Below, in pieces: positions 1-55,273 of a DNA stretch of 55,273 nt (position 1 is the first letter of the stretch; the number at the start of each line of letters is the position of its first letter). Both the position numbers and the translations under genes were made by a program. Below the pieces are notes generated by a model. The model made no database searches and was not told where the DNA came from. It saw only the letters and a program-made list of their open reading frames with translations. Source of the DNA: an uncultured Pelagibacteraceae bacterium (GTDB taxonomy: Bacteria > Pseudomonadota > Alphaproteobacteria > Pelagibacterales > Pelagibacteraceae); the NCBI GenBank assembly GCA_902628305.1, contig CACOMK010000004.1, positions 1-55,273 of the forward strand, given 5' to 3'.

Positions 1-465
1 CTAAAACCATTAAGAATGGTAAGCGAACAAGACTTTCAAAAATGTATGAAACTTAATCTTTATTCTGCTGTAGAGGCTATTAAAGGATTTCAAGAAAGCT
101 TAAAAAAGAATAAAGGTTCTATAGTATTATTTTCTACTGTTGCTGCCCAAAGAGGATTTACTAATCATGCAATAATAGCTTCAACAAAAGCAGCTGTAGA
201 AGGTTTAACAGTTTCTTTAGCAGCTGAATTTGCCCCAAATATAAGAGTAAACTGTGTTGCTCCAAGTTTGACTAAATCTAAAATTGCAGAACCAATGTTA
301 AAAAATGCTGCATTAGCTGAAGGGATAGCAAAAGCACATCCCCTTAAAAGATTAGGTGAAGGAAAGGATTCGGCAGCTCTTGCTAAATTCTTGCTAACGG
401 AAGATAGTTCTTGGGTTACAGGCCAAGTAATTGCTGTAGACGGCGGCAGATCTAAACTTTCATAG
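1..465 (+). CDS. SDR-family oxidoreductase, 3' part only
   Basis: This is the C-terminal part of a short-chain dehydrogenase/reductase; the reading frame is open to the window edge, so the Met at 16 is probably internal. The Rossmann-fold C-terminal half is clear: a beta strand ending in the Ser of 'LFSTVAAQ', then 'ASTKAAVEGL', 'IRVNCVAPS', and the closing 'WVTGQVIAVDGG' typical of SDRs. The catalytic Lys (187-189) is present, but the residue four before it (175-177), normally the catalytic Tyr of YxxxK, is Ile, so the chemistry may differ from classical SDRs. The sugar dehydrogenase gene starts two bases after the stop, suggesting one transcript. Substrate unknown. Confidence 0.85.
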   Translation, partial: LKPLRMVSEQDFQKCMKLNLYSAVEAIKGFQESLKKNKGSIVLFSTVAAQRGFTNHAIIASTKAAVEGLTVSLAAEFAPNIRVNCVAPSLTKSKIAEPMLKNAALAEGIAKAHPLKRLGEGKDSAALAKFLLTEDSSWVTGQVIAVDGGRSKLS

Positions 466-466
466 A

Positions 467-1534
467 GTGATCAAGTATTTTTTATCGATATTTTTCTTTT
501 TTTTATTTTCATCAAAAAGTTATTCTGAGAATTTTACTTTTCAAAAATTAGTAGATTTAAATGATCCATGGGGATCATCTTTTATAAACAATGAAGAGCT
601 TATTATTACTGAGAAAACTGGAAAAATAAAGATAGTAAATATTATTTCTAAACAAGTTCATGAAGTTGAGCATAACTTAAATTATTTTGTCCATGGCCAA
701 GGGGGTTTACTAGATATTATTTATCAAAACGATAACTTGTGGATTTCTTACTCTGAAAATAGAGGTGATTGGAAAACTAGTACTTCTATTGCAAAAGCTA
801 AATTAAATAAAAAAAAATTAGATTTTAAAAATATATTTCAAGCTGAACCACCAATAGAATCTGGTTATCATTTTGGATCAAGACTAGCAATTAAAGATAA
901 TTATCTTTTTGCATCTGCAGGTGAAAGAGGACAAGGAATGATTGCTCAAGATCCTACAAAACATGCTGGAAGCATAATTAGAATTCATATTGATGGAAGT
1001 ATACCAAAAGATAATCCAAAGTTTGATGGTAAATCCAGTTGGTTACCAGAAATATACCAAATTGGGGTTCGTAACCCACAGGGTTTAACTTTGTCTCCTT
1101 TTGATGGAAAAATTTATATTAGTAATCATGGTGCAAAAGGTGGTGATTGGTTTGGTGAAGTAAAAAAAGGAGAGAATTATGGTTGGAAAATTTTAGGTTG
1201 GGGAGGCACGAATTACTCAGGATCTAAAATTGGACCTAAATGGAAACCAGGATTTACAAAGGCAATTCAATACTGGGTACCATCGATAGCTACAAGTGCA
1301 ATAACTATTTATGAAGGAAAAGAGTTTAAAGAGTGGAATGGGCAAGCACTTATTACTTCACTAAAAGATAAATCGTTAAGAAAACTTAATTTTAAAAATT
1401 TATCAAATGTAGAGGAAATAATTATTTTTAAAAACAAAATTGGAAGAATTAGAGATATTCAGGTACACCCAAATAATGGGAAAATTTATTTTCTTGCAGG
1501 AAATAGTTTGTGGTTAATGAATAAACAAAAATAA
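467..1534 (+). CDS. PQQ-dependent soluble aldose sugar dehydrogenase-like protein (periplasmic)
   Basis: This 355-residue protein belongs to the glucose/sorbosone dehydrogenase (YliI/Asd) beta-propeller family, which oxidises sugars with PQQ. A GTG start at 467 gives a typical signal peptide (hydrophobic stretch at residues 4-14, then a Ser-rich region), pointing to the periplasm. Family signatures in order are 'GQGGLLDI', 'HFGSRLAI', 'GERGQGMIAQD', 'EIYQIGVRNPQG', 'SNHGAKGGDWFGEVKKGENYGW' in part, and a late 'WVPSIATSAI'. The family is known to bind PQQ; whether this cell makes or imports PQQ cannot be seen here. It is packed between the SDR and MBL genes, with one base between it and the latter, so the three are probably cotranscribed. 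Confidence 0.8.
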   Translation: MIKYFLSIFFFFLFSSKSYSENFTFQKLVDLNDPWGSSFINNEELIITEKTGKIKIVNIISKQVHEVEHNLNYFVHGQGGLLDIIYQNDNLWISYSENRGDWKTSTSIAKAKLNKKKLDFKNIFQAEPPIESGYHFGSRLAIKDNYLFASAGERGQGMIAQDPTKHAGSIIRIHIDGSIPKDNPKFDGKSSWLPEIYQIGVRNPQGLTLSPFDGKIYISNHGAKGGDWFGEVKKGENYGWKILGWGGTNYSGSKIGPKWKPGFTKAIQYWVPSIATSAITIYEGKEFKEWNGQALITSLKDKSLRKLNFKNLSNVEEIIIFKNKIGRIRDIQVHPNNGKIYFLAGNSLWLMNKQK

Positions 1535-1535
1535 A

Positions 1536-2519
1536 ATGAAAGAAAGACCTTATCATCATTTACCAGATGGTACTTTTAGAAACCCAAAAGGATCACCAGT
1601 AATCATATCTAGGTCAGCAAAATTCTCTTATAGAACTTTTAGTAAATTAAGAAAAAAAGTTGATCTAAATTATCCTACAGAACATGTAGTTGAGAAAAAA
1701 AAAGTCCTGGAAAACTTAGAAAAATATAAAGACGATGATTATATAGCTTGGATAGGTCATGCAACATTCCTTATAAAAATAGGACAAACGACTATCATAA
1801 CGGACCCTGTATTTTCTAAAAATGCTGGACCACTTATTTTTGGTCCAAAAAGATTTACTAATCCTGCAATAAAATTAAATGAGATACCCAAAACAGATAT
1901 ATTTTTACTAACTCACAATCATTATGATCATCAGGATATGTCAACTATTAGAAATTTTCCTTTTAAGGATGCAAAAATATTGACGCCACTGAATCTTGGC
2001 AAATATTTTAAAAGATACACAGATGTAAACGAAATGGATTGGTATGATCAAAAAATTATAAATGAGAATTTAAAAATCTCTTTACTTCCTGCAGTTCATT
2101 GGTCGAAGAGAAGTTTAACAGATACAAATAAAACTTTGTGGGGTAACTTTTTAATAGAATATAAAAATAAGAAAATTTTATTTGCATGTGATACAGGATA
2201 TGGAGAAATTTACAAAGAGTTAGGAATAAAATATGGTCCAATAGATCTCACAATGATTAATATTGGGGCTTATAATTTTAAACCAATGTTTGATAAAACT
2301 ATCTATCACACCACACCAGAGGAAGCCTTGAATGTTGCACAAGATTTAAAAAGTAAAAAAGTGCTAGGAATGCATTGGGGAACATTTGTTTTATCATTTG
2401 AGCCAATTATGGAACCTCCAATTAGATTTAAAGATAATGCAGAAAATTACGGATTTAAAAAAAGTGATGCTATTACTTTTAAAATTGGAGAGGTTAGTCC
2501 TTTAAATAAAATTTTATAA
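1536..2519 (+). CDS. MBL-fold metallohydrolase (UlaG / NAPE-PLD-like)
   Basis: This 327-residue protein has the metallo-beta-lactamase fold. The zinc motif HxHxDH is visible as H127, H129, D131, H132 ('THNHYDHQD'), preceded by 'WIGHATFLI' and 'IITDPVFS', which are typical of the UlaG/NAPE-phospholipase-D-like branch. Later metal ligands are likely His in 'PAVHWSKRS', Asp in 'FACDTGYG' and His in 'GMHWGTFV'. There is no signal peptide, so it is probably cytoplasmic. Branch members act on lactones, phosphodiesters or N-acyl phospholipids, so the substrate here is open. Its last six bases overlap the convergent AEC transporter gene. Confidence 0.85.
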   Translation: MKERPYHHLPDGTFRNPKGSPVIISRSAKFSYRTFSKLRKKVDLNYPTEHVVEKKKVLENLEKYKDDDYIAWIGHATFLIKIGQTTIITDPVFSKNAGPLIFGPKRFTNPAIKLNEIPKTDIFLLTHNHYDHQDMSTIRNFPFKDAKILTPLNLGKYFKRYTDVNEMDWYDQKIINENLKISLLPAVHWSKRSLTDTNKTLWGNFLIEYKNKKILFACDTGYGEIYKELGIKYGPIDLTMINIGAYNFKPMFDKTIYHTTPEEALNVAQDLKSKKVLGMHWGTFVLSFEPIMEPPIRFKDNAENYGFKKSDAITFKIGEVSPLNKIL

Positions 2520-3440
2520 AGTTAAATACTTAATTGCAAAGAATATAGTTCCTATAGATGCAATGGTAGATACAAAGATAGCTTTTATTATATTTTCAGG
2601 ACTTACATTGTATGCAGAACATAAAACTATAGCTGTAACTCCACAAGGTGCAACACTCACAAAAAAAGCACCTGGTATTTCTGCTGGTGATCCTACGTTA
2701 AAAAACGAAAGTCCAATCAATAATAAAATAATTGGGGAAATTATTAATTTTAAAATTGATATAGAAACAGATAATTTATTAATTACATTTTTGGTATAAA
2801 ATGAAAGAATTATACCAATTGCAAACAATCCAACTGGTGAAACACATGCTGCAAGTTTAGATAATGTATACTCGATTGGTGTTTGATCAATATTAAAATT
2901 TAATAATAAAAATAATAAACCAATAATTATTGAAAGAATAAATGGATTTAAAAATAAATTTTTAATAAATATAAATAAATTTACATTTTTTTTTGTTGAT
3001 AATTCTAAAAAAAAAGCAATTACAGACAATAATATTACTCCATCCATTAATATAATACCTACAACTTGTGTAATTACATTTTGTTGAAAATAAATTTCTG
3101 TTATTGGCAAAAGCAAAGTCACATGGTTTGATAATGCAACTGTTAAAGCCCAAATTATAGACTCTGGGATTGATTTTTTAAAATATTTTGAAGTAATTAA
3201 ATAAGCAATAATTCCACATATTGATTGCATAATTAAATAAGATAGAATTTGTTTAAAATCTACTTGTCCAATTTCATTTTGTGCAATTAACTTAATTATC
3301 AATGCTGGGACAGCTATATAAAATAGGAAAAGATTTAAAATTTTAGCATGACTAAGATCTAAGACTTTTAATTTAGCAAATATAAAGCCTAAAAAAGTAA
3401 TAAATATAAAAGGAGTAAGTCCCAAAAAAATTGTGAACAT
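2514..3440 (-). CDS. AEC-family (auxin efflux carrier-like) permease
   Basis: This is a 308-residue, highly hydrophobic protein with about nine or ten membrane helices, starting 'MFTIFLGLTPFIFITFLGFI'. The split organisation, with 'LFLFYIAVPALIIKLIA' in the first half and 'GAFFVSVAPCGVTAIVLCSAY' near the end, is typical of the AEC / malonate-transporter family of inner-membrane secondary transporters for organic anions. It is the last gene of a three-gene minus-strand set with the dehalogenase-like hydrolase and the TauD dioxygenase (gap of three bases), so it may move their substrate or product; that link is inferred. It overlaps the MBL gene tail-to-tail. Confidence 0.85.
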   Translation of the reverse strand: MFTIFLGLTPFIFITFLGFIFAKLKVLDLSHAKILNLFLFYIAVPALIIKLIAQNEIGQVDFKQILSYLIMQSICGIIAYLITSKYFKKSIPESIIWALTVALSNHVTLLLPITEIYFQQNVITQVVGIILMDGVILLSVIAFFLELSTKKNVNLFIFIKNLFLNPFILSIIIGLLFLLLNFNIDQTPIEYTLSKLAACVSPVGLFAIGIILSFYTKNVINKLSVSISILKLIISPIILLLIGLSFFNVGSPAEIPGAFFVSVAPCGVTAIVLCSAYNVSPENIIKAIFVSTIASIGTIFFAIKYLTL

Positions 3441-3443
3441 AAA

Positions 3444-4235
3444 TTATTTGATTGTTATTCTATGCATTATTCTATTTCCTTTAAAAGGAGTTGCTTGGTG
3501 TAGCATAGATCTGTTATCCCAAATAGCCAATTGATTTTTCTCCCAAGGAAGTGAGAACTGGAATTTTTTTTTAATTTGATGATTAAATAAAAATTTTTTT
3601 AATGTTTTCTGATTTTTAATCTTTGAGCTAAATCCAACAAAATGTCCTGGGCTGCAGTAAATCGAATATTTTGAGCTAATTTTCTTAATTATCTTGTGTG
3701 AAGATTTAAGTTCTTTGATATTTTTTCCTTTTTCTTTTACTCTTTCCTTAGTTGTAATTGAAATTGGACCTTCAGAGGAATATTTACCTTTAATTGTTTT
3801 AAATTTCTTTCTAATTGAATTTGGCAAATCTTCATAAGCAAGATATTGAGAACAAAATTCTGTATTAGCTTTTCCTTTTTTTGGCACAAGTTTTGAGAAC
3901 AACATAGTAAATCTTGGTGGTTTTTTTGTATAAATTGAGTCTGTATGAAATTGTTCACCAAAACTTGGACCTTTGTCAGTTGATTTTCTTTGAACTACTG
4001 TAATTTCAGGAAATTTTTTATTTAAACCTTTTAGTCTTGGATAGTTTGCTAATTTTCCAAAATTTTTAGCAAACTTTATATAAAGTTTAGAGGTCAATTT
4101 TTGATTTCTAAAAAATATCATCCCATACTTATTTAGGGCTCTCTTGATCGTGAAAATATCTTCATTAGAAATATCTTTTAAATTTAAAATTATTTCTGCG
4201 CCGATATTTTTTTTATTAGGTATTATCTTAAGCAT
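3444..4235 (-). CDS. TauD/TfdA-family Fe(II)/2-oxoglutarate dioxygenase
   Basis: This 263-residue enzyme belongs to the TauD/TfdA oxygenases, which hydroxylate small acids such as sulfonates, aryloxyalkanoates or carnitine precursors. The HxD iron ligands are H97 and D99 in 'EQFHTDSIY', the distal iron His is H246 in 'DNRSMLHQATPF', and the 2-oxoglutarate-binding Arg is probably R259 in 'MHRIT'. The length is normal for the family. The start overlaps the end of the upstream dehalogenase-like gene by eight bases, so the two are translationally coupled. The true substrate cannot be read from sequence. Confidence 0.88.
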   Translation of the reverse strand: MLKIIPNKKNIGAEIILNLKDISNEDIFTIKRALNKYGMIFFRNQKLTSKLYIKFAKNFGKLANYPRLKGLNKKFPEITVVQRKSTDKGPSFGEQFHTDSIYTKKPPRFTMLFSKLVPKKGKANTEFCSQYLAYEDLPNSIRKKFKTIKGKYSSEGPISITTKERVKEKGKNIKELKSSHKIIKKISSKYSIYCSPGHFVGFSSKIKNQKTLKKFLFNHQIKKKFQFSLPWEKNQLAIWDNRSMLHQATPFKGNRIMHRITIK

Positions 4236-5100
4236 TTTTTAAAAAAAAAGTTTTCAAGTGTTTTATCGTTTGTTTAGGATTTTCCTCTGGAATAAAATGG
4301 TCCGAATTAATTTCTGCACCATAAATCTTTTTATTTGTATATTTTTGCCAAATTTTAATCGAATTAAATTGTTTTCCAACGACTCCTTTTTTTCCCCATA
4401 AAACTTGAATAGGGATATTTAATTTTTTTTTTCTGTCTTTTTTATCATGCTTCAAGTCTATACTCGCCGCAGCCCTATAATCCTCGCATGTTGCATGAAT
4501 CCTTTTTTTTTGTTTAAAGGCTCTTAAATATTCTTCTTCAATTCTTCCAATCGCAAGCTTAGATGATCTGTTAAAACGACTTTTTAACCATCTTTTAGGA
4601 TCTGCAATTATCATTTTCTCTGGCAAGGGTGCTGGCTGTATTAAATAAAACCAATGAAAATATCCTTTTGCAAATTTCATATTTGTTTGTTCATACATAT
4701 CTAAAGTAGGGCAAATATCTAACACGCTAATAGCCAAAATTTTTCTTCTAAAATCCCTGGCCATACGATGAGCAACCCTTCCACCTCGATCATGTCCTGC
4801 AACAAAAAAATTTTTAAAATTTAATTTAGTCATCAATTGAACCATATCTTTAGACATTTCTCTTTTGGAATAATTTTTATGGTTAATTCCGCCAGGTAAA
4901 ACTAAACTGTCCCCATATCCTCTAAGATCAGCTACTATTACTGTGAAATATTTACTAAGTTCAGGGGCAGTTTTGTGCCACATAACATGTGTTTGAGGAT
5001 ATCCATGAAGTAATAATAAGGGAGGACCTTTTCCTTTAAATCTACAAAAAATTCTACCCTTATTTACTTTAACAAATTTTTTTTTAAAGCCATTAAACAT
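4228..5100 (-). CDS. Alpha/beta hydrolase, fluoroacetate (haloacetate) dehalogenase-like
   Basis: This 290-residue alpha/beta hydrolase looks like a hydrolytic haloacetate dehalogenase. The oxyanion motif is H32-G33-Y34-P35 in 'LHGYPQTHVMW', and 'DLRGYGDS' sits at 58-65. The nucleophile elbow is 'GHDRGGR' with D104, and R105 and R108 are where fluoroacetate dehalogenases bind the carboxylate. D128 in 'LDICP', H268 in 'NSDHFIP', and the halide-pocket residues H149, W150 ('FHW') and Y208 ('EDYRA') all match the family pattern as I remember it. Those roles are known from characterised fluoroacetate dehalogenases; activity on any halide here is inference. Alternatives are epoxide hydrolase or esterase. 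It heads the operon with the dioxygenase and AEC permease. Confidence 0.82.
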   Translation of the reverse strand: MFNGFKKKFVKVNKGRIFCRFKGKGPPLLLLHGYPQTHVMWHKTAPELSKYFTVIVADLRGYGDSLVLPGGINHKNYSKREMSKDMVQLMTKLNFKNFFVAGHDRGGRVAHRMARDFRRKILAISVLDICPTLDMYEQTNMKFAKGYFHWFYLIQPAPLPEKMIIADPKRWLKSRFNRSSKLAIGRIEEEYLRAFKQKKRIHATCEDYRAAASIDLKHDKKDRKKKLNIPIQVLWGKKGVVGKQFNSIKIWQKYTNKKIYGAEINSDHFIPEENPKQTIKHLKTFFLKNA

Positions 5101-5110
5101 GTTAAACTAT

Positions 5111-5386
5111 TTAAGTATTTAATAGTTTGTTTTTTGCTTTTTCAAATTCCTCTTGAGAAATAATTCCTTTTTCTTTTAAATCATTTAATTTAGAAAGTTC
5201 ATCACTTAAATTAATGCTTTGTTCAGAATCGGTGTCTCTAGTTTCACTGGTCTCATTTTCAGCTTCCTCTTTTTCTACTCTATTAGCTTCCTTAGATTTA
5301 AAACCATTCATAATTGCCATTCCACCTAAATATAAAACGTAAGCCATAATGGGAATTACCAATCCAAAAAAAATTATTTTTTCCAT
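5111..5386 (-). CDS. Small membrane protein with C-terminal SHOCT domain
   Basis: This 91-residue protein has one N-terminal membrane helix (about residues 4-27), then an acidic, low-complexity linker (about 32-58), then a SHOCT-type helical hairpin at the C-terminus ('LNDLKEKGIISQEEFEKAK', residues 66-84). SHOCT domains are short oligomerisation modules of unknown specific role. The gene lies four bases after the 69-residue membrane protein gene, so the pair is probably cotranscribed. No enzymatic motif is visible. Confidence 0.75.
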   Translation of the reverse strand: MEKIIFFGLVIPIMAYVLYLGGMAIMNGFKSKEANRVEKEEAENETSETRDTDSEQSINLSDELSKLNDLKEKGIISQEEFEKAKNKLLNT

Positions 5387-5389
5387 AAT

Positions 5390-5599
5390 TTAATCTTCGT
5401 CCTCTTCTCGCCAATTTTTTTCATACATCAAATATGCTGCATAAATTACTGATACTGTTCCAACAATCATACCATAGTCAAAACCAGTTTGCATGTCATG
5501 CAAATACCAACCTATCTGTGTTGCTCCAATAGGTGGAACAGTGAGAAGCAAAAAGATTATACCAAATCTATAAGGTCTCTTAGGTTTTTTCATCCTCAT
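5390..5599 (-). CDS. Small two-helix membrane protein, unknown function
   Basis: This 69-residue protein has a basic N-terminus (MRMKKPKRPYR), two hydrophobic helices (about 12-31 and 40-57) and an acidic C-terminal tail (EEDED). I do not recognise the family. It is real rather than random because it is packed between folD and the SHOCT gene on the same strand and has a membrane-protein composition with a positive-inside N-terminus. It may act with the adjacent SHOCT membrane protein. Confidence 0.65.
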   Translation of the reverse strand: MRMKKPKRPYRFGIIFLLLTVPPIGATQIGWYLHDMQTGFDYGMIVGTVSVIYAAYLMYEKNWREEDED

Positions 5600-5631
5600 A
5601 AATTAACAGATTACAGCTTTTGGTTTAATTA

Positions 5632-6477
5632 TTAAATTTGCGATCTTTTGAAACAGTCTATGGTATTTTTAAGCAAACAAGCAATAGTCATTGGTCCAAC
5701 TCCACCTGGAACTGGAGTTAATGCTTTGGCATTTTTTGAAACTTCCTCAAAATGAACATCGCCTACTATACCTTTATCTGTTTTGTTTATTCCAACATCG
5801 ATAACGATAGCATCTTTCTTTACCCAATCTCCTCGGACAAGTTCTGGTATACCTACAGCGGCTACAATTATATCTGCCTCCAAACACTCGGCTTTTAAAT
5901 CTTTAGTTTTAGAATGTGTTATTGTAACTGTACAATTTTCTTTCAAAAGAAGTTGCGTCATAGGTTTTCCATTTAAATTTGATCTACCCACGACTACAGC
6001 TTTCTTCCCGCTAAGATTAGATTCAAATTTTTTTATTAACAAATAACAGCCTAGTGGTGTACAAGGAATAGAGCTTTCATACCCAGAAGAAAGATTACCC
6101 ACATTCATTGGATGAAATCCATCTACGTCCTTTGAAGGATCAATCGCCTCTATAACTTTTTGTTTATCTATATGTTTTGGCAAAGGAAGTTGAACTAAAA
6201 TTCCTGAAACAGTTTTGTCGTTATTTAAATCTTGAATTTTTTGTAAAACAGTTTTCTCCTCAACTGAGTCTGGATATTTAATAACTTCAGATTTTAATCC
6301 AACCTCGTTTGCTGATTTCTCTTTATTTCTCACATAGATCTGACTTGGTGTTAAATCACCAATAAGAATGACTGTTAAACCTGGTACTTTATTATATTTT
6401 GCTTTTAATTTTGTAACTTCTTGCTTTAATTCTTCTCTTAATTCTGCTGCTGCTTTTTTTCCATCAATTAAGATCAT
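5632..6477 (-). CDS. folD: Bifunctional methylenetetrahydrofolate dehydrogenase / methenyl-THF cyclohydrolase
   Basis: FolD interconverts 5,10-methylene-THF and 10-formyl-THF in the cytoplasm, feeding purine synthesis and C1 oxidation. The 281-residue length is normal. Visible motifs are the active-site region 'YVRNKEKSANEVG' (the Lys is catalytic in the family), 'GILVQLPLPKHID', 'DVDGFHPMNVG', the NADP-binding 'VVGRSNLNGKP' and the C-terminal 'PVPGGVGPMTIACL'. It is followed by yggT and the mscS-like gene in the order usual for SAR11-like packing, but with small gaps. Confidence 0.96.
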   Translation of the reverse strand: MILIDGKKAAAELREELKQEVTKLKAKYNKVPGLTVILIGDLTPSQIYVRNKEKSANEVGLKSEVIKYPDSVEEKTVLQKIQDLNNDKTVSGILVQLPLPKHIDKQKVIEAIDPSKDVDGFHPMNVGNLSSGYESSIPCTPLGCYLLIKKFESNLSGKKAVVVGRSNLNGKPMTQLLLKENCTVTITHSKTKDLKAECLEADIIVAAVGIPELVRGDWVKKDAIVIDVGINKTDKGIVGDVHFEEVSKNAKALTPVPGGVGPMTIACLLKNTIDCFKRSQI

Positions 6478-6486
6478 ATTTATTTT

Positions 6487-6777
6487 TTAAAAAATTATTG
6501 GTGCAATGTAGAGCTTCATACACATTTCGATAAACCAAATCAATAAAAGAAGAATGATGGGAGAAATATCTAATGAACCTAAATTTGGCAAAAAACATCT
6601 AATTTTATTTAAAAAAGGCTCAGTTAATTTATAGCTCAACTCTAAGATTGCATAAACAAATCTATTTTGGGTATTGAGAACGTTAAAAGCTATTAACCAA
6701 CTTACAATAACATTAGCAATGACAATATAAGAATACAATTTTAAAATCTGTAAAACTAAATAAAAAATAGCTATCAT
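6487..6777 (-). CDS. YggT-family membrane protein
   Basis: This 96-residue integral membrane protein matches the YggT pattern: an N-terminal helix, a 'YIVIANVIVSWL' segment, the central 'LSYKLTEPFLNKIRCFLPNLGSLD' region in part (TEP...LP..G.LD is the family core), and a C-terminal helix 'ISPIILLLLIWFIE'. YggT proteins are poorly understood; roles in osmotic stress or thylakoid/division-plane organisation have been proposed. Its start overlaps the end of the mechanosensitive channel gene by four bases, so the two are cotranscribed, and an osmotic or envelope role would fit. Confidence 0.85.
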   Translation of the reverse strand: MIAIFYLVLQILKLYSYIVIANVIVSWLIAFNVLNTQNRFVYAILELSYKLTEPFLNKIRCFLPNLGSLDISPIILLLLIWFIEMCMKLYIAPIIF

Positions 6778-7859
6778 TTTTTCTCAACATAAATCGACTG
6801 GCTTGGGAAAGCAAATGAGGCTCCATTTTTTTCAACAATTTCTTTAATCGCAATTGCTAATCTTTCTTTCACATCAAGCCAATTATTCCAACTTCCTGTT
6901 TTTGTGAAACATCTTACATACATATCTATTGAACTATCAGAAAATTTATCAACTCTTACAGCAACACCGATCGAGGTATTATAATCTTCGCTCGAATTAA
7001 TATGACTTTCAATTTCATCTCTTATTTTTTTTAACTGATCTACAGTTGTGTCGTATTGAAGGGTAATAATCCAACTAATCAACCAGTTTGAGGTTTCGCT
7101 AACATTAACAACCGCATTTTCCGCAAACTGAAAATTTGGAATAATTGCAAGAGATTTATCAAACTTTCGAATTGTTGTAGATCTAAATCCAATCTTTTCT
7201 ACTACACCTTCAATAATACCTTCAACAGCTATCCAGTCTCCAATTTTAAATCTCTTTTCAACCAAAACCAAAATTCCTGATATTAAATTTTTAAATAAAT
7301 CTTGAGCTCCTAATGCAACAGCAACACCGAATAATCCTAAACCTGCAATAATTGGTCCTATTTTAATTCCCCACAATTCCAAAACTGCAGCTAAACCTAA
7401 AATGAAAATTAATATCTTTAATGACTTAATTATCCAACCAATAAGTTCTCTTGTTAGCAATTTATCTAAACCACTAAGTATATATGATACAGGTTCAATA
7501 ATTTGATGAATTACCCAAAAAATTAAAATAGTAATTAGTGTTCTATTTATTGTGTCTACTACTTCTCTTCCCTCTATTGAGAAAGTCATATAGTAACTTG
7601 CAATAAAAAATCCTAAAACGATTGGTAAAAATCTTGCAGGGCCTATAAGAGATTGAACAAATGTGTCATCTAATTTATTAGTTGTTCTTTTTGAAATAAT
7701 TTCTAATTTTTTAATTACTAATTTACTTATTAATCCCCTAAAAATTAAAAAGAGTAAAAAAATTCCTATTCCGATTAATATCTGAAAAATATCAACTCCG
7801 AGAATACCCTTATTCCATACTGATAAAAATATCTCAGAAAAATTATTAATTATTTCCAT
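6774..7859 (-). CDS. MscS-family mechanosensitive ion channel
   Basis: This 361-residue inner-membrane protein has four or five N-terminal helices, followed by the pore helix rich in Gly and Ala ('IAGLGLFGVAVALGAQDLF', around residues 168-188), which is the MscS signature. The beta domain follows with 'FKIGDWIAVEGIIEGVVEKIGFRSTTIR' in part and 'IPNFQFAENAVVN'. Family members open under membrane tension and release solutes on hypo-osmotic shock. It sits between hemD and yggT in a tight minus-strand run. Confidence 0.92.
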   Translation of the reverse strand: MEIINNFSEIFLSVWNKGILGVDIFQILIGIGIFLLFLIFRGLISKLVIKKLEIISKRTTNKLDDTFVQSLIGPARFLPIVLGFFIASYYMTFSIEGREVVDTINRTLITILIFWVIHQIIEPVSYILSGLDKLLTRELIGWIIKSLKILIFILGLAAVLELWGIKIGPIIAGLGLFGVAVALGAQDLFKNLISGILVLVEKRFKIGDWIAVEGIIEGVVEKIGFRSTTIRKFDKSLAIIPNFQFAENAVVNVSETSNWLISWIITLQYDTTVDQLKKIRDEIESHINSSEDYNTSIGVAVRVDKFSDSSIDMYVRCFTKTGSWNNWLDVKERLAIAIKEIVEKNGASFAFPSQSIYVEKK

Positions 7860-7861
7860 AT

Positions 7862-8560
7862 TTAAATTTTATATAACAAAAACTCTTCATCTCCAGGATT
7901 AAAAAGAAAAATCTTTTTCCATTTGATTTCGTTCAATATTGACGAGGCTTTTTCACCTATACACATTAAATTGGTATTCATCCATAAATTTTCAGTTTGA
8001 TAAATCTTTATGAAATTTAAAAAACTTAATGCACTATTATGAGAGTAAATATAGACAATATCGGGCATATTTAATTTTAATTCATTAACAAATCTCTCAT
8101 CAAATTTTTGATTATGATTTACTCTATAATTAACAATTCTTTTTACCCTAAAACCTTCGTTTAAAAGCTGCTCATCTAAATCAACTGATATTGTTTCACT
8201 ACTAATGTAGATTAATTGTTTATTTTTATCTTCATAACTTTGTATTATTAACTCTTTTAGGTTTGCAACGTTTCCTTCAGCTGACATTGTATTTTGAAAA
8301 CCAAAGCTTCTTGCTTTTTTTTCAGTAGAATTACCAACACAAAAACATTTAATATTTTTATCTAATTTTTCTGTATTTAAGAATTTTACTGCATTTGCGC
8401 TAGTAAAAATGACACCAGCATATTCGGAAAAATTAATTTTTTCATAATTAACTTTTTCAATTCTTATTAATGGAAGGTGAGAAACTTGATGTCCTAATGA
8501 TTGAAATTTCAATATCATTTCTGAAATATCTTCCAGTGGCCTAGTTAATAAAATATGCAT
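7862..8560 (-). CDS. hemD: Uroporphyrinogen-III synthase
   Basis: HemD closes and inverts ring D of hydroxymethylbilane to give uroporphyrinogen III. Sequence conservation in this family is low, but the 232-residue length, the start 'ILLTRPLEDISEM', the segment 'AGVIFTSANAVKFL', the inter-domain 'CVGNSTEKKARSFGF', and the later 'VYIYSHNSALSFL' and 'CIGEKASSIL' fit. The two-base gap to hemC and the hemC-hemD order on the same strand strongly support the call. Confidence 0.9.
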   Translation of the reverse strand: MHILLTRPLEDISEMILKFQSLGHQVSHLPLIRIEKVNYEKINFSEYAGVIFTSANAVKFLNTEKLDKNIKCFCVGNSTEKKARSFGFQNTMSAEGNVANLKELIIQSYEDKNKQLIYISSETISVDLDEQLLNEGFRVKRIVNYRVNHNQKFDERFVNELKLNMPDIVYIYSHNSALSFLNFIKIYQTENLWMNTNLMCIGEKASSILNEIKWKKIFLFNPGDEEFLLYKI

Positions 8561-8561
8561 A

Positions 8562-9479
8562 CTATGTTTTATATGAATTATTTGATTTTGTTTTTAAAAG
8601 TGTGCCAACTTCTTTACCAAGTTCTTTATATTCATTCAAATTACCAATTTTTTTTTCATAAAATCTTTGTCTACCATCAAGAGAAAAAAGTTCAGCCTCA
8701 ACAATAATCTTATCTCCATTAACCACTGAATGAGCGCCAATTGCTGTTTCACAATCTCCATCTAAAACTTTTAAAATATTTCTTTCTAGGTGGGCTCTTT
8801 TGTGTGTTTCTGTGTGATTAATTTTATTTAAAATAGAAATTATCTCTTTATCATTCTCCCTGCACTGAAGAGCAATTACGCCTTGTCCTGCGCTAGGAAT
8901 TATTTTTTTGGCTGAAAAAATTTCAGAGATTTCATTTTCAAATTTCAAAAGTTTGATACCTGCATAAGACAAAATAATCGCGTCATACATTCCTTCATAC
9001 AGTTTTCTTATTCTAGTATCTACATTTCCTCTAATCAATTTGCACTTTAAATCTTGTCTAATTTTTTTTATTTGAAATTCTCTCCTGTATGAAGAAGTTC
9101 CAACAATTGACTTTTGATCTAAGTCTTTAAGTTTCTTTTTGTCTTTTGTAATTAAAATCTCCCTAGGGTCATTTCTTTCTAGAAAGGAGTCGGTTATTAA
9201 TCCTTTTGTATCATTAGCCGGCATATCTTTTAAAGCATGCACCGCAATATCAATATTTTTTAACTGAAGTTCTTTTTCAATATTGCTAGAAAACAAACCT
9301 TTGCCACCAAACTCTGATAGTCTCATGTCCTGCACCTCATCACCTTTGGTCTTAATCGATTTAATTAAAATGTCATCATTATTAAGACTGGTATTTTTAA
9401 TAATTTTATCCTTAGCTTGCTGGGCATAAATTAAGGCAAGCTTGCTACCTCTAGATCCAATTATTATTTTTTTACTCAT
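8562..9479 (-). CDS. hemC: Hydroxymethylbilane synthase (porphobilinogen deaminase)
   Basis: HemC polymerises four porphobilinogens into hydroxymethylbilane in tetrapyrrole synthesis. Family features: 'IGSRGSKLALIYAQQ' at the start, 'FGGKGLFSSNIEKEL', 'AVHALKDMPA', 'GTSSYRR', 'RGNVDTRIRKL', 'IPSAGQGVIALQCR', and the dipyrromethane-cofactor Cys in 'LDGDCETAIGAH' (around residue 240). The 305-residue length is normal. It is divergent from tsaD with a 53-base gap. Confidence 0.97.
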   Translation of the reverse strand: MSKKIIIGSRGSKLALIYAQQAKDKIIKNTSLNNDDILIKSIKTKGDEVQDMRLSEFGGKGLFSSNIEKELQLKNIDIAVHALKDMPANDTKGLITDSFLERNDPREILITKDKKKLKDLDQKSIVGTSSYRREFQIKKIRQDLKCKLIRGNVDTRIRKLYEGMYDAIILSYAGIKLLKFENEISEIFSAKKIIPSAGQGVIALQCRENDKEIISILNKINHTETHKRAHLERNILKVLDGDCETAIGAHSVVNGDKIIVEAELFSLDGRQRFYEKKIGNLNEYKELGKEVGTLLKTKSNNSYKT

Positions 9480-9505
9480 AAAATTTATTTCTTACTTGTA
9501 TAAAG

Positions 9506-9515
9506 ATTGTACAAT
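9506..9515. promoter_or_regulatory. 10-bp perfect palindrome in the hemC/tsaD divergent promoter region
   Basis: The only spacer between divergent hemC and tsaD (53 bases) contains the perfect palindrome ATTGTACAAT at 9506-9515. A TATAAA (9499-9504) just to its left is a possible -10 element for a rightward promoter. An operator role is possible, but a 10-bp palindrome in AT-rich DNA can arise by chance. Confidence 0.25.
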
Positions 9516-9532
9516 TATTAAAAACTATTTGA

Positions 9533-10606
9533 ATGAGCAAAAAACCTTTAATTCTTGGAATCGAGTCTAGTTGTGATGAAACTGCAGCTTCTTTGCTAAC
9601 TGAAAATGAGCAAGGATTCCCAGTAGTTTTATCCAACATTGTTTCAAGTCAAATCGAGGTTCATAAGGAGTTTGGTGGTGTAGTTCCAGAACTAGCAGCT
9701 CGTTCACATATTGAAAAAATCGATTGGATAGTCAAAAAAGCTATTGATGCAAGTGGAAGAAAAATTGAAGAAATAGATGCGGTTGCTTCTACAGCTGGTC
9801 CTGGATTAATTGTGTGTTTATCTGTTGGTTTAAGTTTTGGTAAAGCTTTTGCTTACGCAATGAATAAACCTTTTATTGCTGTTAATCATTTAGAAGGACA
9901 TGCCTTAAGTCCAAGACTAAATACAAATCTAGATTATCCATATTTACTTCTTTTAATTTCTGGCGGTCACTCACAATATTTGAACGTTAAAAATCTTGGT
10001 AAATATAAAAGACTAGGAACAACTGTTGATGACGCTTTAGGTGAAGCATTTGATAAAACAGCAAAACTTTTAGGAATAGAATTTCCAGGAGGTCCTCAAA
10101 TAGAAATTTTAGCTGAGAAAGGAGATCCTAAAAAATATGATTTACCAAAACCAATTTTTAACAAAGGAGGGTGTAATCTTTCTTTTGCAGGTCTTAAAAC
10201 TGCTGTATTGAAAATAAGTAAAACTATTAAATCAGAACAAGATAAATATGATCTTGCAGCATCTTTTCAAAAAACAATTGAAAATATTTTATATAAAAAA
10301 ACTAAAATTGCTTTTTCCGAATTTGAAAAAGCAAATGAATTAAATAAAAAAAAATTTGTCGTTGCTGGTGGAGTTGCAGCAAATAAAAAAATAAGATCTA
10401 TGTTGATTAAGCTGTGTGAAGAAAATAATTATAAAAGTATTTTTCCACCCATAGAATTTTGTGGAGATAACGCAGCAATGATTGCATTGGTAGGTTTGGA
10501 AAAATTCAAATTAAAACAATTTGATAATTTAGATTATCCAGCAAAACCTAGATGGCCTCTAGATGAAGATGCAGCTTTTCTCAAAGGTGCTGGAGTTCAA
10601 TTATAA
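9533..10606 (+). CDS. tsaD: tRNA N6-adenosine threonylcarbamoyltransferase
   Basis: TsaD transfers the threonylcarbamoyl group to A37 of ANN-decoding tRNAs (t6A). The 357-residue protein opens with 'ILGIESSCDETAASLL'. The metal-binding His pair is H119 and H123 ('VNHLEGHALSP'), and 'LLLISGGHSQYL', 'TTVDDALGEAFDKTAKLLG', 'SFAGLKTAV' and 'FCGDNAAMIALVG' follow in canonical order. The start ATG at 9533 sits next to the divergent hemC. The EVE-domain gene begins in the stop codon (one-base overlap). Confidence 0.98.
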   Translation: MSKKPLILGIESSCDETAASLLTENEQGFPVVLSNIVSSQIEVHKEFGGVVPELAARSHIEKIDWIVKKAIDASGRKIEEIDAVASTAGPGLIVCLSVGLSFGKAFAYAMNKPFIAVNHLEGHALSPRLNTNLDYPYLLLLISGGHSQYLNVKNLGKYKRLGTTVDDALGEAFDKTAKLLGIEFPGGPQIEILAEKGDPKKYDLPKPIFNKGGCNLSFAGLKTAVLKISKTIKSEQDKYDLAASFQKTIENILYKKTKIAFSEFEKANELNKKKFVVAGGVAANKKIRSMLIKLCEENNYKSIFPPIEFCGDNAAMIALVGLEKFKLKQFDNLDYPAKPRWPLDEDAAFLKGAGVQL

Positions 10607-11019
10607 TGAAATATTGGTTATTAAAATCTGAACCGAATGTTTGGTCAATTGATCAACAAAAAAAAGCTGGAACTAAAGGTGCTCCTTGGGATGGTGTTAG
10701 AAATTATCAAGCTGCAAAAAATTTGAAAAATATGAAGAAAGGAGATCTTTGTTTTTTTTATCATTCAAATATTGGAAAAGAGATAGTTGGAGTCGTAAAA
10801 GTTATTAAAGAATCTTTTATAGATAAAACAGACAAAACAGGAAGGTTCGTTGCTGTAACTGTTCAATTTAAAAGTAGGTTTTCGAAGCCTGTAACGCTTG
10901 AAAATATCAAAAAAAATAAGGATTTAAGCCACTTATCTCTTATAAAACAAAGCAGGCTTTCGGTAATGCCTGTTGATTATAAAAGCTGGAAAATTATAAA
11001 TAACATGAGTAGAATTTAA
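10606..11019 (+). CDS. EVE-domain protein (YTH-like modified-base reader fold)
   Basis: This 137-residue single-domain protein begins 'MKYWLLKSEPNVWSID', the hallmark of EVE proteins, followed by 'WDGVRNYQAAKNLKNMKKGD', 'FFYHSNIGKEIVGVV' and a final 'LSVMPVDYKSWKII'. EVE domains share the PUA/YTH fold and are thought to bind modified nucleic-acid bases; the bacterial single-domain form is common beside tsaD or ACS in alphaproteobacteria, though its exact role is unsettled. Its start overlaps the tsaD stop, so translation is coupled. Confidence 0.9.
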   Translation: MKYWLLKSEPNVWSIDQQKKAGTKGAPWDGVRNYQAAKNLKNMKKGDLCFFYHSNIGKEIVGVVKVIKESFIDKTDKTGRFVAVTVQFKSRFSKPVTLENIKKNKDLSHLSLIKQSRLSVMPVDYKSWKIINNMSRI

Positions 11020-11031
11020 AAAAAATATCCT

Positions 11032-13128
11032 ATGCCAAAAAAAAAGAAAAAGAAAAGCAAGGTAAGAAAAAAAGGGTCTAAAGTTAGAAAAAAATCCTCA
11101 AAAAAAGTTAAAAAAAAATCTAAAGCTAGGAAAAAATCTTTTAAAAAAGTTAAAAAAAAAATTAAGGCAAAGAAAGAAAATATAAATTCTACTCCAGAAG
11201 TTGTTATTAAGACAAAACCAGAATGGATAAAAAGCAGCCTAGCAAATAAAAGCAAGTATCAACAAAAATATTCTCAATCTATTAAAAGTAATGATGAATT
11301 TTGGAGAAAAGAGGGAAAAAGAATAACTTGGATAAAACCTTATAAAAAAATCAAAGATGTTAAGTACAGTTCAAAAGAAGTAAAAATTAAATGGTTTCAA
11401 GATGGAACTTTGAACGTTTCTGCTAACTGTATTGATAGACATTTAAAAGATAAGAAAGATAAAACTGCAATAATTTGGGTAGGAGACGATCCTAAAGATA
11501 ATCAAAAAATTTCTTATAAACAGCTTCACCAAAAAGTTTCAAAAGCAGCAAATGGTTTAAAAAAAATAGGAATAAAAAAAGGTGATCGAGTGACAATTTA
11601 TTTAACGATGATACCAGAGTTAGCAATTTTAATGCTAGCGTGTGTAAGAATTGGTGCTGTTCATTCAATTATTTTTGGAGGTTTCTCAGCAGATTCTATA
11701 TCGGGGAGAGTAAATGATTGTGAATCTGAATACATCATTACTGCAGATGAAGGAGTGCGAGGTGGAAAAATAATACCACTAAAATATACAGTCGATGAAG
11801 CTTTAATGAGTTGTCCAAATGTTAAGAAATGCATTGTCGTTAAACGAACAGGTAATTACATCAACTGGGATGAAAATAGAGATGTTTGGTATCACGATTT
11901 AATAAAAGATGTTCCTAACCATTGTGAGCCCGAAGAAATGAATGCAGAAGATCCATTGTTTATTTTATATACTTCTGGGTCAACAGGTAAACCTAAAGGA
12001 GTTCTTCATACTACTGGTGGTTATATTGTTTATGCATCAATGACACATCAATATATTTTTAACTACAAACCAAAAGATATTTATTGGTGCACTGCTGATA
12101 TTGGTTGGGTAACTGGACATAGTTATATTATATATGGACCCTTAGCGAATGGCGCCACTACTATCATGTTTGAAGGAATTCCAAATTATCCAGATAGCTC
12201 GAGATGGTGGCAAATAGTTGATAAATATAAAGTAAACACATTCTATACAGCTCCAACAGCAATAAGAGCTTTGATGCGTGAAGGAGATACACCTGTTAAG
12301 AAAACTTCTAGAAAATCTCTTAAACTTTTAGGAACAGTCGGAGAGCCAATAAATCCTGAGGCATGGATGTGGTACTATAAAACTGTAGGTAATTCTAAAT
12401 GTCCGATTGTAGATACTTGGTGGCAGACAGAAACTGGGGGAATTATGATTGCTCCACAAACTGGGGCTATTCCTTTAAAACCTGGTTCAGCAACAAAACC
12501 TTTCTATGGAATTAAGCCAGTGCTTGTTGATAAAAATGGTAAAGAAATAAAAGGTGCCGGTGAAGGTAGACTTTGTATTTCTCAATCTTGGCCTGGACAA
12601 ATGAGAACAGTTTACGGAGATCATCAAAGATTTATTGATACATATTTTTCTCAATTTAATGGAAAATATTTTACTGGTGATGGGTGTCGAAGAGATAAAG
12701 ATGGCTATTACTGGATAACAGGTCGAGTAGACGATGTAATTATTGTTTCAGGACATAATTTAGGAACAGCCGAGATCGAAAGTGCATTTGTTGCTCATCC
12801 AAAAGTAGCCGAGGCCGCTGTAGTTGGTTATCCTCATGATATCAAAGGTAACGGGTTATATTGTTACGTAACTTTAAATGCTGGAGAGTCAGAAACGGGT
12901 GAACTAGAAAGAGATCTTAAACTTTGGGTAAGAAAACAAATAGGACCTTTAGCAACACCAGACTTAATTCATTTTACACCAGGTCTTCCAAAGACAAGAT
13001 CAGGTAAAATAATGAGAAGAATTTTAAGAAAGATTGCTGCTAACGAGCATGGACAACTAGGAGATACCACTACTCTGGCAGATCCAAGTGTTGTTGATAG
13101 CCTAGTTGATAATAGAAAAAATATTTAA
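11032..13128 (+). CDS. acs: Acetyl-CoA synthetase with lysine-rich N-terminal tail
   Basis: The body is AMP-forming acetyl-CoA synthetase, which activates acetate for central metabolism. It shows the P-loop '[11 protein letters not shown]', '[16 protein letters not shown]', '[10 protein letters not shown]', '[20 protein letters not shown]' in part, and '[19 protein letters not shown]' with the Lys that is acetylated in known homologues. At 698 residues it is about 45 longer than usual because residues 2-50 form a Lys/Arg/Ser tail built of 7-residue repeats. No ATG, GTG or TTG occurs in frame between 11032 and the conserved domain, so the tail must be translated unless a rare start is used. 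Its last four bases overlap the convergent 207-residue gene. The neighbouring symporter suggests acetate uptake and use. Confidence 0.97.
11056..11181 (+). repeat. Six heptad (21-base) repeats encoding the acs lysine-rich tail
   Basis: Codons 9-50 of acs divide into six 7-residue units: [42 protein letters not shown]. The middle four pair up as a longer 14-residue duplication (11098-11136 resembles 11140-11178). The DNA is long A-runs broken by gtt, tct and aga codons. Growth by slippage or tandem duplication is a plausible origin. Confidence 0.85.
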
Positions 13129-13748
13129 AAATGAATTAAATCTTTAAACTCTTGTTTAATAACATCCCATTTTAAAATCATTGAATTTAAAACAATCTTT
13201 CGGTCTAAAGTTTTTAATTCATCTGCAATTGGAGCCCATTTATATAAAGAGAGTGCACTAGGATTAAAAGGTAAGTCTTGATAATAACCATCCCAATTTA
13301 TTTTCTCTAATCTTTCATCAAAACTTTTCCTCGCTTCATCGATAATATCTAGGGGCATCTTATTAGAAATTTCGTCGTCTAAAATTTTATTAAAAATTTC
13401 ATTAGCCTTATGAATATCCTGGTAATTAAAATTAACTTTTAAATAAGAAAAAGTGAAAAAAGTTAAATCTTGTAATGCGACTGAATAAATATTCCATTTA
13501 GCTAGATTAACAGAAGACATAAATTCATCGTTATCAAAATGGAGAACATATCTTGTTCCCATTCGAGTTTTTAAATAATTATACAAAGTAACTTGAGTGG
13601 CCCAAGCAGATTTTGTTTGAATAAACTGCTCTAGTTCATCTAGATTTTTTATTTTTTTTTTAGGAACAAACGCCTTAAACATGGCGAATAAATATGTTTT
13701 TAAATCCTCAAGTTTTAGATCTTTCCAAGTTAATTTGTATTTTGCCAT
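13125..13748 (-). CDS. Conserved hypothetical protein in the acetate locus
   Basis: This 207-residue protein has no signal peptide or membrane helix and no catalytic motif I recognise. It is predicted mostly helical, with notable segments '[22 protein letters not shown]', in part, and 'KTRMGTRY' around residues 42-70, and '[15 protein letters not shown]' around 83-97. I recall similar '(F)IQT...TLY.YL.TR.GTR' proteins in alphaproteobacteria, but without a function. It lies between acs (convergent, four-base overlap) and the symporter genes (divergent), so a link with acetate metabolism is possible but unproven. Confidence 0.75.
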
Positions 13749-13801
13749 GTTTATCTATAAATGCGCCAATTATATCTTAAAAAAGTAAGTAAATAAGTAC
13801 C

Positions 13802-13878
13802 TAATATGGTGAATTTTAGGTCTTTTCAAAACCCTCATAATGGTTATGGTTTCACCCAGTTATAACTAAATAGAGAGG
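13802..13878 (+). promoter_or_regulatory. Symporter leader: possible -10, bulged hairpin, strong Shine-Dalgarno
   Basis: The 135-base gap before the symporter genes holds a TAATAT (13802-13807) that could be a -10 box. A hairpin follows at 13829-13852 (AAACC, bulge CTC, ATAA, loop TGG, TTAT, GGTTT). GAGAGG (13873-13878) lies five bases before the ATG and is a clear ribosome binding site, unusual in this window where most genes lack one. I see no good -35. The assignments are visual only. Confidence 0.45.
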
Positions 13879-13883
13879 TATAA

Positions 13884-14144
13884 ATGTCAAATCAACAAAA
13901 ACACTGGGAAAAAACCAGGGGATTGTTATTTATAACACTGGCAATCTGGTTTGTTTTCTCAATTGGCATCTTTCTCTTTGGAGCTGAAATGAACGAGGTC
14001 ACAGGACCTTTCGGTTATCCATGGACATATTGGTTTACATGTCAGGGATCTCTTGGTGCTTTCGTAATCCTAATATTCTGGTTTGCGAATAGACAAGAAA
14101 AAATCGATGAAGAGTTCGGCTTTAGCGAAAGAGAGGACGAATAA
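13884..14144 (+). CDS. DUF4212 small subunit of a sodium/solute symporter
   Basis: This 86-residue membrane protein has two helices (about 13-33 and 47-69) and matches the DUF4212 pattern: 'HWEKTRGLLFITLAIWFVFS', then 'GFPW/GYPWTYWFTCQGSLGAFV', then 'FANRQEKIDEEFG'. DUF4212 proteins are small partners of the VC_2705-type branch of the SSS transporter family, analogous to YjcH beside ActP. It precedes the large subunit with a one-base overlap of stop and start. A strong Shine-Dalgarno sequence lies upstream. Confidence 0.9.
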   Translation: MSNQQKHWEKTRGLLFITLAIWFVFSIGIFLFGAEMNEVTGPFGYPWTYWFTCQGSLGAFVILIFWFANRQEKIDEEFGFSEREDE

Positions 14145-15955
14145 TGAAAGGTAATTTCATAGATAATTTGCCAAAAGTTTATGGAATCTATACTGGAGGA
14201 TTTATAGGTTTCATAATCATCATGGCAATTGCTGAACAGATGGGTATGACAGCTAAAGCGATAGGTATCGCTTTTGTTGCATTTACTGTATTCATCTATG
14301 CATTAATCGGTTGGCTATCAAGAACAGCCCAAGCAGATGCGTATTACGTAGCTGGAAGGCAAGTACCAACAGTCTTTAACGGAATGGCGACTGCAGCAGA
14401 CTGGATGTCTGGTGCTTCATTCGTTGCAATGGCTGGTGGTATTTACTTTAAAGGTTACGGCTATATGGCTCTACTTGTAGGTTGGACTGGTGGTTATGTG
14501 CTTGTTGCATCTTTATTAGCACCATACTTAAGAAAATTTGGCTGTTATACAGTTCCAGATTTTATAGGTACTAGATACGGTGGTAATTTAGCTAGATTTA
14601 GCGCAGTGGTAGTTTTAACTGTTGCTTCATTTACTTATGTGACTGCACAAATTAACGCTACAGGTACTATCGCATCTGTTGCACTTGATATCCCATTCCA
14701 ATACGCAGTTTATGTTGGACTAATAAGTATTTTATTATGTTCAATGTTAGGTGGTATGAGAGGGGTAACTTGGACACAGGTTGCACAATATATCGTACTA
14801 ATTATAGCTTACCTACTTCCAGTATTCTGGATCAGTAACAAAATGGGTGCGGGTTTCTTCCCTCACTTTATGTTAGCTGACGAGGTAGCAAGAATTGGTG
14901 AATTAGAACAACAGTTCGGTTTTGTTAAAAACGCGGCTGCTGATCTAAAATCAGTACCTAAAGGCTTAGCAGGAATAACTAAAGCTCACTCTGCAGTAAA
15001 CGCTACACCTTGGGCGTTTATTTCATTAGCATTAGCGATGATGATGGGAACAGCTTCATTACCGCACGTGATGATGAGATACTTTACTACTCCAAGTGTA
15101 AAAGCAGCTAGAAAATCAGTAGGTTGGTCATTATTCTTTATCTTCCTACTTTATTCTTCTGCTCCAATGTTAGCTACATTATCTAAGTTATCATTGATCG
15201 ACCCGAATTTACCAACTGGTATTATCGGTAAGACATTTGCAGAAGTGGAAGCGATAGATTGGTACCAAAACTGGAACCAAGCAAACCTAATGTTTATCAG
15301 CGACTTTAACGGAAATGGAACTCTAGAATTAAATGAGTTCTTCATGGGTGGTAAAGCCGTTGTGTTAGCAACACCAGAGATAGCTGGATTACCTTACGTA
15401 ATTTCAGGTCTAGTTGCTGCAGGAGGTATGGCAGCTGCTATGTCTACTGCCGATGGTTTGATTCTAGCGATTGCAAACGCTATATCACATGATGTTTACT
15501 ATAAGATCATTGATCCAAAAGCGGAAACTGCAAAACGACTACTTGTTGCAAGGGTATTACTTGTAATAATTGGTTTTGCTGGAGCAACTATTGCAGCAAT
15601 GGAGATTCAAGGAATCTTAGGTTCGGTTATCTGGGCTTTTGATTTTGCGATGTCTGGATTGTTCTTCCCACTTGTTCTTGGTGTTTGGTGGAAGAGAGCT
15701 AATAGACAAGGTGCGATTGCTGGTATGCTAGGTGGTCTAATCGCCGGTGCATGGTACTTAGTTTGGGTACGAACTGGTGGAAGTGGATTCCTAGGAATTA
15801 CACAGTTAACATTTGGTATCTTCGGATCAGCTGTTAGTTTAGTTTTAATGGTAGTAGTTAGTTTAATGACTGCAGAACCAGATAAAGCTACTCAAAAAAT
15901 GGTTGATGATGTACGTGTACCAAGTGGTAAATCAATTCTTGGTAAATCACATTAA
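14144..15955 (+). CDS. Sodium:solute symporter (SSS family), probable acetate / monocarboxylate uptake
   Basis: This 603-residue transporter has about 13 membrane helices. SSS signatures include 'AYYVAGRQVPTVFNGMATAADWMSGASF' in part (residues 67-94), 'TVPDFIGTRYGG', the sodium-site region 'ASLPHVMMRYFTTPSVKAARKS', and 'GGMAAAMSTADGLILAIANA'. A loop at residues 387-398 (15302-15337) reads DFNGNGTLELNE, a textbook EF-hand calcium loop. Base composition is visibly richer in G+C than its neighbours (29 of 60 bases in 14341-14400, against 11 of 60 in 17161-17220), suggesting selected codons and high expression. Acetate as substrate is inferred from family and from acs nearby. A strong terminator follows. 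Confidence 0.92.
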   Translation: MKGNFIDNLPKVYGIYTGGFIGFIIIMAIAEQMGMTAKAIGIAFVAFTVFIYALIGWLSRTAQADAYYVAGRQVPTVFNGMATAADWMSGASFVAMAGGIYFKGYGYMALLVGWTGGYVLVASLLAPYLRKFGCYTVPDFIGTRYGGNLARFSAVVVLTVASFTYVTAQINATGTIASVALDIPFQYAVYVGLISILLCSMLGGMRGVTWTQVAQYIVLIIAYLLPVFWISNKMGAGFFPHFMLADEVARIGELEQQFGFVKNAAADLKSVPKGLAGITKAHSAVNATPWAFISLALAMMMGTASLPHVMMRYFTTPSVKAARKSVGWSLFFIFLLYSSAPMLATLSKLSLIDPNLPTGIIGKTFAEVEAIDWYQNWNQANLMFISDFNGNGTLELNEFFMGGKAVVLATPEIAGLPYVISGLVAAGGMAAAMSTADGLILAIANAISHDVYYKIIDPKAETAKRLLVARVLLVIIGFAGATIAAMEIQGILGSVIWAFDFAMSGLFFPLVLGVWWKRANRQGAIAGMLGGLIAGAWYLVWVRTGGSGFLGITQLTFGIFGSAVSLVLMVVVSLMTAEPDKATQKMVDDVRVPSGKSILGKSH

Positions 15956-15966
15956 ATAAATCTTTT

Positions 15967-15997
15967 AAAGGGGCGATTAATTTCGCCCCTTTTATTT
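15967..15997 (+). terminator. Rho-independent terminator after the symporter
   Basis: A 10-bp GC-rich stem (AAAGGGGCGA at 15967-15976 pairing with TCGCCCCTTT at 15983-15992) with a 6-base loop is followed by T-rich sequence (15993-15997). It is the clearest intrinsic terminator in the window and isolates the symporter operon from the downstream genes. Confidence 0.9.
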
Positions 15998-16024
15998 CAC
16001 TACTTTTTCCAATATAAATTTTGA

Positions 16025-16375
16025 ATGTCGGCAAATTTTCATCCTTTAATATATTTTATTGATTATTTACTTGGAATTATCATGTGGACTCTAATTGGAA
16101 GAGTAGCGATGAATATTTTTCAAAGAGAAGACTCACAATTCTTTTTCATGAGAGTATTTGTGAAATACACCAATCCTCTAATAAAATTATTTAAACCAAT
16201 AACACCCTCATTTATCATTGGGCCACTGGTACCCTTGTATGTTGCTTGGTTTTTTTACATGATTAGATTTTATCTAATGCCTTGGATCTTAGGCTATTCA
16301 GTCATGGGAATGTTGTCATTTCCTTTGGAGAGTGAAATTTCTAGACAAATTTATCAATTTTTTAATTCATTTTAA
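16025..16375 (+). CDS. YggT-like small membrane protein
   Basis: This 116-residue protein has two or three membrane helices (about 9-27, 61-83, and a weak third at 86-98). The segment 'FVKYTNPLIKLFKPITP' resembles the YggT core (lT.Pil.pirri.P), so it may be a diverged YggT-family member; I am not certain. It starts at ATG 16025 after the terminator and precedes rpe by 34 bases. Function unknown. Confidence 0.65.
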   Translation: MSANFHPLIYFIDYLLGIIMWTLIGRVAMNIFQREDSQFFFMRVFVKYTNPLIKLFKPITPSFIIGPLVPLYVAWFFYMIRFYLMPWILGYSVMGMLSFPLESEISRQIYQFFNSF

Positions 16376-16409
16376 TTTTTAAAATTGATACTAGTTAATC
16401 TAGTAATCA

Positions 16410-17069
16410 ATGAAAAATATACAAATCTCACCATCAATACTATCGGCTGATTTTAGTCAGTTAGGTACAGAGATAAAAAGACTTGAAGAAGGTGGGGCTG
16501 ATATGATTCATGTGGATGTGATGGATGGTCATTTTGTTCCTAATTTAACAATAGGACCACCCGTAATAAAAGCTCTACGAAAACATTGTTCATTAAAATT
16601 TGATGTTCATTTGATGATATCACCAGTCCATAAATATATAGATGCTTACGCTGATGCGGGAGCAGATATTATTACTATTCATCCTGAGGCAACTGATAAT
16701 TTAGAAAATTCAATTAAAAAAATAAAAGAAAAAAATAAAAATGTTGGAGTTTCGCTTAATCCTGAAACTAAAATTGATTTAATAATAGATTTATTAGATC
16801 AAATAGATTTAGTCCTAATTATGAGTGTAAATCCTGGATTTGGAGGGCAAAAATTTATGCCAGAAGTTTTAGATAAAATTAAAAAATTAAAAAAAATAAG
16901 AGAGCAAAAAAAGTTTAATTTTGACATAGAAATTGATGGTGGAATCAATTTTGATAACTGCAAAAGTGCAATTGATGCTGGTGCAAACATTCTCGTTTCC
17001 GGTACTACGGTATTCAAAAGTAATGATGGAGATATAAAGAAAAATATTAATTTATTAAAATTAAAATAA
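16410..17069 (+). CDS. rpe: Ribulose-phosphate 3-epimerase
   Basis: Rpe interconverts ribulose-5-phosphate and xylulose-5-phosphate in the pentose phosphate pathway. The 219-residue TIM barrel shows 'ISPSILSADFSQLGTEI', 'IHVDVMDGHFVPNLTIGPP', 'DVHLMI', 'VLIMSVNPGFGGQKF' and 'IEIDGGIN', with the metal-ligand His and Asp residues in place. It leads into the heparinase-like gene and purH, an arrangement I recall from alphaproteobacteria. Confidence 0.97.
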   Translation: MKNIQISPSILSADFSQLGTEIKRLEEGGADMIHVDVMDGHFVPNLTIGPPVIKALRKHCSLKFDVHLMISPVHKYIDAYADAGADIITIHPEATDNLENSIKKIKEKNKNVGVSLNPETKIDLIIDLLDQIDLVLIMSVNPGFGGQKFMPEVLDKIKKLKKIREQKKFNFDIEIDGGINFDNCKSAIDAGANILVSGTTVFKSNDGDIKKNINLLKLK

Positions 17070-17073
17070 GTTA

Positions 17074-18699
17074 ATGATTAATACAAATTCCTTAGGCATT
17101 TTAGGTCAATTTTATTTTAATATTAAAGAAAGTTTTAAATCAATTTATCAAAATTCAAATTTTTACGAAAAAAAAATATCAAAAACTTTTAAAAATAATT
17201 TTGAATACAAACCTAGTCCTCATTTACTTTCATCTATAATTAAATACCAAAATAAAAAGTATAAAATTGAAGATTTTGCTATTGAGTCAATTTGGCAAAA
17301 AAATTTAAGTCCTAAAGATTATGAAAAATTAAATAATTTTTTTTGGTTTTTCAGCCTAGATTTAAAATCCTCAAAAAAAACTACACAAACAGTAATAAAA
17401 AATTGGATTTCAAATAACACTAAATATCAAAAAAGGAGTTGGGAATTTGATTTAACTGCAAAAAGAATTATTTCATGGTTATCAAATCATCAACTAACGT
17501 ATGAAGATAGTGATCAAGAGTACAGAACTACTTTTGATCACATGATACAAAAGCAAACTAATCATTTATTAAATGAAATAAAAAATCCAAAAGAAGTAGA
17601 AAATAAGATGATTGGGTGTGCTGCAATAATTTTGACTGGTTTAGCTTATAAGAATGAAAGACAATATCTTACTTACGGATTAAATTTATTAAAAAATATA
17701 ATTAAATTCTCAATAGATAATCAGGGTTTTACAAAATCAAGAAATATCAGGCAATTAATATTTTATTTAAAATATTTTATAATAATAAGAGAGTGGTTTA
17801 AAGAATCTCAGAGTTTGATCCCTGAATATATTGATGAAACTATCTACTATTTAGGCTCAAGTTACACTTTCATTTGGCAAAATATTAAACAAGATATTTT
17901 TTTTAATGGTAACTATTCTTCTGATAATAATGAATTTGATCAATACTTGAAAAGATTGGGTTACACTTTTAAAAATCAAATTAATGAACTAGGCGGTTAT
18001 GCAATACTAAAAAATAAAAAAATAATCCTTGCTGCTGATATTGGATCTAGCCCTAACAAAATATTTTCTAACGACTATCAAGCAGGAGCTTTATCATTTG
18101 AAATATTTTCTAATGATAAAAAATTAATTTCTAATGCTGGTTATTATCCAGACAAAAATAATAAATTTAATAAATTATCAAGAAGCACGTCTTTACATTG
18201 TGCTTTAAGCATTGAGGATTTTTCCTCTTGTAATTTTATTAAGCATCAAAAAAATTTGATTGTTGATAAAGGACTTAAAGTATCTAAAAAAAATGTAGTT
18301 TTTGAAAATAATTATTGGAAAATATCAGGGGCACATGATGGATATTTAATTAAATTTGGAACTATTTATGAAAGAGAGATTGAGTTCTACCCAGAACAAA
18401 TGAAATTTATTGGCTATGATAAGTTATTAAGAAAAAATCCAAGTAAAGAAATTAAATTTGATATTAGATTTCATCTTGATCCAAACTCAAAAGTAATGAA
18501 AACACAAGATAACAAATCAATACTAATTGAATTAGATGAGGAAGGTTGGAAATTTAGTTGTGATAACTTTGATATTAATATTGATAATGGTTTATATTTC
18601 GGTAATAAAAATTCATATAAAGAAAACCAAAATATTTTTATCTCAGGTATGAATAAAGAAAAAGAACAGATAATAAAGTGGGAGATAAATAAATTATAA
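17074..18699 (+). CDS. Heparinase II/III-family protein
   Basis: This 541-residue protein fits the alphaproteobacterial heparinase II/III-like family usually found just before purH. The N-terminal part is an alpha-helical toroid (about residues 50-290) and the C-terminal part is beta-rich. The expected landmark regions are present: 'GNYSSDNNEF', 'LGGYAILKNKKIILAADIGS', 'HCALSIEDFSSCNF' and 'GAHDGYLIKFGTIYEREIEF'. No signal peptide is seen, so the protein may be cytoplasmic. Family members cleave polysaccharides by beta-elimination, but the substrate of this housekeeping-context branch is unknown. The ATG at 17074 follows rpe by four bases, and the stop overlaps the purH start. Confidence 0.82.
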   Translation: MINTNSLGILGQFYFNIKESFKSIYQNSNFYEKKISKTFKNNFEYKPSPHLLSSIIKYQNKKYKIEDFAIESIWQKNLSPKDYEKLNNFFWFFSLDLKSSKKTTQTVIKNWISNNTKYQKRSWEFDLTAKRIISWLSNHQLTYEDSDQEYRTTFDHMIQKQTNHLLNEIKNPKEVENKMIGCAAIILTGLAYKNERQYLTYGLNLLKNIIKFSIDNQGFTKSRNIRQLIFYLKYFIIIREWFKESQSLIPEYIDETIYYLGSSYTFIWQNIKQDIFFNGNYSSDNNEFDQYLKRLGYTFKNQINELGGYAILKNKKIILAADIGSSPNKIFSNDYQAGALSFEIFSNDKKLISNAGYYPDKNNKFNKLSRSTSLHCALSIEDFSSCNFIKHQKNLIVDKGLKVSKKNVVFENNYWKISGAHDGYLIKFGTIYEREIEFYPEQMKFIGYDKLLRKNPSKEIKFDIRFHLDPNSKVMKTQDNKSILIELDEEGWKFSCDNFDINIDNGLYFGNKNSYKENQNIFISGMNKEKEQIIKWEINKL

Positions 18700-20237
18700 T
18701 GAAGAAAAAAATCAAAACAGCTCTCATCTCTGTATCTGATAAAAATAACTTAAAACCATTGCTAAATATTTTAAAAAAGAACAAAGTTAAAATAATTAGC
18801 TCAGGTGGTACTTATAAAGAAATTAAAAGATTAAAATTTAACTGTTTAGAAGTATCTAACTTTACTAATTCCCCTGAGATTCTGGAGGGAAGAGTAAAAA
18901 CTCTTCATCCAAAAATCCATGCAGGGATTTTAAATAAAAGAGAAAAAAAATCTCACTTTAAAGATCTTAAAGATAATAATTTTGAGAATATTGATTTAGT
19001 CATAGTTAATTTTTATCCATTTGAGAACACTCTTAAAAAAACAAATAATCATCAAAAAATTATAGAAAATATAGATGTAGGTGGTCCTACTATGGTTAGA
19101 TCTGCAGCAAAAAACTATAATGATGTAGCTGTAATAACTTCCTCAGATCAGTATGGGGAATTAATTAGAGAACTAAAAAAATTCAAGGGATCTACTTCTT
19201 TAAATTTTAGAGAAAAACTATCAAGAATAGCGTTTGCTGAGACGGCATATTATGACTCTGTTATTTCAAACTATCTTAACAAAAAAACAAATACTATTTT
19301 CCCTTGGAAAAAAATTTTTCATGGAAATCTAATAGAGCAACTTAGATACGGTGAAAATTCTCACCAATTAAGCGCAATTTATTCAAGTAGTTCAAATATT
19401 AACTTAAAACAAATTCATGGAAAACAGCTTAGTTATAACAATTATAATGACTTATTTAGTGCTCTAACTATTTCAAGATCTTTCCCAAAAGGGAAGGGAA
19501 CTGTCATAGTCAAGCACGCAAACCCGTGTGGAGTTTCTGCTAAAAATGATCGTTTAGAGAGTTATAAGTCCGCTCTTTCTTGTGACCCTGTAAGTGCTTT
19601 TGGTGGAATAGTTTCTTGTAATTTTAAAATTACGAGTGATTTAGCTGTTGAATTAAATAAGTTATTTTTAGAGGTAATAGTTGCAAATGGTTTCGATACC
19701 AATGCAATCAAAATATTAAAAGCTAAAAAAAACTTAAGATTGATTGATGGAACAAATTACACATCAGGAGAACTTTTAAAGTTTGTATCATTTAATCAAG
19801 GTATAATGATACAAACAGAAGACATAAATATATTTTCAAAAAAAAATTTTAAAGTTGTATCAAAACGAAAACCAACATCTAAGCAACTTAAAGATCTTAT
19901 TTTTGCTTTTAATGTATGTAGATATGTAAAATCAAATGCAATAGTATTGGCATCCAACGAAACAACTGTTGGCATTGGTTCGGGTCAACCAAGTAGATTG
20001 GACAGTTGTGAAATAGCGATAAACAAAATGAAAAAATTTAATCTTCAGACTGATAACTTAGTTGCTGCCTCAGATGCTTTTTTTCCTTTTGTAGACGGCA
20101 TTGAAAAACTGGTACAATCTGGAGTTAGAGCTGTTGTTCAACCATCTGGATCAATAAGGGATAGAGAAATAATTAACTTTGCAAATGAAACTAATACTGT
20201 ACTACTTTTTTCTAAAACAAGACACTTTAGACATTAG
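18699..20237 (+). CDS. purH: Bifunctional AICAR formyltransferase / IMP cyclohydrolase
   Basis: PurH carries out the last two steps of IMP synthesis. The N-terminal MGS-like cyclohydrolase domain begins 'TALISVSDKNNLKPLL' and contains 'ISSGGTYKEI', 'GRVKTLHPKIHAGIL' and 'NIDVGGPTMVRSAAKN'. The transformylase domain has 'LRYGENSHQ' and the catalytic Lys-His in 'VKHANPCGVS', and ends with 'DAFFPFVDGIEKLVQSGV'. Length (512) is normal. The last 11 bases overlap the convergent pterin dehydratase gene. Confidence 0.98.
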   Translation: MKKKIKTALISVSDKNNLKPLLNILKKNKVKIISSGGTYKEIKRLKFNCLEVSNFTNSPEILEGRVKTLHPKIHAGILNKREKKSHFKDLKDNNFENIDLVIVNFYPFENTLKKTNNHQKIIENIDVGGPTMVRSAAKNYNDVAVITSSDQYGELIRELKKFKGSTSLNFREKLSRIAFAETAYYDSVISNYLNKKTNTIFPWKKIFHGNLIEQLRYGENSHQLSAIYSSSSNINLKQIHGKQLSYNNYNDLFSALTISRSFPKGKGTVIVKHANPCGVSAKNDRLESYKSALSCDPVSAFGGIVSCNFKITSDLAVELNKLFLEVIVANGFDTNAIKILKAKKNLRLIDGTNYTSGELLKFVSFNQGIMIQTEDINIFSKKNFKVVSKRKPTSKQLKDLIFAFNVCRYVKSNAIVLASNETTVGIGSGQPSRLDSCEIAINKMKKFNLQTDNLVAASDAFFPFVDGIEKLVQSGVRAVVQPSGSIRDREIINFANETNTVLLFSKTRHFRH

Positions 20238-20571
20238 GTATTTGATCTATTTTTGCAGCAAGAATAAAATCACTCTCGGCTAGACCTTTTATTGCATGCG
20301 TAAATATTTTAATTCTCGCATAACCCCATCCAAACCATAAATCGGGGTGATGACCTTCGGTTTCTGCTATTTCTCCAACTTTGTTTACAAATTCCTGACT
20401 TTGTAAAAAATTATCAAATTTAAAACTTTTAATTAAATGAAAGCCATCAATTTTGTCTTCTAAGACTTCCCAGCCATCAACTTTTTTAAGATATTTATGT
20501 ATCTCCTCAGCATTAAATGGAGGGATATTACCTTCACAAGGAACACATTTTTTATTAGCTAAATCACTCAT
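20227..20571 (-). CDS. phhB: 4a-hydroxytetrahydrobiopterin dehydratase (pterin-4a-carbinolamine dehydratase)
   Basis: This 114-residue protein has the PCD signature 'EGHHPDLWFGWGYARIKIFT', in part, with the His-His-Pro active-site cluster, and 'KSFKFDNFLQSQEFVNKVG' before it. The enzyme recycles the pterin cofactor of aromatic amino-acid hydroxylases and is also found in bacteria as a moonlighting factor in molybdopterin-related roles. Its start lies only 10 bases after the 3' end of tRNA-Gly on the same strand, so both probably come from one transcript. Confidence 0.92.
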   Translation of the reverse strand: MSDLANKKCVPCEGNIPPFNAEEIHKYLKKVDGWEVLEDKIDGFHLIKSFKFDNFLQSQEFVNKVGEIAETEGHHPDLWFGWGYARIKIFTHAIKGLAESDFILAAKIDQIPNV

Positions 20572-20581
20572 AACATTTTTT

Positions 20582-20656
20582 TGGAGCGGGCAAAGGGGGT
20601 CGAACCCTCGACCTTCTCGTTGGCAACGAGACGCTCTACCACTGAGCTATACCCGC
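20582..20656 (-). tRNA. tRNA-Gly (anticodon GCC)
   Basis: On the minus strand a 75-base cloverleaf with encoded 3' CCA can be drawn. The acceptor stem GCGGGTA pairs with TGCCCGC, the D arm contains AGCTCAGTGGTAGAGC, the anticodon stem is TCTCG/CGAGA with loop TTGCCAA (anticodon GCC), and the T arm contains GGTTCGACCCC. All invariant bases are in place. An open frame running over it on the plus strand is spurious. Confidence 0.97.
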
Positions 20657-20675
20657 TTGTTCTATAAGTATTAAA

Positions 20676-20706
20676 ACTATTGCCTTTTTAAATATTAAGC
20701 AATAGT
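20676..20706. repeat. 8-bp inverted repeat upstream of tRNA-Gly
   Basis: ACTATTGC (20676-20683) and GCAATAGT (20699-20706) form a perfect inverted repeat around a 15-base AT-rich loop, about 20 bases upstream of the tRNA 5' end and in the promoter space shared with the divergent LON-domain gene. It may be an operator or a transcript hairpin. Confidence 0.4.
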
Positions 20707-20738
20707 CAAAATAACTAAAAATAATTTTATTATATTAT

Positions 20739-20751
20739 GTTTGTGACAAAC
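20739..20751. promoter_or_regulatory. 13-base palindrome upstream of the LON-domain gene
   Basis: GTTTGTGACAAAC (20739-20751) is a perfect palindrome around a central G, about 40 bases before the LON-domain protein start. It has the form of a small regulator-binding site, but I cannot name a regulator. Confidence 0.3.
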
Positions 20752-20792
20752 TTATATATTATTTAAAATCTTGCATATGATATAAATTGACG

Positions 20793-21437
20793 ATGAAAAA
20801 AGAAGATCTTCCAAGTACACTTTCGGTATTCCCTTTAAGCAATTTTATAATATTTCCCAAAACTACCGTACCCTTAAATATTTTCGAACCGCGTTATATC
20901 GATATGATTAACGATAGTATGAAATCAAATAAATTAATTGGAATGATTCAACCAAAAAATTCCAATAATGACCAAATTAATCCAGAATTACATGATGTTG
21001 GGTGTCTTGGAAAAATTACAAGTTTTAAAGAAACAGAAGATGGAAGGTTTTTAATTGAATTAAAGGGCTTAATAAGGTTTAAAAAAATTAAAGAATTAAT
21101 TACAAAAAATAAATATAGAGTTGTTAACGTAAATTTTAATGATTTTTATCAAGACCTTGAAAATAAAAAAGAAAATGTAAAATTTTCTGATCTTGAGCTA
21201 ATTTTTAAAGATTTAAAATCATTATTTGAAAAAAGAGGATTTATTATAAATTGGAAAGCACTTGAAAGACAAAGTCTTGATGAAACAATCAATGCACTTG
21301 CTATGGCCTCGCCATTTTCTTTGGAAGAAAAACAAGTTTTATTAGAAGCAGAAAATTTAGACATTAGAAAAAATAAAATATCCCAAATTTTAAGTACTTA
21401 TACTTTTGATAATTTTAACAATACAACAATTCAATAA
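20793..21437 (+). CDS. LON peptidase substrate-binding (LON-N) domain protein
   Basis: This is a stand-alone N-terminal LON domain of about 214 residues without the ATPase or protease parts. It begins with 'LSVFPLSNFIIFPKTTVPLNIFEPRY' in part, with 'GCLGKITSFKETEDGRFLIELKG' further on, both typical of LON-N. I chose the ATG at 20793 over an in-frame TTG six bases upstream. Such proteins are common in alphaproteobacteria; a role in recognising substrates for proteolysis is presumed. It abuts the convergent UbiH-like gene with no spacer. Confidence 0.88.
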   Translation: MKKEDLPSTLSVFPLSNFIIFPKTTVPLNIFEPRYIDMINDSMKSNKLIGMIQPKNSNNDQINPELHDVGCLGKITSFKETEDGRFLIELKGLIRFKKIKELITKNKYRVVNVNFNDFYQDLENKKENVKFSDLELIFKDLKSLFEKRGFIINWKALERQSLDETINALAMASPFSLEEKQVLLEAENLDIRKNKISQILSTYTFDNFNNTTIQ

Positions 21438-22514
21438 CTAAAAATTTATTCCTTTGTCTGCAATTTTAGTAAATATATTGTTTATGGAAGTATTTCTCCC
21501 TAATAATTTTAATGATTTACTCAAAAAACTATTATTTAATTTTCTTTCTAGATTAAAAAATTCGTGAATAAAATCAATGCTATTAGAAAAAATATAATTT
21601 TTATGTTTTATTTTTTTTTCAAATTCATAGTTTACTGAACTATCAAGAGGTAAACCTAAATCAATTTTTTTTTTAATAATATTAATTAAGAGATTTATAT
21701 CTCTAATAGTCATATTAAAACCCTGACCAGCAAGAGGATGAATTCTATGAAGCAAGTCTCCAAAAGCTAAAATATTATCATGATAATATGATCTTAAGTT
21801 TAAAGATTTTAGATCAAAATTTTCTATTCTATCAATCTTTTTAATTTTATATTTAAGGTTATATTTTTTTATTAATTGAATTAATTTTTCTCTATTAATA
21901 TTTTTTGAATTATATATTGAATATACAACAGAAGTTTTATTTTTTTGAAATGGCAAAAACGCTAATGGTCCTAGATTAGTAAATATTTGAATAGCAACAT
22001 CATTGGAAATCTCCTCATGAGTTATAATAGTAGTATAAGCTAAACTATTATAGGTTTTTTCAATTTTTTTACTGAAATATTTTTTTGTTAAAAAATTTTT
22101 AAAATCAGTGTTTATTATTAAATTATATTTACTTGATTTATTCGATCTTAATTTAGCGTTTATTTTTTTAAAATACTTATTCTTAGATAAGCTTTTATTT
22201 AAAACTTCGTGTATCTTATGATTTTTTATTATTGAAAAAAGTTGGTTTTTTCTATTTTCAAAATTAAAAATTTTTTCATTTTTTAAATTTTCGCCATAAA
22301 TTTCAATTTTTTTTATTTTCCATATCATTTTATCTATTTTAATTATGCTTTTATTAAAATATTCATAATTACTTTTAGAAATGCCGATTGTTCTTGATTG
22401 ATTAATTTTATTGTTTTTATTTAGTGAGACTAAATCAACAAAAATATTTTGATTAACTAAAGCTTTTGCTAAAGTTAAAGCAGTTAAACCAGAACCAAGT
22501 ATACAAACTCTCAT
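21438..22514 (-). CDS. UbiH/Coq6-like FAD-dependent monooxygenase
   Basis: This protein of about 358 residues has the FAD-binding start 'MRVCILGSGLTALTLAKAL', which fixes the ATG at 22514 rather than further upstream. The second FAD motif is 'FGDLLHRIHPLAGQGFNMTI', characteristic of ubiquinone-biosynthesis hydroxylases (GD..H...P..GQG.N). It is 30-40 residues shorter than typical UbiH/UbiF and the middle is very Lys/Asn-rich. Likely role: ring hydroxylation in ubiquinone synthesis at the inner membrane; which ring position cannot be told. Confidence 0.8.
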   Translation of the reverse strand: MRVCILGSGLTALTLAKALVNQNIFVDLVSLNKNNKINQSRTIGISKSNYEYFNKSIIKIDKMIWKIKKIEIYGENLKNEKIFNFENRKNQLFSIIKNHKIHEVLNKSLSKNKYFKKINAKLRSNKSSKYNLIINTDFKNFLTKKYFSKKIEKTYNSLAYTTIITHEEISNDVAIQIFTNLGPLAFLPFQKNKTSVVYSIYNSKNINREKLIQLIKKYNLKYKIKKIDRIENFDLKSLNLRSYYHDNILAFGDLLHRIHPLAGQGFNMTIRDINLLINIIKKKIDLGLPLDSSVNYEFEKKIKHKNYIFSNSIDFIHEFFNLERKLNNSFLSKSLKLLGRNTSINNIFTKIADKGINF

Positions 22515-22576
22515 AATATTTTTAATTTTAACAACAAAAATTAGATGATACAAAGTGATAAAATTGATTCATAATT

Positions 22577-24664
22577 ATGGAAATTAAAAAAACAACTGAT
22601 TTATTTATTAATTTTACTATTAAAAGGCTTGCAGAAATTTTTGGTATTGTTGTTTTTTGTGCTGGGCTTTTATTATTGCTAGCTTTATTTACTTATTCAC
22701 CAGATGATCCTAATTTTATCTTTCCAGAAAATACTGAAATAAAAAATATTTTAGGTTTTCGTGGAGGTTTTGTGTCAGATTTGTTTTTTCAATCATTGGG
22801 GCTAGTTTCTTATTTTTTTTCTTTTACTATAATTTTGACTGGCATTAATATTATTAGAAATAAAGAATTTTTTTTAATTATTGAAAATATATTCTTTGCG
22901 ACAATTTATTGTATCCTTGGCACTCTGTTTCTTGCACATTATTATTCAACTGCTTTTACATTTTATATAAATGGAAATGGAGGCTTTGTAGGAAATTATT
23001 TAGATCAAACATTTTTAAAATCTCTAATTTTGACTAATGAAATAATTTTTTATTATGTTTTGATTATTTTAAATATTTTATTATTTTTAGTTAGTATCAA
23101 CTTCCACCCTATTAAATTTTATACCACAATAAAAAAAATCTCTAAAAGTTTTAGCAAAAAAGAAAAGAGAAACTATACTGATAAAAGTGAAGTAATAAGT
23201 GAATACATTCCTCAAGAAGAAATTAAAAATCTTATTCAAGAAGATTTACCTTTTATAAAAGCTGAAACCAAAAATAATAATAATTTAATCAAATTTAAGT
23301 TACCAAGTCTAAATTTATTAAAAATTCCAACAAATAACGAAAAAAAAAACATCAAGAAAACCGATGCTCATAACCCTGAATTTTTAGAAAAAATTCTACT
23401 AGACTTTGGTGTTGACGGTAACATTAAAAAGATTAGCCATGGACCTGTAGTTACATTAAACGAATTTGAACCAGCAGCAGGTGTCAAAGTTTCTAAAATA
23501 ATTAATTTATCAGATGATATAGCAAGGAATACTAGTTCTGAATCTGCTAGAATTGCAACTATACCAGGAAGCAACACGGTTGGTATTGAGCTACCAAACA
23601 ACACTAGAGAAAATGTTTATTTGAGTGAAATTTTAGATAACTCTGATTTTAAAAAAAGAGAAATAAAGTTACCGATCGCTTTAGGAAAAAGTATTTCTGG
23701 TGCGCCGATAGTTGGAGATTTGTCATCAATGCCTCATCTACTTATTGCTGGCACAACCGGATCAGGTAAATCTGTATGTATAAATACCATAATTCTTTCA
23801 CTTCTTTATAGGCACACATCTGAAATATGTAAATTTATCTTGATTGATCCAAAAATGCTTGAACTTTCAACGTATGAAGGAATTCCCCATTTATTATGTC
23901 CTGTAATAACTGAGGCTAAAAAAGCAGCATCAGTGCTTGGTTGGGTAGTTAAAGAAATGGAAAACAGATATAAGCTGATGACCAAAGAAGGAGTCAGGAA
24001 CATTGATGGATATAACGCTAAACACAAGCTTCCTATGCCATACATAATTGTTGTAGTTGATGAAATGTCAGATTTAATGCTAGTAGCAGGTAAAGAAATT
24101 GAAAATTATATTCAAAAATTATCACAAATGGCCAGAGCTGCTGGTATTCACATAATTATGGCGACTCAAAGACCTAGTGTAGACGTGATTACAGGAACTA
24201 TTAAAGCAAATTTTCCAACAAGAATATCTTTTCAAGTGACTTCTAAAATTGATAGTAGAACAATTTTAGGTGAGCAAGGAGCTGAACAATTACTGGGAAA
24301 AGGAGATATGCTATATATGTCTTCAGCAAATCGTATAGTAAGAATTCATGCTCCTTTTGTATCAGATAGTGAAATTGAAAAAATAAATAATTTTTTAAGG
24401 TCACAAGCAGAACCAGATTATGTTGATGAAATTTTAAACTTTGCTGATGAGAGAGAAATCGGTGATAGTCAAAGTCAAGGTGAAAGAGATGAACTATATC
24501 AACAAGCTTTAGAAATTATAAGATCAGAAGGGAAAGCTTCCACTTCTTTTTTACAAAGAAAACTACAAATTGGTTACAATAGAGCTGCAAGAATTATTGA
24601 TATGATGGAGTCGGATGGAATTGTAAGTAAAGCTAATCATGTTGGTAAAAGAGACGTTCTCTGA
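22577..24664 (+). CDS. ftsK: DNA translocase FtsK
   Basis: FtsK pumps chromosome termini across the division septum and activates XerCD at dif. The 695-residue protein has four N-terminal membrane helices (within residues 14-180), a short charged linker, then the motor. Walker A is GTTGSGKS at residues 392-399, Walker B is in 'IIVVVDEMSDLM', and 'MATQRPSVDVITGTIKANFP' in part follows. The C-terminal gamma winged helix reads 'STSFLQRKLQIGYNRAARII', in part. The LolA-like gene starts in its stop codon. Confidence 0.97.
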   Translation: MEIKKTTDLFINFTIKRLAEIFGIVVFCAGLLLLLALFTYSPDDPNFIFPENTEIKNILGFRGGFVSDLFFQSLGLVSYFFSFTIILTGINIIRNKEFFLIIENIFFATIYCILGTLFLAHYYSTAFTFYINGNGGFVGNYLDQTFLKSLILTNEIIFYYVLIILNILLFLVSINFHPIKFYTTIKKISKSFSKKEKRNYTDKSEVISEYIPQEEIKNLIQEDLPFIKAETKNNNNLIKFKLPSLNLLKIPTNNEKKNIKKTDAHNPEFLEKILLDFGVDGNIKKISHGPVVTLNEFEPAAGVKVSKIINLSDDIARNTSSESARIATIPGSNTVGIELPNNTRENVYLSEILDNSDFKKREIKLPIALGKSISGAPIVGDLSSMPHLLIAGTTGSGKSVCINTIILSLLYRHTSEICKFILIDPKMLELSTYEGIPHLLCPVITEAKKAASVLGWVVKEMENRYKLMTKEGVRNIDGYNAKHKLPMPYIIVVVDEMSDLMLVAGKEIENYIQKLSQMARAAGIHIIMATQRPSVDVITGTIKANFPTRISFQVTSKIDSRTILGEQGAEQLLGKGDMLYMSSANRIVRIHAPFVSDSEIEKINNFLRSQAEPDYVDEILNFADEREIGDSQSQGERDELYQQALEIIRSEGKASTSFLQRKLQIGYNRAARIIDMMESDGIVSKANHVGKRDVL

Positions 24665-25212
24665 TGTTAAGATTTTTTTTGATAATAACCTTCTTTTTTT
24701 TAACACATAATTCAAATGCTGATGTTAAAAAAAAAATTATACGAAATCTTAAAAATACTAATAATTTAGATTTTAAATTTGAACAAAATGTTAATGGTAA
24801 AATAGAGAATGGTAATTGTACGATAGAATATCCAAAAAAAATATTTTGTGAATATGCAAGGAGTAACAATAAAATTTTAGTTTCAAATGGAAAATCTTTA
24901 GTTGTTAAAACTATTACTAGCTATTATCGTTATCCTTTGGAAAAAACCCCTTTAAATATTATTTTAGATAAAAATATACTAATCAATAAAATTAAATCTT
25001 TAAAAGAAAGAACAATCGATAATAATCTTATTAATTTTACAATCTTAGAAAATAATAACGAAATAAATATATTTTTTGACAAACAAACGTATGATTTGAT
25101 TGGTTGGCAAAACACTGATATGTATCAAAATTTTAATATTACATTCCTTTCATCCATTAGAAAAAATAGGGTGCTATCTAAGAACTTGTTTAATATACCT
25201 GCTCAAAATTAA
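24664..25212 (+). CDS. LolA-like outer-membrane lipoprotein carrier protein
   Basis: This 182-residue protein has a signal peptide (hydrophobic residues 2-14, cleavage probably near Ala19), so it is periplasmic. It has LolA-type features: 'FKFEQNVNGKIENGNCTIEYP', in part, then 'FCEYARSNNKILVSNGKSLVV', in part, and 'YRYPLEKTPLNIIL'. LolA shuttles lipoproteins from the inner to the outer membrane, and the ftsK-lolA pairing is a widespread arrangement that supports the call. Translation is coupled to ftsK by a one-base overlap. It overlaps the convergent GNAT gene by four bases. Confidence 0.85.
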   Translation: MLRFFLIITFFFLTHNSNADVKKKIIRNLKNTNNLDFKFEQNVNGKIENGNCTIEYPKKIFCEYARSNNKILVSNGKSLVVKTITSYYRYPLEKTPLNIILDKNILINKIKSLKERTIDNNLINFTILENNNEINIFFDKQTYDLIGWQNTDMYQNFNITFLSSIRKNRVLSKNLFNIPAQN

Positions 25213-25712
25213 ATATTAAATATTTCAGTTTTAAATATTTTCATACCTCTTGAAATATAATTACTTAAAGCATTTTTATGATCTAAAGAACAAGTATGTA
25301 CCCAAACTCTCTTGGTATTATTTATAAAGGATTTTTTAATGGCTTCTGACAATAAAAAGGATCCTAATTTTTTATTTTGATATTCTTCTAAAATTCCAAA
25401 GTATGCAATTTCTGTTTCACTATTTTCCGGATGAAAAATTAATTCAAAAAATCCGACTAAATCATCCTTATTTTTTAATACATACGAATTAATATTTTTA
25501 GAGGAAACATAATTAATCCATTTTTCTTCTGACCAAGTAAGTCTATCTACCCACTTGTGTTTTTTACCAATATTTTTATAAAAAAATTTATTTAATTGAA
25601 AATTAATTGGATTTATTAAACTTAAAGAATAATCTTCAGATGGTTTGTTTCCCTCGATTAGATCTTGAAGTGAATTAATTTCTAAGTAATTTCTTTTAAC
25701 TTCTTCTGTCAC
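25209..25712 (-). CDS. GNAT-family N-acetyltransferase
   Basis: This 167-residue protein has the GNAT core: 'VGFFELIFHPENSETEIAYFG' in part, the acetyl-CoA pyrophosphate loop region 'YQNKKLGSFLLSEAIKKSF' and the late 'HTCSLDHKNALSNYISRGM'. The acceptor substrate is unknown. The start overlaps the end of the HIT gene by four bases, so it is the last gene of the mcl-mtkA-mtkB-HIT-GNAT run. Confidence 0.85.
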   Translation of the reverse strand: MTEEVKRNYLEINSLQDLIEGNKPSEDYSLSLINPINFQLNKFFYKNIGKKHKWVDRLTWSEEKWINYVSSKNINSYVLKNKDDLVGFFELIFHPENSETEIAYFGILEEYQNKKLGSFLLSEAIKKSFINNTKRVWVHTCSLDHKNALSNYISRGMKIFKTEIFNI

Positions 25713-26074
25713 TCCACCATTTTCCCAACTCGTTCTCCTCCAAATAAATGAAAATGTAAATGAGGCACTTCTTGACCGCCGTGATCACTGATGTTTGCTA
25801 AAGCTCTATAGCCCTTGCCTACTTCTGTTGAAATACCAAGCTTTTTAGCAACTATATTAATACCTTTTAACAAACCAACCATTTCCTCAGAGGAAGCATT
25901 TAAACTAAAATCATCTAAGTCAACATATTTTCCCTTGGGAATAATTAATGCATGAATTTTTTTTTGAGGATTAATGTCATGAAATGACAAAACAAAATTG
26001 TCCTCATAAATTTTATTACAAGGTATTTCTCCACGTAAAATCTTTGCAAAGATATTTTGATCGTCGTAAGCCAT
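25709..26074 (-). CDS. HIT-family (histidine triad) protein
   Basis: This 121-residue protein carries the HIT motif 'HLHFHLFGG' near its C-terminus and the family start 'NIFAKILRGEIPCNKIYED'. HIT (Hint-type) proteins hydrolyse nucleoside phosphoramidates and related adenylated compounds. It follows the mtkB/sucD-like gene by only one base. Confidence 0.95.
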   Translation of the reverse strand: MAYDDQNIFAKILRGEIPCNKIYEDNFVLSFHDINPQKKIHALIIPKGKYVDLDDFSLNASSEEMVGLLKGINIVAKKLGISTEVGKGYRALANISDHGGQEVPHLHFHLFGGERVGKMVE

Positions 26075-26962
26075 TTAAATTTTTTCAAGCACAGACTTAA
26101 CTGTATCGCCCATCACTGATGGATTTTTGGAAATAGTAACTCCACACTCTTTTAATATTTCAACTTTTTCTATTGCACTTTCGCCATAAGCTGAAACAAT
26201 TGCTCCTGCGTGACCCATTACTCTTCCCTTTGGTGCTGTAAGTCCTGCGATGTACCCAATTACTGGTTTTTTCATATTTTCTTTTGCAAATTCACCTGCT
26301 GCTACTTCTTGAGGACCTCCAATTTCACCTATCATTAAAATTGCATCAGTTTCATCATCTGTCTCAAATTTTTCAATTATATCCCTAAATGAACTTCCAT
26401 TAATTGGATCTCCACCTATTCCAACACTTGTAGAAATTCCAATACCTAAATTTTTCATTTGTTCTGCTGCTTCATAACCTAGGGTACCAGATCTGCTTAT
26501 AATTCCAACTCTACCTTCTTTATAAATATGACCTGGCATAATTCCTAACATTGATTTACCAGGGCTAATGATACCTGCACAATTTGGTCCTACAAGTGTC
26601 ATTTTTTCATTTCTAGAATACCTTCTCATGTATCTTTTAATTCTAATCATGTCATGTGATGGAATACCATCAACTATAGCTACACAAGTTTTTATACCCG
26701 CATCTGCTGCTTCCATTGCAGAGTCTGCCGCAAAAGCTGGTGGCACAAATAATATTGATGCTGTCGCACCAGTGTGTTTAACAGCATCTTTAACAGTGTT
26801 AAAGACAGGCCTGTCTAAATGTTTTTGCCCGCCTTTTCCTGGTGTGACACCACCAACAACATTTGATCCATATTTTATCATTTCTTCTGCATGGAAAGTT
26901 CCCATCTTTCCAGTGAAACCTTGAATTAAAATTTTTGTATCTTTTTCAATTATAACTGCCAT
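26075..26962 (-). CDS. mtkB: Malate-CoA ligase alpha subunit (MtkB), or SucD
   Basis: This is the 295-residue alpha subunit of an acyl-CoA synthetase of the succinate/malate-CoA ligase type. CoA-binding 'GFTGKMGTFHAEE' and 'GGVTPGKGGQ' are present, and the phosphohistidine is H251 in 'MGHAGAIV'. Several features read as malate thiokinase rather than SucD from memory of both: 'IKRYMRRYSRNEKMTLVGPNCAGII', in part (with an inserted stretch before GPNC), and 'SPGKSMLGIMPGHIY', where SucD usually has PGE..IGIMPGHIH. The adjacent malyl-CoA lyase supports MtkB. If no other sucCD exists in the genome, it could still serve the TCA cycle. Confidence 0.72.
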   Translation of the reverse strand: MAVIIEKDTKILIQGFTGKMGTFHAEEMIKYGSNVVGGVTPGKGGQKHLDRPVFNTVKDAVKHTGATASILFVPPAFAADSAMEAADAGIKTCVAIVDGIPSHDMIRIKRYMRRYSRNEKMTLVGPNCAGIISPGKSMLGIMPGHIYKEGRVGIISRSGTLGYEAAEQMKNLGIGISTSVGIGGDPINGSSFRDIIEKFETDDETDAILMIGEIGGPQEVAAGEFAKENMKKPVIGYIAGLTAPKGRVMGHAGAIVSAYGESAIEKVEILKECGVTISKNPSVMGDTVKSVLEKI

Positions 26963-26965
26963 TTT

Positions 26966-28126
26966 TTATTTTAATGCTGCCACTGCCTTATTTGCAGCAT
27001 CCTCTAATGTATTTGCCTCAATATAATTTAATTTACTATCTCTTAAGATTTTGTTTCCTTTTTCTACATTTGTACCGGCTAATCTAATTACTAGTGGAAC
27101 CTTAATTTCTATTTTTTCTAATGCCTGAACTATTCCTTCCGCAACCCAATCACATCTATTTATTCCAGCGAAAATATTTACTAAAATCACTTTCACCTTT
27201 TTATCCATGGTAATAAGCCTAAAAGCTTTTACAATTTTTTCAGGAGTTGCTCCTCCACCTACATCAAGGAAATTGGCTGGTTCTCCTCCAGCTAATTTAA
27301 TCATATCCATTGATGCCATTGCTAATCCGGCTCCATTAATAATATTTCCAATATTTCCCTCTAAACTTACATAATTAAGTCCTCTATCAGATGCGTAAAC
27401 CTCTTTCTCATCTTCCTGGGTTTTGTCTCTTAATTCGGAAACTTTATCTCTTCTAAACATCGCATTATTGTCAAAACTCATTTTGCAATCTAGTGCTAAT
27501 ATCTGTTTTTGTTTTGAAATTACTAACGGGTTAACTTCAACCATTGTAGCATCTAACTCGCTAAAAGCTTTAGCGCATCCCATAATAGTTTCTGAGGCTC
27601 TTCTAATTAATTCGGGTTCAATACCTAATCCAAATGCTAGTTCTCTTGCTTGAAAACTTTGAATTCCAACTGCAACTTCAATTTTAGATCGAATAATGGA
27701 ATCTGGCTTTTCTTTAGCAATTTCTTCAACACTCATTCCTCCCTCTGTTGAGGCTACGACCATTATACTTTCCGATGCTCTATCAAAAACTAATCCTAGA
27801 TATAATTCTTTTTCTATATCTGTTGCTTCTTCAATATAAATTCTATTTACTATTTTTCCTTCAGGACCTGTTTGATTGGTAACTAGTTTTTTACCTAAAA
27901 GTTTATCTGTTGCTTGAGCAACTTCTAAAGGAGAGTTACAAACAATTACTCCCCCCGCTTTACCTCTGGCACCTGAGTGTATTTGTGCTTTAACAACCCA
28001 TTTTGATCCACCTATTTCTCTGGCTTTATTTTCTGCAGTTTCGGGACTATAAACAATTCCACCTCTTGGAATTGTAACTCCAAAACTTTGTAAAATTTCT
28101 TTAGCTTGATACTCGTGAATATCCAT
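26966..28126 (-). CDS. mtkA: Malate-CoA ligase beta subunit (MtkA), or SucC
   Basis: This 386-residue subunit has the ATP-grasp fold with 'KAQIHSGARGKAGGV' (residues 46-60), the Mg site 'VEVNPLV' (197-202), and the C-terminal CoA-ligase domain with 'NGAGLAMASMDMIKLAGGEPANFLDVGGGAT' in part. The residues at 317-331 read NIFAGINRCDWVAEG, which I associate with malate-CoA ligase; SucC usually has NIFGGIMRCD.(I/V)AEG. 'FDNNAMFRRDKV' is likewise MtkA-like. Reaction: malate + ATP + CoA to malyl-CoA. It lies two bases after mcl and three before mtkB. Confidence 0.72.
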   Translation of the reverse strand: MDIHEYQAKEILQSFGVTIPRGGIVYSPETAENKAREIGGSKWVVKAQIHSGARGKAGGVIVCNSPLEVAQATDKLLGKKLVTNQTGPEGKIVNRIYIEEATDIEKELYLGLVFDRASESIMVVASTEGGMSVEEIAKEKPDSIIRSKIEVAVGIQSFQARELAFGLGIEPELIRRASETIMGCAKAFSELDATMVEVNPLVISKQKQILALDCKMSFDNNAMFRRDKVSELRDKTQEDEKEVYASDRGLNYVSLEGNIGNIINGAGLAMASMDMIKLAGGEPANFLDVGGGATPEKIVKAFRLITMDKKVKVILVNIFAGINRCDWVAEGIVQALEKIEIKVPLVIRLAGTNVEKGNKILRDSKLNYIEANTLEDAANKAVAALK

Positions 28127-28128
28127 AA

Positions 28129-29067
28129 TTATTTACTATTGATTAATTTATCTATATTTACAATATTTTCTGCCATTCTGGATGATGCAGCATCGATCAT
28201 TCTTCCATCAAGTTGTGCAGCTCCTTTTCCTTCTTTAGCAGCCTTATCAAGTTCTTCTAAAATTCTTTTTGCTTTATTAACCTCCGCCTCTGGTGGAGAA
28301 AAAACATTATTAGCTAGCTCTATTTGTGAAGGGTGTATCGCCCACTTACCTTCTATACCAATTGCAGCCCCTCTTTTCGCTGCAGCAATGTAAGCATCTG
28401 GGTCGTTAAAATCTCCGAAAGGTCCATCTATTGCTCTCAAACCATAAGCTCTACAAGTCATAACCAGTTGTGATAAACCATGATGCCATTGATCACCAGG
28501 ATAGTCAGGATTTAAACCTCCTATAACAACGGTTCTTGCTCTTAAACTTGCTGCATAATCTGCAACACCAAAATGCAAAGCTTCGAGTCTCTCACTTGAT
28601 TTTGCAATTTCTTTTATATTAGACATACCTAATGCAGTTTCAATTAAACATTCAATTCCAATTTTATTTTTTAATTTTTTATTTGTTTCAATTTGCGTCA
28701 ATAAACAATCGACCATATAAACGTCACTAGCTGTCCCTGCTTTAGGAACTAAAATAGTATCTACATTTTCGCCTGCTTGTTCTACTATTTCAACTAAATC
28801 ACTATACATATAATGTGTATCAAGACTGTTTATTCTTACTGAAATTGTTTTACCTTTTTCTTTCCATTTAATTTCATTCAGAGCTTTAATAACGTTTGCT
28901 CTAGCTGTTATTTTATCGTTAGGAGAAACTGCATCCTCTAAGTCTAAAAAAATATAATCTGCTGCAGAATTTAAAGCCTTTTCAAACATTTGAGGAGAAG
29001 AACCTGGAACTGCTAATTCACTTCTTTGCAATCTTGATCTTGCTGGTTTGTAGAATTTATGGCTCAT
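28129..29067 (-). CDS. mcl: Malyl-CoA lyase (HpcH/HpaI / CitE-like family)
   Basis: This 312-residue enzyme of the citrate-lyase-beta-like family cleaves malyl-CoA to glyoxylate and acetyl-CoA, or runs in reverse, and related enzymes also act on beta-methylmalyl-CoA. It begins 'RLQRSELAVPGSSPQMFEKA', in part, has 'DYIFLDLEDAVSPNDK' with the Mg-binding acidic cluster, 'IETALGMSNIKEIAKSSERL', 'GVADYAASLRARTVVIGG', 'AIDGPFGDFNDPD' and 'GKWAIHPSQIELANNVFSP'. These match serine-cycle type malyl-CoA lyases closely in my memory. A loop after 'NPDYPGD' is shorter than in methylotroph enzymes. It is the first gene of the operon with mtkA and mtkB. Confidence 0.88.
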   Translation of the reverse strand: MSHKFYKPARSRLQRSELAVPGSSPQMFEKALNSAADYIFLDLEDAVSPNDKITARANVIKALNEIKWKEKGKTISVRINSLDTHYMYSDLVEIVEQAGENVDTILVPKAGTASDVYMVDCLLTQIETNKKLKNKIGIECLIETALGMSNIKEIAKSSERLEALHFGVADYAASLRARTVVIGGLNPDYPGDQWHHGLSQLVMTCRAYGLRAIDGPFGDFNDPDAYIAAAKRGAAIGIEGKWAIHPSQIELANNVFSPPEAEVNKAKRILEELDKAAKEGKGAAQLDGRMIDAASSRMAENIVNIDKLINSK

Positions 29068-29137
29068 TTAGAAAAAAAGTATATCGCTTCTTAAAAGGAA
29101 AATTACTTATAGAATTTATAAGTATTTTATAAAAGTA

Positions 29138-29410
29138 TTATTTTTTTCTAGAGGATAGTTCTTCCATTATATCCTCAATTTTTATGCCATTAGCCTCAAG
29201 GTACATCATCAGGTGGTAAAGAACATCTGCAGCTTCATGTATCTTATTTGAGTTTTCCTCCACCGCTTCTATTAGTTCATTTACTTCCTCAAGCACTTTT
29301 TCCTTAGCTAAATTTTTATCTTCTAAAAGTTTGTTTGTATAAGAACCTTCGATAGGATTATTTTTTCTTTCTCTTGCAAGTGAAATAAGTTCTTCTAAAA
29401 TTTTTAGCAT
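29138..29410 (-). CDS. hisE: Phosphoribosyl-ATP pyrophosphatase
   Basis: HisE removes pyrophosphate from phosphoribosyl-ATP in step 2 of histidine synthesis. The 90-residue MazG-like helical protein has 'GSYTNKLLEDKNLAKEKVLEEV' in part, and 'EAADVLYHLMMYLEANGI' with the metal-binding Glu and Asp residues. It is the last gene of the hisB-H-A-F-E run, one base after hisF. Confidence 0.93.
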   Translation of the reverse strand: MLKILEELISLARERKNNPIEGSYTNKLLEDKNLAKEKVLEEVNELIEAVEENSNKIHEAADVLYHLMMYLEANGIKIEDIMEELSSRKK

Positions 29411-29411
29411 G

Positions 29412-30164
29412 TTAAATTCTAACAGGTATATCTTTTGAAGCCAAATATTGTTTGGCTTCTTTTACTGAGTAAGTTCCATAATGAAAAATTGATGCAGCTA
29501 AAACTGCACTCGCACCAGATTTAATTCCTTCAGCTAAATGGTCTAATGTTCCAACGCCACCGGATGCAATAACTGGTATATTCACACTAGATGAAATTAT
29601 TTTCATTAATTCAATATCATACCCTGATTGAGTTCCATCTTTATCCATTGAAGTCACAAGTAATTCACCTGCTCCACAGTTCTCCATTTTTAAAGCAAAC
29701 TCTATAGCATTAATCCCTGTTGAGTTCCTTCCACCATGAGTGAAAATCTCCCATTTATCTCCACTTTTTTTAGCATCTATCGCTACCACAATACATTGTG
29801 ACCCAAATTTTTTAGAACTTTCCGCTACCACCTCTGGACTTTGAACAGCAGCAGTATTGATTGATACTTTATCTGCACCACAATTTAGTAATTTATTAAT
29901 ATCTTCAACACTTCTAACACCTCCTCCTACAGTTAATGGAACAAAGCAATTCTTAGATGTTCTTTCCACAACATGGTAAATAGTTTTTCTATTTTCATTT
30001 GAAGCAGTAATATCTAAAAAACAAATTTCATCAGCACCACCATCAGAATAAATTTTAGCTTGCTCAACAGGATCACCAGCATCTTTCAAATCAACAAAGT
30101 TAATACCTTTAACTACACGACCATTTTTAACGTCTAAACAGGGTATTATTCTATTTTTAAGCAT
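29412..30164 (-). CDS. hisF: Imidazole glycerol phosphate synthase, cyclase subunit
   Basis: HisF uses ammonia from HisH to convert PRFAR to imidazole-glycerol phosphate and AICAR. The 250-residue TIM barrel starts '[19 protein letters not shown]' with the catalytic Asp (D11 in E. coli numbering style), and contains '[14 protein letters not shown]', '[11 protein letters not shown]', '[16 protein letters not shown]' with the second catalytic Asp, and '[14 protein letters not shown]'. Its start overlaps hisA by eight bases. Confidence 0.98.
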
Positions 30165-30882
30165 CTAGTTCCTTAACAAGTTCATCTAATTTAATATCAC
30201 CATCAAAGATAGCTTTCCCCACTATTATACCCTCAATGTTATTATTATTTAATTCTTTAGCTTTTTTAATGTCCTCAATTGAAGAAACTCCGCCAGATAT
30301 AATTACTGGGCAATTAGAAATATCTGCAACCTTTGCTGTCTCTTCAAAATTAGGACTTTGCTTCATTCCATCTCTATTAATGTCAGTATAAATCAATCTA
30401 CTTGCACCATAATCATTCACTTCTTTCAAGTAATCTAAAGTTAGTTTATTAGAATTTTCCTTCCAACCTGAAACCGACAAATACCCATCTTTAGCATCTA
30501 GCCCTAGAGCAATTTTATTTGGAAATTTTTCACAAGCTTCTTTTAAAAAAATTTTATCTTTTATTGCGGCACTACCCAAAATAACTTTTTCAACACCAGC
30601 ATCAGTATATTTCTGAATACTTTCTAAGTTTCTGATACCTCCACCAATTTCAATTTTAAGATCAAATTTAGTAACTATTTCTTGAATAATATCCAAACTA
30701 ACTGTTTCTCCAGTTAAAGCTCCATCTAAATCAACTATATGTAAGTTTTTAAAACCATGATCTTTATATTTTTCAGCTTGTTCAACTGGAGATATTGCAT
30801 ATTCAGTTTTGTTATGAAAGTCTCCTTTGACTAACCTCACACACTTTTTATCTTTAATATCTATTGCTGGAAATATTTTCAT
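30157..30882 (-). CDS. hisA: ProFAR isomerase
   Basis: HisA isomerises ProFAR to PRFAR. The 241-residue TIM barrel begins '[20 protein letters not shown]' in part, and shows '[12 protein letters not shown]', '[12 protein letters not shown]', 'LGSAAIKD', 'YTDINRDGM' with the second catalytic Asp, and '[13 protein letters not shown]'. It lies directly after hisH with no gap. Confidence 0.98.
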
Positions 30883-31509
30883 TTATAAACTTATAAAATT
30901 ATCGATTATTTTAAGTCCAGTTTTATCACTCTTTTCAGGGTGAAATTGGGTTCCAAAGATATTTTCCTTTTCAACAGAGCAAACAATATTTGATGAATAA
31001 TCTGTTGTTGCTAAAATAACATTTTTATCTTCTGGAACAAATTCATAACTATGTACAAAATACATATGAGAATAATTTTCTATATCTTTAAAAATTTTAC
31101 TGTCTTTAACAATGCTAATTTCATTCCAACCAATGTGAGGGAGTTTATATTTTCCGTTTTGGTTATCTATTTTTGATACTTTTCCAGAAATCCAACCAAG
31201 ACCCTTAGTTTCTGTTTCTTCAAAACCGACATCAGCAAACATTTGTAATCCTACACAAATTCCAAGAAGAGGTTTTTTGTTATTAATTGCAAACTCATTT
31301 AAGGTATCTACCAAACCACTGATGTTATTAAGTGCATCAACACAACTCTTAAACGAACCCTGCCCTGGTAAAACAACTTTGTCGGAAGATTCAATCCTAT
31401 TTAAATCTGAAGTTACTTCTATATTTACTTTATCTTTAGCAACTTCCTTAAAGGAGTTTATTACAGAGCTTATATTGCCCGAATTATAATCAACAATTGT
31501 GACGTTCAT
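30883..31509 (-). CDS. hisH: Imidazole glycerol phosphate synthase, glutaminase subunit
   Basis: HisH hydrolyses glutamine to supply ammonia to HisF. The 208-residue class I glutamine amidotransferase has 'IVDYNSGNISSV' at the start, 'LPGQGSFKSC', the catalytic Cys in 'GICVGLQMFA', and the His-Glu pair in 'GTQFHPEKSDKTG'. It sits between hisB (five bases) and hisA. Confidence 0.98.
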   Translation of the reverse strand: MNVTIVDYNSGNISSVINSFKEVAKDKVNIEVTSDLNRIESSDKVVLPGQGSFKSCVDALNNISGLVDTLNEFAINNKKPLLGICVGLQMFADVGFEETETKGLGWISGKVSKIDNQNGKYKLPHIGWNEISIVKDSKIFKDIENYSHMYFVHSYEFVPEDKNVILATTDYSSNIVCSVEKENIFGTQFHPEKSDKTGLKIIDNFISL

Positions 31510-31514
31510 TAAAC

Positions 31515-32105
31515 TTATAATGAGCCTTTAGTGGATGGGATACTCTTCTTATTTCTTGGATCCATCTCTAATGCAGCTCTCAATGATCTTGCTAAAGCTT
31601 TGTAACAAGACTCAATTATGTGGTGGCTATTATCACCGTAAATATTTTCAACGTGCATTGTAATACCAGAAGATTGAGAAAATGCTTGAAACCATTCTTT
31701 AAATAGTTCTGTGTCCATCTCTCCAAGTTTCTCAACTTTTAATTTTACTTTCCAGATCAAATAAGGTCTGTTTGAAACATCTATTGCAACTCTAGTTAAA
31801 GTTTCATCCATTGGAATAACTGTGTGCGCATATCTTTTTATTCCTACAAATTTTTTAGCCGCTTTTTTTAAAGCTTCGCCAATAGCAATCCCTGTATCCT
31901 CGGTTGTGTGGTGAAGATCTATATGAGTATCTCCTTTTGCTTTTACTTTTAGATCCATTAAAGAGTGCTTTGATAACTGCTCAAGCATGTGATCTAAAAA
32001 ACCTATACCAGTGTCAATTTGGTACTTACCTTTACCATCAATGTTTACTTCAACATTAATGCTAGTCTCTTTTGTTTTTCGAGATACTTTTCCTTTTCTA
32101 GCCAT
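31515..32105 (-). CDS. hisB: Imidazoleglycerol-phosphate dehydratase (monofunctional)
   Basis: HisB dehydrates imidazole-glycerol phosphate. The 196-residue monofunctional form has '[20 protein letters not shown]' in part, the Mn-binding '[17 protein letters not shown]', '[19 protein letters not shown]', and the C-terminal '[18 protein letters not shown]'. It is the first gene of the his run and is divergent from hslV; the 89-base spacer carries the hslVU promoter. Confidence 0.98.
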
Positions 32106-32159
32106 ATATTTTTAATGGTATACATACATAATCCCACTATATCAATATCAGTCTGAACA

Positions 32160-32189
32160 CTTGAAGTATCAAAAATAATTACCATTTAT
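32160..32189 (+). promoter_or_regulatory. Sigma-32 (RpoH)-like promoter for hslVU
   Basis: CTTGAA (32160-32165) and CCATTTAT (32182-32189) are separated by 16 bases, close to the heat-shock sigma consensus CTTGAA-N13-17-CCCATNT. hslVU is a known heat-shock operon in other proteobacteria. The downstream element ends only five bases before the hslV ATG, and no Shine-Dalgarno sequence is visible, so the transcript may be leaderless. Confidence 0.6.
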
Positions 32190-32194
32190 TAGTA

Positions 32195-32710
32195 ATGACA
32201 ACAATTGTACTAGTTAGAAAAAATAACGAAGTAGTAGTTGCTGGTGATGGACAGGTCAGTATGGGAAATACTGTTGTTAAAAGCACAGCTTCAAAAGTCA
32301 GAAAGATTGAAAAAAGAGATGTAGTAGCTGGGTTTGCAGGATCAACTGCTGATGCACTAACTTTATTTGAAAGATTAGAGGGTAAATTGGAAAAACATGC
32401 AGGAAATTTATCTAGAGCTGCTGTGGAGTTAGCTAAAGATTGGAGAACAGATAAATATTTAAGAAGACTAGAGGCACTAATGGCTGTCGGTGATAAAAAC
32501 AATAGCTATATTATTTCTGGTACTGGTGATGTCCTTGAGCCTGAAGGAGATGTAATTGGGATTGGTTCTGGTGGTAATTATGCACTTGCTGCAGGAAAAG
32601 TTTTAATGGAAGGTAATATGTCTGCAGAGGAAGTTGCTAAAAAAGCAATTAAAGTTGCTGCTGATATATGTGTTTTCACAAACGATAACGTTAAAATTGA
32701 GAAAATATAA
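32195..32710 (+). CDS. hslV: ATP-dependent protease peptidase subunit HslV
   Basis: HslV forms the proteasome-like peptidase core that works with HslU. The 171-residue protein begins [13 protein letters not shown], so Met removal exposes the N-terminal catalytic Thr; this fixes the start at 32195. '[13 protein letters not shown]', '[17 protein letters not shown]', '[20 protein letters not shown]' and '[12 protein letters not shown]' follow. Its stop overlaps the hslU start by one base. Confidence 0.98.
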
Positions 32711-34083
32711 TGGATAAATCAAACGTAACACAATTACATCCTACAGATAAAAATACAAACGAAGAAGCTTCATTAGTTAGCTCCTTATCTCCAAGAGAAA
32801 TAGTTTCAGAATTAGATAGATTTGTGGTTGGACAAAATAAAGCTAAAAGAGCAGTTGCTGTTGCATTAAGAAACAGATGGAGACGTCAAGCTCTTAAAGG
32901 TGAAATGAAAAATGAAGTTTTACCAAAAAATATTTTAATGATTGGGCCAACTGGTGTTGGAAAAACTGAAATTTCACGAAGATTATCTAAATTAGCAGAG
33001 GCTCCTTTTGTTAAAGTTGAAGCTACAAGATTTACTGAAGTTGGATATGTAGGAAGAGATGTAGAACAAATAGTAAGAGATCTAATCGAGATTGCTATCT
33101 CCATGGAAAAAGTAAAAAAAAGAAAGGAAGTTTTTGCTCAGGCTCAAAAAGCAGCCGAAGAAAAAGTTTTAGATGCTTTGGTTGGAAAAAAAGCAAGTCT
33201 GGCAACAAGGGAAAGTTTTAGAAAAAGATTAAGAAATGGTGATTTAGATGACAATGAAATAGAAATTGCTGTAAGCGATACTGGTTCAGGTGGTGCCTCA
33301 TTTGAGATTCCTGGTATGCCTGGAGCAAATGTTGGCATGATTAACATCGGTGAAATGATTGGCAAATCAATGGGTAATAAAGAAAAGAAAAAGAAAATGT
33401 CAGTAAAAGAATCTCATGAGATTTTAATCAATGACGAGTCAGATAAATTAATTGAACAAGATAAAATTATTAAAGCAGCAAAACTTTCAACAGAAAATAA
33501 TGGAATAGTTTTTCTAGATGAAATTGACAAGATTTCTGCAAGAACAGATAGAGTTGGAGGAGATGTTTCAAGAGAAGGTGTTCAAAGAGATTTATTACCT
33601 TTAATTGAAGGAACAACTGTTAATACAAAGCACGGTCCAATAAAAACAGATCATATTTTATTTATCGCATCTGGAGCCTTTCAGCTTGCAAAGCCATCTG
33701 ATCTACTTCCTGAATTGCAAGGAAGACTTCCTATAAGAGTTGAATTAGAGGCTTTAACTAGTGATGATTTTAAAAGAATTCTAAGAGAACCCGACTTTAG
33801 TTTAATTAAACAATACGTTGCGCTTTTAAAAACTGAAAATGTTGATCTTGAATTTTCTGATGATGGTATTGATGCGATTGCAAATATTGCATCTGAAGTA
33901 AATACCACTGTTGAAAATATTGGTGCCAGAAGATTGCACACAATAATTGAAAAAATTTTAGATGAAATAAGTTTTACTGCAACTGATCGAGCTGGTGAAA
34001 AAATTGTTATTAATAAAGAATATATTAATAAAAACCTAGATACTCTTGTTAAAGATACAGATCTATCAAAATTTATTTTATAG
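32710..34083 (+). CDS. hslU: HslU ATPase (unfoldase subunit)
   Basis: HslU is the AAA+ unfoldase that feeds HslV. The 457-residue protein has '[21 protein letters not shown]' in part, Walker A '[14 protein letters not shown]', '[19 protein letters not shown]', a basic and acidic I-domain, Walker B '[10 protein letters not shown]', the sensor region '[10 protein letters not shown]' and '[14 protein letters not shown]'. The C-terminus ends 'LSKFIL', as usual for insertion into HslV pockets. The last 11 bases overlap the convergent smr-domain gene. Confidence 0.98.
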
Positions 34084-34495
34084 ATTTATTTTTTTTTAAA
34101 TAAATATAAAAAGCTCCACCGCCACCATCTTCTAATTTAGCATTAGTTATTTCAATAATTTTACTCATTAAATCATGATTATTTGAAATAAATTCAGGAA
34201 CTGAATATTTTAAAATTCCAAGATCCTTTGAGACATATGGGTCTTTCTCATTTTCAGAATGAAGTCCTTTTCCAGTAACAACAATTAGTTTGTTAACATT
34301 CTCTAAGAAAGCCTTGTTTATAAAATCCTCTACAGCCTTATTGGCTCCATCCAATGTATAACCATGCAAATCTATCAACTTTGTTGAGTTATTTTTCTTT
34401 ATTTGAAACTTTAAATCTTTGTTAGGTAATTTTTCTTTACTTTTAACAAAGTTCTCCCAATCTCTTTTATTTTTATTTGTAATTTCGTCGTTCAA
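34073..34495 (-). CDS. Smr/MutS2-C-domain protein
   Basis: This 140-residue protein has an Smr domain in its C-terminal two thirds: '[20 protein letters not shown]', in part, with the LDxHG motif, and '[13 protein letters not shown]' with the TGxG turn. Smr domains are nucleases or nucleic-acid-binding modules. It is part of the conserved origin-proximal set and directly follows timA (no gap). The N-terminus is charged and lacks a signal peptide. Confidence 0.9.
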
Positions 34496-35092
34496 TTATG
34501 TTAAAATATTAACAAGCTGCCAATTTGGATTTGAAGAAGTAATATCTCTTGAAAAAACCCATGTATCATAAATCTTCTTAATTTTTTCTGGATCACCAGA
34601 CACTATTTTTTTATCCTTATCTTTAATGCAAGTAATTACTTCTGCTATAAAATCTACAGTTACATTTAGAATTTTACCAATTTTTTTATGCTCCTTTATT
34701 GTGGCAGAATTTACACCGATAAATGTTATCTCAGCAAAGTGTCCTCTTGAACTTCTTTCTTTAAGTGCTTGATTAAACTGATTATAAATCTCATTATTTA
34801 AAAGTGATCTACTAGTAGTTATTTTGTTATCATTGTCACTAAAATCAGTAATAACTGTTTCATATGCGATCTTAGCTCCCTTTAAAAACTCCTCCTGAGC
34901 TTTATCATCAAATTTTTCATTAATTTTTTTTGTTTGTTCTTTACTAACTGTTTTTAGCACTTCTTTTAGCTGAGTAGGTGCTTTACCTTCGAAACCTGTT
35001 CTTTTGCCAAGTATTCCTCTCAGTCTCAAAAAAATAAACCCAGCGATCATCGCTAGTAAGATAATATCTATATACTCAAAACTATAACTCAT
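34496..35092 (-). CDS. Tim44-like domain protein (TimA)
   Basis: This protein of about 198 residues has one N-terminal membrane helix ('IDIILLAMIAGFIFLRLRGI') and a C-terminal Tim44-like domain ('FLKGAKIAYETVITDFS', 'RSSRGHFAEITFIGVNSAT'). I place the start at ATG 35092 (MSYSFEYID), because the longer frame needs a TTG and adds a non-conserved stretch. Alphaproteobacterial TimA is the proposed ancestor of the mitochondrial import factor Tim44. It is divergent from fxsA with a 58-base spacer. Confidence 0.85.
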   Translation of the reverse strand: MSYSFEYIDIILLAMIAGFIFLRLRGILGKRTGFEGKAPTQLKEVLKTVSKEQTKKINEKFDDKAQEEFLKGAKIAYETVITDFSDNDNKITTSRSLLNNEIYNQFNQALKERSSRGHFAEITFIGVNSATIKEHKKIGKILNVTVDFIAEVITCIKDKDKKIVSGDPEKIKKIYDTWVFSRDITSSNPNWQLVNILT

Positions 35093-35150
35093 GAATTTAT
35101 AGTAATTACTCTGTTGATTAATTTCAACCAGCAATTTAGATTAAGGACAA

Positions 35151-35576
35151 ATGAACTCAATTTTTTTGGCAATAATATTGGTTCCAATAATAGAAATTTA
35201 CCTTTTAATTAAGATTGGTTCTCAAATAGGTGCCTTATCTACAATTTTATTAATTTTTACTACTGCGGTGGTAGGTGTCTATTACGCAAAATATGAGGGT
35301 CTAAATACTCTTAAATCAGGTTTCACCCAATTAAGCAAAAATGAAACACCTGCATACGAAGTGATATCAGGGGCAGCAATTGCATTTGCCGCTCTGTTGT
35401 TAATAATTCCAGGATTTGCAACTGACGTAATAGGTTTTTTGCTTATTTTTCCCTTAACCAGAAAATTTATATTTAATAAATTTTCAAAAAAATTTCCCCA
35501 AAAACAACAAGAAAGAAATAATTTTATTGATGGTGAATTTGAAGATATAGAAGATGATAATGACAAAAAAATATAA
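35151..35576 (+). CDS. fxsA: FxsA-family membrane protein
   Basis: This 141-residue protein has helices at about 5-20, 27-45 and a paired region at 72-100. 'LVPIIEIYLLIKIGSQIG', 'TTAVVGVYYAKYEGLNTL' and 'ISGAAIAFAALLLIIPGFATD', in part, are the FxsA signature. E. coli FxsA affects phage exclusion; the usual function is unknown. It ends in an acidic tail, and secB starts 23 bases before its stop in another frame. Confidence 0.9.
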   Translation: MNSIFLAIILVPIIEIYLLIKIGSQIGALSTILLIFTTAVVGVYYAKYEGLNTLKSGFTQLSKNETPAYEVISGAAIAFAALLLIIPGFATDVIGFLLIFPLTRKFIFNKFSKKFPQKQQERNNFIDGEFEDIEDDNDKKI

Positions 35577-35982
35577 TGTTTTAGGAAAATATATTAAAGA
35601 TTTATCTAGTGAAACAAAAGATATTGAAACTTACTTATTTGTAAAAGAATATATTTCAAAATATCAGTTAAGTATTGATATAACTTCACGTCCATTGAAA
35701 AATAGACTTGTAGAAATAAATACTGCTTTAAAGTTTGAAGATAAAAGTCAAAATGAAAAAAAATCGCATTTTGAAATCGTCTTTGCAACAATAATTCAAA
35801 CAAATGAGGAAATAAAAGAAAAAAAAGATATGGAAAAAATTATTCTTTGTGATGTGCAAATAGAGATATATCCTGACTTAGAAAAAGCCTTGCTCAATCT
35901 TCTTCACAATTCTGGTTATCCTAATATTAAATTTGATAAGAAAGTTGACTTTGAAAAACTTTATAACGAAAGAATAAATTAA
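35554..35982 (+). CDS. secB: Protein-export chaperone SecB
   Basis: SecB keeps pre-secretory proteins unfolded and hands them to SecA. The protein of about 140 residues has 'YIKDLSSETK' at the start and 'LLHNSGYPNIKFDKKVDFEKLY' in part at the end, both diagnostic. It is diverged in the middle and shorter than usual (about 150-160). Start could be the ATG at 35554 or 35560. It overlaps fxsA by 23 bases and its last four bases overlap convergent dnaQ. Confidence 0.88.
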   Translation: MIMTKKYNVLGKYIKDLSSETKDIETYLFVKEYISKYQLSIDITSRPLKNRLVEINTALKFEDKSQNEKKSHFEIVFATIIQTNEEIKEKKDMEKIILCDVQIEIYPDLEKALLNLLHNSGYPNIKFDKKVDFEKLYNERIN

Positions 35983-36641
35983 AAAAAATTTTTTTTTAAT
36001 TTATTTTTTAAATACTCTTCGTGATTTTGTAATTCTTTTAAATTTGGTTTCACAACTTTTTTATAATAAGATGTATTAATAATGTTGCTATTTAAAATAT
36101 TTTCATTTTGAGTTTGAAAGTCTAAAGTTGGTTCTTTCTGATCTATTAAATTTATATAAACTTTAGCTAGTAAATTGCAGTCCAACAAGGCTGTATGGTT
36201 TTTTCTCTTGGAGTTATCTACTCCATATCTTTTACACAAAGCATCAAGATTTACTGAAGACCCAGGAAATTTTTCTCTTGCCAAAATAAGTGTATCAATT
36301 ACTTCATTTTCTAATTTTTTTTTACCGATTAAAGAGAGCTCGTTATTAATGTGTGAGAGGTCAAATTCTGCATTATGAATAATTAATCTCTTATTTTTAA
36401 TAAAATTTAAAAACTCCTCTCCAATTTCACTAAATTTTTTTTTATCTGACAAAAACTCATCTGTATATCCATGAATTGATAATGCTTTTTCTGATACTTT
36501 CCTTTCTGGATTTAAGTAACAATGAAATTTATTGTTAGTTGGAATTAAGTTGTTAAGCTCTACACAACCAATTTCAACAACTCTATGTCCATCTTTGACT
36601 GATATTCCTGTGGTTTCTGTATCTAAAACTATCTCTCTCAT
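35979..36641 (-). CDS. dnaQ: DNA polymerase III epsilon subunit (3'-5' exonuclease)
   Basis: DnaQ proofreads replication. The 220-residue protein has the DEDDh exonuclease motifs: 'VLDTETTGISVKDGHRVVEIG' in part (Asp7, Glu9), 'IHNAEFDLSHINNEL', and 'KNHTALLDCNLLAKVY' with His and Asp of ExoIII. The C-terminal stretch that binds the alpha subunit is short and Lys/Asn-rich. It overlaps coaE by four bases. Confidence 0.96.
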   Translation of the reverse strand: MREIVLDTETTGISVKDGHRVVEIGCVELNNLIPTNNKFHCYLNPERKVSEKALSIHGYTDEFLSDKKKFSEIGEEFLNFIKNKRLIIHNAEFDLSHINNELSLIGKKKLENEVIDTLILAREKFPGSSVNLDALCKRYGVDNSKRKNHTALLDCNLLAKVYINLIDQKEPTLDFQTQNENILNSNIINTSYYKKVVKPNLKELQNHEEYLKNKLKKNFF

Positions 36642-37210
36642 TTAAGAATTTTATTCAAAATTAATTTTATACTTTTTTTAATAGACTTTTTAGTAAAATC
36701 ATTTTTGATAATAAAATCAGACTTATTTTTTTTATAATCAAGTGGAAGTTGAATATTTTTAAATTTTTTTAGGAGATTAATATCAAAACCTTTTCTTTTT
36801 TTTATTCTCTTTAAAATTTCTCTTTTTTTGGATTGAACAAAAATAAGTACATCTTTTTCATGATTAATTTTATTTTCCAAAAGCAAAGGGATGTCTAAGA
36901 CAACCACTTTTTTTAACTTATTTTTTTTTAAAAATAATCTCATTTTTTTTTTAATTTGTGGATGAACAATTTTCACTATTTTTTTTAAATTTAAAGTATT
37001 TGATAGTATTGCTTTTGATATCTCCGCCTTTTTTATTGGATAAGAAAATATAAATTTTGGTAGTTCTTTTTTTAATTTTATAAAAATTTTTTTATTTTTT
37101 TTATATAATTTAGAAACTTCATCATCAGCATTAAACACCGGATATCCAAAGGCCTTGGCTACGAAACTTTTTCCAGATCCTATATCTCCTAAAATTCCAA
37201 TTTTAATCAT
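36638..37210 (-). CDS. coaE: Dephospho-CoA kinase
   Basis: CoaE phosphorylates dephospho-CoA in the last step of CoA synthesis. The 190-residue protein has the P-loop 'GILGDIGSGKSFVAKAFG' (usually GLTGGIGSGKS), 'VFNADDEVSKLY' with the Asp-Asp motif, 'VHPQIKKKM', and 'VVLDIPLLLENK'. It is extremely Lys-rich (about a quarter of residues), more so than its neighbours. It overlaps aroE by eight bases. Confidence 0.93.
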   Translation of the reverse strand: MIKIGILGDIGSGKSFVAKAFGYPVFNADDEVSKLYKKNKKIFIKLKKELPKFIFSYPIKKAEISKAILSNTLNLKKIVKIVHPQIKKKMRLFLKKNKLKKVVVLDIPLLLENKINHEKDVLIFVQSKKREILKRIKKRKGFDINLLKKFKNIQLPLDYKKNKSDFIIKNDFTKKSIKKSIKLILNKILK

Positions 37211-37997
37211 TGTCTAATATTTTAAGTGTCTCATCATTTATTTTAGGTTCTACTCCGTGCCATAATTTAAAAGCTTGTAAAGCCTGATAAACAAACATTA
37301 GTTTTCCATTTTCTGATTGATTTCCAAATTTTTCTCCTTCTTTTAAAAAACTAGTTTTATTTGGATTATAAATTACATCATAAAATAATTTATTATTTCC
37401 AATATCAGAAAAGTTTAAGTTTATAGACTCATTTTTTAAACCAAGGCTTGTAGCATTAATAATTACATCAAATTTTGGTAGATTTCCCCAATCTACAATA
37501 CTTGAAATTTTAAATTGAGAGTTTAGATCTTCTGCTTTTTGCCTGGTCCTGTTTGAAATTGTTATCTCTGAAACATTCATCTTATTTAAAGCAAAAATTA
37601 TTGAAGGAACTACTCCTCCAGCACCTAAAATAAAAATCTTTTTTCCCTCAATATTAAAATTTAAACTCTTAATTGCTTTTGTAAAACCATAAATATCTGT
37701 GTTGTGTCCTACTAGATTGTTATTAATTAAAATAATTGTATTTACTGATTTTGTTTTCTCTGCCTCTGGACTTAATTTATCTAAATAAGGAATTACTGCT
37801 TTTTTGAACGGAACTGTAACATTGATACCATGTATTTTTTTTTTCTTAAGAGAAGATATTATTAATTTAAGATCTTTTTTATCAATTTTTTTTTTATCAT
37901 AATTGGCATCGATATTATTTTTCTTAAGCCAAAAATTATGAAGTTTGGGTGACAACGAATGATCAATAGGGTTTCCAATTACAAAATATTTTCTCAT
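37203..37997 (-). CDS. aroE: Shikimate dehydrogenase
   Basis: AroE reduces 3-dehydroshikimate with NADPH. The 264-residue enzyme has 'VIGNPIDHSLSPKLHNFWL' (substrate site), the catalytic Lys in 'NVTVPFKKAVIPYLD', Asp in 'GHNTDIYGF', the NADP motif 'ILGAGGVVPSII', 'NATSLGL' and 'YDVIYNPNKTSFL'. It overlaps maf by four bases. Confidence 0.97.
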   Translation of the reverse strand: MRKYFVIGNPIDHSLSPKLHNFWLKKNNIDANYDKKKIDKKDLKLIISSLKKKKIHGINVTVPFKKAVIPYLDKLSPEAEKTKSVNTIILINNNLVGHNTDIYGFTKAIKSLNFNIEGKKIFILGAGGVVPSIIFALNKMNVSEITISNRTRQKAEDLNSQFKISSIVDWGNLPKFDVIINATSLGLKNESINLNFSDIGNNKLFYDVIYNPNKTSFLKEGEKFGNQSENGKLMFVYQALQAFKLWHGVEPKINDETLKILDND

Positions 37998-38581
37998 TGT
38001 AAAGAACTTATGTATTCCTTAATTTTTTTTACAGGTAAACCCATAATTGTATCTTCGTCTCCCTCTATACTTGAAAATAAATTTCTACCCTCTCCTTCTA
38101 TTTGGTAAACGTTATACGCGTAAAGCGCCTCATCAGTTATTTTAGATAAATAATCTTTTAATTCATTATCAGAAAATTTTTTCATCGTCAGGGTGGCTTT
38201 ATCAGTATAATTCCAAATCATTGATCCATTTTTTGATATGCAAACAGAACTTATTAAAAAATGTGAATTTCCATTAAGCTTCTTCAGTATTTTCATCGCA
38301 TCTTCTCTATTTTTTGGCTTCGATATTAATTCACCATTCAAATCTATCACGCTATCCGCTCCCAATACTATTTTATCATTTTTTTTAATACTAACTTTGT
38401 TTGCCTTTAATTCAGCCAAATTTTTTGAAATTAATTCTGGACTAGCTTTTTCTCTTAGCAAGCTCAATTTAACAATATCTTCATCTACATTCGATGGTTC
38501 AACAGAGCTCTCTATATTATTATTATCTAATATTTTTTTTCTAACTTTACTTTTAGATGCAAGAATAATTTTACTTGGCAT
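37994..38581 (-). CDS. maf: Maf-family nucleoside triphosphate pyrophosphatase
   Basis: Maf proteins hydrolyse non-canonical or m7G/UTP/dTTP nucleotides. The 195-residue protein has 'IILASKSKVRKKIL' (usually LAS.S..R..LL), 'VLGADSVIDLNGELISKP', 'AYNVYQIEGEG', and 'GDEDTIMGLPV'. It overlaps the ppsR end by 11 bases and leads into aroE. Confidence 0.95.
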   Translation of the reverse strand: MPSKIILASKSKVRKKILDNNNIESSVEPSNVDEDIVKLSLLREKASPELISKNLAELKANKVSIKKNDKIVLGADSVIDLNGELISKPKNREDAMKILKKLNGNSHFLISSVCISKNGSMIWNYTDKATLTMKKFSDNELKDYLSKITDEALYAYNVYQIEGEGRNLFSSIEGDEDTIMGLPVKKIKEYISSLQ

Positions 38582-39398
38582 TATTTAAATATATTTCATG
38601 AATTTTAATAATGGATGCTGCAGTCTCCTCAACAGACTTTCTCGTTACATCAATTGATGGCCATTTATATTTTTGAAATGTCTTTTTGGCATTTTGTACC
38701 TCTTTTTTTATATTCTCTAAATTTGTATATTTAATGTTCTCTACTTCCCTTAAAGAATTCATTCTATTTTTTCTCAAATCAGCTAATCTTTCTGGTTCTG
38801 TACTTAAACCAACCACACAAGTCATTTGAGGATTTTTCTTAAGAGTTTCTGGCAGTGAATTTTCGTTAACTAGTGGGATATTTGAGGTTTTGAAGCCTTT
38901 GTTTGCCAGATAAATTGAGGTTGGTGTTTTGCTCGTTCTACTTACGCCTATGAGAATAATATCTGATTTGTCAATTTCATTTAATAGATTTCCATCGTCA
39001 TGGTTCATTGTAAATTGGATTGCTTCAATTCTATCATAGTATTCCTCGTTCAACATGTGTTGGCCACTTGGCTCATGGGTTGCTTTTTGATTTAATATTT
39101 TCGAAAAATTTAAAATTAAATTTCCCAAAACACCAAAACATGGAATACTTTTATCTTCGCTAACATTTGCTAAATATTTAGCTAAGCTGTTGTCCACAAT
39201 TGTATATAAAATTATTGAATTAGTGTTTTTTTTTGCGTCTTCTAAAATTTTTAGAATTTGATTTTCTGTCCTTGTAAAAGAATACGAGTGAACCTTGTAT
39301 TCTATGTTTAGAAATTGTGCTTTAAGAGCCAAAAATATTCTATCTAGAGTTTCGCCAGTTGAGTCGGATATTAAATATATTTGATATGTATTTTTCAT
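38571..39398 (-). CDS. ppsR: Pyruvate,phosphate dikinase / PEP synthetase regulatory kinase-pyrophosphorylase (DUF299)
   Basis: This 275-residue protein of the DUF299 family controls PPDK or PEP synthetase by ADP-dependent phosphorylation and Pi-dependent dephosphorylation. Landmarks are 'IYLISDSTGETLDRIFLAL', the P-loop-like 'ILIGVSRTSKTPTSIYLA', 'NIPLVNENSLPETL', 'LRKNRMNSL' and 'IDVTRKSVEETAASI'. It is the first gene left of the presumed oriC and points away from it. Confidence 0.96.
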   Translation of the reverse strand: MKNTYQIYLISDSTGETLDRIFLALKAQFLNIEYKVHSYSFTRTENQILKILEDAKKNTNSIILYTIVDNSLAKYLANVSEDKSIPCFGVLGNLILNFSKILNQKATHEPSGQHMLNEEYYDRIEAIQFTMNHDDGNLLNEIDKSDIILIGVSRTSKTPTSIYLANKGFKTSNIPLVNENSLPETLKKNPQMTCVVGLSTEPERLADLRKNRMNSLREVENIKYTNLENIKKEVQNAKKTFQKYKWPSIDVTRKSVEETAASIIKIHEIYLNNAK

Positions 39399-39406
39399 GA
39401 ATAAAT

Positions 39407-39415
39407 TGTTAATAA
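39407..39415 (-). promoter_or_regulatory. DnaA-box-like site (one mismatch)
   Basis: On the minus strand this reads TTATTAACA, one mismatch from TTATNCACA. The same variant occurs in inverted orientation at 39483-39491. Confidence 0.4.
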
Positions 39416-39482
39416 ATTTGTATTATTTTAAATAAATATCACAATTCATAATTTCTAAAATAAAGCTTGTAAAACTAGGTTT

Positions 39483-39491
39483 TTATTAACA
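39483..39491 (+). promoter_or_regulatory. DnaA-box-like site (one mismatch)
   Basis: TTATTAACA, one mismatch from TTATNCACA; the inverted partner is at 39407-39415. Confidence 0.4.
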
Positions 39492-39586
39492 ATAATAATA
39501 AATAAGATAAAACAATCCACAAAAAATCAATATTAGCTAAAAAGCTTCATTTTAAACAATTTTAGAAACCAAACATGTTGGTAAAA

Positions 39587-39595
39587 TGTGAATAT
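39587..39595 (-). promoter_or_regulatory. DnaA-box-like site (one mismatch)
   Basis: On the minus strand this reads ATATTCACA, one mismatch at the first base of TTATNCACA. It faces the perfect box at 39620-39628. Confidence 0.5.
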
Positions 39596-39619
39596 AATGT
39601 TTATAAAAAATAATCACCT

Positions 39620-39628
39620 TTATTCACA
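39620..39628 (+). promoter_or_regulatory. Perfect DnaA box
   Basis: TTATTCACA matches the DnaA consensus TTATNCACA exactly, 40 bases upstream of hemE in the presumed oriC. Confidence 0.7.
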
Positions 39629-39667
39629 GGATATATTACAACTACAATAATTAATAATACTTAATTT

Positions 39668-40669
39668 ATGAAACCGTTACATAAAATAATAATTGAAAAA
39701 GATACCTCGTTCAATCCTATATGGATAATGAGACAAGCAGGAAGGTATCTCCCAGAATTTAGAGAAATAAGAAAAAAAAATACTAATTTTATTGAACTGT
39801 GTTTAAATGAAAACTTATCATCAGAAATAACCTTACAACCTTTAAAAAGATTTAATTTAGACGCTGCAATAATATTTTCAGATATATTAATGTTACCATA
39901 TGGATTAGGTCAAAATGTGAAGTTTGAAAAAGATTTTGGTCCAAAGTTAGGAAAATTAGATTTAAATGAAATTTTAAAGATTGATGAAAGTCATTTCGTA
40001 AAAAAAATTAATCGTGTGTATAATGCAATTAAAATAGTTAGCTCAAACCCAATTTTAGATAATAAAAATATGATTGGATTTGTCGGTGCTCCATGGACGT
40101 TACTAGTCTACATGATTAATCAGCAATCACCTAAAAAAAATTTAAAAAAAGATTTCTTTAATGATAAATTTTTAACAAACAAAATTTTACTAATTATTGA
40201 AAAATTTTTAAAAGTGCATATTAAAAATCAAATCCAAAGTGGAGCAAATATAATTCAAATCTTTGATAGTTGGGCGGGTCTAATCGATGAAAAAGATTTA
40301 CCAGAATATATCTATGTTCCAACTTTAAATTTAGTAAATTATGTTAAATCTTTAAATGTGCCGGTGATTTGTTTTCCGAGAGAAATAAAAAATTATAAAG
40401 AGTTTTGTGATTTTGTTAAACCTGACGTAATTAGTATTGATTATAATGTTAATCCAAAAAAGATTTTGAAAGAAATAAAAATACCTGTACAAGGTGGTTT
40501 AGACCCAAAAATTTTATTAAATGATAAGGAAACATTAAAAAAAGAAGCTACAAAATATCTCGATATTTTTAAAGATCATCCATATATATTTAACTTAGGA
40601 CATGGGGTGTTGCCACAAACAGACCCTAACATGTTTGATTATCTGGTAAAAACAGTGAAAAATTATTAA
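39668..40669 (+). CDS. hemE: Uroporphyrinogen decarboxylase
   Basis: HemE decarboxylates uroporphyrinogen III to coproporphyrinogen III. The 333-residue protein has the substrate-binding 'PIWIMRQAGRYLPEFREIR', in part, 'AAIIFSDILMLPYGLG' with the catalytic Asp, 'GFVGAPWTLLVYMI', 'IQIFDSWAGLI' and 'FNLGHGVLPQTDP'. It is the first gene right of the presumed origin and starts the hemE-hemH-hemG run. Confidence 0.98.
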   Translation: MKPLHKIIIEKDTSFNPIWIMRQAGRYLPEFREIRKKNTNFIELCLNENLSSEITLQPLKRFNLDAAIIFSDILMLPYGLGQNVKFEKDFGPKLGKLDLNEILKIDESHFVKKINRVYNAIKIVSSNPILDNKNMIGFVGAPWTLLVYMINQQSPKKNLKKDFFNDKFLTNKILLIIEKFLKVHIKNQIQSGANIIQIFDSWAGLIDEKDLPEYIYVPTLNLVNYVKSLNVPVICFPREIKNYKEFCDFVKPDVISIDYNVNPKKILKEIKIPVQGGLDPKILLNDKETLKKEATKYLDIFKDHPYIFNLGHGVLPQTDPNMFDYLVKTVKNY

Positions 40670-40670
40670 T

Positions 40671-41789
40671 ATGAATCAGATTTACACACATCCAAAAAGA
40701 AAAACTAAAGTAGTCTTTGTGCAACTGGGATCTCCCTCTGAGCCAACTACCAAAGCTTTAAGAAAATATTTAAGAAAGTTTTTAGGAGACCCAAGAGTTA
40801 TTGACATTAACCCATGGTTATGGAAAATAATTTTAAATTTTTTTGTATTACCCTTCAGACCAAGCAAATCTGCAAAACTTTATGCAAGAATTTGGGATGG
40901 CAAAAGTTTTCCTTTAATTACGAATACAAGAGATTTTACCAATAATGTTAGAGAAGAATTAAAAAAAATTGATCCTAATGGGTACGTAGAAGTAAACCAC
41001 GCCTTTCTTTTGTCGCCTCCGTATGTAAATGAAGTTTATGATAGCTGGGAAGATGATTTAAAAAAAGGAATAGGTGCAACAAAATTGTTGGTAATACCTA
41101 TGTTTCCTCAGTATTCTGAAAGTACAATAGCGTCAGGCATAGATGCGTTAGCAAAAGAATTATCTAAAAGAGTAAAGATCCCAACTTTTGAAGTTATCAC
41201 AAATTTTCACAGAACACATGCTTTTATAGATAATTCTGTGGAACAAGTAGACTCCAAAATTAGTGAGTTACAAAATCAAGGAAAAAAAATTGACAATTTG
41301 GTAATCACTTTTCATGGCATGCAAAAAAGAAGAATTGTTAATAAAGGAGATGATTATTACCGACATTGCTACGAAACTTTTTGTCTTATAACAAATAATT
41401 TGAAGAATATAAGTCCCGAACAATGTATGATGAGTTTTCAAAGCCGTTTCGGGTCCGAGGAGTGGATAACTCCATACACCGAAGAGGTGGTTAAAAAATT
41501 AATTGAAGAAGGTAAAAAAGAAATAGCAATATATTCTCCAAGTTTTGTTGCTGATTGCTTGGAAACCACCGATGAATTAGGCCATGAACTTGTAAACGAA
41601 GCAAAAGATTGGGGAGGCAACATATATCCAATAGAATGTCTAAATACCAAAGAGGCTTGGTGCAAAGATTTTGCAAAATACACATTTACACAGGCAGAGG
41701 GTTCGGCACAAGATAAAGAGGACATAGAATATCAGTTAGACAATAAGTTTTATCAGAAAATGCCAAAACAAGAGATGAACAAACAATAA
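40671..41789 (+). CDS. hemH: Ferrochelatase
   Basis: HemH inserts Fe2+ into protoporphyrin IX. The 372-residue protein has 'VVFVQLGSPSEPTTKALRKYL' in part, the metal-site His in 'VITFHGMQKRRI' (commonly SFHG.P.R), and the acidic 'SPSFVADCLETTDEL' motif. The C-terminal tail (about residues 345-372) is hydrophilic and not conserved. It starts one base after hemE and is followed by hemG. Confidence 0.96.
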   Translation: MNQIYTHPKRKTKVVFVQLGSPSEPTTKALRKYLRKFLGDPRVIDINPWLWKIILNFFVLPFRPSKSAKLYARIWDGKSFPLITNTRDFTNNVREELKKIDPNGYVEVNHAFLLSPPYVNEVYDSWEDDLKKGIGATKLLVIPMFPQYSESTIASGIDALAKELSKRVKIPTFEVITNFHRTHAFIDNSVEQVDSKISELQNQGKKIDNLVITFHGMQKRRIVNKGDDYYRHCYETFCLITNNLKNISPEQCMMSFQSRFGSEEWITPYTEEVVKKLIEEGKKEIAIYSPSFVADCLETTDELGHELVNEAKDWGGNIYPIECLNTKEAWCKDFAKYTFTQAEGSAQDKEDIEYQLDNKFYQKMPKQEMNKQ

Positions 41790-41801
41790 GATCATCTAAA
41801 T

Positions 41802-42329
41802 ATGTCAAGTTTTTTAATTATCTACTCAAGTACTGACGGTCATACCAAAATTATTTGCGAAAGAATAACAAATCATTTAAATGATAGAAATTTAGTAGAG
41901 CTTCTTCCTTTGAAAGACGCTAAAAAAATTGATCTATCTAATTTTGAAAAAATCATCATTGGCGCCAGTATAAGATATGGTAATCATGCAAAGGATCTTT
42001 ATAATTTTATTAATTTAAATAAAGATATTTTGGAAAAAAAAAGTTGTGCATTTTTTTCAGTAAATGTTGTTGCAAGAAAACCAGAAAAAAATACACCTGA
42101 AACGAACCCTTATATAAGTAAATTTTTAAAAATCTCTAAATGGAAACCAAATAAAATAGAAGTGTTTGCTGGTAAGGTTGATTATCCTAATTATAAACTT
42201 TTTGATAAATATATAATCAAATTTATTATGTTCATTACTAATGGTCCGACAGATACTTCCCAATCATACGAATTTACAGACTGGTCAAAAGTTGATGATT
42301 TTTCTGAGGAGATAAAAAATAATTACTAA
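41802..42329 (+). CDS. hemG: HemG-type flavodoxin-like protoporphyrinogen IX dehydrogenase
   Basis: This 175-residue flavodoxin-fold enzyme oxidises protoporphyrinogen IX using FMN and passes electrons to quinones. It has the FMN phosphate loop 'YSSTDGHTKIICERI', 'IIGASIRYGNHAKDLYNFI', the HemG-specific long loop 'FFSVNVVARKPEKNTPETNPY', in part, 'KFIMFITNGPTDTSQSYEFTD' in part, and a final 'FTDWSKVDDF'. These match gammaproteobacterial HemG. Most alphaproteobacteria use HemJ, often at this very place between hemH/hemE and rho. Confidence 0.93.
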   Translation: MSSFLIIYSSTDGHTKIICERITNHLNDRNLVELLPLKDAKKIDLSNFEKIIIGASIRYGNHAKDLYNFINLNKDILEKKSCAFFSVNVVARKPEKNTPETNPYISKFLKISKWKPNKIEVFAGKVDYPNYKLFDKYIIKFIMFITNGPTDTSQSYEFTDWSKVDDFSEEIKNNY

Positions 42330-42383
42330 ATAAGGTTAAAAAACCCCAATTTTAGTCATTTTTTTACTACCTTACTAACTGTC

Positions 42384-42413
42384 TTGTAATACTTAAAAGA
42401 GTATATATATTAA
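42384..42413 (+). promoter_or_regulatory. Possible promoter before rho
   Basis: In the 118-base hemG-rho spacer, TTGTAA (42384-42389) and TATTAA (42408-42413) are spaced by 18 bases and could form a -35/-10 pair. The rest of the spacer shows no convincing structure. In this AT-rich DNA such matches are easy to find by chance. Confidence 0.3.
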
Positions 42414-42447
42414 GTTAAATTGGTAAGTCCTTATCATAAAAAAAATC

Positions 42448-43713
42448 ATGAATATTCAAGAATTAAAACTTAAAACATCTGAACAGCTTATTACCCAAGC
42501 AGAAGAACTTGGAATAGAGAATGCAAGCACTCTGAGAAAACAAGAAATACTTTTTGCTATTCTTAAAAAAGTTGCTGAAAAAGAGGAAATTACTGGTGTG
42601 GGTGTTTTGCAGTTATTGCAGGACGGTTTTGGATTCCTAAGAGCAATGGAATCGAATTATCTCCCAGGACCAGATGACATTTATGTAAGCCCAAGTCAGA
42701 TTAGAAAATTTGGTTTAAGAACGGGAGATACTGTTGAAGGTCCGGTTAGAGCTCCAAAAGAAGGAGAGAGATATTTTGCATTATTACAAGTGAGTAAAAT
42801 AAATTTTGAGGAACCGGAGAAAGCAAGACATAAGATTGCATTTGACAATTTGACACCGTTATATCCAGACAAACAATTAGTGATGGAAGTAGAAACAACT
42901 AAAGTTGAAAAGAAATCAGATCTTACTCCAAGACTAATTGACCTAGTAAGTCCAATTGGTAAAGGCCAAAGATCAATAATTATTTCTCCACCAAAAGCAG
43001 GTAAAACAATGATTTTACAAAGTATTGCAAATTCGATAGCAAAAAATTACCCTGAATGTTATTTGATGGTATTGCTTATTGATGAACGTCCAGAAGAAGT
43101 AACGGATATGCAAAGAACTGTAAAAGGTGAGGTAATCAGCTCTACTTTTGATGAACCTGCGCAAAGACATGTTGCTGTTGCTGAAATGGTTATAGAGAAG
43201 GCCAAGAGACTGACTGAACATAAAAAAGATGTAGTTATATTATTAGATTCTATAACGAGACTTGGAAGAGCATATAATGCAGTAATTCCAAGTTCTGGAA
43301 AAGTCTTAACCGGAGGAGTTGATGCAAACGCACTTCAGAGACCAAAAAGATTTTTTGGCGCAGCCAGAAATATTGAGGAAGGCGGTTCATTAACAATTAT
43401 TTCTACAGCCCTAATAGATACAGGAAGTAGAATGGACGAAGTGATTTTTGAAGAATTTAAAGGAACAGGTAATAGCGAAACAGTTTTAGATAGAAAAATT
43501 GCTGATAAACGAATTTATCCTGCAATCGATATTACAAAATCAGGAACTAGAAGAGAGGAACTATTATTCGATAAAAATGACTTGCAAAAAATGAATGTAT
43601 TAAGAAGAATTATTGCTCCCATGGGAACAATGGATGCCATTGAATTTATCAATTCTAAGTTAAAAGATACAAAAAATAATTCTGAATTTTTTAATTCTAT
43701 GAATAAGCCATAA
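42448..43713 (+). CDS. rho: Transcription termination factor Rho
   Basis: Rho is the hexameric RNA helicase of factor-dependent termination. The 421-residue protein has the Rho-N helical domain, the RNA-binding domain with '[15 protein letters not shown]' and '[18 protein letters not shown]', Walker A '[14 protein letters not shown]', '[21 protein letters not shown]' in part, the Q-loop and R-loop region, and '[13 protein letters not shown]'-like '[14 protein letters not shown]'. It lacks the long insert seen in some actinobacteria. With intrinsic terminators scarce here, Rho is probably central to termination. Confidence 0.99.
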
Positions 43714-43743
43714 TAAGATGGTTTTTTTTGAAAAAAATATGTG

Positions 43744-45330
43744 ATGGAATTATTAGAAAAAATTCAAATTTTAAAAAATCACTTTAATGTTAAAAATTAT
43801 AAAAAGGTTATTGATGGAGCAACAAAGTTATTAAGAAAAATTCCAAATAATGTTTATTTGCTTAATTTAACTGGTATGTCTTACCAAGGTTTGTCCCAGC
43901 ACGATAATTCTATAAAGTTATTTAAAGAGGCTTTAAAATATGGTCCCAATAACACTGCGGTACTAAATAATTATGCTAATTCAGTTAAAGCGATAGGAAA
44001 ACTTGAGCTCTCACAAGAGCTATACGAAAAAACAATAAAATTAGATCCTGGTTATGTAAATGCTTACAATAATTATGCTAATTTAAAAACACTGGTAAAT
44101 GACTATCAGGGAGCCATAAAGCTGTATTCAAAAGCTTTAGAATTATTGAAATCTAAACAAAATTCACCAAAAAACAGCATTGTTGGTATTTTATTTTCTT
44201 TGGCTGTAGCTTATCAAAGTGAAAATAAAATAGAAGAAACAAAAAAAATTATTAAAGAGATTTTTTTAATTGATCCGTTTCATGTTGGTGCAAATAAATT
44301 AATAACCTCGATAAAAAAATATTCCAAAGATGATCAGGAGTCTATGGAACATATTAAGAAAATGGAAGAACTTAATAATAAAATTGATATTAAAGATTAC
44401 GAGAATAAAGTTGATATATCTTATGCCCTTGGAAAGTCTTATGAGGATTTAAAAGAATTTAAAAAAGCTTTTTACCATTTAAATATTGCAAATGAATTAA
44501 AATTTAATGAAAAAGGATCAAATTTAGAGGCAGAAAAAAAAGCTATTAATAACATTATTAAAACATTCGAGGGTATTAATTTTAATATTCCAAACACACG
44601 GTCTTCAGTTAAGAAAATAATTTTTATTTTAGGAATGCCGCGATCAGGCACAACGTTAACAGAACAAATAATATCCTCTCACAATGAAGTTTACGGTGCT
44701 GGAGAATTAATTTATTTACAACAGGTTTTAAAAAAAAATTTTGTAAATGAATTTAAATATGACAAACAAAAAATAATTGAATATCAAAATTTAAACAAAA
44801 ATATAATATTTGATGAATATCTTGAATATTTTAATTTATATAATTTTAAAGAAAAAATCATTACAGATAAAGCTCCGCAAAACTTTAGACTTATTGGGTT
44901 TATAAAATTATTTTTTCCAAACGCTAAAGTAATTCATTGTTTTAGAAATTCTAAAGATAATTGCTTATCATTATTTAAAAATAGTTTTGCATCAAACACA
45001 ATGAATTGGACCAATAAAGCTGAAGATATTGCAGAATATTACAATTTATATATTAAAATAATGAATTTTTGGAAAAAAAAATTACCAAATTATATTTATG
45101 ATGTTGAGTATGAAAAACTTGTAAATGAAAAGGAAGATCAGATTAAAAAAATTATCAATTTTTGTGGATTAGAATGGGATGAAAAATGTTTGAGACCACA
45201 TATAAATAGTAAAACGCCTATAAAAACCGTTAGTATATCGCAGGCAAGACAGCCGATATACAAAACTTCACTAAATAGTAGTGATAATTATAATGAATAT
45301 TTGGATAAAATGTATAGCATTTTAAATTAA
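43744..45330 (+). CDS. TPR-sulfotransferase fusion protein
   Basis: This protein of about 528 residues combines N-terminal tetratricopeptide repeats (about residues 20-150, with repeated 'A..L...N...LNN.AN' patterns such as 'NNTAVLNNYANSVKAIGKLELS', in part) and a C-terminal PAPS-dependent sulfotransferase domain. The PAPS 5'-phosphosulfate loop is 'FILGMPRSGTTLTEQIISS', with GMPRSGTT at about 297-304, and the 3'-phosphate loop is in 'VIHCFRNSKDNCLSLF'. I chose ATG 43744 over GTG 43741. It is inserted between rho and mnmE. The acceptor (glycan, peptide or lipid) is unknown. Confidence 0.9.
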   Translation: MELLEKIQILKNHFNVKNYKKVIDGATKLLRKIPNNVYLLNLTGMSYQGLSQHDNSIKLFKEALKYGPNNTAVLNNYANSVKAIGKLELSQELYEKTIKLDPGYVNAYNNYANLKTLVNDYQGAIKLYSKALELLKSKQNSPKNSIVGILFSLAVAYQSENKIEETKKIIKEIFLIDPFHVGANKLITSIKKYSKDDQESMEHIKKMEELNNKIDIKDYENKVDISYALGKSYEDLKEFKKAFYHLNIANELKFNEKGSNLEAEKKAINNIIKTFEGINFNIPNTRSSVKKIIFILGMPRSGTTLTEQIISSHNEVYGAGELIYLQQVLKKNFVNEFKYDKQKIIEYQNLNKNIIFDEYLEYFNLYNFKEKIITDKAPQNFRLIGFIKLFFPNAKVIHCFRNSKDNCLSLFKNSFASNTMNWTNKAEDIAEYYNLYIKIMNFWKKKLPNYIYDVEYEKLVNEKEDQIKKIINFCGLEWDEKCLRPHINSKTPIKTVSISQARQPIYKTSLNSSDNYNEYLDKMYSILN

Positions 45331-45368
45331 AAATATTTTTTATAAATTTTTTAAATTCAAATTTAATT

Positions 45369-46700
45369 ATGACTATTTTTGCTCTTTCAACAGGTCCAGG
45401 TACTTCTGGAATAGCTGTAGTAAGGATCTCAGGACCAGATACAGAAAAAATAATTAAATTATTAACATTGAAAAATTTGCCTAAGCCTCGAAAGGCAACT
45501 CTAAGAAAATTCAATAAAATCAATACTTCTGAGCTAATTGATGAGGGTATATTACTGTGGTTTCCTGGGCCTGAGAGCTATACAGGCGAGGATATGGCTG
45601 AAATTCATGTTCATGGCAGTAAAGCTGTCATAGAGTCCTTGCACTCTTCTATTATAAATATAGAAAATTGTAGATTAGCTGAACCAGGCGAATTCACAAA
45701 ACTTGCATTTCTAAATGGTAAAATAAATTTATTAAAAGCTGAAAGTATTGCTGATTTGATTTCATCTGAAACTGAGATTCAAAGGCAACAAGCAATAAAA
45801 ATCATGAATGGAAAATCAGCAGATCAATTTAATTTTCTTAGAGAAAAACTTTTAAAAATTTTATCTCATGTTGAAGCTAAAATTGACTTTCCAGATGAAG
45901 ATTTGCCAAATAATATTTTAGATGAAATTAAAAATAGTTTAGATGAAGTTATTAACAATATAAAAAAAATTTTAAACGACCAGAAAGTTGGAGAAAGAAT
46001 ACGAGAAGGTTTTAAAATCGCCATACTTGGACCTACTAATGCTGGTAAATCTAGTTTGATTAATCATTTATCCAATAGAGATGTTGCAATTGTTTCAGAG
46101 ATAGCTGGCACAACTCGAGACGTAATAGAAACTCATCTCAATATAGATGGTTATCCAGTAATAATATCTGATACAGCAGGAATAAGAGACTCGAAAGACG
46201 AGATAGAAAAGAAAGGCATTAAATTAACCTTAGATAGAGCAGAAGAGGCAGATTTAAAGCTTGTTGTAGTTGATGCAAAAAGCCCACATTTTACTGATGT
46301 TTTGAAGGGTTTATTAGATGAGAATGCTATTTTAGTTATAAATAAGTCTGACCTTTTAGAAAAAGATATTAATCCAGAAATTAAAAAAACAAATCATGTT
46401 TTAATCTCAATTAAAGAAAATAAAAATATAGAAGAATTAATATTAAAAATAAAAAATAATTTAAAAAATAAATTTTTTACAAGTGATGATATTTTAATTA
46501 CAAGAGAGAGACACAGACAACATCTGCAACAGTGTTTGGATCATTTAAAAAATTTCAATCAAAAAAAAGAAATCGAAGATTTTGATAAAGCCGCAGAAGA
46601 TTTAAGATTAGCTACTAGACATTTAGGTATGATTGTTGGAAAAGTCGATGTTGAGGAAATATTAGGTAGTATTTTCAACGATTTTTGTATCGGTAAATAA
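45369..46700 (+). CDS. mnmE: tRNA uridine-5-carboxymethylaminomethyl GTPase
   Basis: MnmE with MnmG modifies U34 of certain tRNAs. The 443-residue protein has the N-terminal THF-binding domain ('TIFALSTGPGTSGIAVVRISG', in part, 'YTGEDMAEIHVHGS'), the GTPase domain with G1 'GPTNAGKSSLIN', G3 'DTAGIRDS', G4 'NKSD', and the C-terminal catalytic 'FCIGK'. It lies 38 bases after the sulfotransferase gene and before mnmG, as usual. Confidence 0.98.
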   Translation: MTIFALSTGPGTSGIAVVRISGPDTEKIIKLLTLKNLPKPRKATLRKFNKINTSELIDEGILLWFPGPESYTGEDMAEIHVHGSKAVIESLHSSIINIENCRLAEPGEFTKLAFLNGKINLLKAESIADLISSETEIQRQQAIKIMNGKSADQFNFLREKLLKILSHVEAKIDFPDEDLPNNILDEIKNSLDEVINNIKKILNDQKVGERIREGFKIAILGPTNAGKSSLINHLSNRDVAIVSEIAGTTRDVIETHLNIDGYPVIISDTAGIRDSKDEIEKKGIKLTLDRAEEADLKLVVVDAKSPHFTDVLKGLLDENAILVINKSDLLEKDINPEIKKTNHVLISIKENKNIEELILKIKNNLKNKFFTSDDILITRERHRQHLQQCLDHLKNFNQKKEIEDFDKAAEDLRLATRHLGMIVGKVDVEEILGSIFNDFCIGK

Positions 46701-46706
46701 TACACC

Positions 46707-46741
46707 TTTTTAGCAGGTTTTTTGCATTTTTTTGCTAAAAA
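46707..46741 (+). terminator. Weak terminator-like inverted repeat between mnmE and mnmG
   Basis: TTTTTAGCA (46707-46715) and TGCTAAAAA (46733-46741) form a 9-bp stem around a 17-base T-rich loop. It could be an attenuator or terminator, but no clear T-run follows. The rest of the 117-base spacer looks like ordinary promoter DNA. Confidence 0.35.
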
Positions 46742-46817
46742 ACGTTGATAATACTAGCTTATTTACAAAAAAATAAGCCTATCTTGTAAATTATTTAATC
46801 GCCTATAAATTTGGTTT

Positions 46818-48689
46818 ATGAAAAAAGATTTTTCGTTTGATGTAGTTGTAATTGGAGGTGGTCATGCTGGATGTGAAGCTGCTGCAGCTTCTGCTCGTCT
46901 TGGAGTGAACACTGCCCTATTTACTCATAAAGTAGAAACCATAGGTGAGATGTCTTGTAACCCGGCAATAGGAGGGCTAGGCAAAGGTCATTTGGTTAGA
47001 GAAATAGATGCCCTTGATGGTGTTATGGGAGATGTAGCAGACAAATCAGGTATACAATTTAGATTGTTAAATAGAAGTAGAGGCCCAGCAGTCAGAGGTC
47101 CAAGAACTCAATCTGATAGATCATTATATCGAAAATATATGCAAAAAAAATTGCTAAACTATTGTAATTTAAGCGTTTTTTCTGATCCTGTAATTAAGTT
47201 TATTTTTGACAAAAATTCGATAAGTGGATTTGAAACTAAAGAAGGTAAGAAAGTTCTATCTAATAAGATAATACTCACAACAGGCACTTTTTTAAATGGT
47301 TTGATACATATAGGTGATGAAAGAACTCCTGCTGGCAGATACGATGAAAAACCTTCTACAGGTTTAAGTGAGCAATTAGCTAAATATGATTTTAAAATTG
47401 GAAGATTGAAAACTGGAACACCACCAAGGTTAGATGCAAGGACAATTAATTTTGAAAACTTAGAAGAACAATTTGCGGATGACGATCCTTATTTTTTTTC
47501 ATTCTTAACAAAAAAAAATTTAAACAAACAAGTGTCATGTCGTATGACATACACAAATGAAAAGGTTCATAAGATTATAGAAAAGAATTTATCTAGGAGT
47601 GCAATGTACTCAGGCAGTATAAAAGGAGTAGGACCAAGATATTGTCCATCTATAGAAGATAAGATAGTAAAATTTTCAGATAAAGCTCGCCACCAGATAT
47701 TTTTAGAACCAGAGGGTCTAAATGATCACACAATTTACCCAAATGGCATCTCCACATCACTTCCTGCTGAGATTCAACAAGAAATATGTAATAATATCAA
47801 CGGTTTAAATAATGTTGTTATACTTAGACCAGGATATGCAATAGAATATGACTATATAGATCCACGTGAACTATTCTTAACGCTTGAAACCAAGAAGATA
47901 AGTAACCTTTATCTTGCCGGTCAGATTAACGGAACAACAGGGTATGAGGAAGCTGCAGCACAAGGCCTAATAGCAGGAGTAAATGCTGCCTTGTCTGTTA
48001 AAAAATTAGAACCATTCATACTTGATAGGTCAGACGCCTACATTGGAGTAATGATAGATGATTTAGTGACTAAAGGAGTAGCCGAACCATACAGAATGTT
48101 TACATCAAGAGCAGAATATAGATTGAGTTTGAGATCTGATAATGCTGATCAAAGATTAACTGATAAGGGAATAGAGATTGGTTTAATAGGTGAGGTAAGA
48201 AAAGAAATATATTTGAATAAACATGAGCAAATTAAACTAATTAATATAAAAATGGGAAAATCAAAGATTTCACCATCTAAAGCTGAAAAATTTGGAATTA
48301 AAATAGCAAAAGACGGAATATTGAGATCCTCTAATGATGTTTTAACCCAAAAAGGTGTGAATATGAAAAAAATTAGAGAAATATGGCCTGATATCCCTTT
48401 TTTTAGCAATGAAATTGACGAGCAAGTGGAAATTAACGCTCATTACAGCGGGTATTTAAAGAAGCAAAAAGCTGATATTTTAGCATTTAAGAGGGATGAA
48501 AACCTAATTATTCCTGATAAAATCAATTATGATAGTCTTTCAGGTTTGTCTAATGAGGTAAAAGCAAAATTTAGAAAAATAAAGCCTAAAACAATGGGTC
48601 AAGCATTAAGAATTGACGGAATTACTCCAGCAGCTGTATATATTTTGTTGTCACATGTCAAAAGAAAGTCTATTAAGCATATAGCTTAA
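46818..48689 (+). CDS. mnmG: tRNA uridine-5-carboxymethylaminomethyl enzyme, FAD subunit
   Basis: MnmG (GidA) is the FAD partner of MnmE. The 623-residue protein begins '[22 protein letters not shown]', in part, the dinucleotide-binding motif, then '[20 protein letters not shown]', in part, with the catalytic Cys, '[16 protein letters not shown]', '[11 protein letters not shown]', '[16 protein letters not shown]' and '[20 protein letters not shown]', in part. Its stop codon shares a base with the rsmG start. Confidence 0.99.
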
Positions 48690-49333
48690 TGGATCAGGAA
48701 ATTTTAAATTTTTATTCTAGAATCAACCACTTAAATGTTTCACGTGAAACATTTTTGGACTTTGAAAACTATATATCGATGATTCTTGAAAAAAATAAAA
48801 AAATCAACATAATCAGTCAAAAAACAGCATCAAAACAGACCATAATTGACCGTCATATATTAGATTCTGCACAAATTATTGATTTTGTTGACTTAAATAG
48901 CAATACAACCACAGATATAGGTTCAGGAGGTGGCATGCCCGGGATAATAGTGGCAATTATGTTAAAAAATATGAAAAATACTATGAATGTACACCTTTAT
49001 GAAAAAAGCTACCATAAAAGCCATTTTTTAAGAGAAGTTTCAGAAAAATTAAATTTAAATACAAAGATTTTTCAAAAAAATATTTTTGAAATAAAAAATT
49101 TAGAAACTGGAACGATAATGTCGAGAGCTTTCAAACCAATGCCAGTTGTTTTAGATTTGGTGTATAAAAATTTTTCAAAATATAAAAATTTAATTTTTTT
49201 TATGGGGAAAAATGGAAAAAAAATTTTTGAAAATTCAAAAAAAAAATGGGACTTAGATTATATAGAAAAAAAAAGTTTAACAAATGGAGACTCATTTTTA
49301 ATAAATATTAAAAAATTTAAAAAAAAAAATTAA
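48689..49333 (+). CDS. rsmG: 16S rRNA (guanine-N7) methyltransferase
   Basis: RsmG (GidB) methylates G527 of 16S rRNA using SAM. The 214-residue protein has 'NIISQKTASKQTIIDRHILDS', in part, the SAM motif 'DIGSGGGMPGIIVAI' and 'TIMSRAFKPM'. Its early codons (Asn-Val-Ser-Arg-Glu-Thr) also carry the parS site. The C-terminus is Lys/Asn-rich and diverged. Confidence 0.96.
   Translation: MDQEILNFYSRINHLNVSRETFLDFENYISMILEKNKKINIISQKTASKQTIIDRHILDSAQIIDFVDLNSNTTTDIGSGGGMPGIIVAIMLKNMKNTMNVHLYEKSYHKSHFLREVSEKLNLNTKIFQKNIFEIKNLETGTIMSRAFKPMPVVLDLVYKNFSKYKNLIFFMGKNGKKIFENSKKKWDLDYIEKKSLTNGDSFLINIKKFKKKN
48736..48751. promoter_or_regulatory. parS centromere site inside rsmG
   Basis: TGTTTCACGTGAAACA is a perfect 16-bp palindrome identical to the canonical ParB-binding parS sequence. 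It lies within the rsmG coding region, about 600 bases before parA and 9 kb from the presumed oriC. I saw no second perfect copy when reading the window. Confidence 0.95.
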
Positions 49334-49353
49334 AAGGCTTGTAAAAAAAATAA

Positions 49354-50148
49354 ATGCAAATTATTTCAGTCATAAATCAAAAGGGTGGGGTCGGAAAAAC
49401 TACTACAGTGATAAATCTTGCGGCAGGGTTATCTCAAATAGATAAAAAAATTTTAGTTATTGACCTAGACCCACAAGGCAATGCCACCACAGGTCTGGGA
49501 TTATCTAATATAGATAACTCAAGTGATACAATTTATGGGGTATTGAATGGTACTAGGGAAATCAATGAGGTAATTAAAAAAACACAGTTTGAAAATTTAG
49601 ATATTATTACATCAAATGTAGATTTATCAGGCTTAGAGGTAGAGACGGCTGATGATAGAAACAGGGCCTTTATACTTAAGACTAAATTAGCCCTATATTT
49701 AAACAATTCTAGAGGACTATATGATTATATCTTGATCGACTGCCCACCCTCTTTGAGTTTATTGACCGTAATGGCTCTAGTGTGTTCCAACTCACTTTTG
49801 GTACCACTTCAGACTGAATTCTTTGCTTTAGAGGGTTTAACGCAACTAATGAAAACAATCGAAAGAATAAAAGTAAGTTTAAATCCAGATTTGAAAATCA
49901 GAGGCATACTGTTAACCATGTATGATAAAAGAAATAAGCTCTCATCACAAGTAGAGAAAGAAGCAAGGGATTATTTTAGTGAAAAAGTTTACTCAACTGT
50001 CATACCAAGGAATGTCAGATTATCAGAAGCACCCTCCCACGGTATGCCGGTATTGATCTATGACAAGTCATGTCCTGGTAGTAAATCTTACTTTAGTTTT
50101 ACCAATGAATTTATGAATCAAGAATCAACAATCGGTAGTGCTGCGTAA
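49354..50148 (+). CDS. parA: Chromosome partitioning ATPase ParA (Soj)
   Basis: ParA is the DNA-bound ATPase that moves ParB-parS complexes after replication. The 264-residue protein has the deviant Walker A 'NQKGGVGKTTTVINLA' (residues 8-23), 'VLVIDLDPQGNATTGLG', in slightly changed form, and Walker B 'YILIDCPPSLSLLT'. It lies 20 bases after rsmG, and parB starts in its stop codon. Confidence 0.98.
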   Translation: MQIISVINQKGGVGKTTTVINLAAGLSQIDKKILVIDLDPQGNATTGLGLSNIDNSSDTIYGVLNGTREINEVIKKTQFENLDIITSNVDLSGLEVETADDRNRAFILKTKLALYLNNSRGLYDYILIDCPPSLSLLTVMALVCSNSLLVPLQTEFFALEGLTQLMKTIERIKVSLNPDLKIRGILLTMYDKRNKLSSQVEKEARDYFSEKVYSTVIPRNVRLSEAPSHGMPVLIYDKSCPGSKSYFSFTNEFMNQESTIGSAA

Positions 50149-50990
50149 TGGATAAAATTAAAAAAGGGCTGGGTAGAGGATTGTCGTCATTGATTGGTGA
50201 GACAAAAATTGAACCTCAAAAAAATCACGTATCAATTAGTGATCTGGTTCCAAACAGGTATCAACCAAGAAAAATATTTGATGAAGCTAGTTTAGAAGAT
50301 CTAACAAATTCAATCAAAGAAAGAGGAATGATTCAGCCTATAATCGTTAGAAAATCAAACGATGATAGATCAAAGTTTGAAATAATTGCTGGCGAGAGAA
50401 GATGGCTTGCAGCTCAAAAAGCTGGTTTGCATGTTGTGCCAGTTGTTATAACAGAAGCTGACGATTTAAAATCTTTAGAATTTGCAATCATTGAAAACGT
50501 ACAGCGACACGATTTAAATCCACTTGAGGAAGCTCAGGGGTATAAAAAATTGATAGAAGATTTCTCATATGATCAAGAAAAAGTATCTAAATTTATTGGT
50601 AAAAGTAGAAGTCATATTACAAATTCTTTGAGACTTTTAAATCTACCCGATGATGTAGTAAAATTAATCGAAACTCAAAAATTAACCGCTGGTCATGCAA
50701 AAATTTTGGTTGGTCTTAATAATGCCAGTTTCGTTGCAGGTAAAATAATTGAGAAAAAACTTTCTGTTAGACAAGCAGAAAATTTTGTCAAAATTTTTAA
50801 AAATAAAAAACAAAAATTAAATAAATCTAAAGATACCAATATCATCGCTCTTGAATTATCCATCTCAAATAAAATTGGTTTGAATGTTGATATTAAAAAT
50901 AATAAGAGAAATAAAGGTAAAATAGCATTTGAATACAAAGATTTAGATCAGCTAAACAAAATTATAGATGCAATTAAATCTAATTATTAG
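50148..50990 (+). CDS. parB: Chromosome partitioning protein ParB (Spo0J)
   Basis: ParB binds parS and spreads using its CTPase domain. The 280-residue protein starts 'KKGLGRGLSSLIGE', has 'PNRYQPRKIFDEASLEDL', the CTP-binding 'IAGERRWLAAQKAGL' and 'ENVQRHDLNPLEEA', the helix-turn-helix 'VSKFIGKSRSHITNSLRLLNL', in part, and a C-terminal dimerisation region. Its last 11 bases overlap convergent holA. Confidence 0.98.
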   Translation: MDKIKKGLGRGLSSLIGETKIEPQKNHVSISDLVPNRYQPRKIFDEASLEDLTNSIKERGMIQPIIVRKSNDDRSKFEIIAGERRWLAAQKAGLHVVPVVITEADDLKSLEFAIIENVQRHDLNPLEEAQGYKKLIEDFSYDQEKVSKFIGKSRSHITNSLRLLNLPDDVVKLIETQKLTAGHAKILVGLNNASFVAGKIIEKKLSVRQAENFVKIFKNKKQKLNKSKDTNIIALELSISNKIGLNVDIKNNKRNKGKIAFEYKDLDQLNKIIDAIKSNY

Positions 50991-51975
50991 ATTTTTTATA
51001 AGTTGATACTTCAATGATAAAATCTCTAATTAAATTAATTGAGTTGCTTAGATTTTTTTTAATTAAGAGTTCAATCTCAAATAATTTATATATAATTTTT
51101 CTAATATCTTGAGATTTCCATTTATTTAATTGCATCTTTGTAATTTCTTTGTCCTTCCAGAAAATTGGTGGTTTTGCAGAAGATATCGTGAGATCAATAT
51201 TTTTATTTTTTTCAAACATCTCAGACAACGATAGAATTTTTTTTAACTTATTTAAAAATATTCTCGTTATCAAAATAGAATCTTCATTATTAAAGTTGTT
51301 TTCATTTAATATTTTTATAATTTTTTTTTTATTTTTTGTTAAACAATTATCTATCAGTTCTGAAATACTAAAATCTTCCACCAAATTAATTAATTTTAAA
51401 ATATTATCTGAAGAAATTTTTTTCCCATTTTTAGAAAAAAATTTTATTTTTTCTAATTCGTTAAAAAGAGCCACTCTATCTCCACTCGTTTTATTAATTA
51501 TTAAATTAACATTTTCTGGTGATATTGATATTTTTTGTTCCTTAAAAAAAGTTTCTGCTAATTTTGATAGAGTTTGTTCATTATCTGGATAAAAAGGAAT
51601 ACAGACATATTTTTTATTTTTTTCAAAATAATTTCTTAACTTTGACTTTTTTTCTAAATTATCCGAATTAAGAATAATTACTAGATCACTAATATCTTTC
51701 TCATTTAAACTTAAAATTATTTCAAGTATTTTATCTGTTGCTCTTTTAATGACTACAATTTTCTCACTTTCAAAAAGTGATTTTGAAACGAGATCCTCAA
51801 TAAAGTTATTTGAGTTGTCTAATACAGTTTTTTCATCATAATTATATATTATATCCTTTGTATTTATAAGCTTTATGATTGTTTCTTTTTTTAAACCCTC
51901 GTTTTTTCCATATAATAAAATGAATTTATTTTTTTTTAAGTCTATTTTTTTTAATTCGAAATTTTTAATAATCAT
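50980..51975 (-). CDS. holA: DNA polymerase III delta subunit
   Basis: HolA opens the sliding clamp during loading. The 331-residue protein has low conservation typical of the family, but 'FILLYGKNEGLKKETI' near the start, 'EKIVVIKRATDKILEIIL', 'INKTSGDRVALFNELEKI' and the C-terminal helical collar domain fit. Position downstream of leuS-lptE confirms it. It lies directly after lptE with no gap. Confidence 0.92.
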   Translation of the reverse strand: MIIKNFELKKIDLKKNKFILLYGKNEGLKKETIIKLINTKDIIYNYDEKTVLDNSNNFIEDLVSKSLFESEKIVVIKRATDKILEIILSLNEKDISDLVIILNSDNLEKKSKLRNYFEKNKKYVCIPFYPDNEQTLSKLAETFFKEQKISISPENVNLIINKTSGDRVALFNELEKIKFFSKNGKKISSDNILKLINLVEDFSISELIDNCLTKNKKKIIKILNENNFNNEDSILITRIFLNKLKKILSLSEMFEKNKNIDLTISSAKPPIFWKDKEITKMQLNKWKSQDIRKIIYKLFEIELLIKKNLSNSINLIRDFIIEVSTYKKSNN

Positions 51976-52428
51976 TTAGTAATTTAGGTTAATTAATATT
52001 TCCTCAATTATTCTCTCAATTAAATTATTCTCTATTTTAATTTGATATTCCTTAAATTTAAACTTGTTTTCATCAATTTCATAAGAGAATTCTTTGTTAA
52101 TAGTTTTAGTTTTTAATATTTTTTTATTTTTATCTTTTATTAAAAAATTGACATTTACTATAGTTCTATACGATGTTACTTCACCTTTTGCATTTTTTGA
52201 CGTTTCGATTATTTCTTTCTTACTTTCAATAAACAATTTATTTAAGTTTTTATCATCCTTATCTAAGATAAAGGGAATTTCTGAAAAAATTTTTTCATTG
52301 ATTTTTTTGTTCCCAGTAAGCTTAACTTCATTTATCTTAAAAATGTCATTACTTTTTTCATTTTTATACAAGGGTTGATATCCACAAGATGTAATAAAAA
52401 ATACTATGAGGATAATTAATTTCTGCAT
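51976..52428 (-). CDS. lptE: LPS-assembly lipoprotein LptE
   Basis: LptE plugs the LptD barrel that inserts lipopolysaccharide into the outer membrane. The 150-residue protein has a lipoprotein signal peptide with lipobox 'FITSCGYQPLY' (Cys15), the 'CGYQPLY' start being typical. The rest is beta-strand-rich and diverged. The leuS-lptE-holA order is the standard one. Its start overlaps the leuS stop by one base. Confidence 0.9.
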   Translation of the reverse strand: MQKLIILIVFFITSCGYQPLYKNEKSNDIFKINEVKLTGNKKINEKIFSEIPFILDKDDKNLNKLFIESKKEIIETSKNAKGEVTSYRTIVNVNFLIKDKNKKILKTKTINKEFSYEIDENKFKFKEYQIKIENNLIERIIEEILINLNY

Positions 52429-54962
52429 TATTTTATTATTAAGTTGATTATTCTATCTTGAATATAAATTGTTTTGAATATTTTTTTTCCTAATAGGTAT
52501 TTATCTATTAATTTTTTTTCTTCTATAGTTTTTAACACTGTACTTTCATCTGAGCCTTTAGCTAAAGTAATGATTGATCTTTTTTTGCCATTTATTTGAA
52601 TAACAATATTAGTTGATGTTTCTTGTAAATATTTATCTTCTACATTTGGCCATCGAACTTTATCTGAGGAGCCCATTTTTATTAAGCACTCACTTACAAT
52701 ATGAGGTATTACTGGAAGCATAGTAATTAAAATATTATTATAATTTTCTTTTAGATTTATATAGTTCTTATCCTCTTCAGCTAATTTACTAAAAAAAGTA
52801 TATATTTCATGGAAAACAGCTATTATTATGTTGTATCTGAACTTTTCTAATGAAATGTTAATTTTGTTTATTGATTGATTGGCGAATACGTCTAACTGAT
52901 TATTTCTATTTTTTTTATTTTTCTGAATTAAAGTATAAATTTTTTCATTCATAATCCAGAATTTTTGAATGAATTTATATGCAGATGTCATCCCGCTTTC
53001 TGACCATTGGACGTCTTTCTCTGGAGGGCTATCAGATAATATAAAGAGTCTTACTGCATCTGCTCCGTAAGCAGCTATCATTTTTCCTGGATCTATAGTA
53101 TTTTTTTTTGATTTAGACATGGACTCTGACGGTCCAACTTTAACATATTCATTTGGATTATTTTTAACAAAGAAATTTTTATTATCACTAGAAATAACTT
53201 CCTCTGGGCTGAGCCAATTATTATTTTTATCTTTATATGTTTGGTGACACACCATTCCTTGAGTAAATAGACCTTTAAAAGGCTCTTTAAGATCAAAATT
53301 TTCATTTTTTAAATTTATAGCTCTTACAAAAAATCTAGAGTACAATAGATGCAATATTGCATGCTCAACACCTCCAATATATTGATCTACTGGTAACCAA
53401 TATTTAATATCTTCACTATCAAATGGAATTTTTTGATTATTTGCTGAACAAAATCTTAAAAAATACCAAGAAGAATCAACAAAGGTGTCTAGGGTATCTG
53501 TCTCCCTAGTGCATTTTTTTCCATTAATAACTACAGATTTCCATTGAAGTTGATTATCTAGAGGATTACCATCGCTACTAAATTTATCTATTTCGGGAAG
53601 TGAAACTGGGAGTTGGTTTTCTGGAACTTTAACTGGTTCATTATTTTCATCATATGCAATTGGAATTGGACAACCCCAATATCTTTGTCTTGAAATTCCC
53701 CAGTCTTTTAATCTGTAGTTAATTTTTTTTTTACCGTAATTATTTTTTTCTATAAATTTTATTGCTTCGGATATTGATTGATCAGGAACTGACAAGTCAT
53801 TTAAAAATTTTGAATTGATCATTATACCTGGACCGGTATGTGGTTCATTTTTAACTACATATTTATTATTTTCACCAAAAGGTTTTACTACTGTTTTAAT
53901 TTCTAAATTATATTTTTTTGCAAAATCAAAATCTCTTTGATCATGAGCGGGACATCCAAATACTGCTCCAAATCCATAGTCCATTAGCACAAAATTTGCA
54001 AAATAAACTGGAACTTTGGAATTTTTATCAAAAGGATTAATCGCCAATAAGTCTGTTTTAAAACCGATTTTTTCAGCCTGTGCTATCGATTCCTCAGTGG
54101 TTCCAGTTTTTGAACATTTATCTTTAAATTTAAAAAAATTTTCATCATTCTCGTATAATTTTGAAAGCGGATGATCTACTGAAAGAGCTAAAAAAGTAAA
54201 CCCAAATAATGTATCTGGTCGCGTTGTATAACATTTTATTGAATCAATTTGTTTGGAACCTTCTATTTTAAATTCAATTTCACATCCATAAGATTTTCCA
54301 ATCCAGTTTTTTTGCATCGTTTTTACTTTATCAGGCCACTCATTTAGATTTTCTAAATCGTTTAATAATTCTTCTGAAAAATGTGAAATTTTAAAAAACC
54401 ATTGATTTAATTTTTTTCGTTCAACTATAGCGCCTGATCTCCAGCCCTTACCATCTACTACCTGTTCATTAGCTAGAACAGTATTGTCAACAGGATCCCA
54501 ATTTACATAACTTTCTTTACGATATACTAAACCTTTGTCATAAAGATCTAAAAAAAGTTTTTGTTGATGTTTGTAATATTCTGGAGAACATGTTGAAATT
54601 TCTTTATCCCAATCTAATGAAAATCCTAATTGCTTTAACTGATTTTTCATTATTTTGATATTTTCTTCTGTCCATTTCTTTGGACTCAAATTATTCTGCC
54701 TAGCAGCATTTTCTGCAGGCATTCCAAAAGAGTCCCAACCCATTGGATGTAGAACATTGTATCCTTGAAGTTTTTTATATCTCGCTAACACATCGCCTAT
54801 TGTATAATTTCTGACGTGACCCATATGAATATTTCCAGATGGATAAGGGAACATTTCTAAACAATAAAACTTTTTTTTATTTTTTTTTGAAATTTTTTGT
54901 TCGTGACTATCCCATTTTTTTTGCCACTTAGCTTCAACTATTTTAAAGTTATATCTATCCAC
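52428..54962 (-). CDS. leuS: Leucyl-tRNA synthetase
   Basis: LeuS charges tRNA-Leu. The 844-residue class I enzyme has the HIGH motif as '[17 protein letters not shown]' (HMGH), the CP1 editing domain with '[16 protein letters not shown]' and '[21 protein letters not shown]', in part, '[11 protein letters not shown]', and '[13 protein letters not shown]'. The KMSKS loop reads SMSKS ('[10 protein letters not shown]'), so the first Lys is Ser while the second is kept. The C-terminal tRNA-binding domain is present, ending 'IINLIIK'. Confidence 0.98.
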
Positions 54963-54977
54963 AAAATACTTTAAAGA

Positions 54978-55273
54978 TTATTTCCTGTCTTGAGATGTGA
55001 GTATACTATCTAAATCTCTTTTTGGATTAGATTCAATCATTTCTTTTTTATATTTTGCCGCCCTTTTAAGTATAGCAACTTGTAATTCATTTTCTATTTT
55101 AAGATTACTTTTTGAAACTTTGCAGTTAATTAATTTTTCACACTCTTTACTAAAAACCGTAATTTTTAATGCGTCAGATCTAATTTCATTTGATAAAAAT
55201 CTTATTGAAATTTTAATAGATTCATTAGTGTTACTTTGATCTGAATACCAATCTGTTATTATTAAGCCTCCTC
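54978..55273 (-). CDS. DUF3576-domain protein, C-terminal part (5' end outside window)
   Basis: An open minus-strand frame enters from the window's right edge and ends with a stop at 54978-54980. Its 98 visible residues begin GGLIITDWYSD and continue with 'ISIRFLSNEIRSDALKITVF', 'LENELQVAILKRAAK'-like 'IENELQVAILKRAAKYK', and 'SNPKRDLDSILTSQ'. The 'G.I.TDWY' start matches DUF3576 proteins, which in alphaproteobacteria precede leuS and are usually lipoproteins. Function unknown. The plus-strand open frame in the same place is a shadow. Confidence 0.82.
   Translation of the reverse strand, partial: GGLIITDWYSDQSNTNESIKISIRFLSNEIRSDALKITVFSKECEKLINCKVSKSNLKIENELQVAILKRAAKYKKEMIESNPKRDLDSILTSQDRK

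What the first reader, a model, noticed from the sequence alone, without database searches (positions are those of the whole stretch)
39399..39667. Candidate oriC with a set of DnaA boxes
A 269-base AT-rich gap lies between ppsR and hemE, where gene blocks run away in both directions, as at known alphaproteobacterial origins. It contains a perfect DnaA box at 39620, near matches at 39587 (opposite strand), 39483 and 39407 (an inverted pair of TTATTAACA), and a weak CAATCCACA at 39513. If real, SAR11 initiates from a very small origin with few strong boxes.
Basis: partly seen in the sequence, partly recalled or inferred. Interest (0 to 1): 0.55.

Follow-up and report, generated by a model that had tools for sequence, protein, structure and literature searches.

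The report
SAR11 chromosome replication origin (oriC)
The short AT-rich gap between ppsR and hemE is very probably where a SAR11 ocean bacterium starts copying its chromosome: it sits at the usual origin site of its class, is unusually small, and carries a conserved three-base repeat next to the DnaA box where the strands probably open.

Summary
The 269-base gap lies between ppsR (COG1806/DUF299) and hemE, the pair that flanks the Caulobacter and Rickettsia origins. It is 261-284 bases long in 108 of 108 sequences with both genes (102 distinct) and more conserved than third codon positions beside it. The box at 39620 is exact in 91 of 102. Averaged over five sampled complete relatives, strand asymmetry is highest at the gap or 5% of the genome from it. 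A parS site lies 7-10 kb away in 8 of 8 genomes.

New here: directly 3' of that box is a trio-like repeat, an A every third base at 39635-39647, five of five in 101 of 102 sequences. It stays, in the same register, in a sister family without ppsR (28 of 28 loci, four of the five positions) and in a genus whose hemE moved away (7 of 7, five of five). It resembles the DnaA-trio strand-opening module, but the constrained base is the third, not the middle one, so this window fails the published trio rule. CtrA, IHF and GANTC sites are absent here. A new variant at a known kind of site; DnaA binding and opening are inferred.

The parts
39399..39667 (.). whole origin gap between ppsR and hemE
   Evidence: 261-284 bases in 108 of 108 sequences with both genes; mean pairwise identity 0.783 over 102 distinct sequences against 0.651 (hemE) and 0.614 (ppsR) at third codon positions
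38571..39398 (-). ppsR (COG1806/DUF299 family), left flank
39668..40669 (+). hemE (uroporphyrinogen decarboxylase), right flank
39407..39415 (-). weak DnaA-box-like TTATTAACA
   Evidence: exact in 68 of 102 distinct sequences; arm of a perfect 12-base inverted repeat
39483..39491 (+). weak DnaA-box-like TTATTAACA
   Evidence: exact in 83 of 102, at most 1 mismatch to TTATNCACA in 96 of 102
39513..39521 (+). weak box CAATCCACA, 2 mismatches
   Evidence: ATCCACA in the corresponding 5-base bin in 74 of 102; this column block aligns unevenly
39587..39595 (-). near-consensus box ATATTCACA
   Evidence: 1 mismatch in 73 of 102
39598..39606 (-). near-consensus box TTATAAACA
   Evidence: 1 mismatch in 83 of 102
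39610..39618 (+). possible degenerate tandem box (ATAATCACC; 3 mismatches here)
   Evidence: 2 mismatches in 38, 3 in 50 of 102; conserved block but weak as a box
39620..39628 (+). main DnaA box TTATTCACA
   Evidence: exact in 91 of 102, at most 1 mismatch in 99 of 102
39629..39632 (+). 4-base spacer GGAT between box and repeat
   Evidence: GG follows the ACA in 28 of 28 sister-family loci, which were anchored on ACAGG
39633..39647 (-). trio-like repeat: plus strand ATA TTA CAA CTA CAA; the opposite strand would be the one bound by DnaA
   Evidence: A at 39635/38/41/44/47 all five in 101 of 102; top of 504 scanned windows; same register in the sister family and in genus g2
39648..39659 (.). 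further in-phase A (39650, 53, 56, 59), possible extension of the unwinding element
   Evidence: A 0.98, 0.79, 0.86, 0.67 in 102 sequences; fades outside the genus
48736..48751 (.). parS, perfect TGTTTCACGTGAAACA (consensus recalled)
   Evidence: a parS with 0 or 1 mismatch 7.1-9.6 kb from hemE in 8 of 8 genomes

Best explanation
The gap is the chromosome's replication origin. DnaA binds the strong box at 39620, helped by weaker boxes on both strands to its left, and from there extends as a filament into the AT-rich DNA on the hemE side, gripping one strand of a three-base repeat (39633-39647 and possibly on to 39659). This opens the duplex just before the hemE start codon, where helicase is loaded. 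Shown by comparison: location, conservation, box positions, the register of the repeat, strand asymmetry and a nearby parS. Inferred: DnaA binding, which strand is held, opening, helicase loading, and that the left boxes help.
For: hemE/COG1806 flanks as in Caulobacter and Rickettsia; of 20 alphaproteobacterial ppsR loci read out of 68 genomes with a match (window and G121 among the 68), 19 have hemE within 1.5 kb upstream. Gap length and sequence conserved. Boxes conserved. Free origin scan averaged over 5 complete genomes: leading-strand coding fraction (0.62) and GC asymmetry (+0.047, +0.048) highest at the gap and +5%. parS 7.1-9.6 kb away in 8 of 8 genomes. Strict box-plus-repeat pattern: 32 hits in 121 genomes, all 32 lying 19-28 bases before the hemE match, none for the reversed pattern. 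Repeat kept in 28 of 28 loci of a family in whose genomes no ppsR was found and in 7 of 7 loci where ppsR now faces rho and not hemE. The SAR11 DnaA matches B. subtilis DnaA over residues 20-463 of 472, with the arginine finger R264 kept and V where B. subtilis has the ssDNA-binding I190 (roles of both residues in PMC8287927).
Against: No binding, melting or read-depth data. The published trio rule (three or more consecutive trios with A in the middle) is not met in this window (two in a row) and is met in phase in only 18 of 102 genus sequences, 22 in any phase. In seven loci of other Pelagibacteraceae genera a single-sequence scan found the element at this place in only 1, and all five phase A are present in only 3; alignment is the main support there. 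Skew is mixed within 100 kb of the gap; singly, coding fraction peaks at -10% in G125 (0.66 against 0.65 at the gap) and third-position skew goes slightly the wrong way in G133. One other gap (before rho) is about as conserved, 0.822 against 0.840 in 7 loci. The gap is not the least stable stretch of the window. A promoter-like match overlaps box and repeat.
Confidence: 0.9

Rival explanations
1. The gap is the origin, but the three-base repeat is not a DnaA strand-capture element: it is kept for DNA flexibility, helicase loading or hemE transcription, and opening relies on AT-richness alone.
For: The most constrained base is the third of each trio (on the box strand an A), not the middle one as in B. 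subtilis and H. pylori; the strict rule is met in phase in only 18 of 102.
Against: Spacing from the box is fixed (first trio starts 5 bases after it) and the phase is shared with the sister family, 5 of whose 28 copies contain CTACTACTA; it is the best of 504 scanned windows. Hem-gene transcription cannot explain its presence in genus g2.
Confidence: 0.3
2. The conservation reflects only a divergent promoter region for ppsR and hemE, and the origin is elsewhere.
For: A sigma-70-like match TTCACA-17-AATAAT (39623-39651, 10 of 12) overlaps box and repeat.
Against: The number of promoter-like sites equals chance (4 against 3.9). The element stays between ppsR and rho in genus g2 and between maf and hemE in the sister family. 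Strand asymmetry and parS point to this place.
Confidence: 0.04
3. The origin lies elsewhere, for instance beside dnaA, as in many bacteria outside the class.
For: dnaA lies on another contig (G000:C5); the genome is a 41-contig draft, 70% complete, so its own skew cannot be ordered. Boxes around dnaA were not compared among relatives.
Against: In the held part of this genome no two exact boxes lie within 450 bases of each other except 39620 and 40015 (395 apart); five complete relatives put the average asymmetry switch at the gap or 5% from it.
Confidence: 0.03

Closest known systems
hemE/COG1806-type origin of Alphaproteobacteria (Caulobacter crescentus Cori; Rickettsia prowazekii oriC)
   Same: Same flanking genes, AT-rich gap with DnaA boxes (PMC1914354, passages and table seen).
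   Different: Shorter (269 against 404 and 384 bases); no CtrA TTAA-N7-TTAA, IHF or GANTC site in this window; boxes follow TTATTCACA/TTATTAACA, and TGATCCACA is in 0 of 102 (that G-box form is recalled).
Basal unwinding system: DnaA box, spacer, DnaA-trios (B. subtilis, H. pylori and others; PMC8287927, PMC8235120)
   Same: Box, 4-base spacer, then a period-3 repeat on the 3' side of the box, about 5 units.
   Different: Constraint sits on the third base (NTA or NAA on the box strand) and not on the middle T; trios 3 and 5 lack the middle T in most genus members (0.19 and 0.13 T).
Wolbachia/Ehrlichia origins beside hemE with a changed neighbour (PMC1914354)
   Same: One flank gene replaced while the origin stays beside hemE.
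   Different: In the SAR11 sister family the new neighbour is maf (8 of 8 loci); in one SAR11 genus hemE is the one that left and rho is the neighbour (7 of 7).

Membership tests
hemE/COG1806-type alphaproteobacterial oriC (criteria as in PMC1914354) | adjacent to hemE and/or COG1806 | tested here: met
   family names by recall, see parts
hemE/COG1806-type alphaproteobacterial oriC (criteria as in PMC1914354) | DnaA boxes in the gap above chance | tested here: met
   1 exact and 4 one-mismatch sites, P about 0.001 for at most 1 mismatch; not significant for at most 2
hemE/COG1806-type alphaproteobacterial oriC (criteria as in PMC1914354) | AT content above genome average | tested here: met
   17.5% G+C against 21-39% in 2-kb stretches of the window; genome mean not computed
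hemE/COG1806-type alphaproteobacterial oriC (criteria as in PMC1914354) | shift in strand skew at the site | tested here: met
   on average in five complete relatives, sampled at 14-31% of each genome, to within about 5% of the genome; own genome is a draft, not testable
hemE/COG1806-type alphaproteobacterial oriC (criteria as in PMC1914354) | higher similarity among close relatives than other DNA | tested here: met
   against third codon positions and two of three other gaps; the gap before rho is about as conserved in 7 loci
hemE/COG1806-type alphaproteobacterial oriC (criteria as in PMC1914354) | CtrA sites (not in all accepted members: zero in some, PMC1914354) | tested here: not met
   none in the window; TTAA-N7-TTAA in 23 of 102 relatives, chance level not computed
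[quoted passage not shown]
   none in the window; 11 of 102 relatives
Basal unwinding system (rule of PMC8287927) | DnaA box with at most 2 mismatches | tested here: met
   TTATTCACA at 39620; one mismatch to the E. coli TTATCCACA that the rule uses
Basal unwinding system (rule of PMC8287927) | trios within 16 bases of the box | tested here: met
   4-base spacer to the repeat
Basal unwinding system (rule of PMC8287927) | at least three consecutive 3'-NAN-5' trios | tested here: not met
   two in a row in the window; in phase 18 of 102 genus, 2 of 7 other genera, 18 of 28 sister family. Hence 'works like', not filed as a member
Basal unwinding system (rule of PMC8287927) | DnaA-dependent strand separation | not testable with these tools
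   needs a biochemical assay

The most novel reading that the evidence does not exclude
SAR11 bacteria open their origin with a variant DnaA-trio code whose constrained base is shifted by one (third instead of middle), held in register with a box that decays in some genera (in genus g2 four of seven box places have lost the final ACA), and without a conserved CtrA, IHF or GANTC control site in the gap. On this reading the trio repeat, more than the box, carries the origin's identity across the order.
Probability: 0.35. Interest if true: 0.65.

Novelty: new variant of a known kind. Interest (0 to 1): 0.45.

Why it matters
SAR11 is among the most abundant cells in the sea (recalled), yet the paper searches run here listed no title or abstract opening that describes its oriC; databases such as DoriC may already hold a predicted one and could not be checked. 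A fixed, alignable origin marker lets growth-rate methods that compare read depth at origin and terminus be anchored in SAR11 draft genomes. It also offers a natural test of the DnaA-trio rule: an element kept through two opposite changes of neighbour, with its strongest constraint on a base the present model calls less conserved.

Tried and rejected
Genome-wide exact box density: no enrichment (38 against 51 reversed control). Duplex stability: the least stable stretches of the gap are within the least stable 0.4% of window stretches at five window sizes, but other stretches of the window are less stable. Rejected as decisive.

Single-sequence scan for box plus trios: strong in the genus (same place in 10 of 10 non-redundant; at most 3 of 200 shuffles as good in 8 of 10), weak elsewhere: same place in 1 of 7 other-genus loci, 3 of 8 sister-family loci, 3 of 7 loci of genus g2. 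In 20 other alphaproteobacteria a strict scan gave 2 loci with hits, one of them inside hemE, so the element is not shown outside the order.

In one search the counts for genus g2 are wrong for 3 of 7 rows, anchored on another CTA; replace them. In the sister family the first phase position (offset 7) is mostly T, so only 6 of 28 have five of five; offsets 10, 13, 16, 19 are A in 28 of 28. Those 28 reduce to 6 non-redundant rows.

Other intergenic gaps as controls: identity 0.561 (17 loci), 0.699 (11), 0.822 (7, before rho), against 0.817-0.848 for the origin gap in the same loci.

Loss of ppsR from the sister family: 0 of 28 genomes match (8 of them at least 90% complete). The tool warns that an empty answer alone shows nothing; the same query matched 68 of 115 genomes of the class.

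Full report
What was checked. The window is contig C4 of a 913-kb, 41-contig draft genome, 69.7% complete. The gap 39399-39667 and its boxes are as described, plus one missed box at 39598-39606. Five sites with at most one mismatch to TTATNCACA is more than chance (mean 0.76, P about 0.001), while the count with two mismatches is not significant.

Relatives. A scan with HemE returned 80 named loci (118 relatives found, the best 80 kept); a second search of 121 genomes of the genus found hemE in 100 and gave 30 loci. Of these, 108 sequences including the window carry both genes (2 of the 80, L006 and L054, show no ppsR; the window's own copies L001 and L082 were left out), 102 of them distinct. 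The gap is 261-284 bases in all 108. Its mean pairwise identity is 0.783, against third codon positions of 0.651 in hemE and 0.614 in ppsR; best conserved are the ppsR end (0.865) and 39579-39638 (0.825-0.869). Two of three other short gaps nearby are less conserved; the one before rho is about equal in 7 loci.

Is it the origin? The same gene pair flanks the experimentally located Caulobacter origin and the Rickettsia origin (PMC1914354, passages read). In 20 ppsR loci that I picked from other alphaproteobacterial genera (of 68 genomes matched), hemE lies within 1.5 kb upstream in 19. Whole-genome skew could not be run on the draft. Instead I sampled five single-contig relatives (G012, G082, G131, G133, G125; 14-31% of each) and rotated the assumed origin round each circle in 5% steps. 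Averaged over the five, leading-strand coding fraction is highest at the gap and +5% (0.62), as are GC asymmetry (+0.047, +0.048) and the third-position contrast, which allows for transcription (+0.038, +0.045). Singly, GC asymmetry peaks within 5% of the gap in five of five, coding fraction in four of five (G125 at -10%), the third-position contrast in four of five (G133 does not). Within 100 kb of the gap the signal is mixed (three genomes). A parS sequence (consensus recalled) with 0 or 1 mismatch lies 7.1-9.6 kb from hemE in 8 of 8 genomes examined, and in the window at 48736-48751; five of the eight also have one or two 2-mismatch matches elsewhere, and the reversed control matches only in two genomes. 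In the held part of the own genome no two exact boxes lie within 450 bases of each other, except the pair 39620 and 40015.

The repeat. Counting from the end of the 39620 box, bases 7, 10, 13, 16 and 19 are A: all five in 101 of 102 genus sequences, and 90, 95, 85, 100 and 90% in 20 non-redundant sequences that include seven from other genera. Scanning the 28-row family alignment for any five-triplet phase signal of A or T, this is the best of 504 windows (contrast 0.64; mean 0, sd 0.19). A strict pattern of box plus repeat occurs 32 times in 121 genomes, each time 19-28 bases before the hemE match in the same orientation, and never as the reversed control. It is absent from 68 of the 100 genomes with a hemE match; I infer that this is because it demands an exact box and two exact TA steps, and some matches are contig ends.

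Two natural experiments. In the sister family f2 no ppsR was found in 28 of 28 genomes; in the 8 loci read with 2.5 kb upstream, maf, the gene that lies beyond ppsR in the window, faces hemE (8 of 8, 36-40% identity). All 28 loci have ACAGG before hemE, then A at offsets 10, 13, 16 and 19 (28 of 28), the same phase as in SAR11 proper; 5 of 28 contain CTACTACTA. They are closely related: 6 non-redundant rows. In genus g2, ppsR was found in 7 of 8 genomes and faces rho in 7 of 7, with no hemE in those loci; a distant HemE relative (30-37% identity) sits elsewhere in 7 of 8. The repeat has A in all five third positions in 7 of 7, while the box place keeps ACA in only 3 of 7. The element therefore follows neither gene but the site.

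How it probably works. In B. subtilis and H. pylori a DnaA box is followed by trios, written 5'-CTA-3' on the strand complementary to the one DnaA holds, with a highly conserved middle T (PMC8287927, sections 13 and 14 part 1 and passages; PMC8235120, passages). SAR11 has the box, a 4-base spacer and about five triplets in what I take to be the same position and orientation. But the middle T is kept only in triplets 1, 2 and 4 (100, 95, 98%) and not in 3 and 5 (19, 13%), while the third-position A is near invariant. The window therefore fails the published rule. I read it as a variant trio element (about 0.6), with a different use of the repeat as the main rival. SAR11 DnaA matches solved DnaA structures (best 8btg_A, E 1.1e-94), keeps the arginine finger (R264) and has V at the ssDNA-binding position I190.

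What is missing. No CtrA, IHF or GANTC site is in the window's gap; GANTC is in 1 of 102 sequences although SAR11 is reported to have a CcrM homologue (PMC3973325, passages; sites). Chance rates for these short motifs were not computed.

Literature. Searches for Pelagibacter, SAR11 or Pelagibacterales with oriC, origin of replication, replication origin or DnaA box (one of 13 papers not listed) showed nothing, by title or abstract opening, on the SAR11 oriC itself. Of the listed papers I opened passages of seven (PMC7858055, PMC2731167, PMC2031905, PMC3973325, PMC9516812, PMC7852909 and, from another search, PMC10225481); PMC9516812 places a Pelagibacter ori by a GC-skew script only.

Verdict. 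An origin of known kind, unusually short, with an order-wide variant of the strand-opening element: confidence 0.9 for origin, about 0.6 for the trio mechanism.

Noticed in passing
window 48736-48751: Perfect parS palindrome TGTTTCACGTGAAACA; one (two in G135) near-perfect copy close to the origin in 8 of 8 genomes.
   Followed up: yes
window 40015-40023: A second exact box, TTATACACA on the minus strand, lies inside hemE about 350 bases from its start; conservation not tested.
   Followed up: no
L122, L123, L275-L281 (genus g2): hemE is gone from beside ppsR, which now faces rho in 7 of 7 loci; a distant HemE relative (30-37% identity) sits elsewhere in 7 of 8 genomes.
   Followed up: partly
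L124-L131, L282-L301 (family f2): ppsR was found in 0 of 28 genomes and maf faces hemE (8 of 8 read); an AT-rich run such as TATATATA lies between the repeat and the hemE start codon.
   Followed up: partly
window 42330-42447: The gap before rho is about as conserved as the origin gap in the 7 loci compared; possibly a rho leader.
   Followed up: no
window 39399-39667 and relatives: GANTC (CcrM site) occurs in only 1 of 102 origin gaps; whether this is avoidance was not tested.
   Followed up: no
whole organism: A paper reports that Pelagibacter ubique has no dif/Xer system (PMC2731167, passage), so a dif site could not be used to place the terminus.
   Followed up: no
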